Below the pieces are notes generated by a model. It made no database searches, was not told the DNA's origin, and was given only the letters and a program-made list of their open reading frames with translations. The position numbers and the translations under genes were made by a program. 64,000 nt of DNA, taken from Polystyrenella longa. Lineage in GTDB: Bacteria > Planctomycetota > Planctomycetia > Planctomycetales > Planctomycetaceae. This document shows, one piece after another, positions 1-64,000 of the stretch; the stretch's first letter is position 1; each line of letters begins with the position of its first letter. The stretch covers positions 3,433,001-3,497,000 of the forward strand of contig NZ_CP036281.1 of NCBI RefSeq assembly GCF_007750395.1, given 5' to 3'.

Positions 1-1516
1 GTAACCCGATCGGTGCGACCTCGACTTTACTGAACTTCATCGGTTGCGAGTAACCACTGATCGCATTAAAGAAGTTTGACGCGTCCGCTCCCAACTCCGG
101 GTTACAGGTCATGAAACTGATATCGCTGTACAGTTTGGCTGTTGATTCGTTGTAGTTCCCCGTTCCGAAGTGCATGTACCTCCGTATGCCGCTCGGTTCG
201 CGACGGACAACCAGACAGATCTTGGCATGAGTCTTCAAGCCTTTCACACCGTAGATCACCTGGATCCCGACCTGCTCCAGTTCGCCCGCCCATTTGATAT
301 TTCGCGCTTCGTCAAAACGCGCCTTTAACTCGACAAGAGCGGTAACATGTTTTCCTCGTTCGGCTGCTTCCTTCAGCGCCGCGACAATCGCGCTCTGACT
401 ACTGGTTCGATACAAGGTCTGTTTAATTGCCAATACATCGGGGTCTGCTGCCGCCTCTTCCAGAAAGCGAACGACGGGGTCGTAGCTTTCATAGGGATGG
501 CTGAGAAGAATATCTCGGTCTGCAATCTCTTGAAACATTGTTTTTCGCGGATCAAGACTAGCCTCACGAAGAGGTGGCCAATCCGGGTACTTCAGATGAT
601 CGTACCCGCCTAAACCCGCCATGCGAAAATAGGCAGCCAGATCAACTGGGCCCGGAACGACATAGACACCCTGTCGATCAATGCCTAGTCCTTCGCACAG
701 GAAGGCAAGCATATCTGACGTGATGAACTCCGAAGTCTCCAACCGGATACAAGTCCCTTCTTTTCGGGCGTCCAGAACTTCTTTCATGCCCGCCATTAAG
801 TCCGAGGCAGAGTCTTCACGCAATTGAAAGTCGGCATTTCGAGTAATCCGAAACGGGACAGTTTCAATCACATTCTCGCCGGGAAACAACAACGGCATGA
901 AGAGCGCAAGGGCATCCTCAAGCAGAATATACTGATAGCCACTTTCAGAAGGCAGCGTAATAAATCGCAGGTTCGTACGGGCAAAGGGAATAACGACGAA
1001 GCGGCGTTCGCCTTCCGAATTCTCCACTTGGGCGCAGACATTCAGTGACTGGTTGATCAACAGAGGGAATTCTTCATCCAGCTGCACCACCATCGGCGTC
1101 AAAATGGAGAAGACCTCTTCCTCAATTACGTTCTGAAGAACCTGATACTGTTTTTCAGTCAGTTCCTGCCGATGCTGACGAACGATTCCTTCCTGTTTCA
1201 GCGCCGGTTCCAGGTGATTGAGCAGAATATCGTATTGGTCCTGCACCATCTTTTGGCAGCGCTCTGAGATCGCCGCCATCTGCTCTACTGGAGTCAACCC
1301 TGATAGCTCGGGAGTGGTCACTTCCTGTTGAACCATCATGTTAATACTTCCCACCCGCACCATGAAGAATTCGTCCAGGTTTGAGGCAGTAATAGCGACA
1401 AACTTCAGTCTTTCCAGAAGTGGGTTTGCTTCATTCTGTGCTTCATCCAAGACGCGCTGATTGAATTCCAGCCAACTGAGTTCCCGGTTGATGAATCGTT
1501 TCGATTTGCGTCCCAT
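1..1516 (-). CDS. ppk: Polyphosphate kinase 1, 3' end cut by window edge
   Basis: Makes inorganic polyphosphate from ATP, reversibly. Read from the ATG at 1516 the frame stays open for 505 codons to the window edge; PPK1 is usually about 700 residues, so roughly the last 200 lie outside. The N-terminus reads INRELSWLEFNQRV, the classic PPK1 opening, followed by NLDEFFMVRVG, a phospholipase-D-like region with LAIKQTLYRTS and the first active-site histidine in KTHAKICLVVRR. The second conserved histidine region is beyond the edge. An in-frame TAG lies seven codons before the ATG, so no longer N-terminus is possible. It lies 84 bases downstream of the exopolyphosphatase gene on the same strand, so the two are probably one transcript. 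Family call is secure; only the C-terminus is unseen. Confidence 0.95.
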   Translation of the reverse strand, partial: MGRKSKRFINRELSWLEFNQRVLDEAQNEANPLLERLKFVAITASNLDEFFMVRVGSINMMVQQEVTTPELSGLTPVEQMAAISERCQKMVQDQYDILLNHLEPALKQEGIVRQHRQELTEKQYQVLQNVIEEEVFSILTPMVVQLDEEFPLLINQSLNVCAQVENSEGERRFVVIPFARTNLRFITLPSESGYQYILLEDALALFMPLLFPGENVIETVPFRITRNADFQLREDSASDLMAGMKEVLDARKEGTCIRLETSEFITSDMLAFLCEGLGIDRQGVYVVPGPVDLAAYFRMAGLGGYDHLKYPDWPPLREASLDPRKTMFQEIADRDILLSHPYESYDPVVRFLEEAAADPDVLAIKQTLYRTSSQSAIVAALKEAAERGKHVTALVELKARFDEARNIKWAGELEQVGIQVIYGVKGLKTHAKICLVVRREPSGIRRYMHFGTGNYNESTAKLYSDISFMTCNPELGADASNFFNAISGYSQPMKFSKVEVAPIGL

Positions 1517-1600
1517 AATCTCAATACTTCCCGACTAACGCTCGTTATTTGTAAGCCAAACAGGGATAGGTCTTATTTGCATTCGTGGTGATTACGACTG

Positions 1601-3202
1601 TTAAGTCGATGTCGTATCACGTCTGAGCAAAACTGGCACACCGTAGATTTCTTCAAACATCAAGTTGTTCTGCTTCAATGCGATCTGTTCAAGGGAAAGA
1701 TCCTCGACATTCCGTACATTAATTTCGAATCGGTTGTCTGTCATTTTTGTTGTGAAACTCTGGATACGTTGGCTGTACGATTGATCGAGAGCCACTGCCA
1801 CGCGGAGGATCGCTGCCAGTTTGGAAATGATGACGCGCGCATCTCGATTGAGCGAAGCAAAACCCACGTGCGATGGCTTCGGCGAAGCCCGCCGATGGTA
1901 ACGCACTATCATCGCAATCAATTCCAGATTCTTCTCACTAATTCCGAAGACTGTTGCATGCTGGATCAGATACATCGAGTGCTTGTGATAACCTCGCGTC
2001 CCGATAAATAAGCCAATTTCATGCAGGAGAGCCGCTACATACAACAGGCTTTCGTAGTGCGGATCTAATTGATGTTGATTAACCAACTCTCGAAAGAGAA
2101 GTCGACTCAGATTGGCCACATGTTTGGAATGTTTTTCATCGAAGTTGAATTTGTGACCTACATCAATCGCAGACCGAATCACTTGATCTTCAAACGCAGA
2201 GGACCAGGTTCCCTGACTCGTCATTTCCAACAGCAAACCGTCCCGCATATTCAAGCTGCTGACATAAACTGTTCGCACCTTGAATGCTTTTGCAAGCTCC
2301 GTATAAGCCATCAAGGCGATTCCGAGCGTTTCTGCATCGTTCAATGTCAGGTGATACTTACGAACGAGTTTATCTTCTGACATGCTGAGGATTTTCTCTG
2401 CAAAATCAGCAAGATCTTTTGCCGACAGACAAGCAAGTGTCTCACGGTCCCATTCAGGATTCAGTTGGTGGGCGACAAACCGCATGTCCCCGCCTAGAGA
2501 AACCATTTGCAGTCCAGAGAAATCACTTGTTTCATCGAGCATGCGTTCAATGGATTGCGTGATATGTGGCTTTAGTAAACTGCGAGAGGAGGAAGAAGCC
2601 GAACTTCCTGCCGACTCCAGCATTTCCCTTAGACGCAGCGACCCCAACCGGAATGTATTGGAATACAGGACATCTTTACCGTTAATCAGTAATAGCTCTG
2701 TACTGCCGCCGCCGATTTCCGCGAGACAGATATTCGCGTCTTTCAATGATGGTTCCTCGGCCAGACGCGGTTGCACACCGAGGTAGGTAATCCGATTCAC
2801 TTCCGCTTCGTCGAGAATTTGAATCTCGATTCCGGTGGCAATGTAGATCCGGTCCAGAAACGCCAGTTTGTTGATCGCTTCGCGCACGGCGCTCGTCGCC
2901 ACGGCCCGGATTTGGTCCGCACTCTTGATCTGGTATTGTTCCATCAGAGAACGAAAACTCTTGAATACCTGGACGCATTCCTCAATCGTCTGTTTACGAA
3001 TTGAGCGACGCGTGAAGGAATCTTTTCCCAGATTGACTGCTCGGGAGAGATCTTCCAGACGATGGATTTCTCCGTGTGAGGAAATCTCGGCGATCACCAT
3101 TCGGATCAACGACGTTCCGATGTCAATGACAGCCACCGGCCTCCAAGTGGCGCCATGATCATCCAGAACGGGTATTTCAGTGGCAGATTCAGATTTGGTC
3201 AT
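1601..3202 (-). CDS. ppx: Exopolyphosphatase / GppA-type phosphatase with C-terminal HD domain
   Basis: Removes terminal phosphates from polyphosphate, and in some relatives hydrolyses pppGpp. The N-terminal ASKHA fold starts with VAVIDIGTSLIRMVIAE, then AVATSAVREA and the phosphate loop EIGGGSTELL. The C-terminal third carries an HD-type helical domain with AALLHEIGLFIG and IVRYHRRA, as in E. coli Ppx. The frame is open from a GTG at 3217, but the ATG at 3202 has AGGA six bases before it and is preferred, giving 533 residues, close to the usual 500-520. It sits directly upstream of ppk, so opposing enzymes of polyphosphate turnover are paired. Which activity, polyP or pppGpp, dominates cannot be read from sequence. 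Confidence 0.92.
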   Translation of the reverse strand: MTKSESATEIPVLDDHGATWRPVAVIDIGTSLIRMVIAEISSHGEIHRLEDLSRAVNLGKDSFTRRSIRKQTIEECVQVFKSFRSLMEQYQIKSADQIRAVATSAVREAINKLAFLDRIYIATGIEIQILDEAEVNRITYLGVQPRLAEEPSLKDANICLAEIGGGSTELLLINGKDVLYSNTFRLGSLRLREMLESAGSSASSSSRSLLKPHITQSIERMLDETSDFSGLQMVSLGGDMRFVAHQLNPEWDRETLACLSAKDLADFAEKILSMSEDKLVRKYHLTLNDAETLGIALMAYTELAKAFKVRTVYVSSLNMRDGLLLEMTSQGTWSSAFEDQVIRSAIDVGHKFNFDEKHSKHVANLSRLLFRELVNQHQLDPHYESLLYVAALLHEIGLFIGTRGYHKHSMYLIQHATVFGISEKNLELIAMIVRYHRRASPKPSHVGFASLNRDARVIISKLAAILRVAVALDQSYSQRIQSFTTKMTDNRFEINVRNVEDLSLEQIALKQNNLMFEEIYGVPVLLRRDTTST

Positions 3203-3291
3203 ATTGTCCTGTTCCACCTGTACACTTAGATGATTTCAATTGTTTCCGAACTTATACATTGCTGTAAGGACTCTACTGCAAGAACTTTCAG

Positions 3292-4440
3292 TTAGCCTTT
3301 CTTCTGATTATCGCTGAAAGTATGTTTGGCCCAACATGCCGCTCCCAGAACGGTGGAATCATCACCTAACTTTGCGGCCACAACTTTGTATGAGTCTTCC
3401 GACGACTTCAAACATTGGTTTTTTGAGCTATTCCAAGCTGTGTCCACAATCAACGTAGGCATCGCTTCCACGAGCCCTCCACCTAGAACGACGACCTCCG
3501 GTGCCAGTAGATTGACCATATTGCCGATCGCTCGACCAATATGTTCTGCCGCCGTGATCACAATCTCCTTGATCGATTCATCCCCCTTTTCGATCGATTC
3601 TGCGATAGCACCGCTCCGAATATCGGCAAGATTGGTGCCTGCCAATTCTCGCAAGACGGGAGCTTCTCCCCGATAGACCGCCTGTGCGGCCTGTGCGGCG
3701 ATTGAAAGGCGACTCGCAACCGTTTCCAGACAACCCCGTCGTCCGCAACCACACATTCTTCCGTCGGCTTGAACGCAGACATGCCCAATTTCCATACACG
3801 AACTGCGAGTCCCTCGAAGAATCTGGCCCTGGTAAATAAACCCACCACCGATTCCTGTCCCAGGGAAAATGCCCAACACCGAGTTTGCCCCTTTTCCGGC
3901 TCCTTCGCTGTATTCACCGTATACTCCGAGATCGACATCATTTCCGATGACAACCGGGCAATCGAATTTTTCAAACAGAATTTTCTTGAGTGGTGTTTTC
4001 TTCCACCCCAGGTTGGGAGCATTCAGAATTGTCCCTGTATTGAGATCGAGAATTCCCGGACAGCCCACACCGATCCCGGCAATATCTGACTTCGTTTTCC
4101 CAGCCTCTTCCAAAGTATCTTCGATCGTATCGACAATTCGATCGAGGATCGACTTTTCCCCTTTGCGACTTTTCGTCTTTCGACGACGAAAGGCGACTTC
4201 TTTGAATTTGGCGTCATACGCTTTGCAGAGCATTTTGGTTCCACCCAGATCAAAACCGATCCAGATTTTACCATTAGATTTTTTGCCCGACTTCTCCGTT
4301 AGTTCTTCAGGTTCGACAATCTCCTCAGTTTCGACAATCTCCTCAGTAACGACTTCGGGCGTACTTGATCCATTCGTCTCAGGGACAGGCTCCGGGGAGA
4401 TTTCCACAGGGGAAGTCTTTTGATCCTGGGGTATATTCAT
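3292..4440 (-). CDS. ROK-family sugar kinase (glucokinase-like) with acidic N-terminal tail
   Basis: Cytoplasmic ATP-dependent hexose kinase of the ROK family, most likely glucokinase or N-acetylhexosamine kinase. ROK landmarks are in order: ATP-binding WIGFDLGGTK near residue 61, GIGVGCPGILD, catalytic IGNDVD, GTGIGGG, the EIGH motif and the zinc cluster CGCGRRGC followed by LE. The family core is about 320 residues; here 382, because about 58 residues precede it. That tail is rich in Glu, Pro, Ser and Thr, repeats EEIVE, and ends in a short Lys-rich stretch. Part of it is encoded by a perfect 18-bp tandem duplication. No methionine offers a better start near the core, so the tail looks real. 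It lies 89 bases after ppx's upstream side on the same strand. Substrate is uncertain. Confidence 0.9.
   Translation of the reverse strand: MNIPQDQKTSPVEISPEPVPETNGSSTPEVVTEEIVETEEIVEPEELTEKSGKKSNGKIWIGFDLGGTKMLCKAYDAKFKEVAFRRRKTKSRKGEKSILDRIVDTIEDTLEEAGKTKSDIAGIGVGCPGILDLNTGTILNAPNLGWKKTPLKKILFEKFDCPVVIGNDVDLGVYGEYSEGAGKGANSVLGIFPGTGIGGGFIYQGQILRGTRSSCMEIGHVCVQADGRMCGCGRRGCLETVASRLSIAAQAAQAVYRGEAPVLRELAGTNLADIRSGAIAESIEKGDESIKEIVITAAEHIGRAIGNMVNLLAPEVVVLGGGLVEAMPTLIVDTAWNSSKNQCLKSSEDSYKVVAAKLGDDSTVLGAACWAKHTFSDNQKKG
4312..4347 (-). repeat. 18-bp perfect tandem duplication inside the ROK kinase tail
   Basis: Plus-strand unit TTCGACAATCTCCTCAGT occurs at 4312-4329 and again at 4330-4347 without a mismatch. 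On the coding strand it gives the repeated acidic segment TEEIVE. The identity at DNA level suggests a recent slippage event. Confidence 0.85.
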
Positions 4441-4497
4441 TTAATTCAGTCTAATTGCTATTAAGAACGTGTTCATATTTTGATGAATGCAAGTTTT

Positions 4498-5829
4498 TTA
4501 TGGCCCCGTTAGGGGGAATGATTCAAGGGCAGCTTGTTTAACAACCGGGCCTAATTGAGGGCCATAAAAACTGACGCTGGCTTCGTAGCCACCTGTTTCC
4601 CAAGCTTCTTCCGTCAGAATATAGCTAATCCAAGCGTCGGCCAGCCCCCCAATTGTAGGCGATTCGACGGACAGTTTCTCCCCCGCAACTCGTTTGATTT
4701 CTGCCCCCATGCCAGCCGCCATCTCTCCCGGGATACCGGTAATCGAGAGTTGACCGATTTGAACCGTCGTACAATGAGACCGTTCGGCGAACAGTTTAGG
4801 AATCATCTGCTGAAGCAGCGAGGTACTCAGCCCATATTCCTTACCACCAGTCTGCATGAAATCGGGGTGCCAGTTTGCAGGAGGCAAGTCAAACTCGACG
4901 GTGTGCTGCCGAAACTCGACATTCGATTCTGTGCCCGTAGCCATCCACAGTTCATGGCTAACAGCAGCCAATTCAACACCGTAGCGTTCGGCTTTTTCCC
5001 AACGGCTTTCCCCCGAATGGGGGCGGGAACGCGGTGACTGATCTCCTTCGGCTCCGTTGTAATACATTACCGTCACCTCGTCGCCAATGAGTGTCTCCAA
5101 TGTTCGTTGCAGGTGCCCTGGCCACCCTGCCGAGAACCACATCTGCCTGGACGACATGAAAGTCGGATGAGCGGTGAAGTTCACAAGCACAGCCATTGGT
5201 TTCCCTGTTGCCGTATCAATGCGGGTCAAAGTCAAATCGTTGTCGGTGAATCCCTGTTTGCGGCGGTTGTTATTCCACCCTTCCAACTGAATCCTACTCG
5301 TCCCGATTCGCACCTTCACGGGAGCCTCCTGTAATTGACGATCGGCAGCCAGCAAGAGCTTTTTGAAATTGGCAAGCGTGAATTGATGAACCTGCGGGTT
5401 ATAGATCCCGATCTGAGAAATTCCAAACGTGTTCCCGGGATGAAATGCGTTCATTTCTATACTGGCATGAGAATGGCTCGCTAGCAGCATCATCTGATTC
5501 GATTCCCACCCGTGCGACTTCACTTCGCGGACCAGCTCTTCCTTAAACGGAAATGGGAACCCCAACAGGTCTGCCGTGATGATTGCAAACTTCTGGGTTC
5601 CGTCCGTAAGGACAATGGCCTTGGCCCAGATTCGATCGTGGATGCCTTCGGCTGGCTTATTCATCCGTTCGCCATATCCTCCGAGAGGACATTGCATTTC
5701 CAGTGGCGGCGTAATATCGATCCGGGCTACTCCCGCTGTTAAAGTCGCGGCAACAAGCGCGGAGGTACCAGTCGACAGGAAGAACAAGCCATACGCTATG
5801 AGAAGCAGGACACGAATCAGCAGGGTCAT
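4498..5829 (-). CDS. Neutral/alkaline ceramidase-like secreted hydrolase
   Basis: Probable zinc amidohydrolase of the neutral/alkaline non-lysosomal ceramidase family, N-terminal domain type. A signal peptide (hydrophobic residues about 4-27, ending SALVAA) precedes the family opening GVARIDITPP and PLGGYGER. Metal-ligand motifs are visible: ASHSHAS, a second histidine in NFTAHPTF, and the active-site loop NGAEGDQSP, matching the GDxSP loop of ceramidases. At 443 residues it lacks the C-terminal immunoglobulin-like domain of full ceramidases (about 650-750), as is common in planctomycete members. A second, more distant family member lies at 58545-59933. The true substrate, lipid amide or other, is not known. 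It is divergent from the aminotransferase gene that starts at 6034. Confidence 0.85.
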   Translation of the reverse strand: MTLLIRVLLLIAYGLFFLSTGTSALVAATLTAGVARIDITPPLEMQCPLGGYGERMNKPAEGIHDRIWAKAIVLTDGTQKFAIITADLLGFPFPFKEELVREVKSHGWESNQMMLLASHSHASIEMNAFHPGNTFGISQIGIYNPQVHQFTLANFKKLLLAADRQLQEAPVKVRIGTSRIQLEGWNNNRRKQGFTDNDLTLTRIDTATGKPMAVLVNFTAHPTFMSSRQMWFSAGWPGHLQRTLETLIGDEVTVMYYNGAEGDQSPRSRPHSGESRWEKAERYGVELAAVSHELWMATGTESNVEFRQHTVEFDLPPANWHPDFMQTGGKEYGLSTSLLQQMIPKLFAERSHCTTVQIGQLSITGIPGEMAAGMGAEIKRVAGEKLSVESPTIGGLADAWISYILTEEAWETGGYEASVSFYGPQLGPVVKQAALESFPLTGP

Positions 5830-6033
5830 CAGTTGTTTACCATCTTTTAATAGAGTAAGCCGGTAGAGAACCCTATTTTAGAGTTTGCGAGCACCTTGAG
5901 GATAGCGGAATCCGATTTTCCAAAACAGTGTGAGACAAGAGACTTAGCCGGTTGACCCCCTTTTCGAAATCCTGTTACTGTTTCAGGTACTCAAATTGAA
6001 GCTGTCCATCACCCCTCCTCGGGATCCACGCAT

Positions 6034-7365
6034 ATGTCTCTTCCCCAACAACCCGGATCAATCACACAGGCCCTGTATCTTCGGGCCAAACAACTTATTC
6101 CGGGTGGCACCCAACTGCTCAGCAAACGCCCCGAGATGTTCGCCCCGGAAATGTGGCCTGCGTATTACCAGAGCTGTAAGGGCTGCACTGTCGTTGACCT
6201 TGATGGACGGGAATACATCGATATGTCGATCATGGGAATTGGAGCCTGCCTGCTGGGATACGCCGATCCGACTGTGACAGAAGCCGTCATAGACCGAGTC
6301 CAACGAGGATCAATGTGTACGCTAAATGCCCCGGAAGAAGTTCTGCTTGCCGAAGAATTGGTCCGATTACACCCTTGGGCGGATCAGGTCCGCTATGCCC
6401 GGACAGGGGGCGAAGCAATGACCGTTGCCGTCCGCATCGCTAGAGCTGCTACGAATCGAAGCCACATCGCCTTCTGTGGATACCACGGTTGGCACGACTG
6501 GTACCTGGCAGCAAATCGTCAGAAAGAAGACTCCCTTCAAGGACATCTCCTCCCCGGGTTGCACCCCAATGGAGTTCCAGAAGAACTTGCCGGAACGGCG
6601 ATCCCTTTCCAGTACAATCAAATCGAACAGTTGGAGGCGATTATCAAAAAAGAGGGTTCCAAACTGGCGGCCGTAGTCATGGAGCCCACGCGATATGCTG
6701 AGCCCGATCCCGGATACCTGGAGCAGGTACGGGAGCTATGTCATAAAAATGGTAGTTTACTCGTAATGGATGAAATCACAGCGGGATGGCGTCTTCACTT
6801 GGGGGGAGCCCATTTGAAATATGGTGTCGATCCCGATATCGCTGTCTTTGGCAAAGCGCTGGGGAATGGTCACCCGATGGCGGCCATTATTGGAACACGT
6901 GATGCCATGCAGGCGGCTCAAGAGACGTTCATCTCCAGCACTTATTGGACCGAAGCGGTCGGACCAGCCGCTGCTCTGGCGACACTGAAGAAGATGAAGG
7001 AAACAAATCTGCCTGAAGAACTGGAAGCGCGCGGTGATCAATTGCGAGGACATCTGGCTCCTCTGGCAGCAGAGTTCGGGATCCCGTTAAAAATGCTCGG
7101 TCATCCGCCCATCACACATTTCCAGTATGAGCATCCGCAAGCGGCCGAAATCCAGACATACATTACGGTCCGAATGTTGGAACGAGGCATTCTGGCTGGA
7201 GCTGGATTCTATGCGAGCCTGGCACACACTTCAGAAAACATCCATCAGTATCTCGAAGCGTACAAAGAGATCTTTGCAGAGCTACAAGAAGCCGTTGAAA
7301 AACAGACGGTCGACAAACTACTGAAAAGCCCAGTCAAACATGGCGGATTCAGCCGTTTGAATTGA
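6034..7365 (+). CDS. Class III PLP aminotransferase, glutamate-1-semialdehyde aminomutase-like
   Basis: PLP-dependent class III enzyme of 443 residues. The start of the fold (AKQLIPGGTQLLSKRPEMF) and YARTGGEAMTVAVRIARA resemble glutamate-1-semialdehyde 2,1-aminomutase. The PLP aspartate is in MDEITAGWR and the Schiff-base lysine in VFGKALGNGHPMAA. True HemL usually has GGGMPVGAFGG around that region, so this is probably a paralogue acting on another substrate, such as an amino sugar or amino acid derivative, rather than the tetrapyrrole enzyme. The ATG at 6034 lies within CATATG and gives the full fold; no good Shine-Dalgarno sequence was seen. It converges with the transsulfuration gene 64 bases away. 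Confidence 0.85.
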   Translation: MSLPQQPGSITQALYLRAKQLIPGGTQLLSKRPEMFAPEMWPAYYQSCKGCTVVDLDGREYIDMSIMGIGACLLGYADPTVTEAVIDRVQRGSMCTLNAPEEVLLAEELVRLHPWADQVRYARTGGEAMTVAVRIARAATNRSHIAFCGYHGWHDWYLAANRQKEDSLQGHLLPGLHPNGVPEELAGTAIPFQYNQIEQLEAIIKKEGSKLAAVVMEPTRYAEPDPGYLEQVRELCHKNGSLLVMDEITAGWRLHLGGAHLKYGVDPDIAVFGKALGNGHPMAAIIGTRDAMQAAQETFISSTYWTEAVGPAAALATLKKMKETNLPEELEARGDQLRGHLAPLAAEFGIPLKMLGHPPITHFQYEHPQAAEIQTYITVRMLERGILAGAGFYASLAHTSENIHQYLEAYKEIFAELQEAVEKQTVDKLLKSPVKHGGFSRLN

Positions 7366-7429
7366 ACCGTCTGGATTTGTGACATCCTTTTCCGGATTGG
7401 GCCCCGAGATGATTCGCAACAATTTCTAT

Positions 7430-8569
7430 TTAGAAATCGAGTGCCTGTTTCAGGTCGGAGACCAAGTCATCGGGGTGTTCGATTCCGATGGAAACACGAA
7501 TCGTTTTCTCTGTAATTCCCGCTTCGCGCCGCGCGTCCAACGTCATGGAGGCGTGGCTCATCGTCTCGGGATATTCCATTAACGATTCGACTCCTCCGAG
7601 TGATTCCGCCAGGAGAAAGAGTTCGGAGCGGTCGAAGACTTTCTCCGCTTCCGGACGGCCTCCTTTAACATCAAAGCTAAGCATTGCTCCGAAGCCATGT
7701 TGTTGTTTTTTGGCTAACTCATGCTGTGGATGGCTTTCCAAACCAGGATAATATACGTGCTCCACGTTCGCATGCCCGCTCAACATTTCAACGACAGCCT
7801 GCGCCGCTCGCTGATGAGCTTCCATGCGCGGTCCGAGTGTTTTAATGCCGCGAAGAACTAACCAGGCGTCGAAGGGAGAGCATCCCAACCCCATTGCATT
7901 AACTGTGTAAGCGACCTTCTCGGCGATCTCTTTCTCTCGGCTGACGACACACCCACCTACGACATCAGAATGTCCATTCAGGTATTTCGTTGTCGAATGC
8001 ACCACGACATCCACACCCATTTCAAATGGACGCTGCAGGTAAGGTGACATGAAAGTATTATCGGCGATCGTGATCAAATCCGACTTATTCGCCAATGCTG
8101 AGATCGCTTCGATATCGACCAGATTCATGAGTGGATTACTTGGAGTTTCAATCCAGATGCACTTCGTCTCGGGAGTGATGGCCGCCTCAACCCGGGCAAG
8201 TTCACGCATCTTAACGAAGGTGAACTTCAGTCCCATCCGCGTGAATACATCCGAGAACAGACGATAAGTCCCGCCATAAATATCGTCTCCAGCGATGATA
8301 TGATCGCCCGGTTTGAAAAGTTGCAGAGCCGTTACAATCGCTGACATTCCTGTGGAGGTTGCCCGACATTGGTATCCCCCTTCCAGCGAAGTGATATTTT
8401 CTTCCAAGGCGGACCGGGTCGGATTACCCGAGCGGGTGTAATCGAACCCACGATTCGAAGTCAGGTTATCCCAGACAAATGTCGAAGTCGGATAGATCGG
8501 AGTCGTCGCTGAATTGTAAGCCGAGTCTTTATCAACACCGACATGCACAGAACGTGTTTCGAATTTCAT
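7430..8569 (-). CDS. Cys/Met metabolism PLP enzyme (cystathionine gamma-lyase/synthase/beta-lyase type)
   Basis: Transsulfuration-family enzyme of 379 residues. Signature stretches are TRSVHVG, ATTPIYPTSTF, the YTRSGNPTR motif, LEGG, and the PLP lysine in VVVHSTTKYLNGHSD. The C-terminus has SLGGVESL and IRVSIGIEHPDDLVSDL, typical of cystathionine gamma-lyase and gamma-synthase. These activities cannot be told apart with confidence by eye. Proximity to cysteine synthase, 228 bases upstream on the same strand, points to interconversion of cystathionine, cysteine and homocysteine. A GTG at 8584 would add five residues, but the ATG at 8569 has GGTGG eleven bases before it, and no ribosome site fits the GTG. 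Confidence 0.9.
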   Translation of the reverse strand: MKFETRSVHVGVDKDSAYNSATTPIYPTSTFVWDNLTSNRGFDYTRSGNPTRSALEENITSLEGGYQCRATSTGMSAIVTALQLFKPGDHIIAGDDIYGGTYRLFSDVFTRMGLKFTFVKMRELARVEAAITPETKCIWIETPSNPLMNLVDIEAISALANKSDLITIADNTFMSPYLQRPFEMGVDVVVHSTTKYLNGHSDVVGGCVVSREKEIAEKVAYTVNAMGLGCSPFDAWLVLRGIKTLGPRMEAHQRAAQAVVEMLSGHANVEHVYYPGLESHPQHELAKKQQHGFGAMLSFDVKGGRPEAEKVFDRSELFLLAESLGGVESLMEYPETMSHASMTLDARREAGITEKTIRVSIGIEHPDDLVSDLKQALDF

Positions 8570-8797
8570 ATGTGGATGGTCCACCAGAAGGAATTAGGGG
8601 AAGGCAATATTGATGGGAAATAGGTCAGGCACCCTGTGCAATACTGCATAGGGGGCTCCCGCGCTTGAGTACGGGTACGGATTCCGAGTTTAACGGTTTC
8701 CGGAGCACTCTCAAGGCTCCGTCCCCGCCTATTCCACAAGAGAAGGAGGCAGATGCCCCATTCGCTAGGATTAGACCAGTCTGTTCTCTGATCCAGC

Positions 8798-9730
<933 letters not shown>

Positions 9731-9739
9731 CCGGGGGCA

Positions 9740-9745
9740 CTCCTT
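9740..9745 (-). promoter_or_regulatory. Ribosome binding site fixing the cysK start
   Basis: The minus strand reads AAGGAG here, nine to ten bases before the ATG at 9730. It decides this start over the longer open frame. Confidence 0.75.
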
Positions 9746-10055
9746 TATCTGGGGGAACGGGTGCGGGGCTGTTTGATTCGCCCATAGGTGTCGATCAGTA
9801 ATCCACGCTAACTGACCATTGTCGCCTGTCTTGATTAAATCCAACCAGACAGATAGGAAAGAAGCGAATCCATCATTAGAGCAGGAAACAGGTTAAGTCT
9901 ATTTTATTGCAAAGGCACGATACAGGGCAACAGCACCCTTGGAGATCTCTGTCCAGATACACTTTCGAGGGAAAACAAGAAAGCACAAAACACTTTCTAT
10001 TCAGTCTTCCTCCAACTGTATAGTAGAGAGCAATCGGCGATCCCGGGTTCGGTAT

Positions 10056-13000
10056 TCAATTCCCGGGGGCGGGTCGTCCGGTTGGTGTAAACATCGGTTG
10101 ACTGGAAAAGGAGAATGGAGGAACCAGCATCGCCGGGGCCCGCATTGCGTCTCGCACGGGAATACTGTCAAACAGCCGTTTGATCGCATTGTCAAAGGTC
10201 ACAATGGGCCGGTTTACGTTTCCACGCACTTTAACACCTACAAAGTCTCGCGAGGCGAGATTTACCACTTCATTCACAATCGGAAGCGGTAGATTGTTTC
10301 GAGGTACAACTGAATAGAAGTCGAGGTTCAGCTGACCATCGAATCGAGCCGTTCCCTGACCGTACATTCCAATCGAATCACCCTGCAGTTGAATCCGATT
10401 GAATCGAAACTGCTTTTGTGAGATATCATATTCTGCAAAAGCGGTTTTGAACGCCGTTTTGTCCTGTGGAATCAACCCACCCAGTTCGTTGAACATTTGT
10501 AAAAAGACGGGCAACTCGTACAGAGCTGCGGGGCTGATGAGAATCTGCCCGTTACCTCCGATTGCGGACATGTTATTGCCCTGCCCTTTTAATTCAATCC
10601 AACTGTTAATCACCCCTCGTAAATTATGGGTACCAGGCAGATACAACCGGGCATATTCTTCAAGGAGGCCGCCCTCCATGATGATTTTCAGTTTATAGAT
10701 GGTATCCTCCTCAATGAGAGAATCCCCTTCGAGCGAAATAGTTCCCCCGATCGCTTTGGCGGTTACAGGACGAATTTTGTCTTTGTCTATCGGGAAGTGG
10801 ACGGGACGAATTGGTTTCGGAACAGACCCGACCCACAATCGTCGGTCGACCAGAAAATAGGGACCTTGAATATTGGTTAATTGATAGTCGCCCCATAACT
10901 CCGCTGATTCGATATCGATTTCGCCTGTCATCTCGACGTTTTGACCATTGAAAATTCCGCGGCTGGTGACGTTGCCCCGGACTTGATCCAACTCCACGCC
11001 GGCCCAGACATCCGATCCCGACAGGACTGTCTCGACATTCCAACCGGCCGTCACGGGAAGCTGCGGATCTGTCGAACCGCGTAGATCGAGCGTGCCCGAA
11101 AGGGAAATTGGATTTCCTTCCGGATTTAGTTCTTCGACCACATTTCTTAAATCGGGGGGCAACGCGAGACGAAACATACGGTCGGGGATCAGGTCGTCCA
11201 CATGCAATTTGGCGAAATGCACCCGCCAATCCTGGGCGTCCAGATATTCGGCCCAGTCGATGATCCCAATCATCTGAACCCGGGTATTATCGTGCTGTCC
11301 GTGAAAAGATTTAATCTGAATCGAGGGATGAACTTGATTTTGAACGAAGTCCGACTGGCGATGGGCATATTCAAACTCGCCCTCAATGTTTTTGATCGGA
11401 TAGGGAAAACAATCCATCGTCATTTCACCCTGACTCACATTGAGCTTAGGAAGACGGATTGAAGGTGGAGTTCCTTTGTCCCAATCAACCAGAGCGATCA
11501 GGTCGAGACGTCCGCGGGGAGACAATTGATCCCAAACAGTTTGTATTTCCGGAGAAAGCGCCTGCTTCAGCTGCGCATCAAACCAACCTCCTTTGGCGTC
11601 GATCTTCAGACTTAAATGACCAGGCTCCGTCGAGGCATCGTATAGACCTTCCGCCATTAGAGTCGTCTGGCCATTCCGACCCAGCAACTCCTGAAAATAC
11701 CAGACCTTTTCATGGTTGTCGTATTGCAATCTGCCTGTCATGTCATTTACTGGATAAGGAAAATGGGCATATTGGATTGCGCCATGATGTAATTGGACAT
11801 CGATGATCTGATGATATTTCTGATCGAGACCAGGTGGTCTGTTCAACTCAACATTGACATCAAGTTGTCCCTGGAGCTGCATCGCATCCAATGTTTTCCT
11901 CAGCGGAGGTGGGCTTGCAGACAGAAGAGCATCGTCAACGGGCAGATTAGAAACTTGAATCTCAAAATGAGACTCCGCTTCGCGTCCCGGATTCTTCAAC
12001 CAACCCACAACCGCAGTTTCCCGCCGCGCGGCCAGTCCGCGAATATCGACTTCCATGATGTCACTGTCGCCAGGCTGCTGGACCGTTCCTTCCACCGCAG
12101 TGAACGGATAAGGAAATTTGACAAAGCGACAACTACCATTTCGGACTTTAGCCAACAGGTTCCGATGTTTTAGCCCTACGCCCGGTTGAAAATAGAATTC
12201 GACATCAAGATCGAATACTCCCGCCGGATGAAAGTCGTCATACAATTTCGCCAGACCTGGTGTTAATCGAGCTCGCAACTTCTGATCGAGGGTGATATTG
12301 CGGCATTTAAGATCAATATCGAAACTGGCTTTCTCGGGCTGTCGGGCGACTTTTCCTGATGCCTGAATGCCGGCAGGCCCATTCATGGCGGTCAGTTTTT
12401 CGATCGTGATCAGATCGTTGTCCCAGACAACCGTCCCCTTCAAATCACTAAGCGGAAAAGGGAGAATCCGGTTGGTGAGCTTTCCATCTTTGAAATCAAA
12501 TTTGAATTTGAAATCAGGCTCTTCCGTCGGTGATGTTTTGGTAACTTGGAAATCGAGGTCGAATAGAACACCGACTCCGAAATCCGGAATTTCATCCGTG
12601 TGAACAGCAGTGGACGAGAGCGAGACATTCGAAACGGCAGCCGTCTGAGCAATGACTTCGTCCTGCTGCGCCGGGTAATTATTGAGAAAGGTGTCGAAAT
12701 TCTGGAGTTTGGTTAAAAGCTCCGGGGACTGCCCTGCAATGAGTGATAAGAATTCGCCCTGCGTTTTGACTTCCGCAATGGAACCACTCACGTCCCATTC
12801 GCCCGTATCGACACTCCAGTTCCCTTTGATAGCCAGACGCCCGACCTGATTGATATGGGTAAGGCCTTCAATGGAAACGTTGCGACGTCCCGTTGGAATG
12901 AGTCGCACATTTGCCTGTTCAATATAAACTTCACCGGGAGGGCGATCCCCTCCATTTTCCAGAATAACTCGATATCGAGCATCGCGCACTTCGATTTCCG

Positions 13001-13424
13001 GAACTGGTTCTTCGGATCGAGGCGGCGGGCTCAGTTGCTCCCAGTTCCACATCCCCTGAGCATTTCTCAACAGGTTGATGGAGGGACGTTTGAGAATCAG
13101 CTTCTGAACCTGTATATGCTGATTTGCTTTGAATTGTTCGACGTCGATCTGCACGATCACTTCGGGCAGTTGTAGAAGCGACCGTTTAGTATGGTCTCCC
13201 TGAATCGTCACATCGTAGATGTGGATCTGGCTTTTCCAATCGTAACGCGTTCTTCCTATCTGGATATTCCAGTCAGGCAGCAGTTCCTCAAGCTGAGCGG
13301 TCAGCTGCGACTTCAGCAGTTCATCTGAACGCATCCAGAACCACATTGCCGAACCGCCGACTGTCGTTAACAGCAGCAGAATGCAGATGAAGTACCAGCG
13401 TATTGATTTCCCGATACGAGCCAT
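10056..13424 (-). CDS. AsmA-like inner-membrane-anchored giant protein
   Basis: 1122-residue protein with one N-terminal transmembrane anchor (about residues 9-28) and a very long periplasmic part of beta-rich repeated modules, each with patterns such as hydrophobic-x-G-x-hydrophobic. The C-terminal portion (GQGTARFDGQLNLDFYSV, then GVKVRGNVNRPIVTFDN) is typical of AsmA/TamB-like C-terminal domains. AsmA-like proteins are thought to form long grooves carrying phospholipid between membranes or to aid outer-membrane assembly; that role here is inference. Modules around FPYPI/FPYPV recur several times (KFPYPFTAVEG, HFPYPVNDMTG, CFPYPIKNIEG), showing internal duplication. The ATG at 13424 has GGAA five to six bases before it. 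The neighbouring membrane glycosyltransferase, 200 bases upstream, may belong to the same envelope theme. Confidence 0.8.
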   Translation of the reverse strand: MARIGKSIRWYFICILLLLTTVGGSAMWFWMRSDELLKSQLTAQLEELLPDWNIQIGRTRYDWKSQIHIYDVTIQGDHTKRSLLQLPEVIVQIDVEQFKANQHIQVQKLILKRPSINLLRNAQGMWNWEQLSPPPRSEEPVPEIEVRDARYRVILENGGDRPPGEVYIEQANVRLIPTGRRNVSIEGLTHINQVGRLAIKGNWSVDTGEWDVSGSIAEVKTQGEFLSLIAGQSPELLTKLQNFDTFLNNYPAQQDEVIAQTAAVSNVSLSSTAVHTDEIPDFGVGVLFDLDFQVTKTSPTEEPDFKFKFDFKDGKLTNRILPFPLSDLKGTVVWDNDLITIEKLTAMNGPAGIQASGKVARQPEKASFDIDLKCRNITLDQKLRARLTPGLAKLYDDFHPAGVFDLDVEFYFQPGVGLKHRNLLAKVRNGSCRFVKFPYPFTAVEGTVQQPGDSDIMEVDIRGLAARRETAVVGWLKNPGREAESHFEIQVSNLPVDDALLSASPPPLRKTLDAMQLQGQLDVNVELNRPPGLDQKYHQIIDVQLHHGAIQYAHFPYPVNDMTGRLQYDNHEKVWYFQELLGRNGQTTLMAEGLYDASTEPGHLSLKIDAKGGWFDAQLKQALSPEIQTVWDQLSPRGRLDLIALVDWDKGTPPSIRLPKLNVSQGEMTMDCFPYPIKNIEGEFEYAHRQSDFVQNQVHPSIQIKSFHGQHDNTRVQMIGIIDWAEYLDAQDWRVHFAKLHVDDLIPDRMFRLALPPDLRNVVEELNPEGNPISLSGTLDLRGSTDPQLPVTAGWNVETVLSGSDVWAGVELDQVRGNVTSRGIFNGQNVEMTGEIDIESAELWGDYQLTNIQGPYFLVDRRLWVGSVPKPIRPVHFPIDKDKIRPVTAKAIGGTISLEGDSLIEEDTIYKLKIIMEGGLLEEYARLYLPGTHNLRGVINSWIELKGQGNNMSAIGGNGQILISPAALYELPVFLQMFNELGGLIPQDKTAFKTAFAEYDISQKQFRFNRIQLQGDSIGMYGQGTARFDGQLNLDFYSVVPRNNLPLPIVNEVVNLASRDFVGVKVRGNVNRPIVTFDNAIKRLFDSIPVRDAMRAPAMLVPPFSFSSQPMFTPTGRPAPGN

Positions 13425-13624
13425 TAGATTCCAAATTCATCCGTGAGTCTGGGGGGACACCAAAGGCAGCGGGTGTCCAAAGACGGAAGCGAAGATCAAA
13501 ACAAAACCGGGTTGCAGATCGATTCTTTAACAACATCCTGCTGTTAACCAGGCGAAAAATAGCCGGATTGCATTTTCGTGACCTAAGTCAGTTTACTCAA
13601 CCCCATTTCTCATGAAAACAGGCT

Positions 13625-14878
13625 TTATTTCGCATTCATCCTGACGGCACCTTGCTCATCTATCTCTCTATTATTTCTCGACTTAGACAAAAACAGAGCC
13701 GCCAGAATCAATAAAGGATACTCAGCCGGAAGTCGATATCTGAGAGAACCGACAAAGAGCATGTGAATTACGGCAAAATAAATAAGCGGCGTCAAAGTGT
13801 AAAACAGAAGGTCACTGCGGTTACGAAATCGCCAGATTGCCAGAAGAACGACTAGATACAGGATCGTATTCAAACCGCCGATCCCCCAAGCGATCAAAGG
13901 CGAGGACACTTCCTCTGCAACAGGCCAAGGTCGCCAGAAGCGGACTGCTTTGAGACCGGCCAGTTCAAACGACCGCCACGGATTTTTACGGGCAAACTGC
14001 CACGCACGCTGACGGTATTCCTGATCGACTTCGTATTCGGACATCGTCGCAGGAAGATTGTCCGTCTCAAAGAAAGTCATGTCACTCGCACCCGTGGCGT
14101 TTGGATTGAAGCCATCGTATAGGCTGGGACCGCTCCATAATGAAGTCACGACGAACTGCCCGCTTACCTGGTAGTTTCGGTAGACCCAGGGCGAAAGCGT
14201 CAGTGCCATCCCGATGAGAATAAGGAGTAGATTACGTCCCACAATCGTTTTTCTTTGTTGAACAAACAATTGATATACGGCCCAGATTAATGGAAACAAT
14301 ATCCAGACCGGCCGCATGTAGGTTGCAACAGCCGCGAGTACGCCCGCCATCACGGGGAAAAGGGAGGAGTCGGGGTGTGCCTGTATCCGTTGCAGACTCC
14401 AGAGACTGGCCAACAGTGAGGCCGCGAAGCAGGTTTCACTCAGGATCACCACACTGAAACCAGCCATCACAGGATGCAGTGCCACCAGCCATGCCGCCAG
14501 GATCGCTGTTTTTCCATCCGCCAATTCCAGAGCGAGGCGATAACAGAGATAAACGGCAAGTACCCCAAACAAGGCCAGCCAGATCCGCGCCGCCAGAAAA
14601 GATCCCTCGAATAGTTTGATTGGTATCGTCAACACAACGGGAAAGCCAGGCATCCGTAGAATCTGACGCGGAGGATCGTAAATTTCATAAGGTTCGCCAG
14701 CGGCAATGTTCGACGCCAGTTCCCAGTAACCAGCGGCGTCACCCGCAATCAGGAACGACCGGTCGGGAGTCTGGTCAAGATAGATCTGCAGCCCAAGAGC
14801 CAGCACCAACCGCACGCTTAACGCGACCAGCAGGAGCACTCGTATTGAACTAAAACAATTCCGGGACCAGGCCTCCAA
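13625..14878 (-). CDS. Polytopic membrane glycosyltransferase, GT39/ArnT-like
   Basis: 417-residue integral membrane protein with about ten hydrophobic helices and the first-loop acidic motif GDAAGYWELA after the first helix, as in lipid-linked-sugar mannosyl/arabinosyl transferases of the GT-C fold. PGFPVVLTIPIKLF and HPVMAGFSVVILSETCF are typical of the PMT_2-like families. It would transfer a sugar from a polyprenyl carrier on the outer face of the inner membrane. The start is a TTG at 14878: GGAG lies nine bases upstream, an in-frame TAA lies three codons before it, and the next methionine is 74 residues in, which would remove the acidic loop. Acceptor is unknown. Confidence 0.8.
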   Translation of the reverse strand: MEAWSRNCFSSIRVLLLVALSVRLVLALGLQIYLDQTPDRSFLIAGDAAGYWELASNIAAGEPYEIYDPPRQILRMPGFPVVLTIPIKLFEGSFLAARIWLALFGVLAVYLCYRLALELADGKTAILAAWLVALHPVMAGFSVVILSETCFAASLLASLWSLQRIQAHPDSSLFPVMAGVLAAVATYMRPVWILFPLIWAVYQLFVQQRKTIVGRNLLLILIGMALTLSPWVYRNYQVSGQFVVTSLWSGPSLYDGFNPNATGASDMTFFETDNLPATMSEYEVDQEYRQRAWQFARKNPWRSFELAGLKAVRFWRPWPVAEEVSSPLIAWGIGGLNTILYLVVLLAIWRFRNRSDLLFYTLTPLIYFAVIHMLFVGSLRYRLPAEYPLLILAALFLSKSRNNREIDEQGAVRMNAK

Positions 14879-15148
14879 CTCAGATTACTCCATCGAGAGA
14901 AAGACTATGCAATTAAAAGGGAGAGACTCAGTTGCTATCCTAACTTCCCGCTGACATAAGAACCAATCAGAAAGTATTGATTTACGCTTCACCCTATCCT
15001 TCCGCCATTGTCTTGGCTGGGGTTCTAACTGGCCTGCAAAACGAGTCACGGAAAAACCCCCTATGGATGTTATCGTCATTCCGTTGTTATAGAATGCACT
15101 TTCTGATTTATAGTTCTTAACCGCTCCTTTGCTGAAAGTCTCCCTCCC

Positions 15149-16090
15149 ATGACTGAACCGCTGGTTTTCCTGAAAGGGGAAATGGTCCCTGCATCGCAGG
15201 CACATCTGAATATTTATGATCAGGGAATCGTTCTGGGCGCAACCGTAACGGAAATGATCCGCACGTTTCGCCATCAACCGTTCCGGCTGAAAGAACATAT
15301 CGACCGGTTATTTCGTTCCATGAAATATATGGAATTCGACATTCAGCTTACCCGCGAAAATCTCGCAACCAGATTGACCGAATTAGTTCAGCATAACGCA
15401 GGACTGATTGAACAGGATGACGAACTTGGTCTGGTGATTTTTGTCACCCCTGGCGAAAACCTGATGTATGCCGGAAGCGCCGCCGCCGGTGTGAACATGG
15501 TGCCGACCTTGTGTGCACACACCTTCCCGCTCCCGTTTGAGTTCTGGGCTGAGAAAATGCAAACAGGCTCTCATCTGGTGATCAGTTCCACGCGGCACGT
15601 ACCGCCGCAGTGCTATCACCCGAATATGAAATACCGAAGCCGTATGCACTACTATCTGGCGGACTTGGAAGCACGAAAAGTTGATCCTCAGGCAGCGGCC
15701 TTATTGCTCGATTTGAACGGAAATGTAACCGAAACGAGTGGGGCGAATTTCCTGATCGTGGAAGGAGGCACCATTGTCTCGCCTACTCTGACCAACACGT
15801 TACCGGGGGTCAGTCGACAAGTGGTGATTGAGTTAGCCGACGAGTTGGGCATTCCCTTCGAAGTTCGAGACTTCCAGTCATTTCAGGCGATCAACGCTGA
15901 TGAAGCCATGACCACGACGACTCCGTACTGCGTCATGCCAGTAACCAGTATTAATAAACATGCCATTGGTTCGGGGAAACCGGGACCAATCGTTCAACAA
16001 TTGCAGGAAGCTTGGAGCAAGAAAATCGGTTACGATCTATTCGCACAGATTCAGAATGGGGCAACCCGCCGGACTGCAGCACGAACTTGA
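15149..16090 (+). CDS. Class IV PLP aminotransferase (branched-chain / D-amino acid / ADC lyase type)
   Basis: 313-residue class IV PLP enzyme. Recognised by the N-terminal LKGEMVPASQAHLNIYDQG, REHIDR-like LKEHIDRLFRS, PLP lysine in NMKYRSRMHYYLAD, the glutamate motif VTETSGANFLIV, and LPGVSRQVVIELA. The family includes branched-chain aminotransferase, D-alanine aminotransferase and aminodeoxychorismate lyase, and residues seen here do not settle which. It uses an ATG at 15149 with no clear Shine-Dalgarno sequence. It is divergent from the glycosyltransferase and ends about 100 bases before a strong bidirectional terminator. Confidence 0.85.
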   Translation: MTEPLVFLKGEMVPASQAHLNIYDQGIVLGATVTEMIRTFRHQPFRLKEHIDRLFRSMKYMEFDIQLTRENLATRLTELVQHNAGLIEQDDELGLVIFVTPGENLMYAGSAAAGVNMVPTLCAHTFPLPFEFWAEKMQTGSHLVISSTRHVPPQCYHPNMKYRSRMHYYLADLEARKVDPQAAALLLDLNGNVTETSGANFLIVEGGTIVSPTLTNTLPGVSRQVVIELADELGIPFEVRDFQSFQAINADEAMTTTTPYCVMPVTSINKHAIGSGKPGPIVQQLQEAWSKKIGYDLFAQIQNGATRRTAART

Positions 16091-16190
16091 AGTCGCAGGA
16101 TTGTAGATTCAGGTATGAATACGATGACTGAATGGACGCTCTCGGCGACTTTAATCAGATTTAATGCTGCGTTTCGTATCTCGGCAATGA

Positions 16191-16232
16191 AAACAGGGAT
16201 TGGAAACCGAATGTTTCCAATCCCTGTTTTTT
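16191..16232. terminator. Bidirectional rho-independent terminator
   Basis: A perfect 17-bp stem (16191-16207 with 16213-16229) closes a five-base loop and is followed by a T-run on the plus strand and flanked by A's that give a T-run on the minus strand. It lies between two convergent genes and can serve both. Confidence 0.9.
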
Positions 16233-16257
16233 AATTCAGATCTTCACCTGCAGATGA

Positions 16258-17988
16258 TTACTCTTTCAACTGGAACTGAACCGCCAAGGCTCCATTTCCG
16301 ACCGGCACCATGTACGATGCGGAAGTACCGAAGTACTTAGCGATGACTTCGAAATCGGGAAGGACGGTAAAATCGATATCGGGGATCAATGCACCGAGTT
16401 GGCCGGACTGAAAGTTTTCGTAGACCGGTTTAATTTGATCAGTAGGATCAGAAAAACCAATGATCGACGTTTGGGCTGGAAAATGCTCGGCCAGTTTCAG
16501 GTACTTATCACTCTGTACTAAGCTATCCGCTGCAGCGACACCGCGTACAACTTGCTCCAGCAGTTGTACTTCTGTGGTGAAGAAAAAGTAACCTTTGGCG
16601 ACCGCCATCGCCACGGTGGGGGTAGAGGGATTTGGGTTTACAACTTCGTAAATCGTAGTGCCCTGGAATTCACGAGCTTCTCCGGGAAAACCCGGACTTT
16701 CGGCAACGCGAGTGAGGACGTCAGTCATACCTGCCTCGTCCTTCACTTCCGCACCCAACAACATCAGTCCCTGCATATCTTCAATTCCTCCCCCTTTTCC
16801 CGCTTGGGTAAAGAATTGAATATTGCCCGAAAGCTGATCGATCAAGTCCTTCTTGACGTGAATACCAGGGCCATCGGGCTGCTGTGCAAACCCTTCGATC
16901 ATTTGCTCTGTTGCTCCAGGTCCCTGAAAGCTGTCAACGATCGTTACGATCGCATCGTAAGCAGACATGGAATCCCAATTGAAGGCTTGGAAAGAGACGA
17001 CATCGGCAGGGACCCACTCCGCTGGCTTCTGCTCCGCTGCAGGAAACCGCATGACTTTCATAAGGCCACGAGGCTCGGAATCAAGATAGAATAAAGTGCG
17101 GCTGATCGACTCATAGTCACCGACCATGATATCTGAACAGTTACCGATTCCTTTCAGGCTCGTAATACCGAGAGGTTGCAGCATGGCCAACCCCATTTGC
17201 AACTGCATTCCCTGCGGGCCCGAAGCCATCGCGATTGACTGAGTGAGGGCGATCGGATCAATGAAGAAGTTGAATACTGACTCACCCGATTCGGGAAGAC
17301 ATTCCGTTTGGATCTGAGTGTAGACAGGGCTCGATTTGAATGAATCGTCTTCACGACCTTCCCAGCTGTCGAGAACATCTTTTATTCCGACGGTACTGTT
17401 CGATACTAAGAATGTTGTGTCTTTGATACAGAAGACAAGGTCTTGTTCGATAGGCACGTTAGGGTTGGCACCTTTGACTGCGATCACATTCAATGTCGCA
17501 CCGGCGTACTCTTCTTCAACGACTTCCGAACCCTGTTCTTCAGAAGCGGAAAGTGCTTTCGCGATGAGTGCGTCAACTTTATCCCGGCTTTCACCAAATT
17601 CAATTGCCATCATTGCCGCGAATGGAGCTCCGCTTGGTTTGAAAAATGCAAAGGAGGCTTCACCTGACAGGATCGAGTAGAGATCATCCACGGTCATATT
17701 CAGCTCTTCAGCGAGAGCTTCATTGATCTTTTCAGTGATCTGCGTGCAAAACTCCTGAACTTGCTCTTCCTGTAAGAGTTGGTAGAACCGAGTCTGTTTG
17801 TATTTCTCCTGCATCACTTCGACGTTCGGCGCCGAAACGAAAAGGTATGTTTCAGCAGGTAATCGCTGATCGAGCGTAACAGTGTCCGCCGCCAGTACCG
17901 TCTGAGCACAGAGAAGCAGGACAGCGACGCTGCTCAGGAGTGCCTTTTTCAGAGAAGGGAATTCTCGGTATTTCATGTTCTTATCCAT
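16258..17988 (-). CDS. Secreted DUF3352-like protein of unknown function
   Basis: 576-residue protein with an N-terminal signal peptide (hydrophobic residues about 17-32, ending TVLAA) and no later membrane helix. The mature N-terminus, LDQRLPAETYLFVSAPNVEVM, and the segment ending SILSGEASFAFF are typical of DUF3352-type proteins, which are plentiful in planctomycetes and have no assigned activity. No catalytic motif is seen. Start could be the ATG at 17988 or the one four codons later at 17976; the latter has a GGATAAG closer by. It stands alone between a terminator and the protease gene, on the minus strand. Confidence 0.7.
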   Translation of the reverse strand: MDKNMKYREFPSLKKALLSSVAVLLLCAQTVLAADTVTLDQRLPAETYLFVSAPNVEVMQEKYKQTRFYQLLQEEQVQEFCTQITEKINEALAEELNMTVDDLYSILSGEASFAFFKPSGAPFAAMMAIEFGESRDKVDALIAKALSASEEQGSEVVEEEYAGATLNVIAVKGANPNVPIEQDLVFCIKDTTFLVSNSTVGIKDVLDSWEGREDDSFKSSPVYTQIQTECLPESGESVFNFFIDPIALTQSIAMASGPQGMQLQMGLAMLQPLGITSLKGIGNCSDIMVGDYESISRTLFYLDSEPRGLMKVMRFPAAEQKPAEWVPADVVSFQAFNWDSMSAYDAIVTIVDSFQGPGATEQMIEGFAQQPDGPGIHVKKDLIDQLSGNIQFFTQAGKGGGIEDMQGLMLLGAEVKDEAGMTDVLTRVAESPGFPGEAREFQGTTIYEVVNPNPSTPTVAMAVAKGYFFFTTEVQLLEQVVRGVAAADSLVQSDKYLKLAEHFPAQTSIIGFSDPTDQIKPVYENFQSGQLGALIPDIDFTVLPDFEVIAKYFGTSASYMVPVGNGALAVQFQLKE

Positions 17989-18173
17989 TCTGAGTAACGT
18001 AGATAGGTGTAAGCTGAAATCGTGACTTTAGGGATCGTCTTCCGTTAGAGATCATGTCAGTGCGAGTGATTCTCATTTTTATCCGCTGAAAGCGAACTTA
18101 TGATGATAGCCACCCGGAACTCCATTCGTCCTGCAGTGCCGATTCTTTAATTAAACACAGTCGCGTCGGAAAA

Positions 18174-19151
18174 CTATCTGGGAAGTTTGTCAAAGTTCGT
18201 CCGGACGGGTGGGTCGAGGTAGTGGTATCCGGTATTCGGATTTTTTTCATCAAATGCAAACGCATCATAATTATCGAGGAAGTGTTTCAGATACGCAACG
18301 GGAATCGCGAATCCGAGACCTTCACTCAGCTGAAGTTTCATATTAGTCACCCCTAAGACCTCACCCCGCTCATTAAAGAGGGGGCCTCCGGAGTTTCCAG
18401 GATTGATCTGAGCCGTTGTTTGAATAAAGACGATACCTTGAAAATTCCGGTTCCGGGTACTGACGATGCCCTGTGAAACAGAACGTTCCAATCCATGCGG
18501 GTTTCCAATCGCAAAGACATCATCCCCTTCCTGGTAGTCAGCCGACTCCGCCAGATAGACCGGGTGAAAAGGAATCCCCTTCTGTCGGGGAATCTGCAAC
18601 AATGCCAGATCGAAATAGGGGTTCATCGCAATGATTTTGACGTCGTTGATACGATGTCGCGTGAACTCATTTCGTTCGTTCCGCTGAAAAAGGGTAACGG
18701 CAATGCGGGTTTCCTGCTCGACCACATGGTAGTTGGTGATGCAGTAACCATCGTCGTTGATAATAAAACCAGACCCCAGCCCACTGGGAGTTTCAATCAG
18801 GACGACCCCTTTGCCAAACTGTTCTACAAGTTCCTTCAATCCCTTGTCGGGTAAAGTAGCGGTCGAGTAGAGGCTCTTGCTCTCTGCCGGTCCTTTGACC
18901 TCTTCGATCTTCTCCCCCTCTTCAATCGGGCGACGAGTTTTGATCTCCTCAACGGGAATTTTCAGTACATCGACGCCGATATCAACATAAACCAGCGAGG
19001 TATCCGCTTTCAGGACGTCTCCCATAATTTTGTGACCCGATCGAAGTTCGATCACCTCGGCAGCGGATCCCGTAGCGGCCAGCTGCGAAAGAAACAGGAA
19101 CAATATGCCTGCCAATGTGGTCAGCATTCGAACGAAGGAGACAGAAGACAT
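18174..19151 (-). CDS. Secreted trypsin-like serine protease (Deg/HtrA-type without PDZ)
   Basis: 325-residue exported protease. A signal peptide ends around GSAA (residue 31). A short region (about 32-75, [18 protein letters not shown]) resembles the small beta modules found before planctomycete proteases. The chymotrypsin-fold triad is complete: His142 in TNYHVV, Asp181 in YFDLALL and Ser254 in [24 protein letters not shown] and [17 protein letters not shown] match the HtrA family. HtrA/DegP usually has one or two PDZ domains after the protease; this protein ends about 40 residues after [10 protein letters not shown] and has none. Probably a periplasmic quality-control or processing protease. 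Confidence 0.88.
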
Positions 19152-19278
19152 TTTTAAACCGCTGTTTCTGTTTGAGTTAGAAAAGTAAATGAAATTATGG
19201 GGATGAAGTTTGTTGTTATTCGAATTATGTTGTGTGATTTTATGATGATTGAATAATTCTTATCCGTTGGGATAGGAA

Positions 19279-20436
19279 TCATTCAAACCGATAATCGGCA
19301 TGGCAATCGGCACAGTGCTTTTCGAGTCGATCCAGATTTGTTTGAAATGTGCCGAAGTCATTCGCTTGAATCGCGGACTGCATCCCTTTGGCCGTTGTGG
19401 TAAAACCAGCAGCCTCTTCATGATAACCCGCTTCCTCAGCGGAAGGATAGCCCGGAGAGGCAATGATTTTGCCCAGCATGGTAAGGATCGCCGTTTCCCG
19501 CAGGGCAGTTTTCTGTTCCGATTTCAGTTTGCCTTCGGAATCAATATTCTCCGCGAGCCAGTTAAACGCAGACTCCATACGGTACATAACTGCTCCGCGA
19601 TCAACCCGATCACTGAAATTAACTTCTTGATTGACCTGATGATCAAGTGTGACCTGCTCACCGTTCAGTACGGAACGAATCTGCTGAAGCGGAACCTGTG
19701 CCGATGTAAAAGAGGCTCTGCCCGCCGTCTCCGATTGCTCTACCAATCGGGCACCACAATCCACCAGAATCAAAGCTTGCTCTTTCCAACGGAGTTCTTC
19801 CTGCAATTGAGATGCAACCAGAGCGACCGCTTTAAGTGCTTCCGACTCTTCAGCAATTTCATTACGCGTTCGATTGAAGCTACCGAGTTGATTTAAATAC
19901 CCCCCCAGACTAATGGAGATTCGGGTCACTTCTTCTTCTAAAACTGAAGGAGAGACCAGCGAGTCCCAATCGGACGACGACGCACTTTCGTTGGGTTCAT
20001 TAGTAGCACTGGTCATTGAAGGTGAAGAGCCTGCAGCGGGAGCACTCTTAGGATCAGAGTGTGGCGCTGCGGAATTCATAGTGTCACCCGGTGATTTCAA
20101 ATCAGTCGGTTGAACAATGGCGAGCGGCTTTTCGAACCAGATATCGTAAGGAACATCGTCGAGTTGTTTTTTCCCGGTCTCGTTGACGGTGACCCCTGCG
20201 GGTAGCTGGTCGCCGGTGTTCGACGAATTGCCAGCAGATTGAGTCATTTTACCGGTATTAGCGTCACCGGGACGGGTAGCTGAATTCGAACTCTCCGTTG
20301 AATTAGAGAGTGCACCCGCCGAGTTGGATGGGGGTACGGAGTCGTTTCCGCAACCTGGGATCATCAAAAGACAAATCAGGAGAACGATTGTGCCGCGCAG
20401 ATTGGAACAGAGAAACTGTTGCAAGTTCACATCCAT
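19279..20436 (-). CDS. Lipoprotein with C-terminal cytochrome c'-like haem site
   Basis: 385-residue lipoprotein. A hydrophobic stretch (residues 16-28) runs into the lipobox IPGC with Cys29. Residues about 30-165 are low-complexity, rich in Ser, Asn, Thr, Pro and Gly, and look like a flexible tether. The last 220 residues are predicted helical and end in HCADCHADYRF: Cys375, Cys378 and His379 form a CxxCH c-type haem motif. A four-helix domain with the haem site at its very end is the pattern of cytochrome c'. It may bind gas ligands or act in electron transfer outside the inner membrane; the exact role is unknown. No redox partner gene is adjacent. Confidence 0.75.
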   Translation of the reverse strand: MDVNLQQFLCSNLRGTIVLLICLLMIPGCGNDSVPPSNSAGALSNSTESSNSATRPGDANTGKMTQSAGNSSNTGDQLPAGVTVNETGKKQLDDVPYDIWFEKPLAIVQPTDLKSPGDTMNSAAPHSDPKSAPAAGSSPSMTSATNEPNESASSSDWDSLVSPSVLEEEVTRISISLGGYLNQLGSFNRTRNEIAEESEALKAVALVASQLQEELRWKEQALILVDCGARLVEQSETAGRASFTSAQVPLQQIRSVLNGEQVTLDHQVNQEVNFSDRVDRGAVMYRMESAFNWLAENIDSEGKLKSEQKTALRETAILTMLGKIIASPGYPSAEEAGYHEEAAGFTTTAKGMQSAIQANDFGTFQTNLDRLEKHCADCHADYRFE

Positions 20437-20450
20437 GAGCTGAACAAAGT

Positions 20451-20472
20451 GGTAGCGTTCACGAACACTACC
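20451..20472. promoter_or_regulatory. Inverted repeat just upstream of the cytochrome c'-like lipoprotein
   Basis: GGTAG-c-GTTC-ac-GAAC-a-CTACC: two symmetrical arms of nine paired bases with one unpaired base each. It ends 15 bases before the ATG at 20436, so it could be an operator or an RNA hairpin at the ribosome site. Function is inferred only from position. Confidence 0.35.
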
Positions 20473-21401
20473 CTATAGAAAAGCAAGTGCCGGAATTTAC
20501 GTCAAGGAACTGAGACGGGATTTATATTTCAGTTGCTCAAGCCAGCACAAAAAACCTACTCCTCCCAGTTTACAAAACGCCACTGGGGATTCTAACCCTG
20601 TTTCCGGCCCATCCGATATTTGCGGAAGAATTGATGAACTTGACCGGAATCACGGTTCCCAGCTGTAAACTGGTCATTTAAGGTAAGATGGTAGAGGCGA
20701 ATGATGTTTTCGATTACGGGACACGCTACTTAGCTTGGAACGATTCGAAAACGGAATTCCTATCACGACCCTCGACACAAGATTTCACTCCTGATGGGAA
20801 CAGAGGGTGGTAATCTGAAACGGAGATCTCTGAATGAAAGGTTTCCTTTTTGCAACAAACCCCTATTTCCTGAACTGAAACAGCTTCGGTTCTCGTCTCG
20901 CTCGCAACAGTAAAAGAAGTGTCTGGAAAAGATAAGAGGCCGGTTTTCTTGCGCTGTTGTCCTGAGTGGAACAATCTGAAAAGTCCCTTTGGGAAACAGA
21001 GACATTGAGAGAAAAAAGTTTTGCGCCCTCCAAGGGGCGCGATATGTTTTTACTGTTTACTGAATGAAATCCCGAACCCGCGCCTCGATGGCAGGCACTA
21101 CTGTTATGAATCTGTTCTCTTCCAACCTTTCTCTGGAAAAGAACCATGACATGCCCATACCATCAACATACCGACAACGGGAAATTCGAAAGTGGGTTTC
21201 GAACAGGAGAACAGTTCTAGAAATGAGATCAGGTGAGTGGATTTGTTCTGAATCAACAACCAAGAGAACTCATGCCTGGACTGATCGGGAAGAGTATTTG
21301 TTCATGCCGAATGAGGTCTCATTATTCAGCGTACATGAACTCCCTATTATGAATTCGACGACGTTCAATTCTGTTACAGAATGACAAGGAAGGAATATAT
21401 A
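20473..21401. other. Long intergenic stretch without convincing gene
   Basis: About 930 bases between divergent genes. Short open frames exist on both strands (one of 106 codons at 21064-21384 on the plus strand), but none has a signal peptide, family motif or good ribosome site. A small hairpin GCGCCC-TCCAAG-GGGCGC is at 21023-21040. The stretch should contain promoters for the flanking genes and could hold a long leader or small RNA for the Cys-rich gene. Confidence 0.4.
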
Positions 21402-22016
21402 ATGAAGAAATTAGTGGCTTTAACATTGGTTGCCACACTGCTTGCCGTCGGCTCGCAGTACGGTAACGCCAAATCAAAACAAACTTCGCAGATTCCTGCA
21501 GAGGTAGGATTCTTTTACGTTCCTGGAAAAATGCAAGTCGTTTCCCATCTGGAAGAAGCTCGCCTGCAAAAGGAAAAACCGGAATTATTGGAGGTTGCTT
21601 TCCAAGCACCTCTGGAAGCTCCTCCCGTTGAACCGTTGACTATTTATCCTGAACAGCCAACTTCTGTTTACTCGGAGCAAGTGGTTTCCTCCACTCCAAT
21701 GCAACTTTACCACCGGGTGGAAGTCGAGGATCGCCACAACATTCATCCCTGTGCGGTCACCAAGATTGTTTCCGTTCTGGATCCCTGCCCTCCAACTTGC
21801 TGTGCAACGAATTGTGGTTCTTGCGATAGCTGTAACAACAGTTGCGGTAGCTGCTGCCCGCAGGGCTGTGTTTTTGTGCAAATTTGTGTGCCTCCCTATG
21901 GCTGCCCTGAAGTCAAAATCAGCCGTCACGGTAGCAAAGTGAAATACGATTATGGTTCGTATGAAGTCGAACTCACCTCACGCAATGGGGTTGTAGAAGT
22001 CGATTACGACGATTGA
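21402..22016 (+). CDS. Small secreted Cys-rich protein, unknown function
   Basis: 204-residue exported protein starting at the ATG at 21402, which has AAGGAAGGA before it. Signal peptide residues 1-23 end in YGNA. The mature chain has three parts: a Pro/Glu-rich segment with PLEAPPVEPLTIYPEQP, a Cys-dense core (about residues 128-162, with CCATNCGSCDSC and NSCGSCC), and a C-terminal stretch of alternating charged/hydrophobic residues (KVKYDYGSYEVELTSRN) suggesting beta strands. No family was recognised. The Ser/Asn/Gly/Cys composition of the core resembles the hinge of the YTV protein at 61722-63587. A strong terminator follows directly, so it is a single-gene unit. Possibly a disulfide-stabilised envelope protein. 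Confidence 0.75.
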   Translation: MKKLVALTLVATLLAVGSQYGNAKSKQTSQIPAEVGFFYVPGKMQVVSHLEEARLQKEKPELLEVAFQAPLEAPPVEPLTIYPEQPTSVYSEQVVSSTPMQLYHRVEVEDRHNIHPCAVTKIVSVLDPCPPTCCATNCGSCDSCNNSCGSCCPQGCVFVQICVPPYGCPEVKISRHGSKVKYDYGSYEVELTSRNGVVEVDYDD

Positions 22017-22050
22017 TCATAAGGATGATTTAAATTTAAGAGTAACCAAG

Positions 22051-22082
22051 AGCCGGATCGATTCGTCGATCCGGCTTTTTTT
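22051..22082 (+). terminator. Rho-independent terminator after the Cys-rich gene
   Basis: Perfect 11-bp stem AGCCGGATCGA / TCGATCCGGCT closed by a TTCG tetraloop (22062-22065), followed by seven T's. It ends 66 bases after the stop codon. Confidence 0.92.
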
Positions 22083-22273
22083 GTATCTCAAAGCCCGGCA
22101 GCCTGAAGAGCCAGTTCGATCAAGACGCGAAGGAACTTCTACGGCTGTGGAGAGGCTGCGGCCACTGGCGCGTCCTCGACTTAGGCAATAACTTCTTCTC
22201 TTCGTCTGCGCATACTTACAAGCAGATCGCTCCTGACCCTCATGATGACTCTTATAACTGCTGAGGAGAGGGC

Positions 22274-22312
22274 GCAAAAAAGAGGTCGGGGAGAAGGCTC
22301 GCCCGACCTCTT
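22274..22312 (-). terminator. Rho-independent terminator for the PQQ lipoprotein gene
   Basis: On the minus strand AAGAGGTCGGG pairs with CCCGACCTCTT (22302-22312 with 22280-22290) around an 11-base loop, then a T-run. It lies about 50 bases past the stop codon of the gene at 22364-24382. Confidence 0.88.
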
Positions 22313-22363
22313 CTGATCGAATTGATTGCCTGTTTAAAAATCAGGGCATCGATTTCAAAACAC

Positions 22364-24382
22364 TTATTTCACAACGGGAATCGCATACAGATGCGACCGG
22401 TCGGTTACAAACAGGGTTCCGTTGGCGATCGTTGGTGTACTGTAGATGGAAGAACTGAAGTGATACTCGATGATATCGTCTTCGTTCAGTTCTGCCCCTT
22501 CGGAAATGATCGCGAGGTCACCATCTTCATCACCAATGAGAATTTTCCCATCGACGACCATAGGAGAACCCCAGACAGCGGCGAACAGGTCGTATTCCCA
22601 GTTCCGTTTGCCAGTCGCGAAATCGATGCAGTGTAACCGGCCGGAAAGATCGGCCGCATAGACAAGTCCATTATGAACGGCGACTGTTGAAATCGTTCGA
22701 CGATAGATTTCCGTGTCTTCTTCACCGGTTACAGAACCGTCGGAATCCATACCACCATAATGCCAGATTTGGGCCGAGTTCTCATTTTCGGAACCATCTT
22801 CGGTTACGGGAGAGACGTCACCCGTCTTAGTGGCGTCGATTCGATAGAGGTGACCAACCCCTTCTCCGTGTTCCGGGTCCTGGCCTACTCCGAGGAGGAC
22901 GCTGTTTTCGAAGAATACCGGAGTCGAGATAATCGCGTTACGCGATCCGAGACCACCAAGAACCCATTTGGAATCTTTGGGGTTCAGGTCGAACTTCCAG
23001 AGCATATTCGCTTCGTCGGCATCTGCATCAAATGAATACAACCAGCCGTCTCCGCCTGGGAAGTACACCTGAGCCTGGCCATTGACGACACCAATCGCGG
23101 GAGAACCCCACTGACCGTGCAGAATTTGATCGAAGGGAGTGTTGTCTTCCCAGATCACTTCGCCCGTGTTTTTATCAATACAGAGGAAGCAGGGAGAGCG
23201 AGGTGAAGGAATCTCCAGGTGAGCTTCGTCGACCCCGTTGGAAGTCAGAATGAAGATACGGTCTTTGTAGATCAGGGGTGAGCTGGTCGCCAGATTGTGC
23301 GGGAACACGCCCAGATCTTCAATCATGTCGAGTGACCAGATGATATCGCCGTCCAACTCATCAGTATCTGCTTCGTCGGTATACGGACCATCGTTTTCAC
23401 CATCGTGGAAACCTTCCATATCGACGCACATGACTTCCGCACGGTTGGTAACGACCCACATGCGGCCATCTTCGATACAGGGAGTTGAACAAATCCCCTG
23501 CTCCGGCCAGTCGTTAACTCGTCCCTGGGGAAGTTTTTCTCGAGTGAGTTGCCACAGCATTTCGCCAGTTTCCTCATCGAAACAAAGGACCACACCTCGG
23601 TCGCCTTTGTGCTGGGGACGGTACTCGGCACCATTATTCGTGCCCACAAGTACTTTGCCACCGCCGACAGTCGGGTTCCCGTAAGTCTGTGAACCCAGGT
23701 CCGAAACCCATTTCACTGAGTCCGATTCATCGATGTATTCTGAACCCAGGTCCAGGTTGAGTTTTTTTGTTTTGTTGACCATGTTCCGTGTGATGTCACC
23801 ACCCCACATCGGCCAGTCTCCCGCGACATCTGCATTTTCAGCAGCGGGTTTTTCGGTAGCAGCTTCTGCCGCAGGTGCTTCCTTGGCTGGTTTCTCTTCT
23901 ACTGGTTTTTCCTCAGCCGGTTTTGGATCTTCAGCCTTGGGCTCTTCTGGCTTGGGATCAGTTGCTTCAACAGGGGCCGGTTTAGGAGCAGCGACTGGGT
24001 CTTTTTCTTCCGGCTTTGCTTCTGGTTTCGGATCCGCAGGTTTCGCTTCTTTCGGTGCAGGTTCCGGTTTAGCAGGAACAGGTTTTTCTTCAGGTGCCGG
24101 GTCCTCGGCTTTTACGGGCTCGACCGGTTCTTCAACCGGCTTTGCTTCCGGTTTCATTTCCGGCTTTGGTTCTTCGATAGGGGTAATGACGTTTTCATCT
24201 AAATCTGACCCTGCTTCTGGTTCTTCAATAACCGGTTCAGAGACAGTCTCTTCCTCAATCACGATCTCCTCGGAAGAGGATGAATCGGGAGGCGTGCATC
24301 CGGAGAAAATCAAACTTCCCGTTAACAGAGAGCAGCCCGTCAGCCAGACAAATTTAGTGTTGGTGAATTTCATGAGATTCAT
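22364..24382 (-). CDS. PQQ-like beta-propeller lipoprotein on a Pro/Glu/Lys-rich stalk
   Basis: 672-residue lipoprotein. Lipobox FSGC puts the lipidated residue at Cys29. Residues about 30-188 are almost wholly Pro, Glu, Lys, Ala and Asp in PKPE/EKPV-like repeats, an extended charged stalk. From GDWPMWGGD at 189 the chain is an eight-bladed PQQ-type propeller: repeats such as [31 protein letters not shown] and [10 protein letters not shown] carry the blade Trp and Gly. Such planctomycete proteins resemble PQQ dehydrogenases and BamB, but catalytic calcium and PQQ residues were not identified, so enzyme activity is unproven. AAGGA lies about nine bases before the ATG. A paralogue lies just upstream at 24656. 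Confidence 0.85.
23819..24295 (-). repeat. Low-complexity Pro/Glu/Lys/Ala stalk-coding segment
   Basis: Encodes about 159 residues in short degenerate PKPE, EEKP and PAPV units between the lipidated Cys and the propeller. A spurious Ser/Gly-rich open frame runs opposite, a by-product of the biased codons. Confidence 0.75.
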
Positions 24383-24605
24383 TTACAGCAATCCTTATGA
24401 GCCGGTTTATTTCTTTACCAGTTGAAACTCGGCCTGATTAACTTAACGATAAATGCAGAATGGGACAGACAGAAGAAGTGACTCCATCACTGTCTATTAA
24501 TGTCGTTAACGAAAAAGACACTATCCGAGAGTAACATTGTCTAATAATGATTGAGTCTCAGTAACTTCTGTGCGGGACATCATGCCCAACAGGTTCGAAA
24601 GCAAG

Positions 24606-24642
24606 TACTGAAAAGAGTTCCGGTGAGAATCTCACCGGAACT
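24606..24642 (-). terminator. Hairpin terminator after the second PQQ-like gene
   Basis: Perfect 12-bp stem (24616-24627 with 24631-24642) with a three-base loop; on the minus strand it is followed by CTTTTCAG. It lies 14 bases past the stop codon at 24656. Its core sequence recurs at 33031-33056. Confidence 0.65.
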
Positions 24643-24655
24643 GATCCAGATTGAC

Positions 24656-26905
24656 TTACTTTTCAGTAACCTGAATATTGTCAATAAACGCATCTGCTAA
24701 CGAGTAAACGTATAATCCCGCAGCCCCTTGTGTATTGGGGTGTGGATCGTCCGCTTCAATCGTCCATTCTTCGGGCTCTTCCTTATCCCGTTCCCAGACT
24801 TTGCCGCGAACATGCGCGACACCGTCTTCGATATCAACTGTCAATTTCATGGTGTACCAGACGTCTGGATCGGAAACGAACTTCTGCTCTTTCGCCATCC
24901 GCAAATGAGGGGCCCAACTCTGAAGCGAAAGCTTCATATTGTTTCCCTTGATGATGAAGTTGTAACGCTGGTTCGTGATACCAATGCTGGACAATTTTCG
25001 GTTTTGCTCACGCAACAGGACATCCGCCTGAATGACGTAATCCTTCATTTCACTGGTACCCAGCCATGCCAGTACTGAAGGACGTCCCTTCGGTGCCGCA
25101 AACTTCATGACGGGTTCGCCATCAACTTCGGCGGGTTGCAGTTTCAGGAAGGCATTGATCCAAGTCGGAGGAACTTGTTTTCCTTCGTAACCGGTGAATC
25201 CGAACTCCCAGGGAAGTGCAGGAATCAAGCGTAAGCGGGCAGTCGCTTCCTGACCGGCGTGCTTGGCAGTCAAGAGCCCAGCAGCAGGAGCAGAAATATT
25301 CTCAACATGTAACTGCTTGCCATCCAGTTTGGCTTCAGGCAGCGTGTCCCCCAAGGTGATCTCGGTGTCGTCAACTGTTCCAAGGAAACGTCCGTTGGCG
25401 TCGAAGGTCTGAACTTCGTATTCGACGTCTCCCCCTTTATTGAGGGCGACTTCGTAGGGAACCAGTTTAATATGAGCGACTTCTTCCAGAGGAGCCGTTT
25501 CTTCAGCAAGTTCCGGAATAGGATCGCTTGCCGGTTCAGAATCTTTCTTACCGATACAGATAGTGCGGTCACGGGTGACGAATACGACTTTACCATCCGA
25601 AATCGCTGGCGAAGCATAAATTTCGTCCATTCCACTGCCGTTGGCACTGGGAAGTTGAACGTGGGAAAGAGACTCGCATTTTTCACGGCTCGGTTTGACG
25701 ATGTGAATGTTTCCATTCACTTCCATCACGTAGATTTTTCCGTCCGCCCAAATGGGAGAACCTTTACCGACGGTCCCTAGGTTGTGAACCCAGAGCTGTT
25801 TACCATCTTTACTATCAAACGCGTAGAGCTTACCGGTGTCAGCGACGACATATAGGATGCCGTCTTTTACAAGCAAACTGGCGTATCCAGCTTTAATGTT
25901 ATCGACACGCCAAACGGAACCAGTTTCAGTGATGTTTCCTTTACCAGTGGCATCGATACATTGGATACGACCAAACTCAGTCGTATCGATGTTGTCTTCC
26001 CCATGGGAAATGTAAACCAGATTGCCATCGGCGACGGGGGAGGCATTTAATCCTCGCTTCGACATATCGAAGCCCCAGATCGGTTCGCCAGTGCGGGCTT
26101 GAATTGCATGAATTCCACCGTCACTGTTACCGCCGATCAGCATCCGAGTTCCGTCGATGACGGTAATGATGGGACAGGAGTAGTTGGTGTCTTCGGGGGC
26201 GCCGCCTGGAGCGGACGTCCACAGTAAATCGCCGTTTCGTTTATCGAAGGCGTAGTAAGTTTGTTTGGGGGGCGGCTTGGCCGTGTCGCCCCAGTTCAAA
26301 GCCATGAAACTGACAATGACCCGGTCTTCGTCAATGATAGGGGTTTGAGTACGACCACCGTAACCGGAGATCAAACCGAAGTCTTCTCGCATTGCGTATT
26401 CCCAGAGACGTTCTCCATCGGCGGAATAACAGCGGAAGAGACCACTTACGGTATGAACGTAAACGTTGCCCGTTTCAGGGTCGGCGACCATGCTGGCCCA
26501 ACCGACTCGGGGAGCGGGAATGTCTGTCTGGAAAACGTTGAACACGTCTTTCCAGATTTCTTCACCCGTGTTGAGGTCAAGGCAGACGACCTGTTCCTGA
26601 GCGTTGATTTTGTCTTTGGGATCGGTCACGTCATGGCTGGTGCGACAGTTGTAGTAGACCCGATCATTCAGGATCACCGGGGTCGAGCGACCACCGATTT
26701 CGGAAACCCAGAGTACGTTCTCTCCAGTTTTTCCGTCCGAGTTTAGCGACCAGGATTCAACCAGGCCCGTTTCGCGGCTGATGCCATTCATTTCCGGGCC
26801 ACGCCAGTGCGCCCACTCATTGGCAAACAGAGAAAGGGGGGCGGACACAACAAGCAATGTCAAACAAAGCAGCCTGAACATCAAGCGGGAATAATTCCGA
26901 CTCAT
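24656..26905 (-). CDS. Secreted PQQ-like beta-propeller protein with C-terminal sandwich domain
   Basis: 749 residues from the ATG at 26905, which has AAGGAAC before it; an upstream in-frame start at 26953 would only lengthen the N-terminus before the signal peptide (hydrophobic residues about 9-27, ending LFA). The mature chain opens with [19 protein letters not shown], the hallmark of planctomycete PQQ-like proteins, and then propeller blades with [27 protein letters not shown] and DGKQLWVHN. About residue 460 the propeller ends; an Ig-like spacer and a C-terminal concanavalin-like domain ([28 protein letters not shown]) follow. That last domain suggests carbohydrate binding. Enzymatic activity is unproven. 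Confidence 0.83.
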
Positions 26906-26954
26906 TAATAGTTCCTTCAGAATCGATTCGAGAATACTGTGAGGAATGGTCATT

Positions 26955-26996
26955 TACTTAACACGATTACACTTAAAACAATCACACTTAAAAACA
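26955..26996 (-). promoter_or_regulatory. Three TTAAGT(G/A) direct repeats at exact 15-bp spacing
   Basis: Plus-strand (c/t)ACTTAA occurs at 26955, 26970 and 26985; the last two lie in near-identical 15-16 bp tandem units at 26966-26996. The array is 50-90 bases upstream of the PQQ-like gene start at 26905, where a promoter should be. Spacing and position suggest repeated binding of a regulator; this is inference. Confidence 0.4.
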
Positions 26997-27022
26997 AATA
27001 CAGTGTCACTTATCAGGGTGCG

Positions 27023-27039
27023 ATCACAGTTCCTGTGAT
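27023..27039. promoter_or_regulatory. Inverted repeat ATCACAG-ttc-CTGTGAT
   Basis: A perfect 7-bp inverted repeat with a three-base centre about 120 bases upstream of the PQQ-like gene start. Operator-like in size and symmetry; no regulator is adjacent. Confidence 0.35.
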
Positions 27040-27490
27040 TAATCAACCTCGTGTATCGTGGTCTAACAAGTCCAAAGTGAATCGAGGATAGCTCGACGAC
27101 AATGCTCATTACGATGGCAAAGTTACTATGGATGTCAGAAGCGGGGCTGACAATCGTGCTCTATAGGGAGGGTCCAGTAACCAGAATTTCCATTTCAACC
27201 GAAATTCTACTGATATTGAACAGACCACGCCCCTCCAGTGTATTTGAGCGCCGAGTTAAAAAGCAATCTGAACGGAACGGCTGGCGGCAGTTCTCATCAA
27301 ATTTTACGGATGCGTCAGTGCGGGCCACATCCGCAGAAACTGCAGAAAAGAAGACAAATCTCGGCTCAGGGCACGGTAAAAACTGGAAGGTGCCTTGAAA
27401 CTCTCCAGTTAAATCAACTCCGCATTAGTCCTGTGCGTTTTGATATAAGCACAACTAGAGAGTAGGCACATCCCGGTTTCAGTGTGAGTA
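27040..27490. other. Intergenic stretch, no supported gene
   Basis: About 450 bases between two minus-strand genes. A plus-strand open frame of 98 codons exists at 27102-27398 but has no ribosome site, no recognisable domain and Arg/Ser-rich composition typical of chance frames. Nothing else was seen apart from a weak inverted repeat (27400-27410 with 27453-27463). Confidence 0.4.
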
Positions 27491-28303
27491 CTAATTCGGA
27501 TTGTTTATTTTGATCTCGTAGAGTTTCGGCCAGTTCTTGCCTGTTATAAAAATCTGTCCCGTATTCGGATGTTGGGCGATTCCGTTCAGGACCATCTCAT
27601 CCCCACGCCTATTTTTGGGCCAGACGCGGCGCAGGTCGATCCAGCGAATGACTTTACCAGTCTGGGGATCAATGCAGGCGATGTAATCTTCATACCAGAC
27701 ATTCGCCCAGATTTCGCCGTTGATATATTCCAGTTCGTTTAAATTATCCAACTGACGATTTCCCGCAACGACGGTGATTTTATGATCGACCGAGAAATCT
27801 GCCGGGTTCATAAAGCTGAGTTGAGAGGAGCCATTGCTCATTATCAGATGTTTTGTATCGTGAGTAATTCCCCACCCTTCTCCACGATATCGGAGAGTTC
27901 CCAGATTGCGGAAGGTCGCGAGGTCATAGACGATTGCTTGTTGCTTTTTCCACGTCAGTTGTACCACTCGATTGTTCCAGATGGTGATTCCCTCACCAAA
28001 GACATCTCGGGGAAGTTTCTGAACCTTTAGAACATTACCCGACTTCAGATCAACTTTGCGCAACTCCGAGGAACCGTACATGCCAGTCCCCTCGTAAAAA
28101 TTCCCCTCAGCATCAAAGCACAGCCCCTGCGAAAAAGCATTCGCATCGTGCGGAAAGCTGTTAACGATTTGTACAGTCACTACAGGAACAGTTTCCCGAG
28201 CGGCAAGGATACTCACAGAAGCGACTCCCACCATCAGCATGCTGACCACGGTAACCAGCATCCAACGCTTTTTACTTCTCTTCTTGAGCGCAGACCAGTT
28301 CAT
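27491..28303 (-). CDS. Glutaminyl-peptide cyclotransferase, exported
   Basis: Converts N-terminal glutamine of exported proteins to pyroglutamate. The 270-residue chain has an N-terminal membrane anchor or signal (residues about 14-34) and then a five-bladed propeller typical of the plant/bacterial glutamine cyclotransferase family: FPHDANAFSQGLCFD, YEGTGMYGSSELRKVDL, FGEGITIWNNRVVQLTWK, GEGWGITHD, LNELEYINGEIWANVW and VLNGIAQHPNTGQIFITGK all match. The conserved active-site glutamate is probably in FGEGIT. It stands alone on the minus strand between the PQQ genes and the potassium genes. Confidence 0.92.
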   Translation of the reverse strand: MNWSALKKRSKKRWMLVTVVSMLMVGVASVSILAARETVPVVTVQIVNSFPHDANAFSQGLCFDAEGNFYEGTGMYGSSELRKVDLKSGNVLKVQKLPRDVFGEGITIWNNRVVQLTWKKQQAIVYDLATFRNLGTLRYRGEGWGITHDTKHLIMSNGSSQLSFMNPADFSVDHKITVVAGNRQLDNLNELEYINGEIWANVWYEDYIACIDPQTGKVIRWIDLRRVWPKNRRGDEMVLNGIAQHPNTGQIFITGKNWPKLYEIKINNPN

Positions 28304-28458
28304 TTCACGAGACCAGAAAAGAGAACGATTTTCTTCAAACGATGGCCTCTATCGTAACGGAGAGCCTATTTCTGCTCCAGTTCAATTCTAAATCGCAGAA
28401 AACAAGGCGTATTAGGCCATCCCGATGCCCGCTAGATCTCACGGAGGTTCCGGGGAGA

Positions 28459-29154
28459 TTATTCGCGGGGAAGCTGAGCCAGGCGTGCGTCTGGACCGAC
28501 AATATACAGCGTATCTCCGCTGTTAATGATGTCATGCGGTTTCGGAACACTCATAATACGGGGGGCTTCGTCAATGCCTTCACCATCTTCAGCGTCCTCG
28601 TCTTTCACAGGCATATTCCTGATACCAACGAGGTTCAGGTTGTAAGTTTCACGCAGCTTCAATTCGAGGAGGCTTTTCCCTACAAATGACCCGGGGGCGT
28701 CGAGTTCAATCAGACTGAACCCCTCCTCCAGCGGAATGAGGTCTCGCAGGTGGGGCAGCGCGAGTTTACGTGCCATCTCCTCTCCCGCCTGTTTTTCCGG
28801 CTGGATGACCTGACTTGCTCCAATCCGTTTGAAAATCTCGGCATGGAACTTTGTGCGTGCTCGACAAATGATCTGAGGAATTTCCAATGAATTCAGAATC
28901 GTCGTTGCTAAGAGGGCCGACTCGAAGTTGCCTCCGATCGCCACGATCGCGATGTCAACTTCATCGATTTTCTGACTCCGAAGCGCGAGTTCATCCGTCG
29001 CATCCAACCGGACAGCCAGGTCGACGTTGTCCTTGATCTGTTCCACGATTGTCGGCGAATGATCCACCGCGATCACTTCCGCTTTACGCGCCGCCAACTC
29101 CGTGGCGAGTGTGTAGCCGAACCGACCTAAGCCTAAAACTGCTATCCGCGGCAC
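28459..29154 (-). CDS. Potassium uptake regulatory subunit, TrkA/KtrA type
   Basis: Cytoplasmic RCK protein of 231 residues that gates the neighbouring potassium channel-like subunit. Residues 1-120 form the nucleotide-binding RCK_N domain with GLGRFG, AVDHSP and RLDATDE; residues about 140-228 form RCK_C with GKSLLELKLRETYNLNLVGIRN. Single RCK pair, so KtrA-like rather than the double TrkA of E. coli. Unusual is an acidic insertion of about 20 residues (VKDEDAEDGEG) within RCK_C. It lies 75 bases downstream of the membrane subunit on the same strand, in one operon. Confidence 0.92.
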   Translation of the reverse strand: MPRIAVLGLGRFGYTLATELAARKAEVIAVDHSPTIVEQIKDNVDLAVRLDATDELALRSQKIDEVDIAIVAIGGNFESALLATTILNSLEIPQIICRARTKFHAEIFKRIGASQVIQPEKQAGEEMARKLALPHLRDLIPLEEGFSLIELDAPGSFVGKSLLELKLRETYNLNLVGIRNMPVKDEDAEDGEGIDEAPRIMSVPKPHDIINSGDTLYIVGPDARLAQLPRE

Positions 29155-29229
29155 AATGCGATTCCTTTATTCTTGACTTGATCGTTTTCAACTCATCGGG
29201 GAAAAGGCCCATTCAGGCAGTCCCGGACG

Positions 29230-31062
29230 TTACCCCAGCATGACTCGTTCCTCTGGGTATTCATACTCCAGACCGCCCTGATTCGTCCGACTGAGAGCGA
29301 GCAACAGAGTCAACGGGCCGATACGTCCCAGAAACATTGTCACCATAATGACGATTTGAGAGGGAGGAGACAACTCCGCTGTTAAGCCAGTGGAGACACC
29401 GACTGTCCCGAACGCGCTCGTCGCTTCGTACAGAATATCGATGAATTCCCCCGGTCTGTTTTCAAAGATTGTCAGTAACAATGTCGTTAACATGACTGTC
29501 ATGACGCCCACCGTCACGATGGTAAGCGCTCGCTTAACTGATTCGTCAGGCACGGATCGACCGGCCCATTCGACTCTCGGGCGTCCCCGATAGATCGACA
29601 CCAGACTTAATCCAATCAACATAAAGCAAACCACTTTAATCCCCCCTCCCGTTGAACCAGGCGAGGCGCCAATAAACATCAATCCGATGGAAACTAACTT
29701 AGACGAGGTTTGCATCTCCCCTAAATCAACCGTATTAAATCCGGCGGTGCGCATCGTGACCGACTGAAACCAGGCATCTGCCCACCGGTGCCCCAGCGGG
29801 GAACTCCCTTCGCTCGCCAGTGATTCCAAGAAGAAAAAACTGAACGTACCCGCCAGCAGCAGTAAGGAAGTTCCAACCAACACGAGACGAGAAGAGAGGG
29901 TCAACCGAGTTTTTTGTTTGGATATCGAGAACAATGGAGTTCGCTCAATATCCCAGTACTTGGACTTCAAAATCAGTACGAGATTATAGATCACGGAGAA
30001 CCCAATTCCGCCGCAGATAATGAGTGCTGCCATCCCCCCCCACACCTGCCAGCGTTCCCCCATTCCGAGCAAGCCATCATCCTGAAGCGAGAATCCTGCA
30101 TTACAAAAAGCGCTGACAGCATGAAACAGACTGTAGAAAGACTGCTCTCCTAAAGGTCGATCGCTCCATAACCCGGAAATGGCAACAGCACCAATCAACT
30201 CTGCCATAAGCGTAAACAGCAGGATCGTTAATAACAGTCGTTTTAGATCACTCAAGCCGTTTGATTCCAGCATCTCTCCCATCGTGGCGCTTTGTCGCAC
30301 ATGGATAGATCGTCCCGAGGCCACCGCCAGTAGCGCTCCCCAAGTCATGATTCCCAATCCCCCAATTTGAAACAGGGACAGAATCACCACTTGCCCGAAC
30401 GTCGACCAGTAGCTTCCCGTCGGCACCACAATTAATCCCGTCACGCAACTGGCACTGGTGGAAGTAAAGAGGGCTGTTATAAACGGGGCGCCTATTGGGT
30501 CAGCGAGTTCGGGAGGTTGAGCACGGGAAACAGGCAACATCAATAAGCCCGTTCCCACGATAATGAGAAACAGAAAAGAACCGCCCAACAGAATTGCCGG
30601 ATTATTTCCTGTTCTGGAAAGCCGGTTCACCGTATGGAGTAAACGCCAGATCCCTCGAAATACGAGACAGAATTCAGTCCAGAAAATCGCAAGGTGCCAG
30701 TCTGTATCGATCTGACTGAACAAACCAATCGATTGCCGCACTCCTCCGCCAATGAACGCCAGTCCGATCAGCCAGACGAGACTGGCAAGAAAATGGATGC
30801 GATGCTGGCTCAAAAAACTTTTGCGAACACGACTGAAGAAATATCGAATGGTCACGGAGAACGTAATCATCAACATGCACAGCAAAACCAGCACGTTGAT
30901 CTCTCGTGTATTCGCCTCTGAAAAACGAGCTAGTCCGTGATGGATTACGACGGCCAGCATGCCCACGACCTGCGACGTCGCCTGCAGCCAACGTAACGCT
31001 TCCGTCAACCGGGGGTATAAGGTAGGTTCATCAAGGAAATGGTTGGACCCGGTATTGGCCAT
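29230..31062 (-). CDS. Potassium uptake membrane subunit, TrkH/KtrB type
   Basis: 610-residue integral membrane transporter of the SKT superfamily. All four pore loops are visible, each with the selectivity-filter glycine: TSASCVTGL, SAFCNAGFSL, TMRTAGFNTV and SAFGTVGVSTGL. GASPGSTGGGIKV is the conserved stretch after the third loop. The N-terminal 150 residues contain additional helices beyond the KtrB core (about 450 residues), as seen in planctomycete and some other homologues. The start at 31062 is an ATG. Together with the RCK subunit it takes up potassium for osmotic balance. Confidence 0.92.
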   Translation of the reverse strand: MANTGSNHFLDEPTLYPRLTEALRWLQATSQVVGMLAVVIHHGLARFSEANTREINVLVLLCMLMITFSVTIRYFFSRVRKSFLSQHRIHFLASLVWLIGLAFIGGGVRQSIGLFSQIDTDWHLAIFWTEFCLVFRGIWRLLHTVNRLSRTGNNPAILLGGSFLFLIIVGTGLLMLPVSRAQPPELADPIGAPFITALFTSTSASCVTGLIVVPTGSYWSTFGQVVILSLFQIGGLGIMTWGALLAVASGRSIHVRQSATMGEMLESNGLSDLKRLLLTILLFTLMAELIGAVAISGLWSDRPLGEQSFYSLFHAVSAFCNAGFSLQDDGLLGMGERWQVWGGMAALIICGGIGFSVIYNLVLILKSKYWDIERTPLFSISKQKTRLTLSSRLVLVGTSLLLLAGTFSFFFLESLASEGSSPLGHRWADAWFQSVTMRTAGFNTVDLGEMQTSSKLVSIGLMFIGASPGSTGGGIKVVCFMLIGLSLVSIYRGRPRVEWAGRSVPDESVKRALTIVTVGVMTVMLTTLLLTIFENRPGEFIDILYEATSAFGTVGVSTGLTAELSPPSQIVIMVTMFLGRIGPLTLLLALSRTNQGGLEYEYPEERVMLG

Positions 31063-31282
31063 ACGATGGGGATTTTCGAGCTAAACAGTAAGAGATTACG
31101 GTGATCACCCTATGCTATCCAACATGCCCCCTCTTTATCAACAACAGGCGAAAGCCTAGAGTCTCAGTCGCGAGCAGTTATTAAAATAGGTTCTCAGCCC
31201 CGCTGTGCAAAATAGCCGGGAACTCATTATCATACGTCCGTCGATTCCACCTCTATATTCCTGTAGACAAGATGGCTGCCCG

Positions 31283-32689
31283 ATGCTGAAGGATTTTTCA
31301 AAGGAGAGTCTCAGTTACGATCCGATTCACGGTTACATCCCTTTCATTTCCCCGAATGATTTAAAGGGAGACGAGGTTTCGGAACAGGAGATCATCGATC
31401 ACCCCTGGGTGCAGCGAATGCGATATATTCACCAACTGCAGACTGCCTGGTGGGTATTCCCTTCTGCCGAGCATATGCGTTTCCAGCATGTCCTGGGAGC
31501 GATGCACCTCTCCAGCAAAGCGATCGAACTCTGGTATGATTCCCTCTGCGAAAGCTGCGCGAATGTCCCTTCGCGCCCTTACGTCGAGAGTCTGGTCCGT
31601 ATGGCGGCCCTGCTGCATGATGTGGGCCACGGCCCATTCGGTCATTTCTTTGATGATCACTATCTCGCCCAATTCAACATTACGCACGAGATCATCGGTG
31701 CCCATATTATTGAACACGAATTGGGCGACCTGCTCCGTGGTATTCGCCGGAACCCCAACGGTCATCTTCAGCCACTTGAAGAGCTGGAACCGAGACAGAT
31801 TGCCTGGTTGATCTGTCGACCTAAACCGGACAATGACGCGAGCGAAGGACAACCGGACTGGTTGAAGAAGTTGCGTTCTCTGTTCAGCGGTATCTATACC
31901 GTCGATAACATGGACTTCGTACTTCGCGATGCTTACATGTCAGGATACAACACGCGAGCGTTTGATATTTCCCGTTTGATGTACTACAGCTTTTTCACTC
32001 CCAGTGGTTTGACGATCCACTGCCGCGGCTTGCCAACCCTGATCAACTTCATCGAAACGCGGGCAAATCTGTTTAAGTCGATCTACTTTCATAGAACCGT
32101 CCGCGCATTCGATCTCGCCCTGGAAGACCTCTTCGGACCGACGATGGAGGCCCTCTTCTCCGGGAATCCGCTAGAAAACCTGGATGACTATCGTCAGTTG
32201 ACAGAATCTTCCTTCATGGTTGATGTACAGCGACTCAGCCGAAGCGACGACCCAGAGCGAAAAGCATTGGGGCATCGGTGGGAAGATCTGCTTTCCCGAC
32301 GAGTCACCTGGAAGCTGGCTGCCGAGCGTATGCTCAACTTCCATTCGACTCAGTCGGAACGGATGACGATTTTTTCCGCTCCCGATTTGATCGAACGGCT
32401 CATTCGGGAACGTCTCTCTCACGAGATGAAAACGATTCCACTCAAAATTGATGTGGCCCGTCACTATCATCGCCCCAGTGGAAAACTCCCTACTGGTGGA
32501 CAGAACTTCATGCTGGACCCGAACGTTGGAGTACCACAGGTGCTTAATGACGACGAGCTGTTTCATTCGCTGCCTGTCAGCTTTCTCATTTTCCGTATCT
32601 ATTCGCTTGAGCACGATCATGACGGCGCCATTCACCGCGCGCTCGACCTGCTGCTGGGCGAAACGGGCGACACCAAGACGAATATGTAA
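31283..32689 (+). CDS. HD-domain phosphohydrolase, dGTPase/SAMHD1-like
   Basis: 468-residue metal-dependent phosphohydrolase of the COG1078 type. The HD metal site is clear: FQHVLGAMHLS supplies the first histidine, ALLHDVGHGPFGHFFD the HD pair, and DNMDFVLRDAYMSG the distal aspartate. DPIHGYIPF at the N-terminus is the usual opening. Relatives hydrolyse dNTPs or related nucleotides, but the substrate here is not known. The frame opens at a GTG at 31205, yet the ATG at 31283 directly precedes the conserved part and is preferred, though neither has a good ribosome site. It is divergent from the potassium genes. Confidence 0.87.
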   Translation: MLKDFSKESLSYDPIHGYIPFISPNDLKGDEVSEQEIIDHPWVQRMRYIHQLQTAWWVFPSAEHMRFQHVLGAMHLSSKAIELWYDSLCESCANVPSRPYVESLVRMAALLHDVGHGPFGHFFDDHYLAQFNITHEIIGAHIIEHELGDLLRGIRRNPNGHLQPLEELEPRQIAWLICRPKPDNDASEGQPDWLKKLRSLFSGIYTVDNMDFVLRDAYMSGYNTRAFDISRLMYYSFFTPSGLTIHCRGLPTLINFIETRANLFKSIYFHRTVRAFDLALEDLFGPTMEALFSGNPLENLDDYRQLTESSFMVDVQRLSRSDDPERKALGHRWEDLLSRRVTWKLAAERMLNFHSTQSERMTIFSAPDLIERLIRERLSHEMKTIPLKIDVARHYHRPSGKLPTGGQNFMLDPNVGVPQVLNDDELFHSLPVSFLIFRIYSLEHDHDGAIHRALDLLLGETGDTKTNM

Positions 32690-33229
32690 CCCACCAGATT
32701 CGCCCAAGCACCCGATTAGCGACTTGATCCGACGAAGTCTGGTCGTGCCGGTTGTAGGACTATTTGGCTTGTTGAAATCACCGATTGCATAGAAATACCG
32801 GTCTGTTGCTTTTTTGAACCGGTAGCCCCATCAACCTGACCTATATCCCTTTAGGTAGATATTCAGGAATTGATGGTCGCGTTTAATCCCCCGGTGATCC
32901 AACCCGATCTCGAAAGGGAGAAAACGCTTATCTGCACTTGAGTAAACTCTATCAATCCGGGCCAGATCCTCCCTGCTTCGGTCGAATACCTTGGGTTCAA
33001 ATGGGCAAGATGCCCAAAGAGTGCGGATATTTCCAATGGTGAGAGTCTCACCGGAATTTCCTGCCAGAACCCCCCTCAGAGACAATTTGAAACTAGCGCT
33101 TACAAGTTACCTATTCGATAAATGAACTAGCACATGGACCGTAAATCCAGACAGATGTGTGTCTGCAAGTGACAGCCGGTCGATGAGTCAAATTGTTTGG
33201 TTTTATCCAAACGAGGAGTCTAACAAACG
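32690..33229. other. Structured intergenic stretch upstream of cheY
   Basis: 540 bases without a convincing gene. Inverted repeats are TACCGGT/ACCGGTA (32796-32802 with 32818-32824), TGGGCA-aga-TGCCCA (33002-33016), and TTCC-aat-GGTGAGA-g-TCTCACC-GGAA (33031-33056). GAGGAG before 33230 is the ribosome site of cheY. A long leader or small RNA is possible. Minus-strand frames of 60-84 codons here look accidental. Confidence 0.4.
33031..33056. repeat. Hairpin sharing its core with the terminator at 24606-24642
   Basis: GGTGAGA-g-TCTCACC flanked by TTCC and GGAA. The hairpin at 24616-24642 has the same arms, TTCC, GGTGAGA, TCTCACC, GGAA, lacking only the three-base AAT insert. Two copies of the same core in one window suggest a dispersed element, or chance between two good hairpins. 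Confidence 0.45.
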
Positions 33230-33598
33230 ATGAAGAAAATCCTGTTGGTGGATGATTCTCGCGCGGTCCGTCTCGTATCGCGAAAGATAGTGTCCAATAT
33301 GGACTTGGAAGCTCTGGAAGCAGAACATGGCGCCGAAGGCCTGGAAGTGGTGAAAGCCAATCCGGACATCGACGTAGTTCTGCTCGACTGGAACATGCCT
33401 GTTATGGATGGGCTGACCTTCTTGAAAGAGCTTCGAAAACTCGACCTGCCCAAACAACCGATCGTCGTAATGTGCACCACCGAGAATGAGATGGAACGTA
33501 TCGTGGAAGCGATGCAGAACGGTGCCGATGAGTACATTATGAAACCTTTCACCGAAGATATTATTCGGGAAAAACTCCAGGAAACAGGAATTCTGTGA
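33230..33598 (+). CDS. cheY: CheY-like single-domain response regulator
   Basis: 122-residue receiver domain with no output domain. Conserved residues: acidic pair Asp8/Asp9 in LLVDDSR, phospho-acceptor Asp53 in VVLLDWNMPVMDG, Thr83/Thr84 in MCTTENE and Lys105 in IMKPF. In chemotaxis it would carry the signal from a CheA kinase to the flagellar motor or another effector. GAGGAG lies before the ATG. Its stop overlaps the start of cheB by four bases, so translation is coupled. Because it stands with cheB and cheR, a chemotaxis-like role is likely, but no cheA, cheW or receptor gene is in the window. Confidence 0.9.
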   Translation: MKKILLVDDSRAVRLVSRKIVSNMDLEALEAEHGAEGLEVVKANPDIDVVLLDWNMPVMDGLTFLKELRKLDLPKQPIVVMCTTENEMERIVEAMQNGADEYIMKPFTEDIIREKLQETGIL

Positions 33599-34671
33599 TC
33601 CAATCGAACATACGAGTGTTAATCGTGGATGACTCTGCAGTCATTCGCGGGTTGTTAGCACGTGCCCTGCAAACGGATTCAGGGATTGAAGTCACTGGAA
33701 CATCTATGCATGGTGAAGCGGCTCTCTCATTCCTGAAACGGAATGAAGTGGATGTCGTCCTGCTGGATGTAGAAATGCCGGTGATGGACGGTCTGACGAC
33801 TTTGCAGGAGATCCAAAAGCAATACCCAGACGTCCATGTCATCATGGTTTCTTCCTATACGATGGCAGGAGCGGAGGACACGGTCTCTGCCCTTTCAATG
33901 GGAGCAGCGGGTTGCGTTGCGAAACCGATCTCCAATTCGCCTTCGGAGAGTATAAGGCAATTGAGCACAGAACTGCTCCCTATGGTGAAATCCCTGGGAC
34001 AGTCACGTTTGCGAAAATCAACAACACCAGTTTCAGTTCGACGGGATACCATTGTCCAAAACAATAGCAATGCGGGCCCCATGGTCACTCCGCAACTTGT
34101 TGTTATTGGAACCAGTACAGGAGGGCCTCAGGCTCTGCGTACAGTGCTGACTGGACTACCGAAAGATTTTCCGCTACCAATTCTTATCGTTCAGCATATG
34201 CCTCCCATGTTTACTCCTATGCTGGCGAAACATATTGCTCAGGATACCGGGCGTCCGGCTAAAGAAGCCGAACATAATGAACCGATTCAACGTGGCGTGA
34301 CATATGTCGCCCCAGGGGACTTCCACATGGAAGTCAACAAGCTGGGTGATCGAATGGTCCTGCAGTTGAATCAGAAAGAACCGGAACATTATTGTCGTCC
34401 CTCAGTAAACCCTCTCTTCCGTACCGCGGCCTCCTGGTACCGGAATAAAGTCCTCGGCGTGATGCTCACCGGGATGGGAGAAGATGGAATCGAAGGAACC
34501 AGAACATTAGTGGAAAACGGGGGCTACATGATGGCCCAAAACGAAGCCACCTGTGTTGTCTATGGGATGCCTCGCGCCGTTGTCGACGCAGGCCTGGCCA
34601 AACAGATTCTGCCAATCGATTCCGTCGCCGACGAAATCGCCAAACATTGTGCTGTAGCAGTAAAGGTATAA
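33595..34671 (+). CDS. cheB: Protein-glutamate methylesterase CheB
   Basis: Two-domain chemotaxis adaptation enzyme, 358 residues. Receiver domain with Asp58 in VVLLDVEMPVMDG, then a linker (about 135-160), then the methylesterase with the triad Ser174 in GTSTGGPQA, His201 in VQHMPP and Asp297 in TGMGEDG. It removes methyl groups from, or deamidates, chemoreceptor glutamates/glutamines when phosphorylated. The start is a GTG at 33595 that overlaps the cheY stop as GTGA; no earlier start is plausible because the receiver begins at once. cheR follows after four bases. Confidence 0.95.
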   Translation: MIQSNIRVLIVDDSAVIRGLLARALQTDSGIEVTGTSMHGEAALSFLKRNEVDVVLLDVEMPVMDGLTTLQEIQKQYPDVHVIMVSSYTMAGAEDTVSALSMGAAGCVAKPISNSPSESIRQLSTELLPMVKSLGQSRLRKSTTPVSVRRDTIVQNNSNAGPMVTPQLVVIGTSTGGPQALRTVLTGLPKDFPLPILIVQHMPPMFTPMLAKHIAQDTGRPAKEAEHNEPIQRGVTYVAPGDFHMEVNKLGDRMVLQLNQKEPEHYCRPSVNPLFRTAASWYRNKVLGVMLTGMGEDGIEGTRTLVENGGYMMAQNEATCVVYGMPRAVVDAGLAKQILPIDSVADEIAKHCAVAVKV

Positions 34672-34675
34672 TACC

Positions 34676-35512
34676 GTGGATCCCGTACATTACGACTACC
34701 TCGCCAGTTTTCTGCTCGGTGCCTCCGGACTTAGTCTGGGTAACAACAAAGAGTACCTGCTGGAAAGCCGCTTAATTCCCCTGGCCCAAAGTATGGGCTG
34801 GAATGGAATTCCGGAACTGATCACTCAACTACGACTGGGCCGGGACAAAAACCTCGAAGATGCCGTCGTCGAAGCGATGACTACCAACGAGACATCATTC
34901 TTCCGTGATAAAAAGCCGTTTGAAGTGATGACTTCGCACATCTTCCCGGAACTGGTCAAAAGCCGCGCCACTCGACGAACGATTCGTATCTGGTGCGCCG
35001 CAGGAGCAACCGGTCAGGAACCTTACAGTATCGCCATGACTATTCTGGAGAACTTTCCGGAACTGCGCAACTGGCACATCGAAATGCTGATCACGGATAT
35101 TTCACAGCAGGCTTTGGGGCGGTCCAAAGAAGGTGTCTACAGCCAGTTTGAAATTCAACGCGGCCTTCCCGTTAAACTTCTGATGAAACACTTCGAACAG
35201 AATGACAAAGGTTGGAAGGTTAAAGAAGACCTAAAAAAAGGGATGCGTTGGGAGCGATTCAATTTGCTCGACTCGTACAATCGTTTTGGTGTCTTCGATT
35301 TGATCATGTGTCGAAACGTATTAATCTACTTTGAAAACAAAACCAAAGGGGATATCCTGGATCGAATGTCCAAACAATTGGCCTCTGATGGATACTTGAT
35401 GCTGGGCTCTGCTGAAACCATTCTCGGAATCACCGAAAGCTACCAGAAAATCCCAGGCCTCGAGAGTGGCGTCTACGAAACCATCCAGGGAAAAGTAGGA
35501 GCTACTCGATAA
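34676..35512 (+). CDS. cheR: Chemotaxis protein methyltransferase CheR
   Basis: 278-residue SAM-dependent methyltransferase that adds methyl groups to chemoreceptor glutamates. N-terminal helical domain (about 1-75), then the catalytic domain with TNETSFFRD, the SAM loop IRIWCAAGATGQEPYS, ITDISQQAL and the FDLIMCRNVLIYF motif. In the SAM loop the usual CAACSTGEEPYS reads CAAGATGQEPYS, a small variation common outside proteobacteria. The GTG start at 34676 follows the cheB stop by four bases. A terminator 36 bases after the stop ends the cheY-cheB-cheR unit. Confidence 0.95.
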   Translation: MDPVHYDYLASFLLGASGLSLGNNKEYLLESRLIPLAQSMGWNGIPELITQLRLGRDKNLEDAVVEAMTTNETSFFRDKKPFEVMTSHIFPELVKSRATRRTIRIWCAAGATGQEPYSIAMTILENFPELRNWHIEMLITDISQQALGRSKEGVYSQFEIQRGLPVKLLMKHFEQNDKGWKVKEDLKKGMRWERFNLLDSYNRFGVFDLIMCRNVLIYFENKTKGDILDRMSKQLASDGYLMLGSAETILGITESYQKIPGLESGVYETIQGKVGATR

Positions 35513-35548
35513 CTCGAGTCTGAATTAATTCAAATAGCATAATTCAAA

Positions 35549-35583
35549 CGAAGCCACGTTTATCGCGTGGCTTCGTTTTTTTT
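35549..35583 (+). terminator. Rho-independent terminator of the che operon
   Basis: Perfect 10-bp stem CGAAGCCACG / CGTGGCTTCG (35549-35558 with 35566-35575), seven-base loop, eight T's. Confidence 0.92.
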
Positions 35584-35880
35584 GTGAACGCTACCAAACC
35601 GGCTGTTGTCCTCCTGGTATCCCTCCAATTTGTTTTCCGCCTGAATTCCTCATAGGTCTCTTCATTTCACCGAGGATTCCGAGCCACATAGACCCCAGAT
35701 GGTCTGATTTATCAAAATCCCCGAAATAGGCTGGCAGCGAACGTTGACGTCCTCATTAAGGCAATTATAAACGAATGTTTTGTCGACAATAATGTCCACA
35801 GCAATCGGGCGTAGGTAACATCTGCTCGTTGGTGAGGATCGGTACTGGATTAAATACTCTCTGATCTGTGAGCTTTCGAT
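35584..35880. other. Intergenic stretch before serC
   Basis: About 300 bases after the che terminator. No gene or clear promoter hexamers were seen; it must hold the serC promoter. A minus-strand frame across it continues into serC and is a shadow. Confidence 0.35.
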
Positions 35881-36963
35881 ATGAGTGAACGCATTATCAA
35901 CTTTTCCGCTGGTCCGGCTGTTCTCCCCGAGCCTGTTTTGAGTCAAGCCCGGGAAGATCTTTGGTCTCTGGACGGAACTGGTATCGGTGTGATGGAACAT
36001 TCTCACCGGGGAAAAGCATTTCTGGCGGTTTACGAGAAAACGGTTGCTCTTTGCCGCGAACTTGCCTCGATCCCAGACAACTACAAAGTCCTGTTCCTGC
36101 AGGGCGGTGCCTCTTCACAGTTCTTCACGATTCCGATGAACTTCCTGGCTCAGGACAAAACAGCCGATTACCTGATCACGGGGTCCTGGTCCAAAAAAGC
36201 AATCGCGGAAGCGAAGTCTTTCGGAACAGCGCACACAGCTTCCAGCAGCGCCGACAAGAACTTCAATTACATTCCCAAAGAGATCAAGTACAGCGATACC
36301 CAAACATACGTACACTTCACTTCCAACAACACTATCTTTGGAACGGAGTACGCCAGCGAACCGGAGAATCCTGCGGGCTCCTTTCTTGTCTGCGATGCCA
36401 GTAGTGATATCTTCTCTCGCCCTTTGGACATCTCCAAATATGGCATCGTCTACGCCGGGGCCCAAAAAAATCTAGGACCAAGTGGTGTGACTCTGGTGAT
36501 CATCCGCGACGATTTGATCGAACAGGGAGCATCCGATATCCCCACCATGCTGCAATACCGTACGCATGCGGAAAACGATTCGATGTTCAACACGCCCCCC
36601 ACGTTCGGCATCTATATCATGGGACAGGTTTTCAGTTGGATTAAAGATCAGGGCGGACTTTCGGCCATCCAGAAATTAAACCAGCGTAAAGCCAATAAGC
36701 TGTACGGATATCTGGATTCCAGTAAGTTGTTCCAGGGAACAGCCGAAGTCGATAGCCGATCCATGATGAACGTCACCTTCGTAACCGGCAACGAAGACCT
36801 CGACAAAAAGTTCATCTCTGAAGCGACGGCAGCTGGCCTCGACGGACTAAAAGGACACCGCAGCGTAGGCGGAATGCGTGCCAGTATTTACAATGCATTC
36901 CCTGAAGCAGGAATTGACAAATTGGTCGAATTCATGACTGCATTCGAAAAATCAAATGGTTGA
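35881..36963 (+). CDS. serC: Phosphoserine aminotransferase
   Basis: Cytoplasmic class V PLP enzyme converting 3-phosphohydroxypyruvate to phosphoserine in serine biosynthesis, also active in pyridoxal phosphate synthesis in some bacteria. 360 residues, the family length. [14 protein letters not shown] is the standard opening; [23 protein letters not shown], the PLP lysine in [12 protein letters not shown] and the end [16 protein letters not shown] are all present. The ATG at 35881 gives the full N-terminus. Serine feeds O-acetylserine for the cysK product, although the genes are far apart. A terminator follows. Confidence 0.96.
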
Positions 36964-36989
36964 TATTAATCAGTATCGCTGACAAATTG

Positions 36990-37030
36990 AAAACCCCTGA
37001 TTGACATCACGTTGTTAATCAGGGGTTTTT
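36990..37030 (+). terminator. Rho-independent terminator after serC
   Basis: Perfect 13-bp stem (36990-37002 with 37017-37029), 14-base loop, five T's at the end of the right arm. Confidence 0.88.
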
Positions 37031-37110
37031 GTTTGGGAAATGCTACACGTTCTTCTTAGAATGAAACTCTTCATTCCCCCTGTCGATCGCTCAGAGAAAG
37101 TCCCAACCCC

Positions 37111-37926
37111 ATGCCGTTTGATGATCAGGTCGACGTCGGAATTGTCGTAGCACTCGAGCGAGAGATTAGTTTGTTTCTCTTCCGACATCCCGAACACGAA
37201 CGCCAATCGGGCAAGCAGGCTGTTTTTCTTCAAACTGAGGTTGGAGAAAAAGTTGTTGGAATCGCCATTACAGGACCGGGTCAGGAACGTGCCGAAGCTG
37301 GAACGCGCGCCCTCTGCGAAGCCATGCATCCCCGCTGGATCATCTCTGCCGGATATGGAGGAGCCCTGTTACCGCAACAAAAGGTAGGGGATGCCGTCTT
37401 CATTGAAGACATTGTTACCTCCAATGATCTACACGTTCAATTGGGAGGCAATTATGCTTTCGCAGATTCCACTGACTCAGATAAATTTTCACAGCAAATC
37501 AATGGGGAACGACTTCGAGCAATGCGAGGCCGCCTGTTTTCTGGCGACGACATGGTAACGACAAAGGAGGAACGGTCCCTTCTGGCCGAGAAACACAACG
37601 CTGACGTTGTCGATATGGAAACAGCCGCTGTTGTGAAGGTCGCCCGCGAGTGGCATCTTCCAGTACTGGCACTCCGCGCCATCACTGATGATCTGGAAAC
37701 GGAACTTCCCCCGGAAATCGCCTCCATGCTGGAGAAAGAAGGAGCCTCACGCTGGGGAACAATCGCAACCTCTCTCTGGAAAAAACCCCGGTTGTCTAAA
37801 AACCTGTGGGAACTGAAACAGAACTCGCTTGCCGCCTCTGAAACAATCGCGATCGGTGTTGAGTATTTGATATCCAATTTGCCTCCTTCAACAATCAAAT
37901 CCACTGAGCCACCTTCAGACGATTAA
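37111..37926 (+). CDS. Nucleoside phosphorylase / nucleosidase family protein
   Basis: 271-residue PNP/UDP-phosphorylase-fold protein of the MTA/SAH nucleosidase and hopanoid-associated (HpnG-like) group. The opening VGIVVALEREISLF, GPGQERAEAGTRAL, the nucleoside-site WIISAGYGGAL and the C-terminal DVVDMETAAVVKVAREW with the catalytic-type aspartate in RAITDDLE are seen. The purine-binding glutamate is in DMETAA. It could release adenine from adenosine derivatives or act in hopanoid side-chain synthesis, but no hopanoid genes are nearby. Its last 60 residues are extra relative to compact nucleosidases. Confidence 0.82.
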   Translation: MPFDDQVDVGIVVALEREISLFLFRHPEHERQSGKQAVFLQTEVGEKVVGIAITGPGQERAEAGTRALCEAMHPRWIISAGYGGALLPQQKVGDAVFIEDIVTSNDLHVQLGGNYAFADSTDSDKFSQQINGERLRAMRGRLFSGDDMVTTKEERSLLAEKHNADVVDMETAAVVKVAREWHLPVLALRAITDDLETELPPEIASMLEKEGASRWGTIATSLWKKPRLSKNLWELKQNSLAASETIAIGVEYLISNLPPSTIKSTEPPSDD

Positions 37927-38087
37927 CTCAGTGATGGGGCTCGATTGCATATCGCCTACTCATTCGGTTACATAGAGATATTACCGGGAAAAGTAATCGA
38001 TTCTTATTCCTCCCTCTGCCCTCATTTCCGCCTGATTAATTCACGGCCAGAGGCAACGTTTACTTCACATCAGAAAGATCAGCACCA

Positions 38088-38885
38088 ATGCGCGAATGGC
38101 TGTTATCCGAAGTTAATTATCAGCATGTCAAAGAGAATCCCTACCAGGTAGCAGTACTCCCCATTGGCGCGACCGAACCGCACAATCTGCATTTACCGTA
38201 CGGAACTGACACCATTCAGGTAGAGACGATGGCGGCACGAGCCTGCGAACGGGCCTACAAAAAAGGTGGCAAAGTGATCATGCTTCCTCCGTTGCCTTAC
38301 GGTACGGAAACGAACATGATCGAGTATCCGTTTGCAATGAATCTGCAACCTTCGACGATCCTCAATGTCATCTCTGACTTCTGCGAAGCTCTCGAAACTC
38401 AGGGAATTTACAAGCTGGTCATCGTGAATGGTCACGGTGGCAACGACTTCAAGCCTCTCCTCCGAGAGTTGCTGGTGCAGACGGAAGTGAATCTCTTTTT
38501 GTGTGATTGGTTTCGCGGTATTGCGGCCGATGCCGTTCCGGAGATTTTCGAACAACCGGGAGATCACGCTGATGAGGTCGAAACTTCTCTCGTCATGGCG
38601 ATCCGCCCCGAACTTGTCGGTAAAGATCCTGACACAGGGAAACTCATTGCGGACGATGGCAGTACCCGTGCCAGCCGTTTCGAAGCGGTCAACAAAGGAT
38701 GGGTGTCGATCTCTCGTCCTTTCGGTTTACTCACAACTAACACCGGTTCAGGAAATCCTCACGCCGCCACTCCTGAGAAGGGTGAAAAGTTACTCAACCT
38801 GATTGTGGAACGATTGGGCGATTTCCTGTTTGACCTCTCAGAAGCCGATATCGATATCGACTTTCCTTTTGAATCACGAAACTGA
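38088..38885 (+). CDS. Creatininase-family metal amidohydrolase
   Basis: 265-residue member of the creatininase/FAPy-deformylase (MftE-like) family. Metal ligands are visible in order: Glu and His in GATEPHNLHLPYGTDT, His in IVNGHGGND, and Glu in DHADEVETSL. The family opens small cyclic amides such as creatinine, or processes modified peptides and deaza-flavin precursors; the specific substrate cannot be assigned. It lies 160 bases after the nucleosidase gene on the same strand, possibly in one transcript, and 137 bases before a secreted esterase. Confidence 0.88.
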   Translation: MREWLLSEVNYQHVKENPYQVAVLPIGATEPHNLHLPYGTDTIQVETMAARACERAYKKGGKVIMLPPLPYGTETNMIEYPFAMNLQPSTILNVISDFCEALETQGIYKLVIVNGHGGNDFKPLLRELLVQTEVNLFLCDWFRGIAADAVPEIFEQPGDHADEVETSLVMAIRPELVGKDPDTGKLIADDGSTRASRFEAVNKGWVSISRPFGLLTTNTGSGNPHAATPEKGEKLLNLIVERLGDFLFDLSEADIDIDFPFESRN

Positions 38886-39022
38886 TGTTCTCTGAAACTG
38901 ATCTACTCTAAAATTGAGTCGCAGCAGTGCAGCATTAATGTGCTGTATTGAAAAGTTGGCATAGAAGATAACATCATTAATCATCGAGAGCTTTCAACAT
39001 CTGTCCTGAAAGAGATTCCACC

Positions 39023-39853
39023 ATGCACCGATCATCGCTACTTCCCGTTCTGTTTTTTCTGCTCCTTTGTTTGTTTGCGAATACCTCCCAACAAGCGATA
39101 GCAGAAGAAGGTTACGAACTGGTCGAAAACGTTCCTTACCGGCAAGACGATGAACTGACCGAATATATGCAGGAACGTTGCCGGTTGGACATCTATCACC
39201 CGATAGAGAAAACCGGTTTTGCGACGGTCGTCTGGTTTCATGGTGGAGGATTACGTGCGGGAAATAAGTATCTTCCCGACCAACTAAGGGAAAAAGGCAT
39301 TGCAGTCGTGCCCGTCAATTACCGGTTGCACCCCAAAGTAAAATCACCCGCCTATATCGACGATGCTGCCGCAGCTGTTGCCTGGGTATTCAAGAATATC
39401 GAATCGTACGGAGGTGACCCGAAGAAGATTTTTGTCAGCGGTCATTCGGCTGGTGGTTACCAGACAAGCATGATCGGTCTCGATAAAAAGTGGCTACAGA
39501 AGTACGACCTCGATGCCAATGAGATTGCCGGTTTAATTCCTTTCAGCGGCCATAGCATCACCCATTTCACGGTTCGTAAGGAAATGGGCATCGATAAAAA
39601 TACGCCGCTCATTGACGACATGGCCCCGCTTTCTCATCTGAGGAAGGACGCTCCACCCATCCTCATTATCACCGGGGATCGTGAGTTGGAACTATTGGGC
39701 CGTTACGAAGAAAATGCCTATATGTGGCGAATGCTGAAAATCGTGGGACACCCTGATGTGAAACTGGAAGAGCTGGAAGGTTTCACCCATGGCGGAATGA
39801 ATCAACCTGCGCAGTTACTGCTATTAGACTTCATGAAGAAACATAGCAAGTAA
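39023..39853 (+). CDS. Secreted alpha/beta hydrolase (esterase/lipase type)
   Basis: 276-residue exported hydrolase. Signal peptide hydrophobic residues 5-19, cleavage probably after QAIA. The fold shows oxyanion loop WFHGGGL, nucleophile Ser142 in SGHSAGGY, acid in TGDRELE and His in FTHGGM, matching the BD-FAE/acetyl-esterase branch. Members de-acylate carbohydrates such as acetylated or feruloylated polysaccharides or small esters; substrate here is unknown. It converges with lplA, with 33 bases between the stops and no obvious terminator. Confidence 0.87.
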   Translation: MHRSSLLPVLFFLLLCLFANTSQQAIAEEGYELVENVPYRQDDELTEYMQERCRLDIYHPIEKTGFATVVWFHGGGLRAGNKYLPDQLREKGIAVVPVNYRLHPKVKSPAYIDDAAAAVAWVFKNIESYGGDPKKIFVSGHSAGGYQTSMIGLDKKWLQKYDLDANEIAGLIPFSGHSITHFTVRKEMGIDKNTPLIDDMAPLSHLRKDAPPILIITGDRELELLGRYEENAYMWRMLKIVGHPDVKLEELEGFTHGGMNQPAQLLLLDFMKKHSK

Positions 39854-39886
39854 GATCAGTGTTGCGACGAACTTTAGCAGACGTCC

Positions 39887-40618
39887 CTAGCGGGACTCGG
39901 TCCATTCCGTGTCTTCGTACTTCTGCTGGGCCAGTTCGCGAATCTCATCCTTGGGTAAGTCGTATTCGGCAGCAGAGGCACCCCACTCTTCTGTTAAAGC
40001 AGATCGGATTGCCTCACGCTCCAGAGGGAGATTCGTCATGAATTCAAGATGGGTGCGACCAGACCGATATTCGGGTTCTCGTTCCGGTTTGGTCAACAAA
40101 CGAGCCGCTTGTTCCAGTGGAAAACCATACAAAATAGTGCCGTGATGGAGGCAGTTATTCTTGATCCAGCGCTGCGAGTTTCCGGAGAATTTTAAACCAC
40201 CCACGGTCAAATCGCTGATACCAGCCAGTTCGATTCGGTCTTCTTCTAGTAAGCGGAGTTGCAAACTTTGCCCGATGCGATTGAGGATGAACTCAATCGA
40301 TTCTTTGATTCCAGGATGTTCAGTGAACGGGATTAGCAGGGAAAACACGAGACACCCAGGGCCTAGTAAAACAGTTCCCCCTCCGGACATGCGCCGGATC
40401 ACGGGAACCTGTTCCTTGCGGCAGGCGTCGTAATCGACGTTCAGTCCCAGTTTATTGCCACGCCCGACAATCACTGCAGGAAACGGAAGCTCCCATAGTC
40501 GCAACGTAGGGGGGATATCACCTGTGGCGAGCATCTTCAGCAGTATCTCGTCCAGTGCCAGGTTTTCCTGCGGAGAAGGCAATGTCGATTCGAGCAGGTG
40601 GAATATCATTTTATCCAT
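39887..40618 (-). CDS. lplA: Lipoate-protein ligase A family protein
   Basis: 243-residue member of the BPL/LplA/LipB fold. ENLALDEILL, VIVGRGNKLGLNVDYDAC, VIRRMSGGGTVLLGPGC and the catalytic lysine region GGLKFSGNSQRWIKNN with HHGTIL are typical of LplA. It attaches lipoate, or octanoate, to lipoyl domains. It lacks the C-terminal accessory domain of E. coli LplA (338 residues), so it resembles short LplA or octanoyl transferases (LipM/LipL) that use carrier-bound octanoate; the choice cannot be made by eye. It is the last gene of the run sucA-sucB-lpd-lplA, 91 bases after lpd, and the E2 of that run is its obvious substrate. Confidence 0.85.
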   Translation of the reverse strand: MDKMIFHLLESTLPSPQENLALDEILLKMLATGDIPPTLRLWELPFPAVIVGRGNKLGLNVDYDACRKEQVPVIRRMSGGGTVLLGPGCLVFSLLIPFTEHPGIKESIEFILNRIGQSLQLRLLEEDRIELAGISDLTVGGLKFSGNSQRWIKNNCLHHGTILYGFPLEQAARLLTKPEREPEYRSGRTHLEFMTNLPLEREAIRSALTEEWGASAAEYDLPKDEIRELAQQKYEDTEWTESR

Positions 40619-40709
40619 GCACGAACAGTCCTTGCCTGAAGAAACAGTTTATCACTTCGGATCTTATCCAAGATCTAAAAGGAATTCGCTCTCAATATTA
40701 ACGCCATTC

Positions 40710-42095
40710 CTAGAAGTGGATTGCGCGGCCATCAACAGCCATTGCTGCTTCTTTCACAGCCTCAGCCAAGGTCGGATGGGCGTGGCAGCAGCGGGCCAGG
40801 TCTTCGGCGCTTGCACCAAATTCCATGGCGACAGCTGCTTCCGCAATTAAGTCACCCGCATGGGGTCCGAGAATGTGAACCCCCAAAAGTCGGTCAGTCG
40901 TATTATCGGCCAGGATTTTGACGCGGCCTTCAGTATGCCCAATTGCCCGAGCCCGCCCGTTCGCCAGGAATGGGAAAGACCCTTTCCGATAAGCGACGCC
41001 GTCTTGCAGCAGCTGATCTTCAGTTTTACCCACGGCGGCGATTTCGGGACTGGTGTAAGCAATCGAGGGGATCGCGTTGTAGTTAACGTGCCCATAGCCA
41101 GTAACGATTTTTTCGACGCAGGCGATTCCTTCTTCTTCGGCTTTGTGAGCTAGCATCGCTCCGCCAATGACATCGCCTACGGCAAACACATTCGGAACAG
41201 AAGTGGCATAGCTACCATCGACAGGAATGAATCCTCGCTGAGCCAGCTCAACTCCGATCGTATCCAATCCGAGATTTTCTGTGTTTGGTTTTCGGCCTAC
41301 AGCCATCAGCACGCGATCACAATTAATCGGGTCCTGGCCGTCGACCTCGACGACGCATCCCTTTTTATTGGCCGACGCTGCGGTCACTTTAGCGCCCAAT
41401 TGGAACGTGAGGCCCTGCTTCTCGAAAACCTTCTGAGCTTCAGCTGCGATTTCGGCATCTGTTCCCGGACAAATCCGATCCAGGTATTCAAGAACAGTCA
41501 CTTTCGAGCCAAGACGATTCCAAACAGTGCCCAATTCGACGCCGATGTATCCTGCACCAATCACGACGAGATGTTGAGGAACATCCGTGTATTCGAGGGC
41601 TTCAGTGCTGCTGGCAATCTTGTCACCATTGAACTCAATTCCGGGCAGCGATGAGGGGACTGAACCCGTCGCGATGAGAATATTTTTCCCTTCGACTTGC
41701 ACTGTCTCTTTGTCGTTAGTCACTTCAAGCGAATTAGGGCCGGTGAACTTGGCATGACCCATGTATCGTTTAATTTTATTCTTGCGAAACAGCCCGTCAA
41801 TTCCACCGACCAGCATCTGTACGACGTTTTTGCGGTGGGCTTGCATCTTTTCGAGATCTAGTTCGAGCTTGCCAGTTTTGATTCCAAATCCGGCGAACTC
41901 TGTTTCCGCGGCGCGGTATTTTTCGCTCGTTTCGAGCAGTGCTTTACTCGGAATACAGCCTACGCGCAGGCACGTTCCGCCCAGAGCTTTTTCTTTTTCG
42001 ATACAGGCAACATTCAAACCCAATTGAGCGGCTCGAATGGCTGCAACGTATCCCCCGGGACCAGCTCCAATGACGACCAGATCGTGTTGACTCAT
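40710..42095 (-). CDS. lpdA: Dihydrolipoyl dehydrogenase (E3)
   Basis: Flavoprotein of 461 residues that reoxidises dihydrolipoamide of 2-oxo acid dehydrogenases, passing electrons to NAD+. FAD loop VIGAGPGGYVAA at the N-terminus, redox-active disulfide Cys42/Cys47 in GGTCLRVGCIP, NAD loop VIGAGYIGVELG, second FAD motif FAVGDVIGG and the catalytic His440/Glu445 in HAHPTLAEA are all present. Length is normal. It sits 140 bases downstream of sucB on the same strand, so it most likely serves the 2-oxoglutarate complex, and may be shared with other complexes elsewhere. Confidence 0.97.
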   Translation of the reverse strand: MSQHDLVVIGAGPGGYVAAIRAAQLGLNVACIEKEKALGGTCLRVGCIPSKALLETSEKYRAAETEFAGFGIKTGKLELDLEKMQAHRKNVVQMLVGGIDGLFRKNKIKRYMGHAKFTGPNSLEVTNDKETVQVEGKNILIATGSVPSSLPGIEFNGDKIASSTEALEYTDVPQHLVVIGAGYIGVELGTVWNRLGSKVTVLEYLDRICPGTDAEIAAEAQKVFEKQGLTFQLGAKVTAASANKKGCVVEVDGQDPINCDRVLMAVGRKPNTENLGLDTIGVELAQRGFIPVDGSYATSVPNVFAVGDVIGGAMLAHKAEEEGIACVEKIVTGYGHVNYNAIPSIAYTSPEIAAVGKTEDQLLQDGVAYRKGSFPFLANGRARAIGHTEGRVKILADNTTDRLLGVHILGPHAGDLIAEAAVAMEFGASAEDLARCCHAHPTLAEAVKEAAMAVDGRAIHF

Positions 42096-42235
42096 GACTT
42101 AGTTTACTTCACTATTTTATTCTGACAGTAAAAAGGAAGAGAAGCCGTCCTCACGGAGCACGGCGTTCTCTGGTGGAGCCCTCTTGTTCTCACTGGAAGG
42201 TCAGAAGGGTCCTGTTTTTATCTGATTCGTATTTA

Positions 42236-43456
42236 TCAGACTTCCATCAGCATGCGAGCCGGGTCTTCAACGACTTCTTTGATGCGTCGGAGGAAGCTCA
42301 CCGCTTCTTTACCATCGACCACGCGATGGTCGTAAGTCAGGGCGACATACATCATCGGGCGAATGACGACTTCTCCGTTCACAGCAACGGGACGGTCGAC
42401 AATGCCGTGCATTCCAAGCACACCGGACTGAGGCGGGTTGACGATCGGAGTCGACAATAGAGAACCATAAACGCCACCGTTGGTGATGGTGAAGGTTCCC
42501 CCCTGAAGTTCATCCAAACCAATTTTGTTCGCCTGAGCTCGTTTGGCGAATTCAGCGATTGTCAGTTCGATCTCAGCAAAGCTGAGCCGCTCGGCATTGC
42601 GAATAATAGGGACGACTAACCCTTTACCACCACCGATAGCGACGCCGATGTCGTAGTAGTTGCGGTAGACCAGGTTTTTATCGCGAAGTTCCGCGTTGAT
42701 TTGCGGGAAGGCATTCAATGCGTCAATCGTTGCTTTAACAAAGAAGGACATGAATCCGAGCTTGATACCGTACTTCTTAACGAATGTATCCTGATACTGT
42801 TTACGAAATGCCATCACATTGGCCATATCAATTTCGTTGAACGTCGTCAGCAAGGCAGCATTATGTTGAGCCGAGACAAGCCGTTCGGCAATTCGCTGCC
42901 GAATGGGGCTCATGGGGACGATATCTTCATGTCGTCCGGCCTGACCATTAGTCGAGGAATCTGCAACCGCCGGACGATGACTGAGGACGTCTTCTTTTAA
43001 CAGACGACCACCCGGACCTGTCGCTTTGACATCGCCTGCAGACAGGCCTTTTTCAGCCAGTAGTCGTTCTGCTGCGGGCATCACGCGAGTGCCACCATTT
43101 CCATTGCCACTACCCGAGTCTGAAGCCGAAGCGGCAGCGGGCTCTGATTTGGATGAGGTTTGCGCACTCTTGGAGCCTCCGGAATCGCTGGAACCTTCAT
43201 CAGACCCAGCCGGTTTCTCGGCAGGTTCCATGTAGCCGATGACTTCCCCAACGGAAGCTTGCTCGCCTACTTTTTTGAGGATCTCAGTAATGATACCGTT
43301 AATCGGAGCAGGTACGTCAAAGGTCGCTTTATCTGTTTCCAGTTCAACGACATTGGCGTCGGCGTCCACATACGATCCTTTTTCCGCGTGCCAGGCACCG
43401 ATGTGGACTTCCGTGATGGACTCCCCGACGGCGGGGACTTTCAGTTCGACAGCCAT
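42236..43456 (-). CDS. sucB: 2-Oxoglutarate dehydrogenase E2, dihydrolipoyllysine succinyltransferase
   Basis: 406 residues. Lipoyl domain (1-80) with the lipoyl lysine Lys43 in ELETDKATF, a linker rich in Ser, Gly and Ala (about 85-125), a peripheral-subunit-binding domain ([19 protein letters not shown]), then the catalytic core with [13 protein letters not shown] and the active-site His377/Asp381 in [10 protein letters not shown]. Motifs [15 protein letters not shown] and [19 protein letters not shown] identify it as succinyl- rather than acetyltransferase. The ATG at 43456 with GAGAGG eleven bases before it is chosen over a GTG three codons earlier. 171 bases follow sucA. Confidence 0.96.
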
Positions 43457-43627
43457 AAGTTGCACTGCCTCTCCATAGATTTGGGATTAATTTTTACTGG
43501 TGTAGGAACACTGTTCTGAGTGGCTTTCAGGCGACTTGACGCGGGACCTGACCGTTGTATTTCGTCAGATTGCAGTATCGTGTGAAAGCTCGTTTTGTTT
43601 CAAGGTTGTAGAACGATGTTTCGAAGG

Positions 43628-46510
43628 TTAGTCGGGAGCTGGCCAGAATTTACAGAAGTCCTGGAATGCCGCTTCTAGTAGTGATGCCTGCTCCATGTCG
43701 TGAGACTTCTTCGAACCTGTTGCCGGACTGGCTGAAGCAGGACGCTGCAAACCGGCGAATGGAAGTCGTTCAAACAACTTTTCGCCGAAATGAATTCGCA
43801 TGAACCGCCACGCGCCCATGTTCTCAGGTTCTTCCTGAACCCAGTACACAGGTGTGTTGTCCGGATACTCTTTTAACGCCTGTTTCAATTCACGTTGCGG
43901 TAATGGATACAGTTGTTCAACGCGAATAATATGCACGTCGTTGTGTTCATTCTCGCGACGCTGCTGGAGCAGGTCGTAATAGATTTTTCCGCTGCATAAC
44001 AAGATTCGGCGGACCTTATTGGGAGGTTCGATCCCTTCGACGCGGTCTGGAATGACTTTCTGGAACCCATCGTTCGCTAACTCTTCCAGAGTCGAGACTG
44101 CTTCTTTATGTCGCAGCAGACTTTTCGGTGTCATAACGATCAACGGTTTCCGCCATTTGCTTAACATCTGACGACGAAGCATATGGAAGAACTGCGAGGG
44201 AGTAGTGGGAACCACAATCTGCATATTATCTTCGGCCGCCAGCATCAGGTATCGTTCCAGGCGAGCCGAAGAGTGTTCTGGTCCCTGCCCTTCGAATCCG
44301 TGAGGCAACAGGACCACCAAGCCACTTAAGCGTCGCCATTTTTCTTCGGCACTGCAAATAAACTGGTCGAAGATGACCTGAGCTGCGTTACTGAAGTCGC
44401 CGAACTGGGCTTCCCAGATTGTTAAACCACTCGGACAGTCCAAGCTGTATCCGTAATCAAATCCGAGGACGCCCGCTTCGGACAGGGCGCTGTTGTAGAT
44501 ATTCACATTGCCGGGAAACTTCGCCACGTTTCTCAGTGGCATGTATCGGTTTCCCGTGTTGTAGTCGTGCAGAACCGCATGCCTGTGGCTGAATGTCCCT
44601 CGTTCGACATCCTGACCGCTCAGTCGAATTCGGTATCCTTCGCGGGCTAACGACCCAAAGGCAATTGCTTCGCCGGCACCCCAGTCGAGTTCCGTTTCGC
44701 CCGCTGCCATTTTGGCCCGTTGTTCCAGCAGGCGGATAATTTTGGGATGTGGCGTGAAGTCATCAGGGTAGGTCGTTTGACGTTGCAGAATATCGGACAA
44801 TTCCTGAACAGGTAGCCCTGTTTCGGCATCGTCCTGATGGGGTTGAAGTCCACCGTAGTAGCCGCCCCAGATACCACCTCCGGTATCGTGTTTGTGAACG
44901 TAATCGTCACTACGTGCGATGCTCAATTCGACTTCCAACTGCTCGCGGCGTTGTTCCACAATATAAGTAGCTTCGTTTCGGGTGATCTCACGAAGTTGCA
45001 AGAGCTTCTCAAGATAACCTTCAAAGACGTTTGGCCGCTCATTAATGCGACGATACAGCACCGGCTGCGTGAAGGAAGGCTCGTCTCCTTCGTTGTGCCC
45101 CCGTCGACGGTAGCAATACATATCGATTACGACGTCACGTTTGAATTTCTTACGGAAATCCATTGCCAGTGATACGACCTGGGCGACGGCCTCCGGGTCT
45201 TCACCGTTGACGTGGAAGATCGGAATCTGCAGCATTTTGGCGACGTCGGTCGCATAGGTCGTTGAACGACTGTCTTCGGGAGAAGTGGTGAACCCGATTT
45301 GATTGTTGACGACGACGTGGATCGTTCCACCAGTTCGATAACCGCTTAATTCACTCAGGTTCAGGGTTTCCTGAACAATCCCTTCGCCAGCGAACGCGGC
45401 GTCGCCGTGAATGAGAATGCACATCGTGGAGGACTTCGCACCAGGACCGAACTGGTCTTGCTTGGCTTTCACGCGACCTAGAGCGACCGGGTTCACGAAC
45501 TCCAGGTGTGAAGGGTTGAAACAAAGTGTCAGGTGCACCTTGTTTCCTTTGGTGGAGACCCAGTCATGGCTGTAACCGAGGTGATACTTCACATCGCCGC
45601 GTCCCATGTTCAGTTGGGGGTCGCGATCTTCAAACTCCCGGAAGATGTCACGGGGGCTTTTACTCATGATATTGTGAAGCACATTCAAGCGACCACGATG
45701 CGCCATTCCGAGGACAATCTCGTGGACGCCGTCATCGCTAGACCGCTCAATGGCCATATCGAGCAGCGGAACAAGCGTTTCCGCTCCTTCGAGCGAGAAA
45801 CTTTTGGCTCCAATGAATTTTTTCTGAATGAATTCTTCAAAGACGATCGCGTCACTCAGTTTTGTGAGGATGCGGATCTGTTCTTCTTTATCGAGACGGA
45901 GGTGATTCGCCGTCCGTTCCATCTTGTCCTGCAACCATTCCCGCACACTCAAACTGTCGATGTGCATGAACTGTACACCGATGGAACGGCAGTAGGTATT
46001 CCGCAGCCATTGAACCATCTCGCTCAGCGTACGGACTTCAGGGCCACCGAACCAGGAGGTGGAGAAGCGGCTTTTATAATCTTCTTCTGTAAATCCGTAG
46101 AAAGCAGGATCGAGTTCGGCTGGCTCGGGACGCTTCCGTCCCAATGGGTCGAGCGAAGCCATAATATGGCCTCGAACTCGGAAGTTACGAATCAACTGGT
46201 CGAGGCGTTCCTGTCGACCGGCAACTTCCATCTTCTTGGAACGACTGGGGCGTACTCCGGAACTTTCCGCACCGGTAGGATTAAAAATGCTCCGCGGATT
46301 GAAGCGTGGTCCTATCTGGAAGTTTTCCTGCGGTTGAAGAACCGAGAAATAGTTTTGCCAGTCTTCCGGAACCGAACCTGGATTCGCCAGATATTGTTCG
46401 TACAGTTGTTCTACGAACAGCAGGCTCTGAACGTCGAGATCAGGAGCGTGACCGTTCGTCGGGGGAGCCGGAACAGTCTGTTTGCTTTCCGTAGGTGTCG
46501 AACTAGCCAT
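43628..46510 (-). CDS. sucA: 2-Oxoglutarate dehydrogenase E1, thiamine-dependent
   Basis: 960-residue TCA-cycle enzyme that decarboxylates 2-oxoglutarate and loads succinyl on the E2 lipoyl group. N-terminal E2-binding segment with [22 protein letters not shown] (broken by normal spacing), then [24 protein letters not shown], the thiamine-diphosphate motif beginning [11 protein letters not shown], the distal [18 protein letters not shown]-like region and [11 protein letters not shown]. Length is that of bacterial OGDH E1. First gene of the run sucA-sucB-lpd-lplA; a 530-base non-coding stretch upstream should carry its promoter. No sucCD lies nearby. Confidence 0.97.
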
Positions 46511-47043
46511 GACAGGTGCTTTAACTCTTTGATTTAGGCATCAACGAGGAAATGAGCCGGAGTTTAAGGATTGATCGCTTAGAGATCTCACAATGAATAA
46601 ATAATGTGATCCCACAATGCAGGAATAATCTCATTGCATATTCTGGCGAGATCTAAAACATGCTTTGAACATGAGCCATCCTTGGTCCTCTATCCATTTC
46701 TTTCGGCGATGGAATAGACGGATACGTCCCTATTCTTCGATTTCCTCAGGTGCTGGTAGGAAAAGTTGATTTGTCTACTTGTATTCTATTCAACCGTCAC
46801 GGAAGAGACCAATTTTGAGGGTGAGAGAAATGATGTCGAGTAGGTCATTGGCGAAAAGTGTGATTAGAGGGTGCTTGTTAATGTCGTCGACAGAAACGGG
46901 AATCATTTCTGTCAGGATGTTTGAACATTATAAAGACTTCAGCTGATTTAGGTTAATTTCCGTTTGTATTTCAAATTGGTCTTACAAATTGATCTTAAAG
47001 GTAACAGGTTGATCCGAACGGTTTAAGGTTCCCCGGGGCCAAT
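46511..47043. other. Intergenic stretch upstream of sucA
   Basis: About 530 bases with no supported gene. TCACA and TGTGA lie 12 bases apart at 46588-46609, about 80-100 bases before the sucA start, a possible regulator site but weak. Nothing else was recognised. Confidence 0.35.
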
Positions 47044-48084
47044 TCATGACGACAGGGATTTCCGAATGGAAATTCCGACTTCCGGATCAACCATTGCTGC
47101 TGTTGCCAGTTGAATAAAACTGGCTCCGGCATCTATGTATTGCTTAACATGCTGAGCAGTTCCGACACCACCCACGCCAATCACATCCATCTTTAAACCA
47201 AGGCGTTTGACTGCGTCAGAAAATAACTGTGTTTGATGTAATGAGGCGTTTCTGCAGGCGGACCCACAAATACCTCGCTTCTGTCCTTCGAACAATTCTT
47301 CGCCATTCTCCAGATTGAGGACTCGCACGGCGACACTGTTTGTCATCGCGCAGGCATTCACGGCGGGCGAAATAGACTTCACCAGGGCTTCGATCTCAGC
47401 TGGTTCCGTAGTGTGACCGACTTTGATTATTAGAGGTGTATCCCCGATCTGGTCGCGAATGGTGGCGGCAACCAGACCGGCAGCAGCGGGTTGTTGAAAG
47501 AGTTGACCATCGCACGTGGAAACGTTCGGACAAGAAAGGTTCGCTTCGATGGTATCGGCGCCACTTTCGACCGCCCATTTCGCACATTGAGCATAATCTG
47601 CGGCGAGGTCTTCCAGGCTGAAACCGGGCTGGTCAGTTCCCACAACCGAAACATTCAGGAGTTTACCAGTGGGAAGTTGATCGCGTGTTTCTTCGACATC
47701 TTTTCGCCAGACGTCGGGGGCCTTGGAAGGCATCCCAAAGGAAACGGCCCAACTTCCGTTCATTTGATTCGCTGTGGGAACGTTCGTTTCCGTTCCATTC
47801 ACAGGACCTGTCTGCACCGGTTGCAAATTGGGAAGCGGATAGCAATTTCGCGTTCGGCTGCGGACAGTTTTGTATGTCAGGAGATCAAAACCAAGCGACG
47901 CGTAATATCGTACCCATCGACCGTTCAGCAGCGGTCCGGCAGCGATCCCCAGCGGTGAGTCGGCCCGTTTACCGCAAAAGCTCCATTCACCGGCAACCTT
48001 CGGAATCTCAAGATTCGTGACTTCATCCGGTGAATTCGCGTAATTCCAGTCGTAGGATTTATCTATCTGGTAACGGGGAAACAT
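47044..48084 (-). CDS. Dihydroorotate dehydrogenase-like FMN oxidoreductase
   Basis: 346-residue TIM-barrel flavoprotein of the DHOD/dihydropyrimidine dehydrogenase group. Recognisable are PLGIAAGPLLNG at the first strand, the substrate-binding EANLSCPNVS, LIIKVGH, and the phosphate-binding end IGVGGVGTAQHVKQYIDAGASFIQLAT. It could be the pyrimidine-synthesis PyrD, but the N-terminus and long central insertion (about residues 80-120) are unlike class 2 PyrD, so another dihydropyrimidine or related oxidoreductase is possible. The ATG at 48084 is preceded by an in-frame GTG with no ribosome site. It lies downstream of the rbs genes but is separated from them by a terminator. Confidence 0.75.
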   Translation of the reverse strand: MFPRYQIDKSYDWNYANSPDEVTNLEIPKVAGEWSFCGKRADSPLGIAAGPLLNGRWVRYYASLGFDLLTYKTVRSRTRNCYPLPNLQPVQTGPVNGTETNVPTANQMNGSWAVSFGMPSKAPDVWRKDVEETRDQLPTGKLLNVSVVGTDQPGFSLEDLAADYAQCAKWAVESGADTIEANLSCPNVSTCDGQLFQQPAAAGLVAATIRDQIGDTPLIIKVGHTTEPAEIEALVKSISPAVNACAMTNSVAVRVLNLENGEELFEGQKRGICGSACRNASLHQTQLFSDAVKRLGLKMDVIGVGGVGTAQHVKQYIDAGASFIQLATAAMVDPEVGISIRKSLSS

Positions 48085-48298
48085 CACAATTCAGGGGTGA
48101 GAGGTCGTACGAGCGAAAACACTTGTTCGACTTGGATGAGATTGAGGCGCGCTGAATAGAATCTGCTATCCAGCTTGTGAAAACTCCATCTATGAGAACC
48201 GCCAACCGTTGGGCACTTGTTCGCGATAAATCGTTCTCGTTCAATGAATTCTAGCCCCGCCATTCCATTTTTTTAAGTTAGGACTGATCGGATTCCAG

Positions 48299-48322
48299 AA
48301 AAACTCCAGAATGCTCTGGAGG
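48299..48322 (-). terminator. Rho-independent terminator after rbsC
   Basis: 7-bp stem CTCCAGA/TCTGGAG around an ATGC loop, followed on the minus strand by five T's, 17 bases after the rbsC stop. Confidence 0.8.
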
Positions 48323-48338
48323 TTGGTTACTCCGTCAA

Positions 48339-49343
48339 TTAACGAGCAGCTGGCTTTCTTTTTAAAAACGAGTCGCGGAATTCCACCCAGGTCACTTTCT
48401 GACGATAGGCGTCCAGGATGACGGCCAGCACAATTACCACACCAGTGACGATCCGTTGAAAATGAAACGACGTTCGCATCTGTACTAAACCGGAAGCCAG
48501 AATCGCAATGATCAATACACCCAGAAAGCTTTTGACGACGGATCCTCGCCCCCCAGTGAGGCTGGTTCCTCCAACCACTGCAGCAGCGATGGCTGTTAAT
48601 TCATGTCCGACGCCTACCGCGGGATCTGCTGAGCCCATTCGCCAGACCTGAAAGAGACCCGCGAATCCGGCCATCAAACCGGCAATCACGAACACAGTGA
48701 TCTTCAATGGTCGAGCATTAATACCGGAAAGCCGCACCGCTTCCTCGTTGTTCCCGATGGCGAACAGGTATCGACCGAAGACGGTTTTCGAAAGGATGAC
48801 CTGGGCAATCACAACGAAAAGTATCGCAATTAAGAATGCGGGCGTAATCCCCAAACCCGGAATCGGCATTCCCAGTTTCTCCACAGCTCCACCTATATAT
48901 TGTGTCTGTGAATTCGCAATCATCAGTTCGGCCCCCCGGGCAATTTCCAACATGCCCAAGGTGACGATGAAGGAAGGAATCCGCCAGCGTTCCGAAACAA
49001 ACCCATTCAGGAATCCACAACATCCCCCTACGAAGACTCCGAGCGTCATTGCCAGCGAGATTGGCCAGTTCCACTGAACCGCCGCCACCCCTGTAACGAC
49101 TCCACTCAAAGCGAAAACGGACCCAACAGACAGATCAATCCCGCCGATGATTAGCACGAACGTCATTCCAATCGCAAGCAGAGTGAATTCAGGAATCTGA
49201 TTGGCCGTTTTGAACAGGTTGGGAAGCGTCCAGAAGTTTTCTGTTTGCGTACCAAAGAACAACATCATCAGGGCAATGACACCGAGCAGTCCGAAATAGT
49301 CTATCAACCCGCTCCAGCGTGAAGACTCGGAAGAGGATTTCAT
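48339..49343 (-). CDS. rbsC: Sugar ABC transporter permease, RbsC type
   Basis: 334-residue membrane protein with eight to ten hydrophobic helices. The family motif GGIDLSVGSVFALSG follows the second helix, and SGINARPLKITVFVIAGLMAGFAGL and AAVVGGTSLTGGRGS (the EAA-like cytoplasmic loop) identify the RbsC/XylH branch of type-II ABC sugar importers. It forms the transmembrane pore for ribose or another sugar. It follows the binding protein by 66 bases. No ATP-binding subunit (RbsA) is adjacent on either side, so the ATPase must be encoded elsewhere or shared. Confidence 0.93.
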   Translation of the reverse strand: MKSSSESSRWSGLIDYFGLLGVIALMMLFFGTQTENFWTLPNLFKTANQIPEFTLLAIGMTFVLIIGGIDLSVGSVFALSGVVTGVAAVQWNWPISLAMTLGVFVGGCCGFLNGFVSERWRIPSFIVTLGMLEIARGAELMIANSQTQYIGGAVEKLGMPIPGLGITPAFLIAILFVVIAQVILSKTVFGRYLFAIGNNEEAVRLSGINARPLKITVFVIAGLMAGFAGLFQVWRMGSADPAVGVGHELTAIAAAVVGGTSLTGGRGSVVKSFLGVLIIAILASGLVQMRTSFHFQRIVTGVVIVLAVILDAYRQKVTWVEFRDSFLKRKPAAR

Positions 49344-49409
49344 ATTCAGACGGGCCTTAAACAGATCGAAGAGCGAATAAAACTTGACTTCGCCAGAGGA
49401 ACAGAGAAC

Positions 49410-50420
49410 TTATTCAGCAGCTTGACTTGCCGCGAGCGATTCTTGTGTCACCAGGTCAACGGGCGTCTCTTTGTCATCTGGTGTTCCACCCGATTCCAGA
49501 ATTTCCAAGGCGTACTCAATTCCAAACACGGCGAGTTGGTCACCATGCTGATCCGCTGTCGCGAGAATATTGCCCGCCTTGATCGCTTCCTGAACCGCAT
49601 TGATATTGTCAAACCCCACAATCTGCACCTGTCCCAGTTTGTCTGCGGAGCGGACGGCGGCCAACGTCCCAAGTGCCATACTGTCATTACTACAGAAGAA
49701 GGCCTTCAACCCAGGCTGCTGTGTCATGATGTCGCCGGCGACCTGATTCGCCCGGTCCATCTCCCATTGAGCACTCTGTGAGGAAACCAAGTTCAACCCG
49801 GCCGCTTCGATGGACTCCATGAAACCTGCTTTTCGTTGTTGCGCGTTGTACGCCGTCGGAATTCCCTCAAGCAGCGCAACTTCGTCCCCTTCCGCCAGCT
49901 TACCGGCGAGATAGTCACCTACTTCCTTCGCTCCTGCTTTATTGTCCGGTCCTACAAAAGGAATACTGATTTTCTGCTGAGTCAGGACTTCGGCATCGAG
50001 CTTGTTATCAATATTGATGACCACAATCCCCTGCTCTTGTGCCCGGCGACAAGCTGTGACGAGTGACTTTGAGTCTGCGGGAGCAATGACGATGGCATCC
50101 ACCTGCTGCACCATCATCTCTTCGATGAGTTGCACTTGCCGACTGACATCGCGTTCATCTTTAATACCATCGACGAGCAGCTCGTACTGATCCGCATGTG
50201 CGGCCTGATGAGTCCGGGCCCCCTCGGCCATGGTAGAGAAAAACTCATTCGCCAACGACTTCATCACCAGAGCGATACGCGGCTTCTTTGGTTCATCGGA
50301 AGTGGAATCCGAAGTATCAGGACCGTCGGTACATCCTGTCATCATGAAGGAGAAGAGGATCAGCAGGAAAACCCACTTGAAGAGACTCTGACCGGGGATC
50401 GTTTTTGATTGAGCACACAT
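49410..50420 (-). CDS. rbsB: Periplasmic sugar-binding lipoprotein, RbsB type
   Basis: 336-residue solute-binding protein starting at the ATG at 50420, with GGAG seven bases before it; an upstream ATG at 50450 has none. The signal ends in a lipobox with MMTGC, so it is a lipoprotein, where E. coli RbsB is soluble. The fold shows RIALVMKSLANEFF, DAIVIAPADSKSLVTACRRAQEQGIVVINID, FVGPDNKAGAKEVGDYLAG and GFDNINAVQEAIKAGNILATADQ, which match the type I periplasmic ribose/galactose-binding family. Substrate is probably ribose because rbsK precedes it by 50 bases. Operon order rbsK-rbsB-rbsC. Confidence 0.93.
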   Translation of the reverse strand: MCAQSKTIPGQSLFKWVFLLILFSFMMTGCTDGPDTSDSTSDEPKKPRIALVMKSLANEFFSTMAEGARTHQAAHADQYELLVDGIKDERDVSRQVQLIEEMMVQQVDAIVIAPADSKSLVTACRRAQEQGIVVINIDNKLDAEVLTQQKISIPFVGPDNKAGAKEVGDYLAGKLAEGDEVALLEGIPTAYNAQQRKAGFMESIEAAGLNLVSSQSAQWEMDRANQVAGDIMTQQPGLKAFFCSNDSMALGTLAAVRSADKLGQVQIVGFDNINAVQEAIKAGNILATADQHGDQLAVFGIEYALEILESGGTPDDKETPVDLVTQESLAASQAAE

Positions 50421-50470
50421 GGATTCACTCCACTGAAGAAGACGGGGCATTTAAGAATAAGGGTATTTAA

Positions 50471-51439
50471 TCAGAGTCTGGTTTGTTCTTTGAAGAGACG
50501 GTCGACTTCAGCCCGAGAAGGCATGGCAGGCTGAGCCCCAAGCTTCGTAGTTGCCAGGGAACCGGTGATGCATCCATATTGTACCGCATTCGCCAATGAC
50601 TTTCCTTCGACCAATGCCACTGCCAGCCCCGCGTTGAAGGCGTCGCCAGCAGCAGTGGTATCCACCACGTTCACTTCCGGAGCTGTAATATGAGTGGCGT
50701 GTCCCGCTTCGTCAACAACCAGTGCCCCGTCGGCTCCTAATTTGATTACCACGGTTGATGCCCCCCGCCGCTGTAGTTCTTCCGCCGCGCGTTGGGCGTC
50801 TTCGGTCGTCGTGACGGTGAAACCAACCAACAGCTCTGCTTCCGTCTGATTGGGCGTCATGATATCAGCAACATACATCCGCGAACCCAATTGCTCTGCT
50901 GGCATGGGTGCTGGATCGAGCATGGTTAATACCCCTTGTTCCTGACAGCGTTCGAGTACAAGTTCGACCACCGGGTGTGGAATCTCCAATTGCAGCAAAA
51001 CGAGATCGGCATCCGAAATGACGTTTTCCCAGGTATCAATATCGTCTGTCGTGATTTGTCCGTTTGCACCGCTCACGATCGTGATGCAGTTTTGCCCACT
51101 CTCTTCTACGCCAATCAGCGCTACTCCGCTGGACTGATTCTCGGAAACGAGTATCGAGGACGTCGCCACACCAGCTTCTTTCAGAGAGGACTGTAACACT
51201 GGTCCGAAAGAATCGTCTCCCAATCGGCCTAGCATGGTCGTCTCCGCCTTCAAACGGGTGGCCGCCACGGCCTGATTCGCCCCTTTTCCCCCGGGCAGTT
51301 GATCCAACTGCTGGCTCGCCACTGTCTCGCCCGGTTTGGGTAATCGATCGACCCGCGCGACGAGATCCATGTTAATCGACCCCACCACCACAATACGGGG
51401 ACGCTGACCAGTCGGGATAAAATTACCAGGAATAACCAT
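50471..51439 (-). CDS. rbsK: Ribokinase
   Basis: 322-residue PfkB-family kinase phosphorylating ribose at O5. PfkB signature 1 GSINMDLV at the N-terminus, LPGGKGANQAVAA, and the C-terminal anion hole DTTAAGDAFNAGL with the catalytic aspartate. The conserved glycine of DTTGAGD is replaced by Ala, which also occurs in other ribokinases. It starts at 51439 with an ATG and 13 residues precede the core. First gene of the rbsK-rbsB-rbsC run; no rbsD or LacI-type regulator is next to it. Confidence 0.92.
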   Translation of the reverse strand: MVIPGNFIPTGQRPRIVVVGSINMDLVARVDRLPKPGETVASQQLDQLPGGKGANQAVAATRLKAETTMLGRLGDDSFGPVLQSSLKEAGVATSSILVSENQSSGVALIGVEESGQNCITIVSGANGQITTDDIDTWENVISDADLVLLQLEIPHPVVELVLERCQEQGVLTMLDPAPMPAEQLGSRMYVADIMTPNQTEAELLVGFTVTTTEDAQRAAEELQRRGASTVVIKLGADGALVVDEAGHATHITAPEVNVVDTTAAGDAFNAGLAVALVEGKSLANAVQYGCITGSLATTKLGAQPAMPSRAEVDRLFKEQTRL

Positions 51440-51766
51440 AAAATCGAGGTTTCAAAACACCACGCTCCGTAAATGTCACATTAGGGCGCGATGAGGATTT
51501 GGGAAAGCTACCGAGTGGGTAGAATGCGAGATAACACCAACCGCAATTGTTTCAGTGCGATCTGGCTTTTACAGTATCTTCATCAATATGGCAGTATTCA
51601 AGCAACCTCGACGATATCACAAGTTAGATTCCAGCTTTGCCAGCAGAATTCCTCTTGTCGCATAACGGGGAATGACTACAGTTTGGCACGCGCAAGAGTC
51701 GAACGGGCAGTTATTTTGCGCAATAGACAGCCTCAGGAAACTGATGAAGCAAGAAGGAGGTGAAGT
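51440..51766. other. Divergent promoter region between rbsK and a barrel protein
   Basis: 327 bases with no supported gene. A short inverted repeat CTACC-gagtg-GGTAG lies at 51508-51522. AAGGAGGTG at its end is the ribosome site of the next gene. Confidence 0.35.
51753..51761 (+). promoter_or_regulatory. Very strong Shine-Dalgarno site deciding a GTG start
   Basis: AAGGAGGTG, near-perfect anti-16S complement, six bases before the GTG at 51767. It fixes the start of the gene at 51767-52846. Confidence 0.8.
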
Positions 51767-52846
51767 GTGCAGGTTGGAATTGCTGAATGGATTCGGCGTT
51801 CGCTCTGCTGCGCACTCGCTTTTCCCGTGGGGATTGCCCTTGGTTTTGTCGCTATAGGCAATATCGTTGTGGGAGATGATGAGGTCAACCGCACCACGCC
51901 CGCCTTTCACTCATTAGCAGGGTCAATTCCCCTCGCTGGCGATGACCCCGAATCGAACTCATTTCTTGAACCGAGCGAGGTCTTTCAAGCTTTTTCTGAG
52001 GGAGACGCATCCCAACCTGAACTAACTGTAGTGGGAGGCCCGCCGAGGAACCTGAAAGAGTTGATGAAACCGATCATCCGTTTGAATGGGGAATATATCA
52101 CCGATGGGGGTGATGTCCCATTGGCAACAACCGGCATTCGTGTAAGCGTGCCGACTTATCCCCTGTGGGGACCACCGCCACCGCTGATCGACCTGGGTTA
52201 CCAATCGACCTGGCTCCACACTCCAGCCGAAATGCAGCTTCCCGAACATTTCCATGAGTACCAGGTGGGGGCAAGCTGGATGCGAATCCTCAATGAGGAT
52301 TGGAAAATGCGTCTCTGGGCGGGAACATCCTTCAACACCGACGGAGAGAACACGAGCAGCGATGCCCTGCAATTCCGGGGTGGCTTGTTTGCGATCTACT
52401 CTGTTTCCCCGGAATTCGAATGGATCATGGGAGTCGTCGCCTTGGGCCGGAGTGACCTGCCCGCTGTCCCTGCACTTGGGTTAATCTATCGCCCCAATGA
52501 CGACTGGACGTTCGACTTCACCTTCCCTCGACCACAGGCAACCTACGTTTATGAGCGAACGGACGACCGACAGCACTCTGTTTATTTGGGCGGAGGCCTG
52601 AACGGAACAACGTGGGCATTCGCCGAACCGAATGGTCGAGAGAACCAGATCACCTACAGCGACTGGCGCGCAGTCCTGGGGTGGGAATCCTCCCCCTTCT
52701 CTCCCACGGGTAGCCGCTTTACTCCCGGCAAGCGCCTCAAAGTGGAAACCGGCTACGTCTTCGCCCGCCGACTCGAATTCGACGACGTCCGCCCCGACAT
52801 TTCGCTGAACAACGGCTGGACTGTTAACGCATCGTTCAATTTCTGA
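51767..52846 (+). CDS. Putative outer-membrane beta-barrel protein, unknown
   Basis: 359-residue protein starting at a GTG (51767), preceded by a near-consensus AAGGAGG. A hydrophobic segment (about residues 11-33) precedes a Ser/Pro-rich region, and the body has many short strands with aromatic residues in alternation (HEYQVGASWMRI, WKMRLWAGTSF, FRGGLFAIYSV, GLIYRPNDDWTFDFTF), ending in a terminal Phe (VNASFNF). That end pattern is the signature of outer-membrane barrels. It has no recognised family name here and no enzymatic motif. It is divergent from rbsK and 178 bases before the sulfatase gene; a role in nutrient passage is a guess. Confidence 0.6.
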   Translation: MQVGIAEWIRRSLCCALAFPVGIALGFVAIGNIVVGDDEVNRTTPAFHSLAGSIPLAGDDPESNSFLEPSEVFQAFSEGDASQPELTVVGGPPRNLKELMKPIIRLNGEYITDGGDVPLATTGIRVSVPTYPLWGPPPPLIDLGYQSTWLHTPAEMQLPEHFHEYQVGASWMRILNEDWKMRLWAGTSFNTDGENTSSDALQFRGGLFAIYSVSPEFEWIMGVVALGRSDLPAVPALGLIYRPNDDWTFDFTFPRPQATYVYERTDDRQHSVYLGGGLNGTTWAFAEPNGRENQITYSDWRAVLGWESSPFSPTGSRFTPGKRLKVETGYVFARRLEFDDVRPDISLNNGWTVNASFNF

Positions 52847-53024
52847 CACCGCACGATCAACGCCATTCCGCTTGATCGTCCCCAACCGATTAGCTTCGGT
52901 TCATATATCTCACTGGAAATGCGCCGGGTGAGCCGGTTACATTGGAGGTTAGCTGTGGCACTGCCGCCGCAATGTTTCCCTTCTTTGCCTCGATCTGGCT
53001 ACTTAAACAGGAACAGGAATTGAG

Positions 53025-54470
53025 ATGCGTCTGCTCGTTCTTTGCTTTGTCGCTGTTCTTTTCACTCTCCCCTCTCTGGCGAAAGGGGCTGAGCAGAAAA
53101 ACGTCTTGTTCATCGCGGTTGACGATCTTCGGGCACAACTCAACTGTTATGGTGACGACCTGGTCATCTCGCCTCATGTCGATCGATTGGCGGCGGAGGG
53201 GACTCTTTTCGAGCGGGCTTACTGCCAGCAGACTGTTTGCAATCCGTCGCGGGCTTCCGTCATGACCGGGCTGCGACCCGATACATTACGCGTCTATGAC
53301 CTGCCGACGCATTTTCGGCAAATTCGCCCTGACGCCGTGACGTTACCGCAATCGATGATGCAGGCAGGGTATTACGCTCGCGATGTCGGCAAGATTTTTC
53401 ACAACTATCGACAGGATGAATATCAAGGGGACCCGACCTCCTGGTCTGTTCCCGCTGTCTTGCATTACGGAACGCACGGAAAAGATTTGCCGCAGGTAGA
53501 AGGAGAGATACCGCCGGATCACTCATCGGCCCTGACGCAGACGAAAAGCCGTGATGTCCCCGACTATGCCTATTACGATGGTCAAGTCGCCGACGCAGCG
53601 ATTAAAGCATTGCATGAAATCAAAGAGCTCGATCAACCCTTTTTCTTTGCAGTCGGGTTCTGGAAACCCCACTTGCCATTCAATGCCCCTAAAAAGTATT
53701 GGGACATGTATAACAGGGAGAACATTCCTGTTCCGGAACACATCGGGCACCCGGAGAACGTGCCTGAGATCGCATTAACCAAATATCGCATTGATGGATC
53801 AAAGAATAATCTGACGACTGAAGATCTGCGAGAGTTGCATCACGGGCACTTGGCCGCGATCACCTACATGGACGCTCAGATTGGTCGCGTGCTGACGGAA
53901 CTCGATTCACTCGATATGCGGAAGAATACGATCATCATTTTTTGGTCCGATCATGGCCTACATATTGGTGAACATGGGTTGTACAGCAAAACGACTCTGT
54001 TTGAACTTGATGCTCAAGTTCCGATGATCATCGCTACCCCCGATCATCCGGGCGGACAACGGACGGACGCTTTGGTGGAACTGCTTGACATTTATCCGAC
54101 GGTCATGGAATTGGCCGGCTTGGAAGTTCCCAATGTGCTGGAAGGGAAGTCACTGGTTCCGCTACTCAATGATCCAGAAACTCCTGGTGCCGCTGCAGCG
54201 ATGACACAGACCCCCCGCCCGAATTATCCTCGGGGTAAGACACCGGAAGTCATGGGTTATTCGATTCGGACGGACACCCTTCGGTACACCGAATGGCGAG
54301 ACCATCTCACTGGTAAGGTTATTGCTCGCGAGTTATACGACCATGAGCAGGATCCTCTGGAAACAGTCAATGCGATTGGAGATGATCTATACGCTGATCA
54401 ACTTCCTGAACTGGAAAAACTTCTGGAAGAGAAAGTTTCCTCAGCACACCCTCCTGAAGCGAAGAAATAG
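53025..54470 (+). CDS. Secreted type I sulfatase, iduronate-2-sulfatase-like
   Basis: 481-residue exported enzyme removing sulfate from sulfated glycans. Signal peptide residues 1-21. Metal pair Asp33/Asp34 in AVDDLRA, formylglycine motif CNPSR at Cys72-Arg76 (cysteine type, needing formylglycine-generating enzyme), then [20 protein letters not shown], and the metal site [17 protein letters not shown]. The overall order with [20 protein letters not shown]-like segment matches iduronate-2-sulfatases. AGGA lies before the ATG at 53025. It is followed 78 bases later by a sialidase and then a transporter on the same strand. The maturase is not in the window. Confidence 0.92.
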
Positions 54471-54548
54471 CATTACTGTGACGCAAGCTATTCAAGATCC
54501 TAAGACAAACTCACCTCCATCCCCATTACAGCTAGAGACTCACCTACC

Positions 54549-55736
54549 ATGCGAATGACTTCCAACTGTATTGTGCTCGTGTTCGTCACCTTGCTTGGCA
54601 CTCTGCCCGCCTCTTTATTCGGTGAAGAATCGAAACCACAGGCATCACTGAATGTCGAACACAGGATTGCCGCGATTGAATCTGGCCGATTTCATGGTTG
54701 GCCGGCGAATAACGGGGTCTGGCAATGGGGAAACGACATTCTCGTCGGTTACACGCAAGGCGATTTTGAAGTCAAAGATGGACATAACATTTCGGGTCGG
54801 CAGGACTCTCTGCTCTCTTTCAGTGATGACGGTGGCGAGACGTGGGAAATGATCGACCCGGAGAATTTTCTGGATGATGAAAACAAACTGTTCCTGGGTA
54901 AAGGGAAGACAAAGCTAACAGAACCTATCGACTTTACTCATCCAGGATTTGCTTTACGCATCTTCGCGACGGGGTATCATGGAAATGATGATCCCACGGG
55001 AGGTTTCTTTTACTCTTACGATAAAGGCCGCACCTGGAATGGACCGTATGAATTTACGGGACTCGTTGAACATTCAGAGCTGAAAGGAAACCAACTCAAC
55101 CCGCGGACAGATTATCTGGTGCAGAATGGCAACCATGTACTAATTGTCATCTCGGCCCGAGAAGGATCCCGAGGAAAAGCTCGGATGGGCGTCATTGAAT
55201 CAACAGATGGAGGACTGACTTTTGACTTTGTCGCCTGGATCACTCCTGAGGATCCCGACTTCAACGCGATTATGAGCCAGACAGTTCAGCTCTCTGATAA
55301 GGAGTTTGTCTTTTCCTACCGCAAGATTTATCGTGACAGTGACAAACTAAGCACGGTGGAAACGTACAAGTCGACTGATGGCTGTCAAACTTGGAATGTC
55401 CTCAGCACAGTCAAAGTCATGCCGACACATTCGAACCCGCCTGCACTGGTGGCGTTACAAGATGGACGCCTCTGTTGTATTTATGGGGATCGCCAAGTTG
55501 GTGAAATACGCGGACGCTACAGCAGCGATCAAGGGGAAACATGGGGACCAGAATTTATTATTCGAGACGACTTCATGGCCTTGGAGAGCGATCCTGATTC
55601 TCAAGGTCGAATCAATACGGACTGTGGATACCCGCGAATGGTGCAGCGGCCCGACGGTAAGTTGGTCGCCATGTATTACTGGGCCACTGCAGAACATCCC
55701 GAACAGCATATTGCCGTCTCGATCTGGACTCCTTAA
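54549..55736 (+). CDS. Secreted sialidase-family protein with Asp-box repeats
   Basis: 395-residue exported protein with signal peptide (about 1-25). The six-bladed propeller is marked by Asp boxes: SFSDDGGETWEM, YSYDKGRTWNG, ESTDGGLTFDF, KSTDGCQTWNV and YSSDQGETWGP. The first blade has GRFHGWPANNGVWQWGND in place of the usual RIP motif, so the substrate may not be sialic acid; other BNR-propeller hydrolases and rhamnogalacturonan lyases are possible. The C-terminus VAMYYWATAEHPEQHIAVSIW is typical of planctomycete BNR proteins. It sits between a sulfatase and a transporter. Confidence 0.85.
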   Translation: MRMTSNCIVLVFVTLLGTLPASLFGEESKPQASLNVEHRIAAIESGRFHGWPANNGVWQWGNDILVGYTQGDFEVKDGHNISGRQDSLLSFSDDGGETWEMIDPENFLDDENKLFLGKGKTKLTEPIDFTHPGFALRIFATGYHGNDDPTGGFFYSYDKGRTWNGPYEFTGLVEHSELKGNQLNPRTDYLVQNGNHVLIVISAREGSRGKARMGVIESTDGGLTFDFVAWITPEDPDFNAIMSQTVQLSDKEFVFSYRKIYRDSDKLSTVETYKSTDGCQTWNVLSTVKVMPTHSNPPALVALQDGRLCCIYGDRQVGEIRGRYSSDQGETWGPEFIIRDDFMALESDPDSQGRINTDCGYPRMVQRPDGKLVAMYYWATAEHPEQHIAVSIWTP

Positions 55737-55799
55737 TTAAAGGGCCCTGAAGTTCGTACTGACTTTATCTGTTTCTTTCTGGAAGAATAACGAGACTCG

Positions 55800-57023
55800 A
55801 TGAATTCATACGAATTTTGGATAACGGCGGCGATCACCGTAGGCGCTATTATTCCTGCTGGAATTCTGATCTGGCCGAAAGTGTCCCGGTCGACTTGGTG
55901 GCAGGCGACGGTCACTCCGCTGGCCTCGATCATTGGGAGTGGCTTTCTCGTTCTGGGGCCGATACTGGTTCGCGAATACGGAGAGTTGGCTCCACTGATG
56001 ATGTTGGCCCTCTGTGGGGTCGCCTACCTGTTTGGGAACGCAATCCGATACAACATTCGCCACTACGAATCTCAAACTGAAAAACTGCCAAAATATGTCC
56101 ACGTCGCGGAGTCGATTTCGGCGTGGATGCTCGCTTTCGCGTACATCATTTCTGTCGCCTACTACCTGAACCTGCTGGGCTCATTCGCTGTTTCTCAAAC
56201 GAGCATCAACAGCCAGACTGCCGGAAGAGTGGTCACGACTTGTGTGCTGCTCTTCATTGGCTGCTTTGGTTACTTTGCAGGGCTGAAAAAGCTTGAGAAT
56301 CTAGAAGAGACGGCCGTCACGATCAAGCTGTCAATCATTGGTGGCTTGCTCATCGGCATGACTCTTTATGCCTGGAATTTGTTCAGTCAAGGTGATCTCA
56401 TCACCAACACGATTCCCGACTTTTCCTCTCATGCCTTGTATTTCGCCTTTGGGCTAGTGATCTGTGTACAAGGATTTGAAACCTCGCGTTACCTTGGTCA
56501 GGAGTATGATCCCGAGACGCGAATCAAGACAATGAAGTCGGCACAGTGGATCTCGACTATCATTTACGTGATCTACGTTTTCCTGATGTCGATTGCGTTT
56601 GTCGGAACCGAGATCGAAACGAGAGAAACAGCGATTATCGATGTCACGCGGGTCATCGCTCCCATCCTCCCCATTATGCTGGTCGTAGCAGCCGTTGCGG
56701 CCCAGTTCAGTGCGGGCGTCGCCGATACTGCCGGATGCGGTGGGTTGATCAATGAATTGTCGCGTAAAAAACTGTCTGATCGAGTCGGTTACAGCATTGT
56801 GACGATCGGAGGACTGGTGCTGACCTGGACGTCCGATGTTTTTCTGATTATCAGTTATGCGTCTCGCGCATTTGCGGTCTATTACGCACTCCAGTCCGCC
56901 GTGGCGGCACTCGTCGCCTGGCAGCATGAGAAGACGAACCATCGAGTTCGCTACTGCCTGCTGTACGGTTGCTTAAGCCTATTGGGCGTCGTCATCGCCA
57001 TTCTGGGAATTCCTGCCGAATGA
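55800..57023 (+). CDS. LeuT-fold (APC-like) membrane transporter
   Basis: 407-residue membrane protein of about 11 helices. The first helix region holds PLASIIGSGFLVLGP, where IGSGFL resembles the unwound glycine-rich segment in helix 1 of amino-acid/sodium symporters of the APC superfamily. FAFGLVICVQGFETSRYLGQEYD resembles helix 6 of the same fold. The substrate is not recognisable. It lies 63 bases after the sialidase gene on the same strand; uptake of the products of glycan breakdown is one possible role. The ATG at 55800 has no strong ribosome site. Confidence 0.75.
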   Translation: MNSYEFWITAAITVGAIIPAGILIWPKVSRSTWWQATVTPLASIIGSGFLVLGPILVREYGELAPLMMLALCGVAYLFGNAIRYNIRHYESQTEKLPKYVHVAESISAWMLAFAYIISVAYYLNLLGSFAVSQTSINSQTAGRVVTTCVLLFIGCFGYFAGLKKLENLEETAVTIKLSIIGGLLIGMTLYAWNLFSQGDLITNTIPDFSSHALYFAFGLVICVQGFETSRYLGQEYDPETRIKTMKSAQWISTIIYVIYVFLMSIAFVGTEIETRETAIIDVTRVIAPILPIMLVVAAVAAQFSAGVADTAGCGGLINELSRKKLSDRVGYSIVTIGGLVLTWTSDVFLIISYASRAFAVYYALQSAVAALVAWQHEKTNHRVRYCLLYGCLSLLGVVIAILGIPAE

Positions 57024-57255
57024 GGGCCTCCATCATTGGTTACAGAGGTATTTTCTCGCAGTGACAGTCAACCCACATTGCGCGAAAAATCCTGAAATAA
57101 TAGTAACAGACGCGAATTCAGCGAAAGGGCTGTGCAACCTCTTTATGCCACTGCGACAGGCATCTATAATCAACCCATGAGTAATTTGCTTCAGTAAGAA
57201 AGGAACGGACTGCCTCCCTTCGAGAAGTCCACTGCATTCACTCAGGATTGGTTTA

Positions 57256-57801
57256 ATGAACTTAAGCACCGTCCGACCAGACGTGTCGGAAATACAATAT
57301 CATCTCTTTGAACGATCGGTGCACCCCGAGTTGCTCAACCGACACCAGGGAATGACCATCCGCTTCAAGGATTACCAGGCCAGTCTTCATATTTGTGATG
57401 CCGGACATACCCTTTGTTTTCAACATCGAGATAAGTTGATTACAGAAGTCGTTGCCCCGATTGAAACACTGCTCCCACAGGAAAAACGTCTGATACGCCA
57501 TCATGTAAAAGGCTGTCGAGACCACGAGTACGAGTTTTCTTTCGGTGTCAATTATCAGAATTCCTGCCAAGTCGAACTCGTTGATGCGGAAGTCTATCAC
57601 CAGATCCACGAGGAACTGCTGGTTGACAGCCAGAAGGTCAGAATGGTTTGCCAATTCCCTTCCGCCCACCGATTTTCCCTGTCTCCGCTGAGCCTCATCC
57701 ACACGGAAGCAATCGAAAACAGTTTTCTGGTGCATACGTATCACACGTATCCCGAGAACAGCTCCATCGTGAAAACGCAGACTCTCTTTGAACTGGTCTG
57801 A
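57256..57801 (+). CDS. DUF2617 family protein
   Basis: 181-residue protein recognised by its overall pattern as the DUF2617 family common in planctomycetes: opening VSEIQYHLFERSVHPELL, then YQASLHICDAGHTLCFQ, LITEVVAP and GCRDHEYEF, and a C-terminal THTYHTYPE-like segment (VHTYHTYPENSSIVKTQTLF). No activity is known for the family; the repeated His/Cys residues (CDAG, HHVKGC, HTYHTYPE) could bind metal. No signal peptide or helix is seen, so it is likely cytoplasmic. AGGA lies before the ATG. A 14-bp tandem repeat follows the stop. Confidence 0.8.
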   Translation: MNLSTVRPDVSEIQYHLFERSVHPELLNRHQGMTIRFKDYQASLHICDAGHTLCFQHRDKLITEVVAPIETLLPQEKRLIRHHVKGCRDHEYEFSFGVNYQNSCQVELVDAEVYHQIHEELLVDSQKVRMVCQFPSAHRFSLSPLSLIHTEAIENSFLVHTYHTYPENSSIVKTQTLFELV

Positions 57802-57803
57802 TC

Positions 57804-57829
57804 TTGTTTCACTGATTTTGTTTCACTGA
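57804..57829. repeat. Tandem repeat of TTGTTTCACTGA
   Basis: Two copies of the 12-bp unit (57804-57815 and 57818-57829), period 14, starting two bases after the DUF2617 stop codon. No clear function. Confidence 0.6.
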
Positions 57830-58018
57830 AAAAGATTCAGCCACATTTCCGTCATTGGTGATCGTACTGAAACGGAGGTTGTGGTCCAGAATCTTCTTGA
57901 CCCACGATATATAGGGGATTTACGATAGATCTTGCGTGGCCAACGCATATTCCCGATAGTTGTTTTAATGAGAGCTTCCCCGCTCCCACACCATCTGATT
58001 TCAATCCCGGTTCAATCG

Positions 58019-58045
58019 TTTACCACAACAGTGGATAAATATAAT
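58019..58045 (+). promoter_or_regulatory. Candidate promoter of the Tyr-rich protein gene
   Basis: Perfect TATAAT at 58040-58045 with a weak -35 (TTTACC, 58019-58024) 15 bases before it, 28 bases upstream of the ATG at 58073. Confidence 0.4.
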
Positions 58046-58072
58046 TGTGTTCCAATATAGGGGAAGCTCCAC

Positions 58073-58522
58073 ATGTTCATCCGTACGCTAACGTCAGTCG
58101 CATTGACGGTGGTCTGTGTGTACTGCGGAATCGGCTCTCCTCTGATAGCCGGAGAATCTTACTATCAATCGTCCCGACGGTATCATTACGACCGTCCGAC
58201 GTACGCTCAAAAGTATCGCCTGAACGATTACGATCGGCGGTCGTCTTACCCTCTGAGCACCGGGAAAAGAAATTACGGATACAACCCCCGCGACTACATG
58301 AAGCCCATCGCACGAATCGACCGTACACGTCGGCCACTCGGTTACCCTTATCGGTCTCCGTATCCGTACTACTATCCTTATTCGTTCTATTACGGGTTCT
58401 ATCCCTACTCGTATTACAACTTCTACCGCATTCCGTGGTACACGAATTACAACTACGGCTATTACCACGACCTCTACCGGCCGAACTACTCGACACCGAA
58501 CAATTACTCGTATGGGTATTGA
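58073..58522 (+). CDS. Small secreted Tyr-rich protein
   Basis: 149-residue exported protein. Signal peptide about residues 1-26, cleavage near PLIAG. The mature chain holds about 35 tyrosines in some 123 residues, with clusters such as YPYYYPYSFYYGFYPYSYY, plus Arg, Pro and Asn, and no Cys. No family is recognised. Tyr-rich low-complexity chains may be cross-linked as dityrosine, form adhesive or structural films, or bind metals; all are guesses. AGGGGAAG lies six bases before the ATG and a good -10 box about 30 bases upstream, so expression may be high. It converges with the ceramidase-like gene, 22 bases away. A plausible envelope partner of the YTV protein. Confidence 0.75.
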   Translation: MFIRTLTSVALTVVCVYCGIGSPLIAGESYYQSSRRYHYDRPTYAQKYRLNDYDRRSSYPLSTGKRNYGYNPRDYMKPIARIDRTRRPLGYPYRSPYPYYYPYSFYYGFYPYSYYNFYRIPWYTNYNYGYYHDLYRPNYSTPNNYSYGY

Positions 58523-58544
58523 TGAGCGAAGCGAGAGTTCATGA

Positions 58545-59933
58545 TCAGTCCTGATCAGAAGTCGTGAGTCCGAGTGCTAATTTCAGTGCTGCCGTCATCT
58601 CGTCGTGGGCCTGTTTGCTAACTTGAGTCCAGTGATGATGATCATCGAATCGCTCGGCAATAGCCTCCCGAGTGGGAAGGTAGCCAGGAGCGCATTCTCC
58701 GTATCCCGGAATCATCAAGAAAGTATCGGGGGCGAGTTCTTGAGCTTCCAATTGATAACCCACAAATGCCTCGGCTGGTAATACAAACCATTTTGCATTG
58801 CCAAAGTCGAGTACCGGAAGATCGATCGGTTCCTCGCGACTGACACGGTTCAACCAGCTGATTCCCAGTGCGGCATCAATTCGTTGCGACAGCGAAGTCT
58901 GAGGATCGGCCAGTTTCGCTTCAAATTCGGAGATCGAATACCCAGCGGCATCTCGCGGTGATAACTCGAACTGATGTGCTTTGAATTCGAGGTTATCCAG
59001 AGGATAAGTCTTCGTTTCTTCCCACGCGTCCTGCATTCCCTGCTCTAATCGATTCGCCAGGGCCACACGACTGTCGTAGTCGCCTGCGTTGTATTTGCTG
59101 ACGGTCGTATCGCCGCTACAGCCTGAGCAATAGATTTGGAATACGCCGGGAACGGCTTCCTGTCGCTGCTGTCGAGCCATACCGACAAAGTCAGGAGAGA
59201 CTTCGCCTCGGCAATAGTAGCTCATCGGATGCACTGAATAAGTACTGACAGCCACCACGGGCATTTCACCATTCCAGAAACTGATTGTCTTCAGAAAAGG
59301 ATCGATCAAACCGACCGGCTGATTTCGGATCGTTTCGTTCGCGGAAAAACTTCCTCGAGCGTAACTGTACTTTCCACTGGAGTCTTTCACACGGCGGTTG
59401 CTGGCGACATCCACTACTTTCGCTTTACCCAAACCGTAATGGGTCACGGGGACGGCGCGATCGAGGCTGGATTTCACTTCAGCGACGATGTTGTCGAGGC
59501 ACTCTTCCTGAAAATTGAGGTCAATCATCAGTCCTTCGTATCCGAAACGAGTCAGCACTTCCTGAGCTTCATTGTCAGAGAGGGGAGTATCGTGCTGATG
59601 AACCGAGGTTAACATTACCCGCTCACGCGTCGTTCCGGCTGCTTCTGCAATTCGGTCGCGCCAGAGATCGTATGACTTATTACGAATTTCGCACCAGTCC
59701 ACTGCCGCAACCACCACAGGTTCGTCCGTCCCCTGTAAGACCATTCCTTTGATCCAGATCGGCGCGAGCACCTCTTTGGCGGGGCCGCACAGACTCGCTA
59801 TTGTCGGATGACCAATCGGTGGGGTCACATCGACTTGAAATGTGGAGACGGTAAATTCACCTGCTCTGCAGACTGGTGCAGAACTCATTCCCCACGAACA
59901 GACGACGGTGATCAGAAGGCAGACTCGATACAT
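58545..59933 (-). CDS. Neutral/alkaline ceramidase-like secreted hydrolase (second member)
   Basis: 462-residue exported hydrolase. The ATG at 59933 has AAAGGT before it and leads a signal peptide (1-24, ending CRA); an earlier in-frame start at 60002 would put 23 non-hydrophobic residues before it. The mature N-terminus, VSTFQVDVTPPIGHP, and the metal motifs SVHQHDTP and STYSVHPMSY with CSGCSGDTTV in place of the ceramidase GDxSP loop mark the ceramidase N-domain family, more divergent than the gene at 4498. The substrate is unknown. It follows the NHL protein gene by 88 bases on the same strand, probably one operon. Confidence 0.8.
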   Translation of the reverse strand: MYRVCLLITVVCSWGMSSAPVCRAGEFTVSTFQVDVTPPIGHPTIASLCGPAKEVLAPIWIKGMVLQGTDEPVVVAAVDWCEIRNKSYDLWRDRIAEAAGTTRERVMLTSVHQHDTPLSDNEAQEVLTRFGYEGLMIDLNFQEECLDNIVAEVKSSLDRAVPVTHYGLGKAKVVDVASNRRVKDSSGKYSYARGSFSANETIRNQPVGLIDPFLKTISFWNGEMPVVAVSTYSVHPMSYYCRGEVSPDFVGMARQQRQEAVPGVFQIYCSGCSGDTTVSKYNAGDYDSRVALANRLEQGMQDAWEETKTYPLDNLEFKAHQFELSPRDAAGYSISEFEAKLADPQTSLSQRIDAALGISWLNRVSREEPIDLPVLDFGNAKWFVLPAEAFVGYQLEAQELAPDTFLMIPGYGECAPGYLPTREAIAERFDDHHHWTQVSKQAHDEMTAALKLALGLTTSDQD

Positions 59934-60021
59934 CAAACAGACCTTTATCCAGTGAAGGCGAATATTGAACGTAAGGGCAGAGAGAGCCAATCCAGACTCC
60001 AATCTATTGATGATAGAGCAA

Positions 60022-61086
60022 TTACTCTTCCGTTTCCGAGCGTTTCTTAACTGGGACGAACTTCATCGCTTTCTCGTCATAAATGTCACCCACATACAGG
60101 TTTCCATTTTTGTCTTCCACGATGCAATGAACTCCAACTGCTGCTCCCGGTTTAATCGATTCCCGGTTATTTCGATCCCCCAAGGGAATAGTCCAAACCT
60201 GCTCTAACCGACCATTAGTATTAAATCGGACGAACATCTGGTCTTTGAATTCTGGATAAGCCCCTTTACGTTTCCACCAGTGAGGCGATGAACCGCAGAT
60301 CCAGAGATCTCCTGCCGCATTGATCGACATCCCCCAGGGCATGATGATGTTCGACCATTCGTCGAGCAGTTCCCCGTCCTGGTTAAAGATCATAACCCGT
60401 CCACTGTTACGATCCGCAACATATAGCTTGCCATCTTTGTCCATCACAATCGCGTGCGGTAAGACGAACTGGCCACGCCCAGTTCCATAAGAACCCCACT
60501 CTTTAATGTACTGACCGTTTTTATCGAAGTGCACAATGCGGCGATTGCCATAACCGTCGGTCACAAAGATGTCCCCATTCGGGCCGATCACCATGTCCGT
60601 TGGCATGTTGAAGTGAGTTTTATCTTCGCCTTTGACGTTTTTCTCACCCAACTCCATAAGCAGTTTTCCCTCGGGAGTGTATTTCTGCACGATGTGCAGC
60701 CCGAAATCTGCCACCCAGATACTACCTTCATCATCAATCCGGATATGGTGAGGATCCTTGAAATCTCCTGCCCCCCAAGTCCGGACAAATTCTCCGTCCG
60801 GTGTATAACATTGGACAGGATCATCCCCTTTATTGAACAGCCAGATGTTCTCTTCTTTATCCTGAGCCATTCCAGAGACCCATCCGAACTTGGCGAGGTT
60901 ATCGGGGCGTTTTGGCCAGCTTTCATCAATGTCGTATTCCGTGATGAGCGGCTCCTCGGCGAAACCGGGATACTGCGCCTGAGCCGATGAGGCCACCCAA
61001 AACACCCAAGCTACTACGAGCAAAGGCAATCTTACAGGCTGGTTGGAGAAGTGACGTAAAACGTGGCTAATCGGTAAATTCAGCAT
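60022..61086 (-). CDS. Secreted NHL-repeat beta-propeller protein
   Basis: 354-residue exported protein starting at the ATG at 61086 with AAAGG before it. The signal peptide ends in SSAQA, so the mature chain would begin with Gln (QYPGF). Six propeller blades follow, with NHL-like units: GDFKDPHHIRIDDEGSIWVADFG, NMPTDMVIGPNGDIFVTDGYGNRRIVHFD (read in pieces), and VLPHAIVMDKDGKLYVADRNSGRVMIF. Family relatives include the peptidyl-amidoglycolate lyase domain, but its catalytic residues were not checked. First gene of a two-gene operon with a ceramidase-like hydrolase. Confidence 0.85.
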   Translation of the reverse strand: MLNLPISHVLRHFSNQPVRLPLLVVAWVFWVASSAQAQYPGFAEEPLITEYDIDESWPKRPDNLAKFGWVSGMAQDKEENIWLFNKGDDPVQCYTPDGEFVRTWGAGDFKDPHHIRIDDEGSIWVADFGLHIVQKYTPEGKLLMELGEKNVKGEDKTHFNMPTDMVIGPNGDIFVTDGYGNRRIVHFDKNGQYIKEWGSYGTGRGQFVLPHAIVMDKDGKLYVADRNSGRVMIFNQDGELLDEWSNIIMPWGMSINAAGDLWICGSSPHWWKRKGAYPEFKDQMFVRFNTNGRLEQVWTIPLGDRNNRESIKPGAAVGVHCIVEDKNGNLYVGDIYDEKAMKFVPVKKRSETEE

Positions 61087-61721
61087 TTTGTGACCTTTGT
61101 CTGCAAGGCAGAACATCATTCGAAAGTGCTTGGTAAAGTGCTTGGTTTTGAGAGCTATGGCAGTGTCTGGCCATGATTCGGGATCGCAGTTAGCCGCCAG
61201 GAAAGATCATTTCAGTTTAGCGACCTTCGAGGGTAAACGGTTGCAGCCGAAGGATCAATTTCATAATTCCTTCATTTTGTTCAGTTAGGAAATATCCTAA
61301 TGATAAGACTTTAGGCCCTTTTCACGCGCCTGTACATAATTGTAGAATTTACGAAATCGATCAGGTATCCCCCTCACAACCGGACGACTAAAAAAAAACC
61401 CCCAGTCCGTCTAACCGATGCAGACACGTTGACGGATTCTCTTTTCCGTTTTCACCCTACTTACGCTGCTTATTTACTTGATATATACCCCCCGATCTGC
61501 CAAAGTAATATACAACAACTCATAAGGTCATATCCAGCCTCCATCGGTAATCATTATACCGCTGGCTTTCGGAGCTTCGCTTCGTTGGAGTGCATGTTAT
61601 GCCGATTCTTCGAAGTGCGACTCAAAGTTAAAGCCGGGGCGAAGATAGAAATCACCCCTACTTGTCCAACTCTGATCCACTCTTTATTCCACCTCTAGAA
61701 AACCCAAGGAGATTTGTTCGA
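61087..61721. other. Divergent intergenic stretch upstream of the YTV gene
   Basis: About 635 bases between divergent genes. A perfect 12-bp tandem repeat (AAAGTGCTTGGT) is at 61123-61146. An 89-codon plus-strand frame at 61429-61698 has no domain or ribosome site. Promoters for both flanking genes must lie here; none is clear. Confidence 0.4.
61123..61146. repeat. 12-bp perfect tandem repeat
   Basis: AAAGTGCTTGGT twice in a row, 61123-61134 and 61135-61146, about 40 bases upstream of the NHL gene start. Possibly a binding site pair. Confidence 0.6.
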
Positions 61722-63587
61722 ATGGTCCGTTTCATGCGAATGCTCGCTTGCATGGGCTTGATGGTCGGCATGACGTCCGCCTCAGCTCTCGCTGGCGATT
61801 GCGGTTGTGAAAAAACCGCCTGCGACTCTGGTTGTGCTACAGCCTGCCAGACCGCACCCGCATGTGCACCTGCTTTCCAAGAAGTTGAGTGCACAGTCAT
61901 GGTTCCTCAAACCGTGGTCGAAAAACGCACTGTCAAGTGCACCGAAATGCAGCAAGAAGAGCGTCAACGTACAGTAACTTACTACGAGCGCGTCCCTCGT
62001 ACAGAAGTTCGTACTCGTGAAGTATGCTACACGGAACGCGAAGATCGTACCCGTGAAGAAACTTATACGGTTAACGTTCCAACTTGGAGTGAAGTCGAAC
62101 AGTCTTACACTGTTATGGTTCCCGTTGCTGAAACACGCACCGGAACTCGCAAAGTAAGTCGACCTGTATGGAGTGAAGTCGAACAGACTTACACCGTCAT
62201 GGTTCCTGTTGCTGAAACTCGTACCGGAACTCGCAAAGTCAGCCGACCTGTATGGAGTGAAGTCGAACAGACTTACACCGTCATGGTTCCTGTTGCTGAA
62301 ACTCGCACCGGTACTCGCAACGTTTGCAAAGCTGTCTGGCGTGACGTCGAACAGACTTACACCGTTATGGTTCCTCACACCGAAACTCGTTCGGCCACCA
62401 AACAGGTTTCACGACCTGTCTGGAGCGACGTTGAGTACACTTACACTGTGAATGTTCCTGTTACCGAAACTCGCACCGGAACGAAAAAAGTTTGCAAACC
62501 TGTCTGGAGCGAAGTCGAACAGACTTACACCGTCATGGTTCCTCAAACTGAAACACAGACTCGCACTCGCATGGTTTCAACCTGCGTTCCTGTGACCAAA
62601 ACTCGTACTGTTTGTCAGGACCAGGGTCACTGGGAAGAGCAAGTTGTCAGCAACGGCTGCAACGCTGGCAGCGGAAGCTGCAACAGCGGATGCAACACTG
62701 GCTGTAACAGCGGATGCGACACTGGCTGCAACAGCTGCGACAGTGGTTGCGGAGTCGCCACCACAACTTGCAAAGTCTGGGTTCCTAACGTTGTTCAGTC
62801 TGAAGTGGAATACACCGCTTACGAACGTCAGTGCGTTGAAGAATCTTACGAATGTCAGGTTACTGTCTGCAAACCTGAAACTCGCACCAAGACTGTCAAA
62901 GTCTGCGAATACGTAACTGAAGAAGTCGCTTACGACTACCAGGTTACTGTCTGCAAAGCAGAAACCCGTACAGGAACTAAGAAAGTCTGCGAATACGTGA
63001 CTGAAGAAGTCGCTTACGACTACCAGGTTACCGTTTGCAAACCAGAAACCCGTACTTGCACCAAGAAAGTGTGCGAATACGTGACTGAACAAGTTGCTTA
63101 CGAATACCAGGTTACTGTTTGCAAACCTGAAACTCGTACCTGCACCAAGAAAGTGTGCGAGTACGTTTGTGAAGAAGTTCCTTACGAATACCAGGTCACT
63201 GTCTGCAAACCTGAAACTCGTACCTGCACTAAGAAAGTGTGCGAGTACGTTTGTGAAGAAGTTCCTTACGAATACCAGGTTACTGTCTGCAAACCTGAAA
63301 CTCGTACCTGCACCAAGAAAGTGTGTGAGTACGTTGCTGAAGAACGCACTCGTACCTGTAACTACACTGTCTGTGTTCCAAAAACTCGTACTGAAGAGTA
63401 CGAAGTAACGACCTACGACTGTGTTGCTAAAGAACGCACCGAAAACTACACCGTGTGTGTTCCAGTTTGCGTCGAAAAAGAAATCGATGTTCAGGTTTGC
63501 CGAATGGTTCCTCAGACTGTTACCCAACAGGTTCCAGTTTGTGGTGGCTGTGGCACTGCCAGCAACAGCGGTTGCGGATGCAACTAA
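61722..63587 (+). CDS. Secreted Cys-rich YTV-repeat protein, likely cell-wall structural
   Basis: 621-residue exported protein. The ATG at 61722 has AAGGAG ten bases before it; a longer frame starts at 61662 without one. After the signal peptide (cleavage near ALAG) and a Cys cluster comes array A, six 28-residue YTV-type units (residues about 122-289) of the form VWSEVEQTYTVMVP, then ETRTGTRKV. A Gly/Asn/Ser/Cys hinge with CNSGCNTGCNSGCDTGC (about 311-350) follows. Array B, six further 28-residue units (about 378-545), reads YQVTVCKPETRTCTKKVCEYV with up to four Cys each. The C-terminus repeats Cys motifs. YTV (PF07639-type) proteins are known from planctomycetes and were linked to the proteinaceous wall; the bipartite plan here is unusual. 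Confidence 0.9.
   Translation: MVRFMRMLACMGLMVGMTSASALAGDCGCEKTACDSGCATACQTAPACAPAFQEVECTVMVPQTVVEKRTVKCTEMQQEERQRTVTYYERVPRTEVRTREVCYTEREDRTREETYTVNVPTWSEVEQSYTVMVPVAETRTGTRKVSRPVWSEVEQTYTVMVPVAETRTGTRKVSRPVWSEVEQTYTVMVPVAETRTGTRNVCKAVWRDVEQTYTVMVPHTETRSATKQVSRPVWSDVEYTYTVNVPVTETRTGTKKVCKPVWSEVEQTYTVMVPQTETQTRTRMVSTCVPVTKTRTVCQDQGHWEEQVVSNGCNAGSGSCNSGCNTGCNSGCDTGCNSCDSGCGVATTTCKVWVPNVVQSEVEYTAYERQCVEESYECQVTVCKPETRTKTVKVCEYVTEEVAYDYQVTVCKAETRTGTKKVCEYVTEEVAYDYQVTVCKPETRTCTKKVCEYVTEQVAYEYQVTVCKPETRTCTKKVCEYVCEEVPYEYQVTVCKPETRTCTKKVCEYVCEEVPYEYQVTVCKPETRTCTKKVCEYVAEERTRTCNYTVCVPKTRTEEYEVTTYDCVAKERTENYTVCVPVCVEKEIDVQVCRMVPQTVTQQVPVCGGCGTASNSGCGCN
62085..62588 (+). repeat. Array A: six 84-bp units in the YTV gene
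   Basis: TGG of each unit falls at 62085, 62169, 62253, 62337, 62421 and 62505, exactly 84 bases apart; units 2 and 3 are almost identical at DNA level. Codes for Cys-poor YTVMVP units. Confidence 0.9.
62853..63356 (+). repeat. Array B: six 84-bp Cys-rich units in the YTV gene
   Basis: The codon before CAGGT(T/C)AC falls at 62853, 62937, 63021, 63105, 63189 and 63273, again exactly 84 bases apart. Codes for VTVCKPETRT units; Cys per unit rises along the array. Confidence 0.9.
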
Positions 63588-63608
63588 TCAACTTTAGTTG
63601 ATAAACAA

Positions 63609-63628
63609 GGTTGAACCTAGGTTCAACC
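63609..63628. promoter_or_regulatory. 20-bp perfect palindrome after the YTV gene
   Basis: GGTTGAACCTAGGTTCAACC, a perfect palindrome 22 bases after the stop codon and 13 bases before the terminator stem. Could be a second hairpin stabilising the 3' end or a protein-binding site. Confidence 0.6.
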
Positions 63629-63640
63629 CGATAGCATAGG

Positions 63641-63680
63641 AAGAACCTCACATCCTCGGGTGTGGGGTTCTTTTCTTTTA
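63641..63680 (+). terminator. Rho-independent terminator of the YTV gene
   Basis: 12-bp stem AAGAACCTCACA / TGTGGGGTTCTT with one G-U pair, eight-base loop, then TTTTCTTTT. Confidence 0.85.
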
Positions 63681-63893
63681 CCCCCCTGCTCTAAACGGCC
63701 TGCTCCGCTCTTCTTTTTGAATCTATCATTTGATTACTCTGGACACCCCTGACCTGCCATTCTGCCCTTTTGTGGACGAACACAGGCTACGGATATAATA
63801 AATCGCACTATCCTTGAGCCACATCATTCCCTATCTTGAAAGAGGTTCTCTGGTTAATCATCCGGCTCTCTTTTACTCGTCGATCATAGACAT

Positions 63894-64000
63894 ATGCGAC
63901 TTTCCGCTGGCTTATTTAGTTTGATATTGAGCGTCCCGCTCTTTCTGTCGGCACCCATTTCTGCATGGGCACTGGATCAGAACCTTGCACGGTTTACCGC
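63894..64000 (+). CDS. Start of a secreted protein, cut by window edge
   Basis: ATG at 63894 in CATATG opens a frame that runs to the edge, 35 codons seen. It reads MRLSAGLFSLILSV then PLFLSAPISAWALDQ: a signal peptide with likely cleavage after SAWA. The mature start ALDQNLARFT recalls the first lines of secreted two-component propeller sensors, but that is too little to call. A putative promoter region lies in the 300 bases before it, after the YTV terminator, where nothing else was seen. Confidence 0.6.
   Translation, partial: MRLSAGLFSLILSVPLFLSAPISAWALDQNLARFT

Follow-up and report, generated by a model that had tools for sequence, protein, structure and literature searches.

The gene at positions 61722-63587 (+) of the window, i.e., the whole 64,000-nucleotide stretch of Polystyrenella longa DNA that was analysed, encodes a 621-residue protein with 53 cysteines (open reading frame list and translation). 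Its two repeat-bearing arms, A and B, are probably the two antiparallel strands of a single giant, length-matched beta hairpin, which would be exported and serve as a rod of the cell wall. Computation on this protein and its relatives showed that the two arms match in length, that insertions and deletions in one are mirrored in the other, that the arms are complementary in a protein-specific manner, that the alternation of residues along them is uninterrupted, and that these properties are spread across the YTV family.

Table 1. Features of the YTV gene and its predicted product, in window positions
Feature	Residues	Positions	Strand	Basis
Signal-peptide-like segment	1-25	61722..61796	+	Judged by eye; AlphaFold2 helix 2-15
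Cys-rich N-terminal tail	26-51	61797..61874	+	6 Cys in residues 25-51
Arm A, predicted strand 1 (base, six-unit array, cap)	52-309	61875..62648	+	AlphaFold2 strands, anchors, register
Array A, six 84-bp units	121-288	62082..62585	+	Tandem Repeats Finder, lag identity, PF07639 matches
Cys-rich tip loop (hinge of the preliminary description), 8 Cys	310-347	62649..62762	+	AlphaFold2 loop; Cys count
Arm B, predicted strand 2, antiparallel to arm A (i+j=657)	348-605	62763..63536	+	AlphaFold2; facing charges favour offset
Array B, six 84-bp units, Cys-rich	373-540	62838..63341	+	Tandem Repeats Finder; homologous to array A units
Cys-rich C-terminal tail (4 Cys) and stop	606-621	63537..63587	+	Cys count

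The genome that carries the gene is a single contig of 6.1 Mb. Upstream of the gene, the minus strand encodes an NHL-repeat protein (60025-61086) and a protein without a Pfam match (58548-60002), with a sulfatase gene (53025-54467) and a BNR-repeat protein gene (54549-55733) farther upstream; an 828-residue protein is encoded downstream. No operon partner is evident among these neighbour genes. The signal-like N terminus, assessed by eye, suggests that the protein is exported, and in a hairpin its C-terminal tail would lie at the same end of the rod, the base, as its N-terminal tail. The tip loop, at about 62649-62762, carries CNSG/CNTG-like repeats, with 7 cysteines in the 28 residues from residue 317. 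The alternating pattern extends past both arrays toward the protein ends (residues 52-309 and 348-605), and the spacing in the stretches beyond the arrays is partly 30 residues, the longer spacing occurring where arm A begins and where arm B ends. Much of the evidence for the hairpin is carried by these arm stretches outside the arrays, which were missing from the preliminary description of the gene.

Two sources supplied the relatives: named genomes, in which a scan gave 20 loci, and 99 genomes akin to that of the window, 58 of which had a match. The arms were bounded by four conserved blocks, namely the start of arm A, QDQGHWE at its end, VWVPN at the start of arm B and VQVCxM at its end. 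A first set of anchors was replaced because it was misplaced in divergent relatives, which produced many mismatches. The final anchors were rebuilt as profiles from the 33 members whose arms had matched with the first anchors; this choice could favour matching, but the profiles span the anchor blocks and not the arm lengths. Before counting, we removed L041, L047 and L051, which are letter-identical to L011, L020 and L027, respectively, as well as L027 itself, a 121-residue fragment. With the rebuilt profiles, 86 proteins were measured; in 63 of them, each of the four anchors scores at least 11 bits.

The length of arm A minus that of arm B is identical in 57 of the 63 well-anchored proteins, including the window protein (deviation 0, with measured lengths of 238 for arm A and 226 for arm B and a family difference of 12). 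These 57 proteins, which are relatives and hence not independent (45 clusters at 70% identity), fall into 14 length classes ranging from 98 to 294 residues, all of them even numbers. When the arm B lengths were shuffled, the mean was 6.7 matches and the maximum 18 in 20,000 trials. The six mismatches are L017, L043, L056 and L086 (+28), L059 (+56) and L085 (-1). The first five differ by whole 28-residue units and all come from many-contig draft assemblies, so collapsed repeats are a possible cause; L085 is truncated, its first block running off the contig. The other 23 proteins, whose anchors are weaker, comprise 6 matches and 17 mismatches, and in most of the 17 at least one anchor is at chance level. 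On a tree of the anchor blocks, built on 113 columns and giving rough change counts, the length class changes approximately 30 times by parsimony versus 5 times for the match or mismatch of the arms. Arm length varies widely, both among the relatives and among the four YTV genes of the window's genome.

The repeat period behaves in the same way as the length. Where the main period is not 28, it is equal in both arms: 44/44 in L073 and L088, 46/46 in L092, 32/32 in L096 and in L030, a paralog from the window's genome, and 16/16 in a second paralog, L029, and in L098 and L099. The agreement is not clean in short or little-repeated arms (L028, L068, L082, L087 and L089). In this comparison the hinge was located by a loose motif, which is wrong in a few proteins (e.g., L060, L061, L069 and L074); it called no hinge in 7 proteins, and the arms of 7 were too short to measure. 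Judging from these sequences, the two arrays appear to be length-locked partners, a property that is new as far as the literature searched goes.

The positions of the length changes within the arms were compared by a single-gap test, which placed the missing stretch at its best-fitting site in each arm separately, for differences of up to 60 residues that are not multiples of 28. The comparison covers 475 of 500 protein pairs, those in which both arms reach 30% identity or more; the pairs share members and are not independent. Counting from the base, the sites in the two arms lie a median of 7 residues apart under an antiparallel arrangement and 81 apart under a parallel one, and they agree within 15 residues in 334/475 and 37/475 pairs, respectively. 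A general gapped aligner for 2-residue indels was dropped: among 82 pairs it placed a single gap per arm in 1, with the sites 13 residues apart.

Length matching by itself leaves the register of the two arms unfixed. We scanned 85 antiparallel offsets relative to the anchors, offset 0 being set to the AlphaFold2 value for the window protein (i+j=657); like-charge and parity counts cover the 57 matched proteins, and pair scores and one-unit shifts cover 55 of them (L021 and L071 being off frame). Like-charge pairs are rarest at offset 0, where they make up 0.0037 of facing pairs, the lowest value of the 85, followed by 0.0062 at offset +2. One unit away from this register they rise to 0.0265-0.0279, indicating that each unit fits its own partner better. 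The net opposite charge peaks at the +2 diagonal (0.0595), with offset 0 in second place (0.0503). Parallel pairing of the arms was rejected, its best net opposite charge being 0.027 against 0.060 for antiparallel pairing.

As a control against a mere family consensus, arms were swapped between proteins of the same length class, upon which like charges increased from 32 to 134 and opposite charges decreased from 552 to 433. In the 45 swaps between dissimilar partners (<70% identical), the real protein has fewer like charges in 42 cases and more in 1, and more opposite charges in 31 cases and fewer in 11. Several facing pairs are far above the expectation from pooled composition, which ignores the face on which a residue lies: Met-Pro (175 seen, 16.6 expected), Tyr-Arg (179 and 33.5), Arg-Tyr (201 and 56.4) and Pro-Cys (185 and 37.3). 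Cysteines never face each other at offset 0 (0/10,586 facing pairs, where the swaps predict 18.2 in 9,604), and at offset +2 they show no avoidance (8 seen versus 8.2 expected). Cysteine pairing across the hairpin, our first idea of how the protein might be cross-linked, was dropped on this count.

We infer that arms A and B pair within one chain. Arm A (52-309) would run out, the Cys-rich loop (310-347) would turn, and arm B (348-605) would return, so that residue i comes to lie opposite residue 657-i; with a rise of about 0.33 nm per residue, this would make a rod of roughly 80 nm. The repeats would then be the regular pattern of the ribbon, with mainly Val, Tyr, Arg and Lys on one face and Thr, Pro, Cys, Trp and Met on the other, and with the prolines at a single parity, presumably where the backbone NH points outward. 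Because the two strands must be equally long, a gain or loss in one arm would persist only if mirrored in the other, and a mismatch of whole units would be tolerable because the pattern remains in phase. The cysteines of the tip and of both base tails would be free to bond neighbouring rods, giving a protein wall. A point against the hairpin is that a bare ribbon leaves both of its faces exposed.

Across the family, cysteines are concentrated at the rod ends. Their density is 0.153 for the N-terminal tail (counted over up to 45 residues before arm A, so that signal-peptide residues may be included), 0.226 for the tip loop and 0.211 for the C-terminal tail; the values for arms A and B are 0.031 and 0.069, respectively. 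Since cysteines are densest at the rod ends and none faces another at offset 0, disulfide bonds probably join different rods. In R. baltica, the wall is reported to be a protein sacculus containing disulfide bonds (PMC2754498), and it has been suggested that the YTV domain regulates wall rigidity via its cysteines (PMC10632474). The window protein itself may be located in the wall and form disulfide bonds.

A hairpin of this kind could also act as a surface fibre, stalk or spacer and not as part of a cross-linked wall layer, a role that we consider unlikely but well within reason, given the rod shape with its Cys-rich tip and base and the wide variation in arm length. Published reports bear on it in both directions. 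Two YTV Cys-rich proteins were top-scoring in a wall preparation of Tuwongella immobilis (PMC8567305), and in Gemmata obscuriglobus the YTV proteins were termed major constituents of the wall (PMC5287468), both of which speak against a role outside the wall. In favour of that role, the same two T. immobilis proteins were reported only in the Tris/SDS-soluble fraction, while the SDS-insoluble pellet was fibrous and probably consisted of wall fragments; the description of the extraction names 2% SDS and no reducing agent (PMC8567305). Solubility under these circumstances indicates that at least part of the T. immobilis YTV proteins is not disulfide-locked, which fits poorly with a wholly disulfide-locked, insoluble network. 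This result, together with a register that is not fixed by lengths alone, lowered our confidence in the hairpin. On balance, we still lean towards the view that the YTV proteins are a new fibrous class of single-chain, two-stranded beta ribbons, with arrays that change in lockstep and with non-facing cysteines that rivet the rods into a wall. On the same reading, the strands of this class would have roughly 60 to 350 residues and measure from about 20 to over 100 nm.

AlphaFold2 was run on the window protein with an alignment of 19 relatives. The predicted strands are 52-300, 303-309, 348-354 and 357-605, and their ends sum to 657 throughout; the main strands have 249 residues each, and the breaks are next to the tip only. 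The model has low confidence, with a mean pLDDT of 52.4, a pTM of 0.21 and 344/621 residues below 50, the values being roughly 65-77 near the base and the tip. For L028, with shorter and less repetitive arms, the mean pLDDT was 67.1 and the pTM 0.26. The ends of its main strands sum to 346, which is the same offset from the anchors as 657 in the window protein, and its ten-residue strand blocks score 73-89, except in the mutually facing stretches 81-110 and 241-270, where they score 48-60. In both models the strand pairing was deduced from the strand ends, and each of the two proteins was a row in the alignment of the other; AlphaFold2 may also draw long hairpins from any alternating sequence. 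No sequence relative was found in the PDB at E<=1, and a Foldseek search of solved structures gave no match at E<=0.001; the best Z of VIA-align against 169 chains was 2.3. The lack of a PDB sequence relative or of a Foldseek match leaves the newness of the fold undemonstrated.

Pairing and register could be correct and yet join different molecules, as in a swapped dimer or a head-to-tail fibre, in which case strand pairing would polymerise the protein. The matched lengths, the mirrored indels and the arm swaps are compatible with this, since they identify facing residues and not the chain to which these belong. The connecting loop, however, can be short: it has 38 residues in the window protein, and the anchors that flank it start 24 residues apart in L053 versus 57 in the window protein. 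AlphaFold2 moreover pairs the strands right up to the loop (303-309 with 348-354), and a single chain is the simpler arrangement. We therefore regard pairing between molecules as improbable, and prefer the hairpin formed within one chain.

The preliminary description had presented the gene as a YTV protein with two six-unit arrays of one 28-residue (84-bp) period around a Cys-rich hinge, and this layout was borne out by two methods. Lag-28 identity is 0.68 in array A and 0.84 in array B, with values of at most 0.26 at lags between 5 and 89 that are not multiples of 28. Tandem Repeats Finder reported a period of 84 bp for both arrays, with 5.5 copies at 62085-62543 for A and 6.0 copies at 62845-63344 for B. 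The PF07639 (YTV) score of the whole protein is 131.3 bits (E 1.2e-38, 9 stretches), well over the curated cut-off of 21 bits. The Pfam model matches array A, in 6 stretches, and the C-terminal part of the protein; array B alone has no PF07639 match at E<=1, and it also lies below the cut-off of every other Pfam family. Weak Pfam matches, e.g., GBS_Bsp-like and OB_DEPS-1, were set aside as under their cut-offs. In a profile-profile comparison, for which the B units were first placed in the best of the 28 phases (z 5.9 versus the other phases), the B and A units of the window protein aligned without gaps, with a probability of 95.8% for one unit and 97.7% for two. Array B is, by this sequence comparison, a diverged YTV array, and the A and B units very probably share one ancestral unit, as had been proposed.

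The cysteine load of the two arrays had been described as almost none in A and up to four per unit, rising along the array, in B. Array A is indeed nearly free of cysteine (0, 0, 1, 0, 1 and 1 by unit, 3 in total), and the maximum of four holds for array B, whose units carry 3, 2, 3, 4, 4 and 3 (19 in total); the counts in B, however, dip, rise and then fall. It had been suggested that A could be a Cys-poor, filament-forming array and B a disulfide-cross-linking one, separated by a hinge and expanded independently from one unit. The imbalance in cysteines and the homology of the units speak for this reading, but we consider it hardly tenable. Independent expansion is contradicted by arm lengths that shift together to the residue in 57/63 proteins and by indel sites that are coupled between the arms, and the charges of an arm A are a better match for the arm B of the same protein than for those of relatives. 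Arrays A and B look instead like paired strands of one ribbon. Disulfide cross-linking through array B remains plausible between rods, while within the hairpin no cysteine faces another at the favoured register.

The alternation of residues along the arms is close to absolute. All of the arm prolines of the 57 matched proteins lie at one parity (1094/1094, i.e., 563 and 531 in the two arms), valine lies mostly at the opposite parity (1821 to 141 and 1870 to 99), and the glycines of arm A are divided 189 to 1. The alternation therefore stays in step, with hardly a slip, along stretches of up to about 300 residues, and ordinary turns would have little room. Proline is tolerated in a two-stranded ribbon at sites where the backbone NH would face away from the partner strand, as a single parity would imply. 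It is accordingly very improbable that the arms are beta-solenoids or chains of small beta domains whose equal lengths stem from a shared template or lattice of fixed size: such a common ruler would equalise the lengths too, but the proline and glycine parities leave it little room for turns, protein-specific complementarity requires contact between the arms, and the strands of the low-confidence AlphaFold2 model are broken only beside the tip.

The same organisation was found beyond the proteins used to define it. A pair score with one length class left out returned the exact register for 55/55 proteins, a result that partly follows from the full overlap of equal arms and is supportive, not independent. 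In an anchor-free scan, a mirror axis was found above 10 shuffles each in 31/31 proteins outside the training set, including the three other YTV genes of the genome. For 20 further YTV proteins picked from the strongest Pfam matches of a phylum survey (18 from other families of the class, with L105 and L118 from the window's family), the axis was above 5 shuffles in 20/20; these composition shuffles destroy the repeats too and are a weak null. The prolines of the paired arms are at one parity in all 20, and the two arms share their top repeat lag in 13, have different multiples of 16 as top lags in 6, and disagree in 1 (L116). The paired arms of L103 reach 348 residues. With near-perfect repeats, the runner-up one unit away is nearly as good (87.1 versus 83.8 in L017, and likewise in L100, L102, L104 and L107). 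PF07639 itself was found in 102/247 Planctomycetota genomes, every one of the 102 belonging to the window's class, and in 0/14 genomes of other phyla, which served as controls only.

YTV proteins are characteristic of the planctomycete wall. If they are giant hairpins, they would provide a concrete building block of that wall, the length of which can be read from the gene, and the architecture would be extreme, with strands of approximately 250 residues in the window protein. It would also be a rare case of two arrays of the same gene that are forced to expand together, with a coevolution that is visible by counting residues. Such a rod would be programmable, as each mirrored addition of a unit should extend it by about 9 nm. 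Confirmed by experiment, it would represent a new way to build a protein fibre, apparently common to a planctomycete family of wall proteins.

Among known systems, beta-barrel pore-forming hairpins gave the best Foldseek matches (the lysenin pore, E 5.7e-3), but they differ in having TM-scores of at most 0.14 among the matches listed, with 11-13% identity for lysenin. Pore-forming hairpins are also much shorter than the YTV arms, and they complete a membrane barrel. The G5-E repeats of SasG and Aap form long, thin, extracellular, single-layer beta rods with little core; these rods consist of consecutive small domains along one chain and are not known to have mirrored arms. The window protein differs from such SasG-like G5/E rods, and the G5 family is absent from its Pfam matches at E<=1. 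With the planctomycete YTV proteins (PF07639) the window protein shares the family assignment by curated score, Cys-rich tandem repeats and a mirror axis, the last being present in all those scanned. In the literature searched, outside the full texts of Mahajan 2020 (Genome Biol Evol) and Hieu 2008, no description of the YTV repeats as two length-matched strands was found, nor any account of the role of the repeats in that literature outside the main YTV paper (Mahajan 2020). The gene is a member of the known YTV family, and, within the literature searched, the putative length-locked hairpin arrays are its new part.

The arms of the YTV relatives show main periods of 14, 16, 28, 30, 32, 44, 46 and 62 residues, together with others, and these periods look like sums of half-units of 14 and 16 residues, perhaps set by the twist of a two-stranded ribbon. 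The genome that holds the window carries three more YTV genes (L029, L030 and L031). In two of these three paralogs, both arms have a basic period of 16 residues, not 28; the presence of 16- and 28-residue periods among the YTV genes of one genome thus points to different kinds of rod within one cell.

In the relative L072, an insert of approximately 240 residues, rich in Cys, Gly and Met, seems to lie between both arms at the tip of the hairpin, suggesting that the tip is able to hold more than a loop. Another relative, L024, comes from a metagenome-assembled genome (MAG) that bears the name Candidatus Kuenenia stuttgartiensis. Yet the proteins of L024 and of L019, the latter from a Planctomycetaceae MAG, share 96% identity, and the name given to the L024 MAG, or its binning, may be wrong.

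Location of the L072 relative and of two other protein genes
Feature	Location	Strand	Remark
YTV relative L072	G051:C1:746000-750500		apparent tip insert at frame residues 342-583
309-aa Cys-rich protein	L120 4542-5471	-	signal-like start
149-aa protein	window 58073-58522	+	signal-like start

Two further proteins of the window's genome are listed in the table. The 149-aa product, with a very high Tyr and Arg content, had no Pfam match at E<=0.1 and is possibly another envelope protein. The Cys-rich protein, encoded approximately 4.3 kb downstream of the window's YTV gene, contains GCPEP/GCPEA repeats and a CNSC/CNGGC run, and it is a candidate wall partner of the YTV protein.
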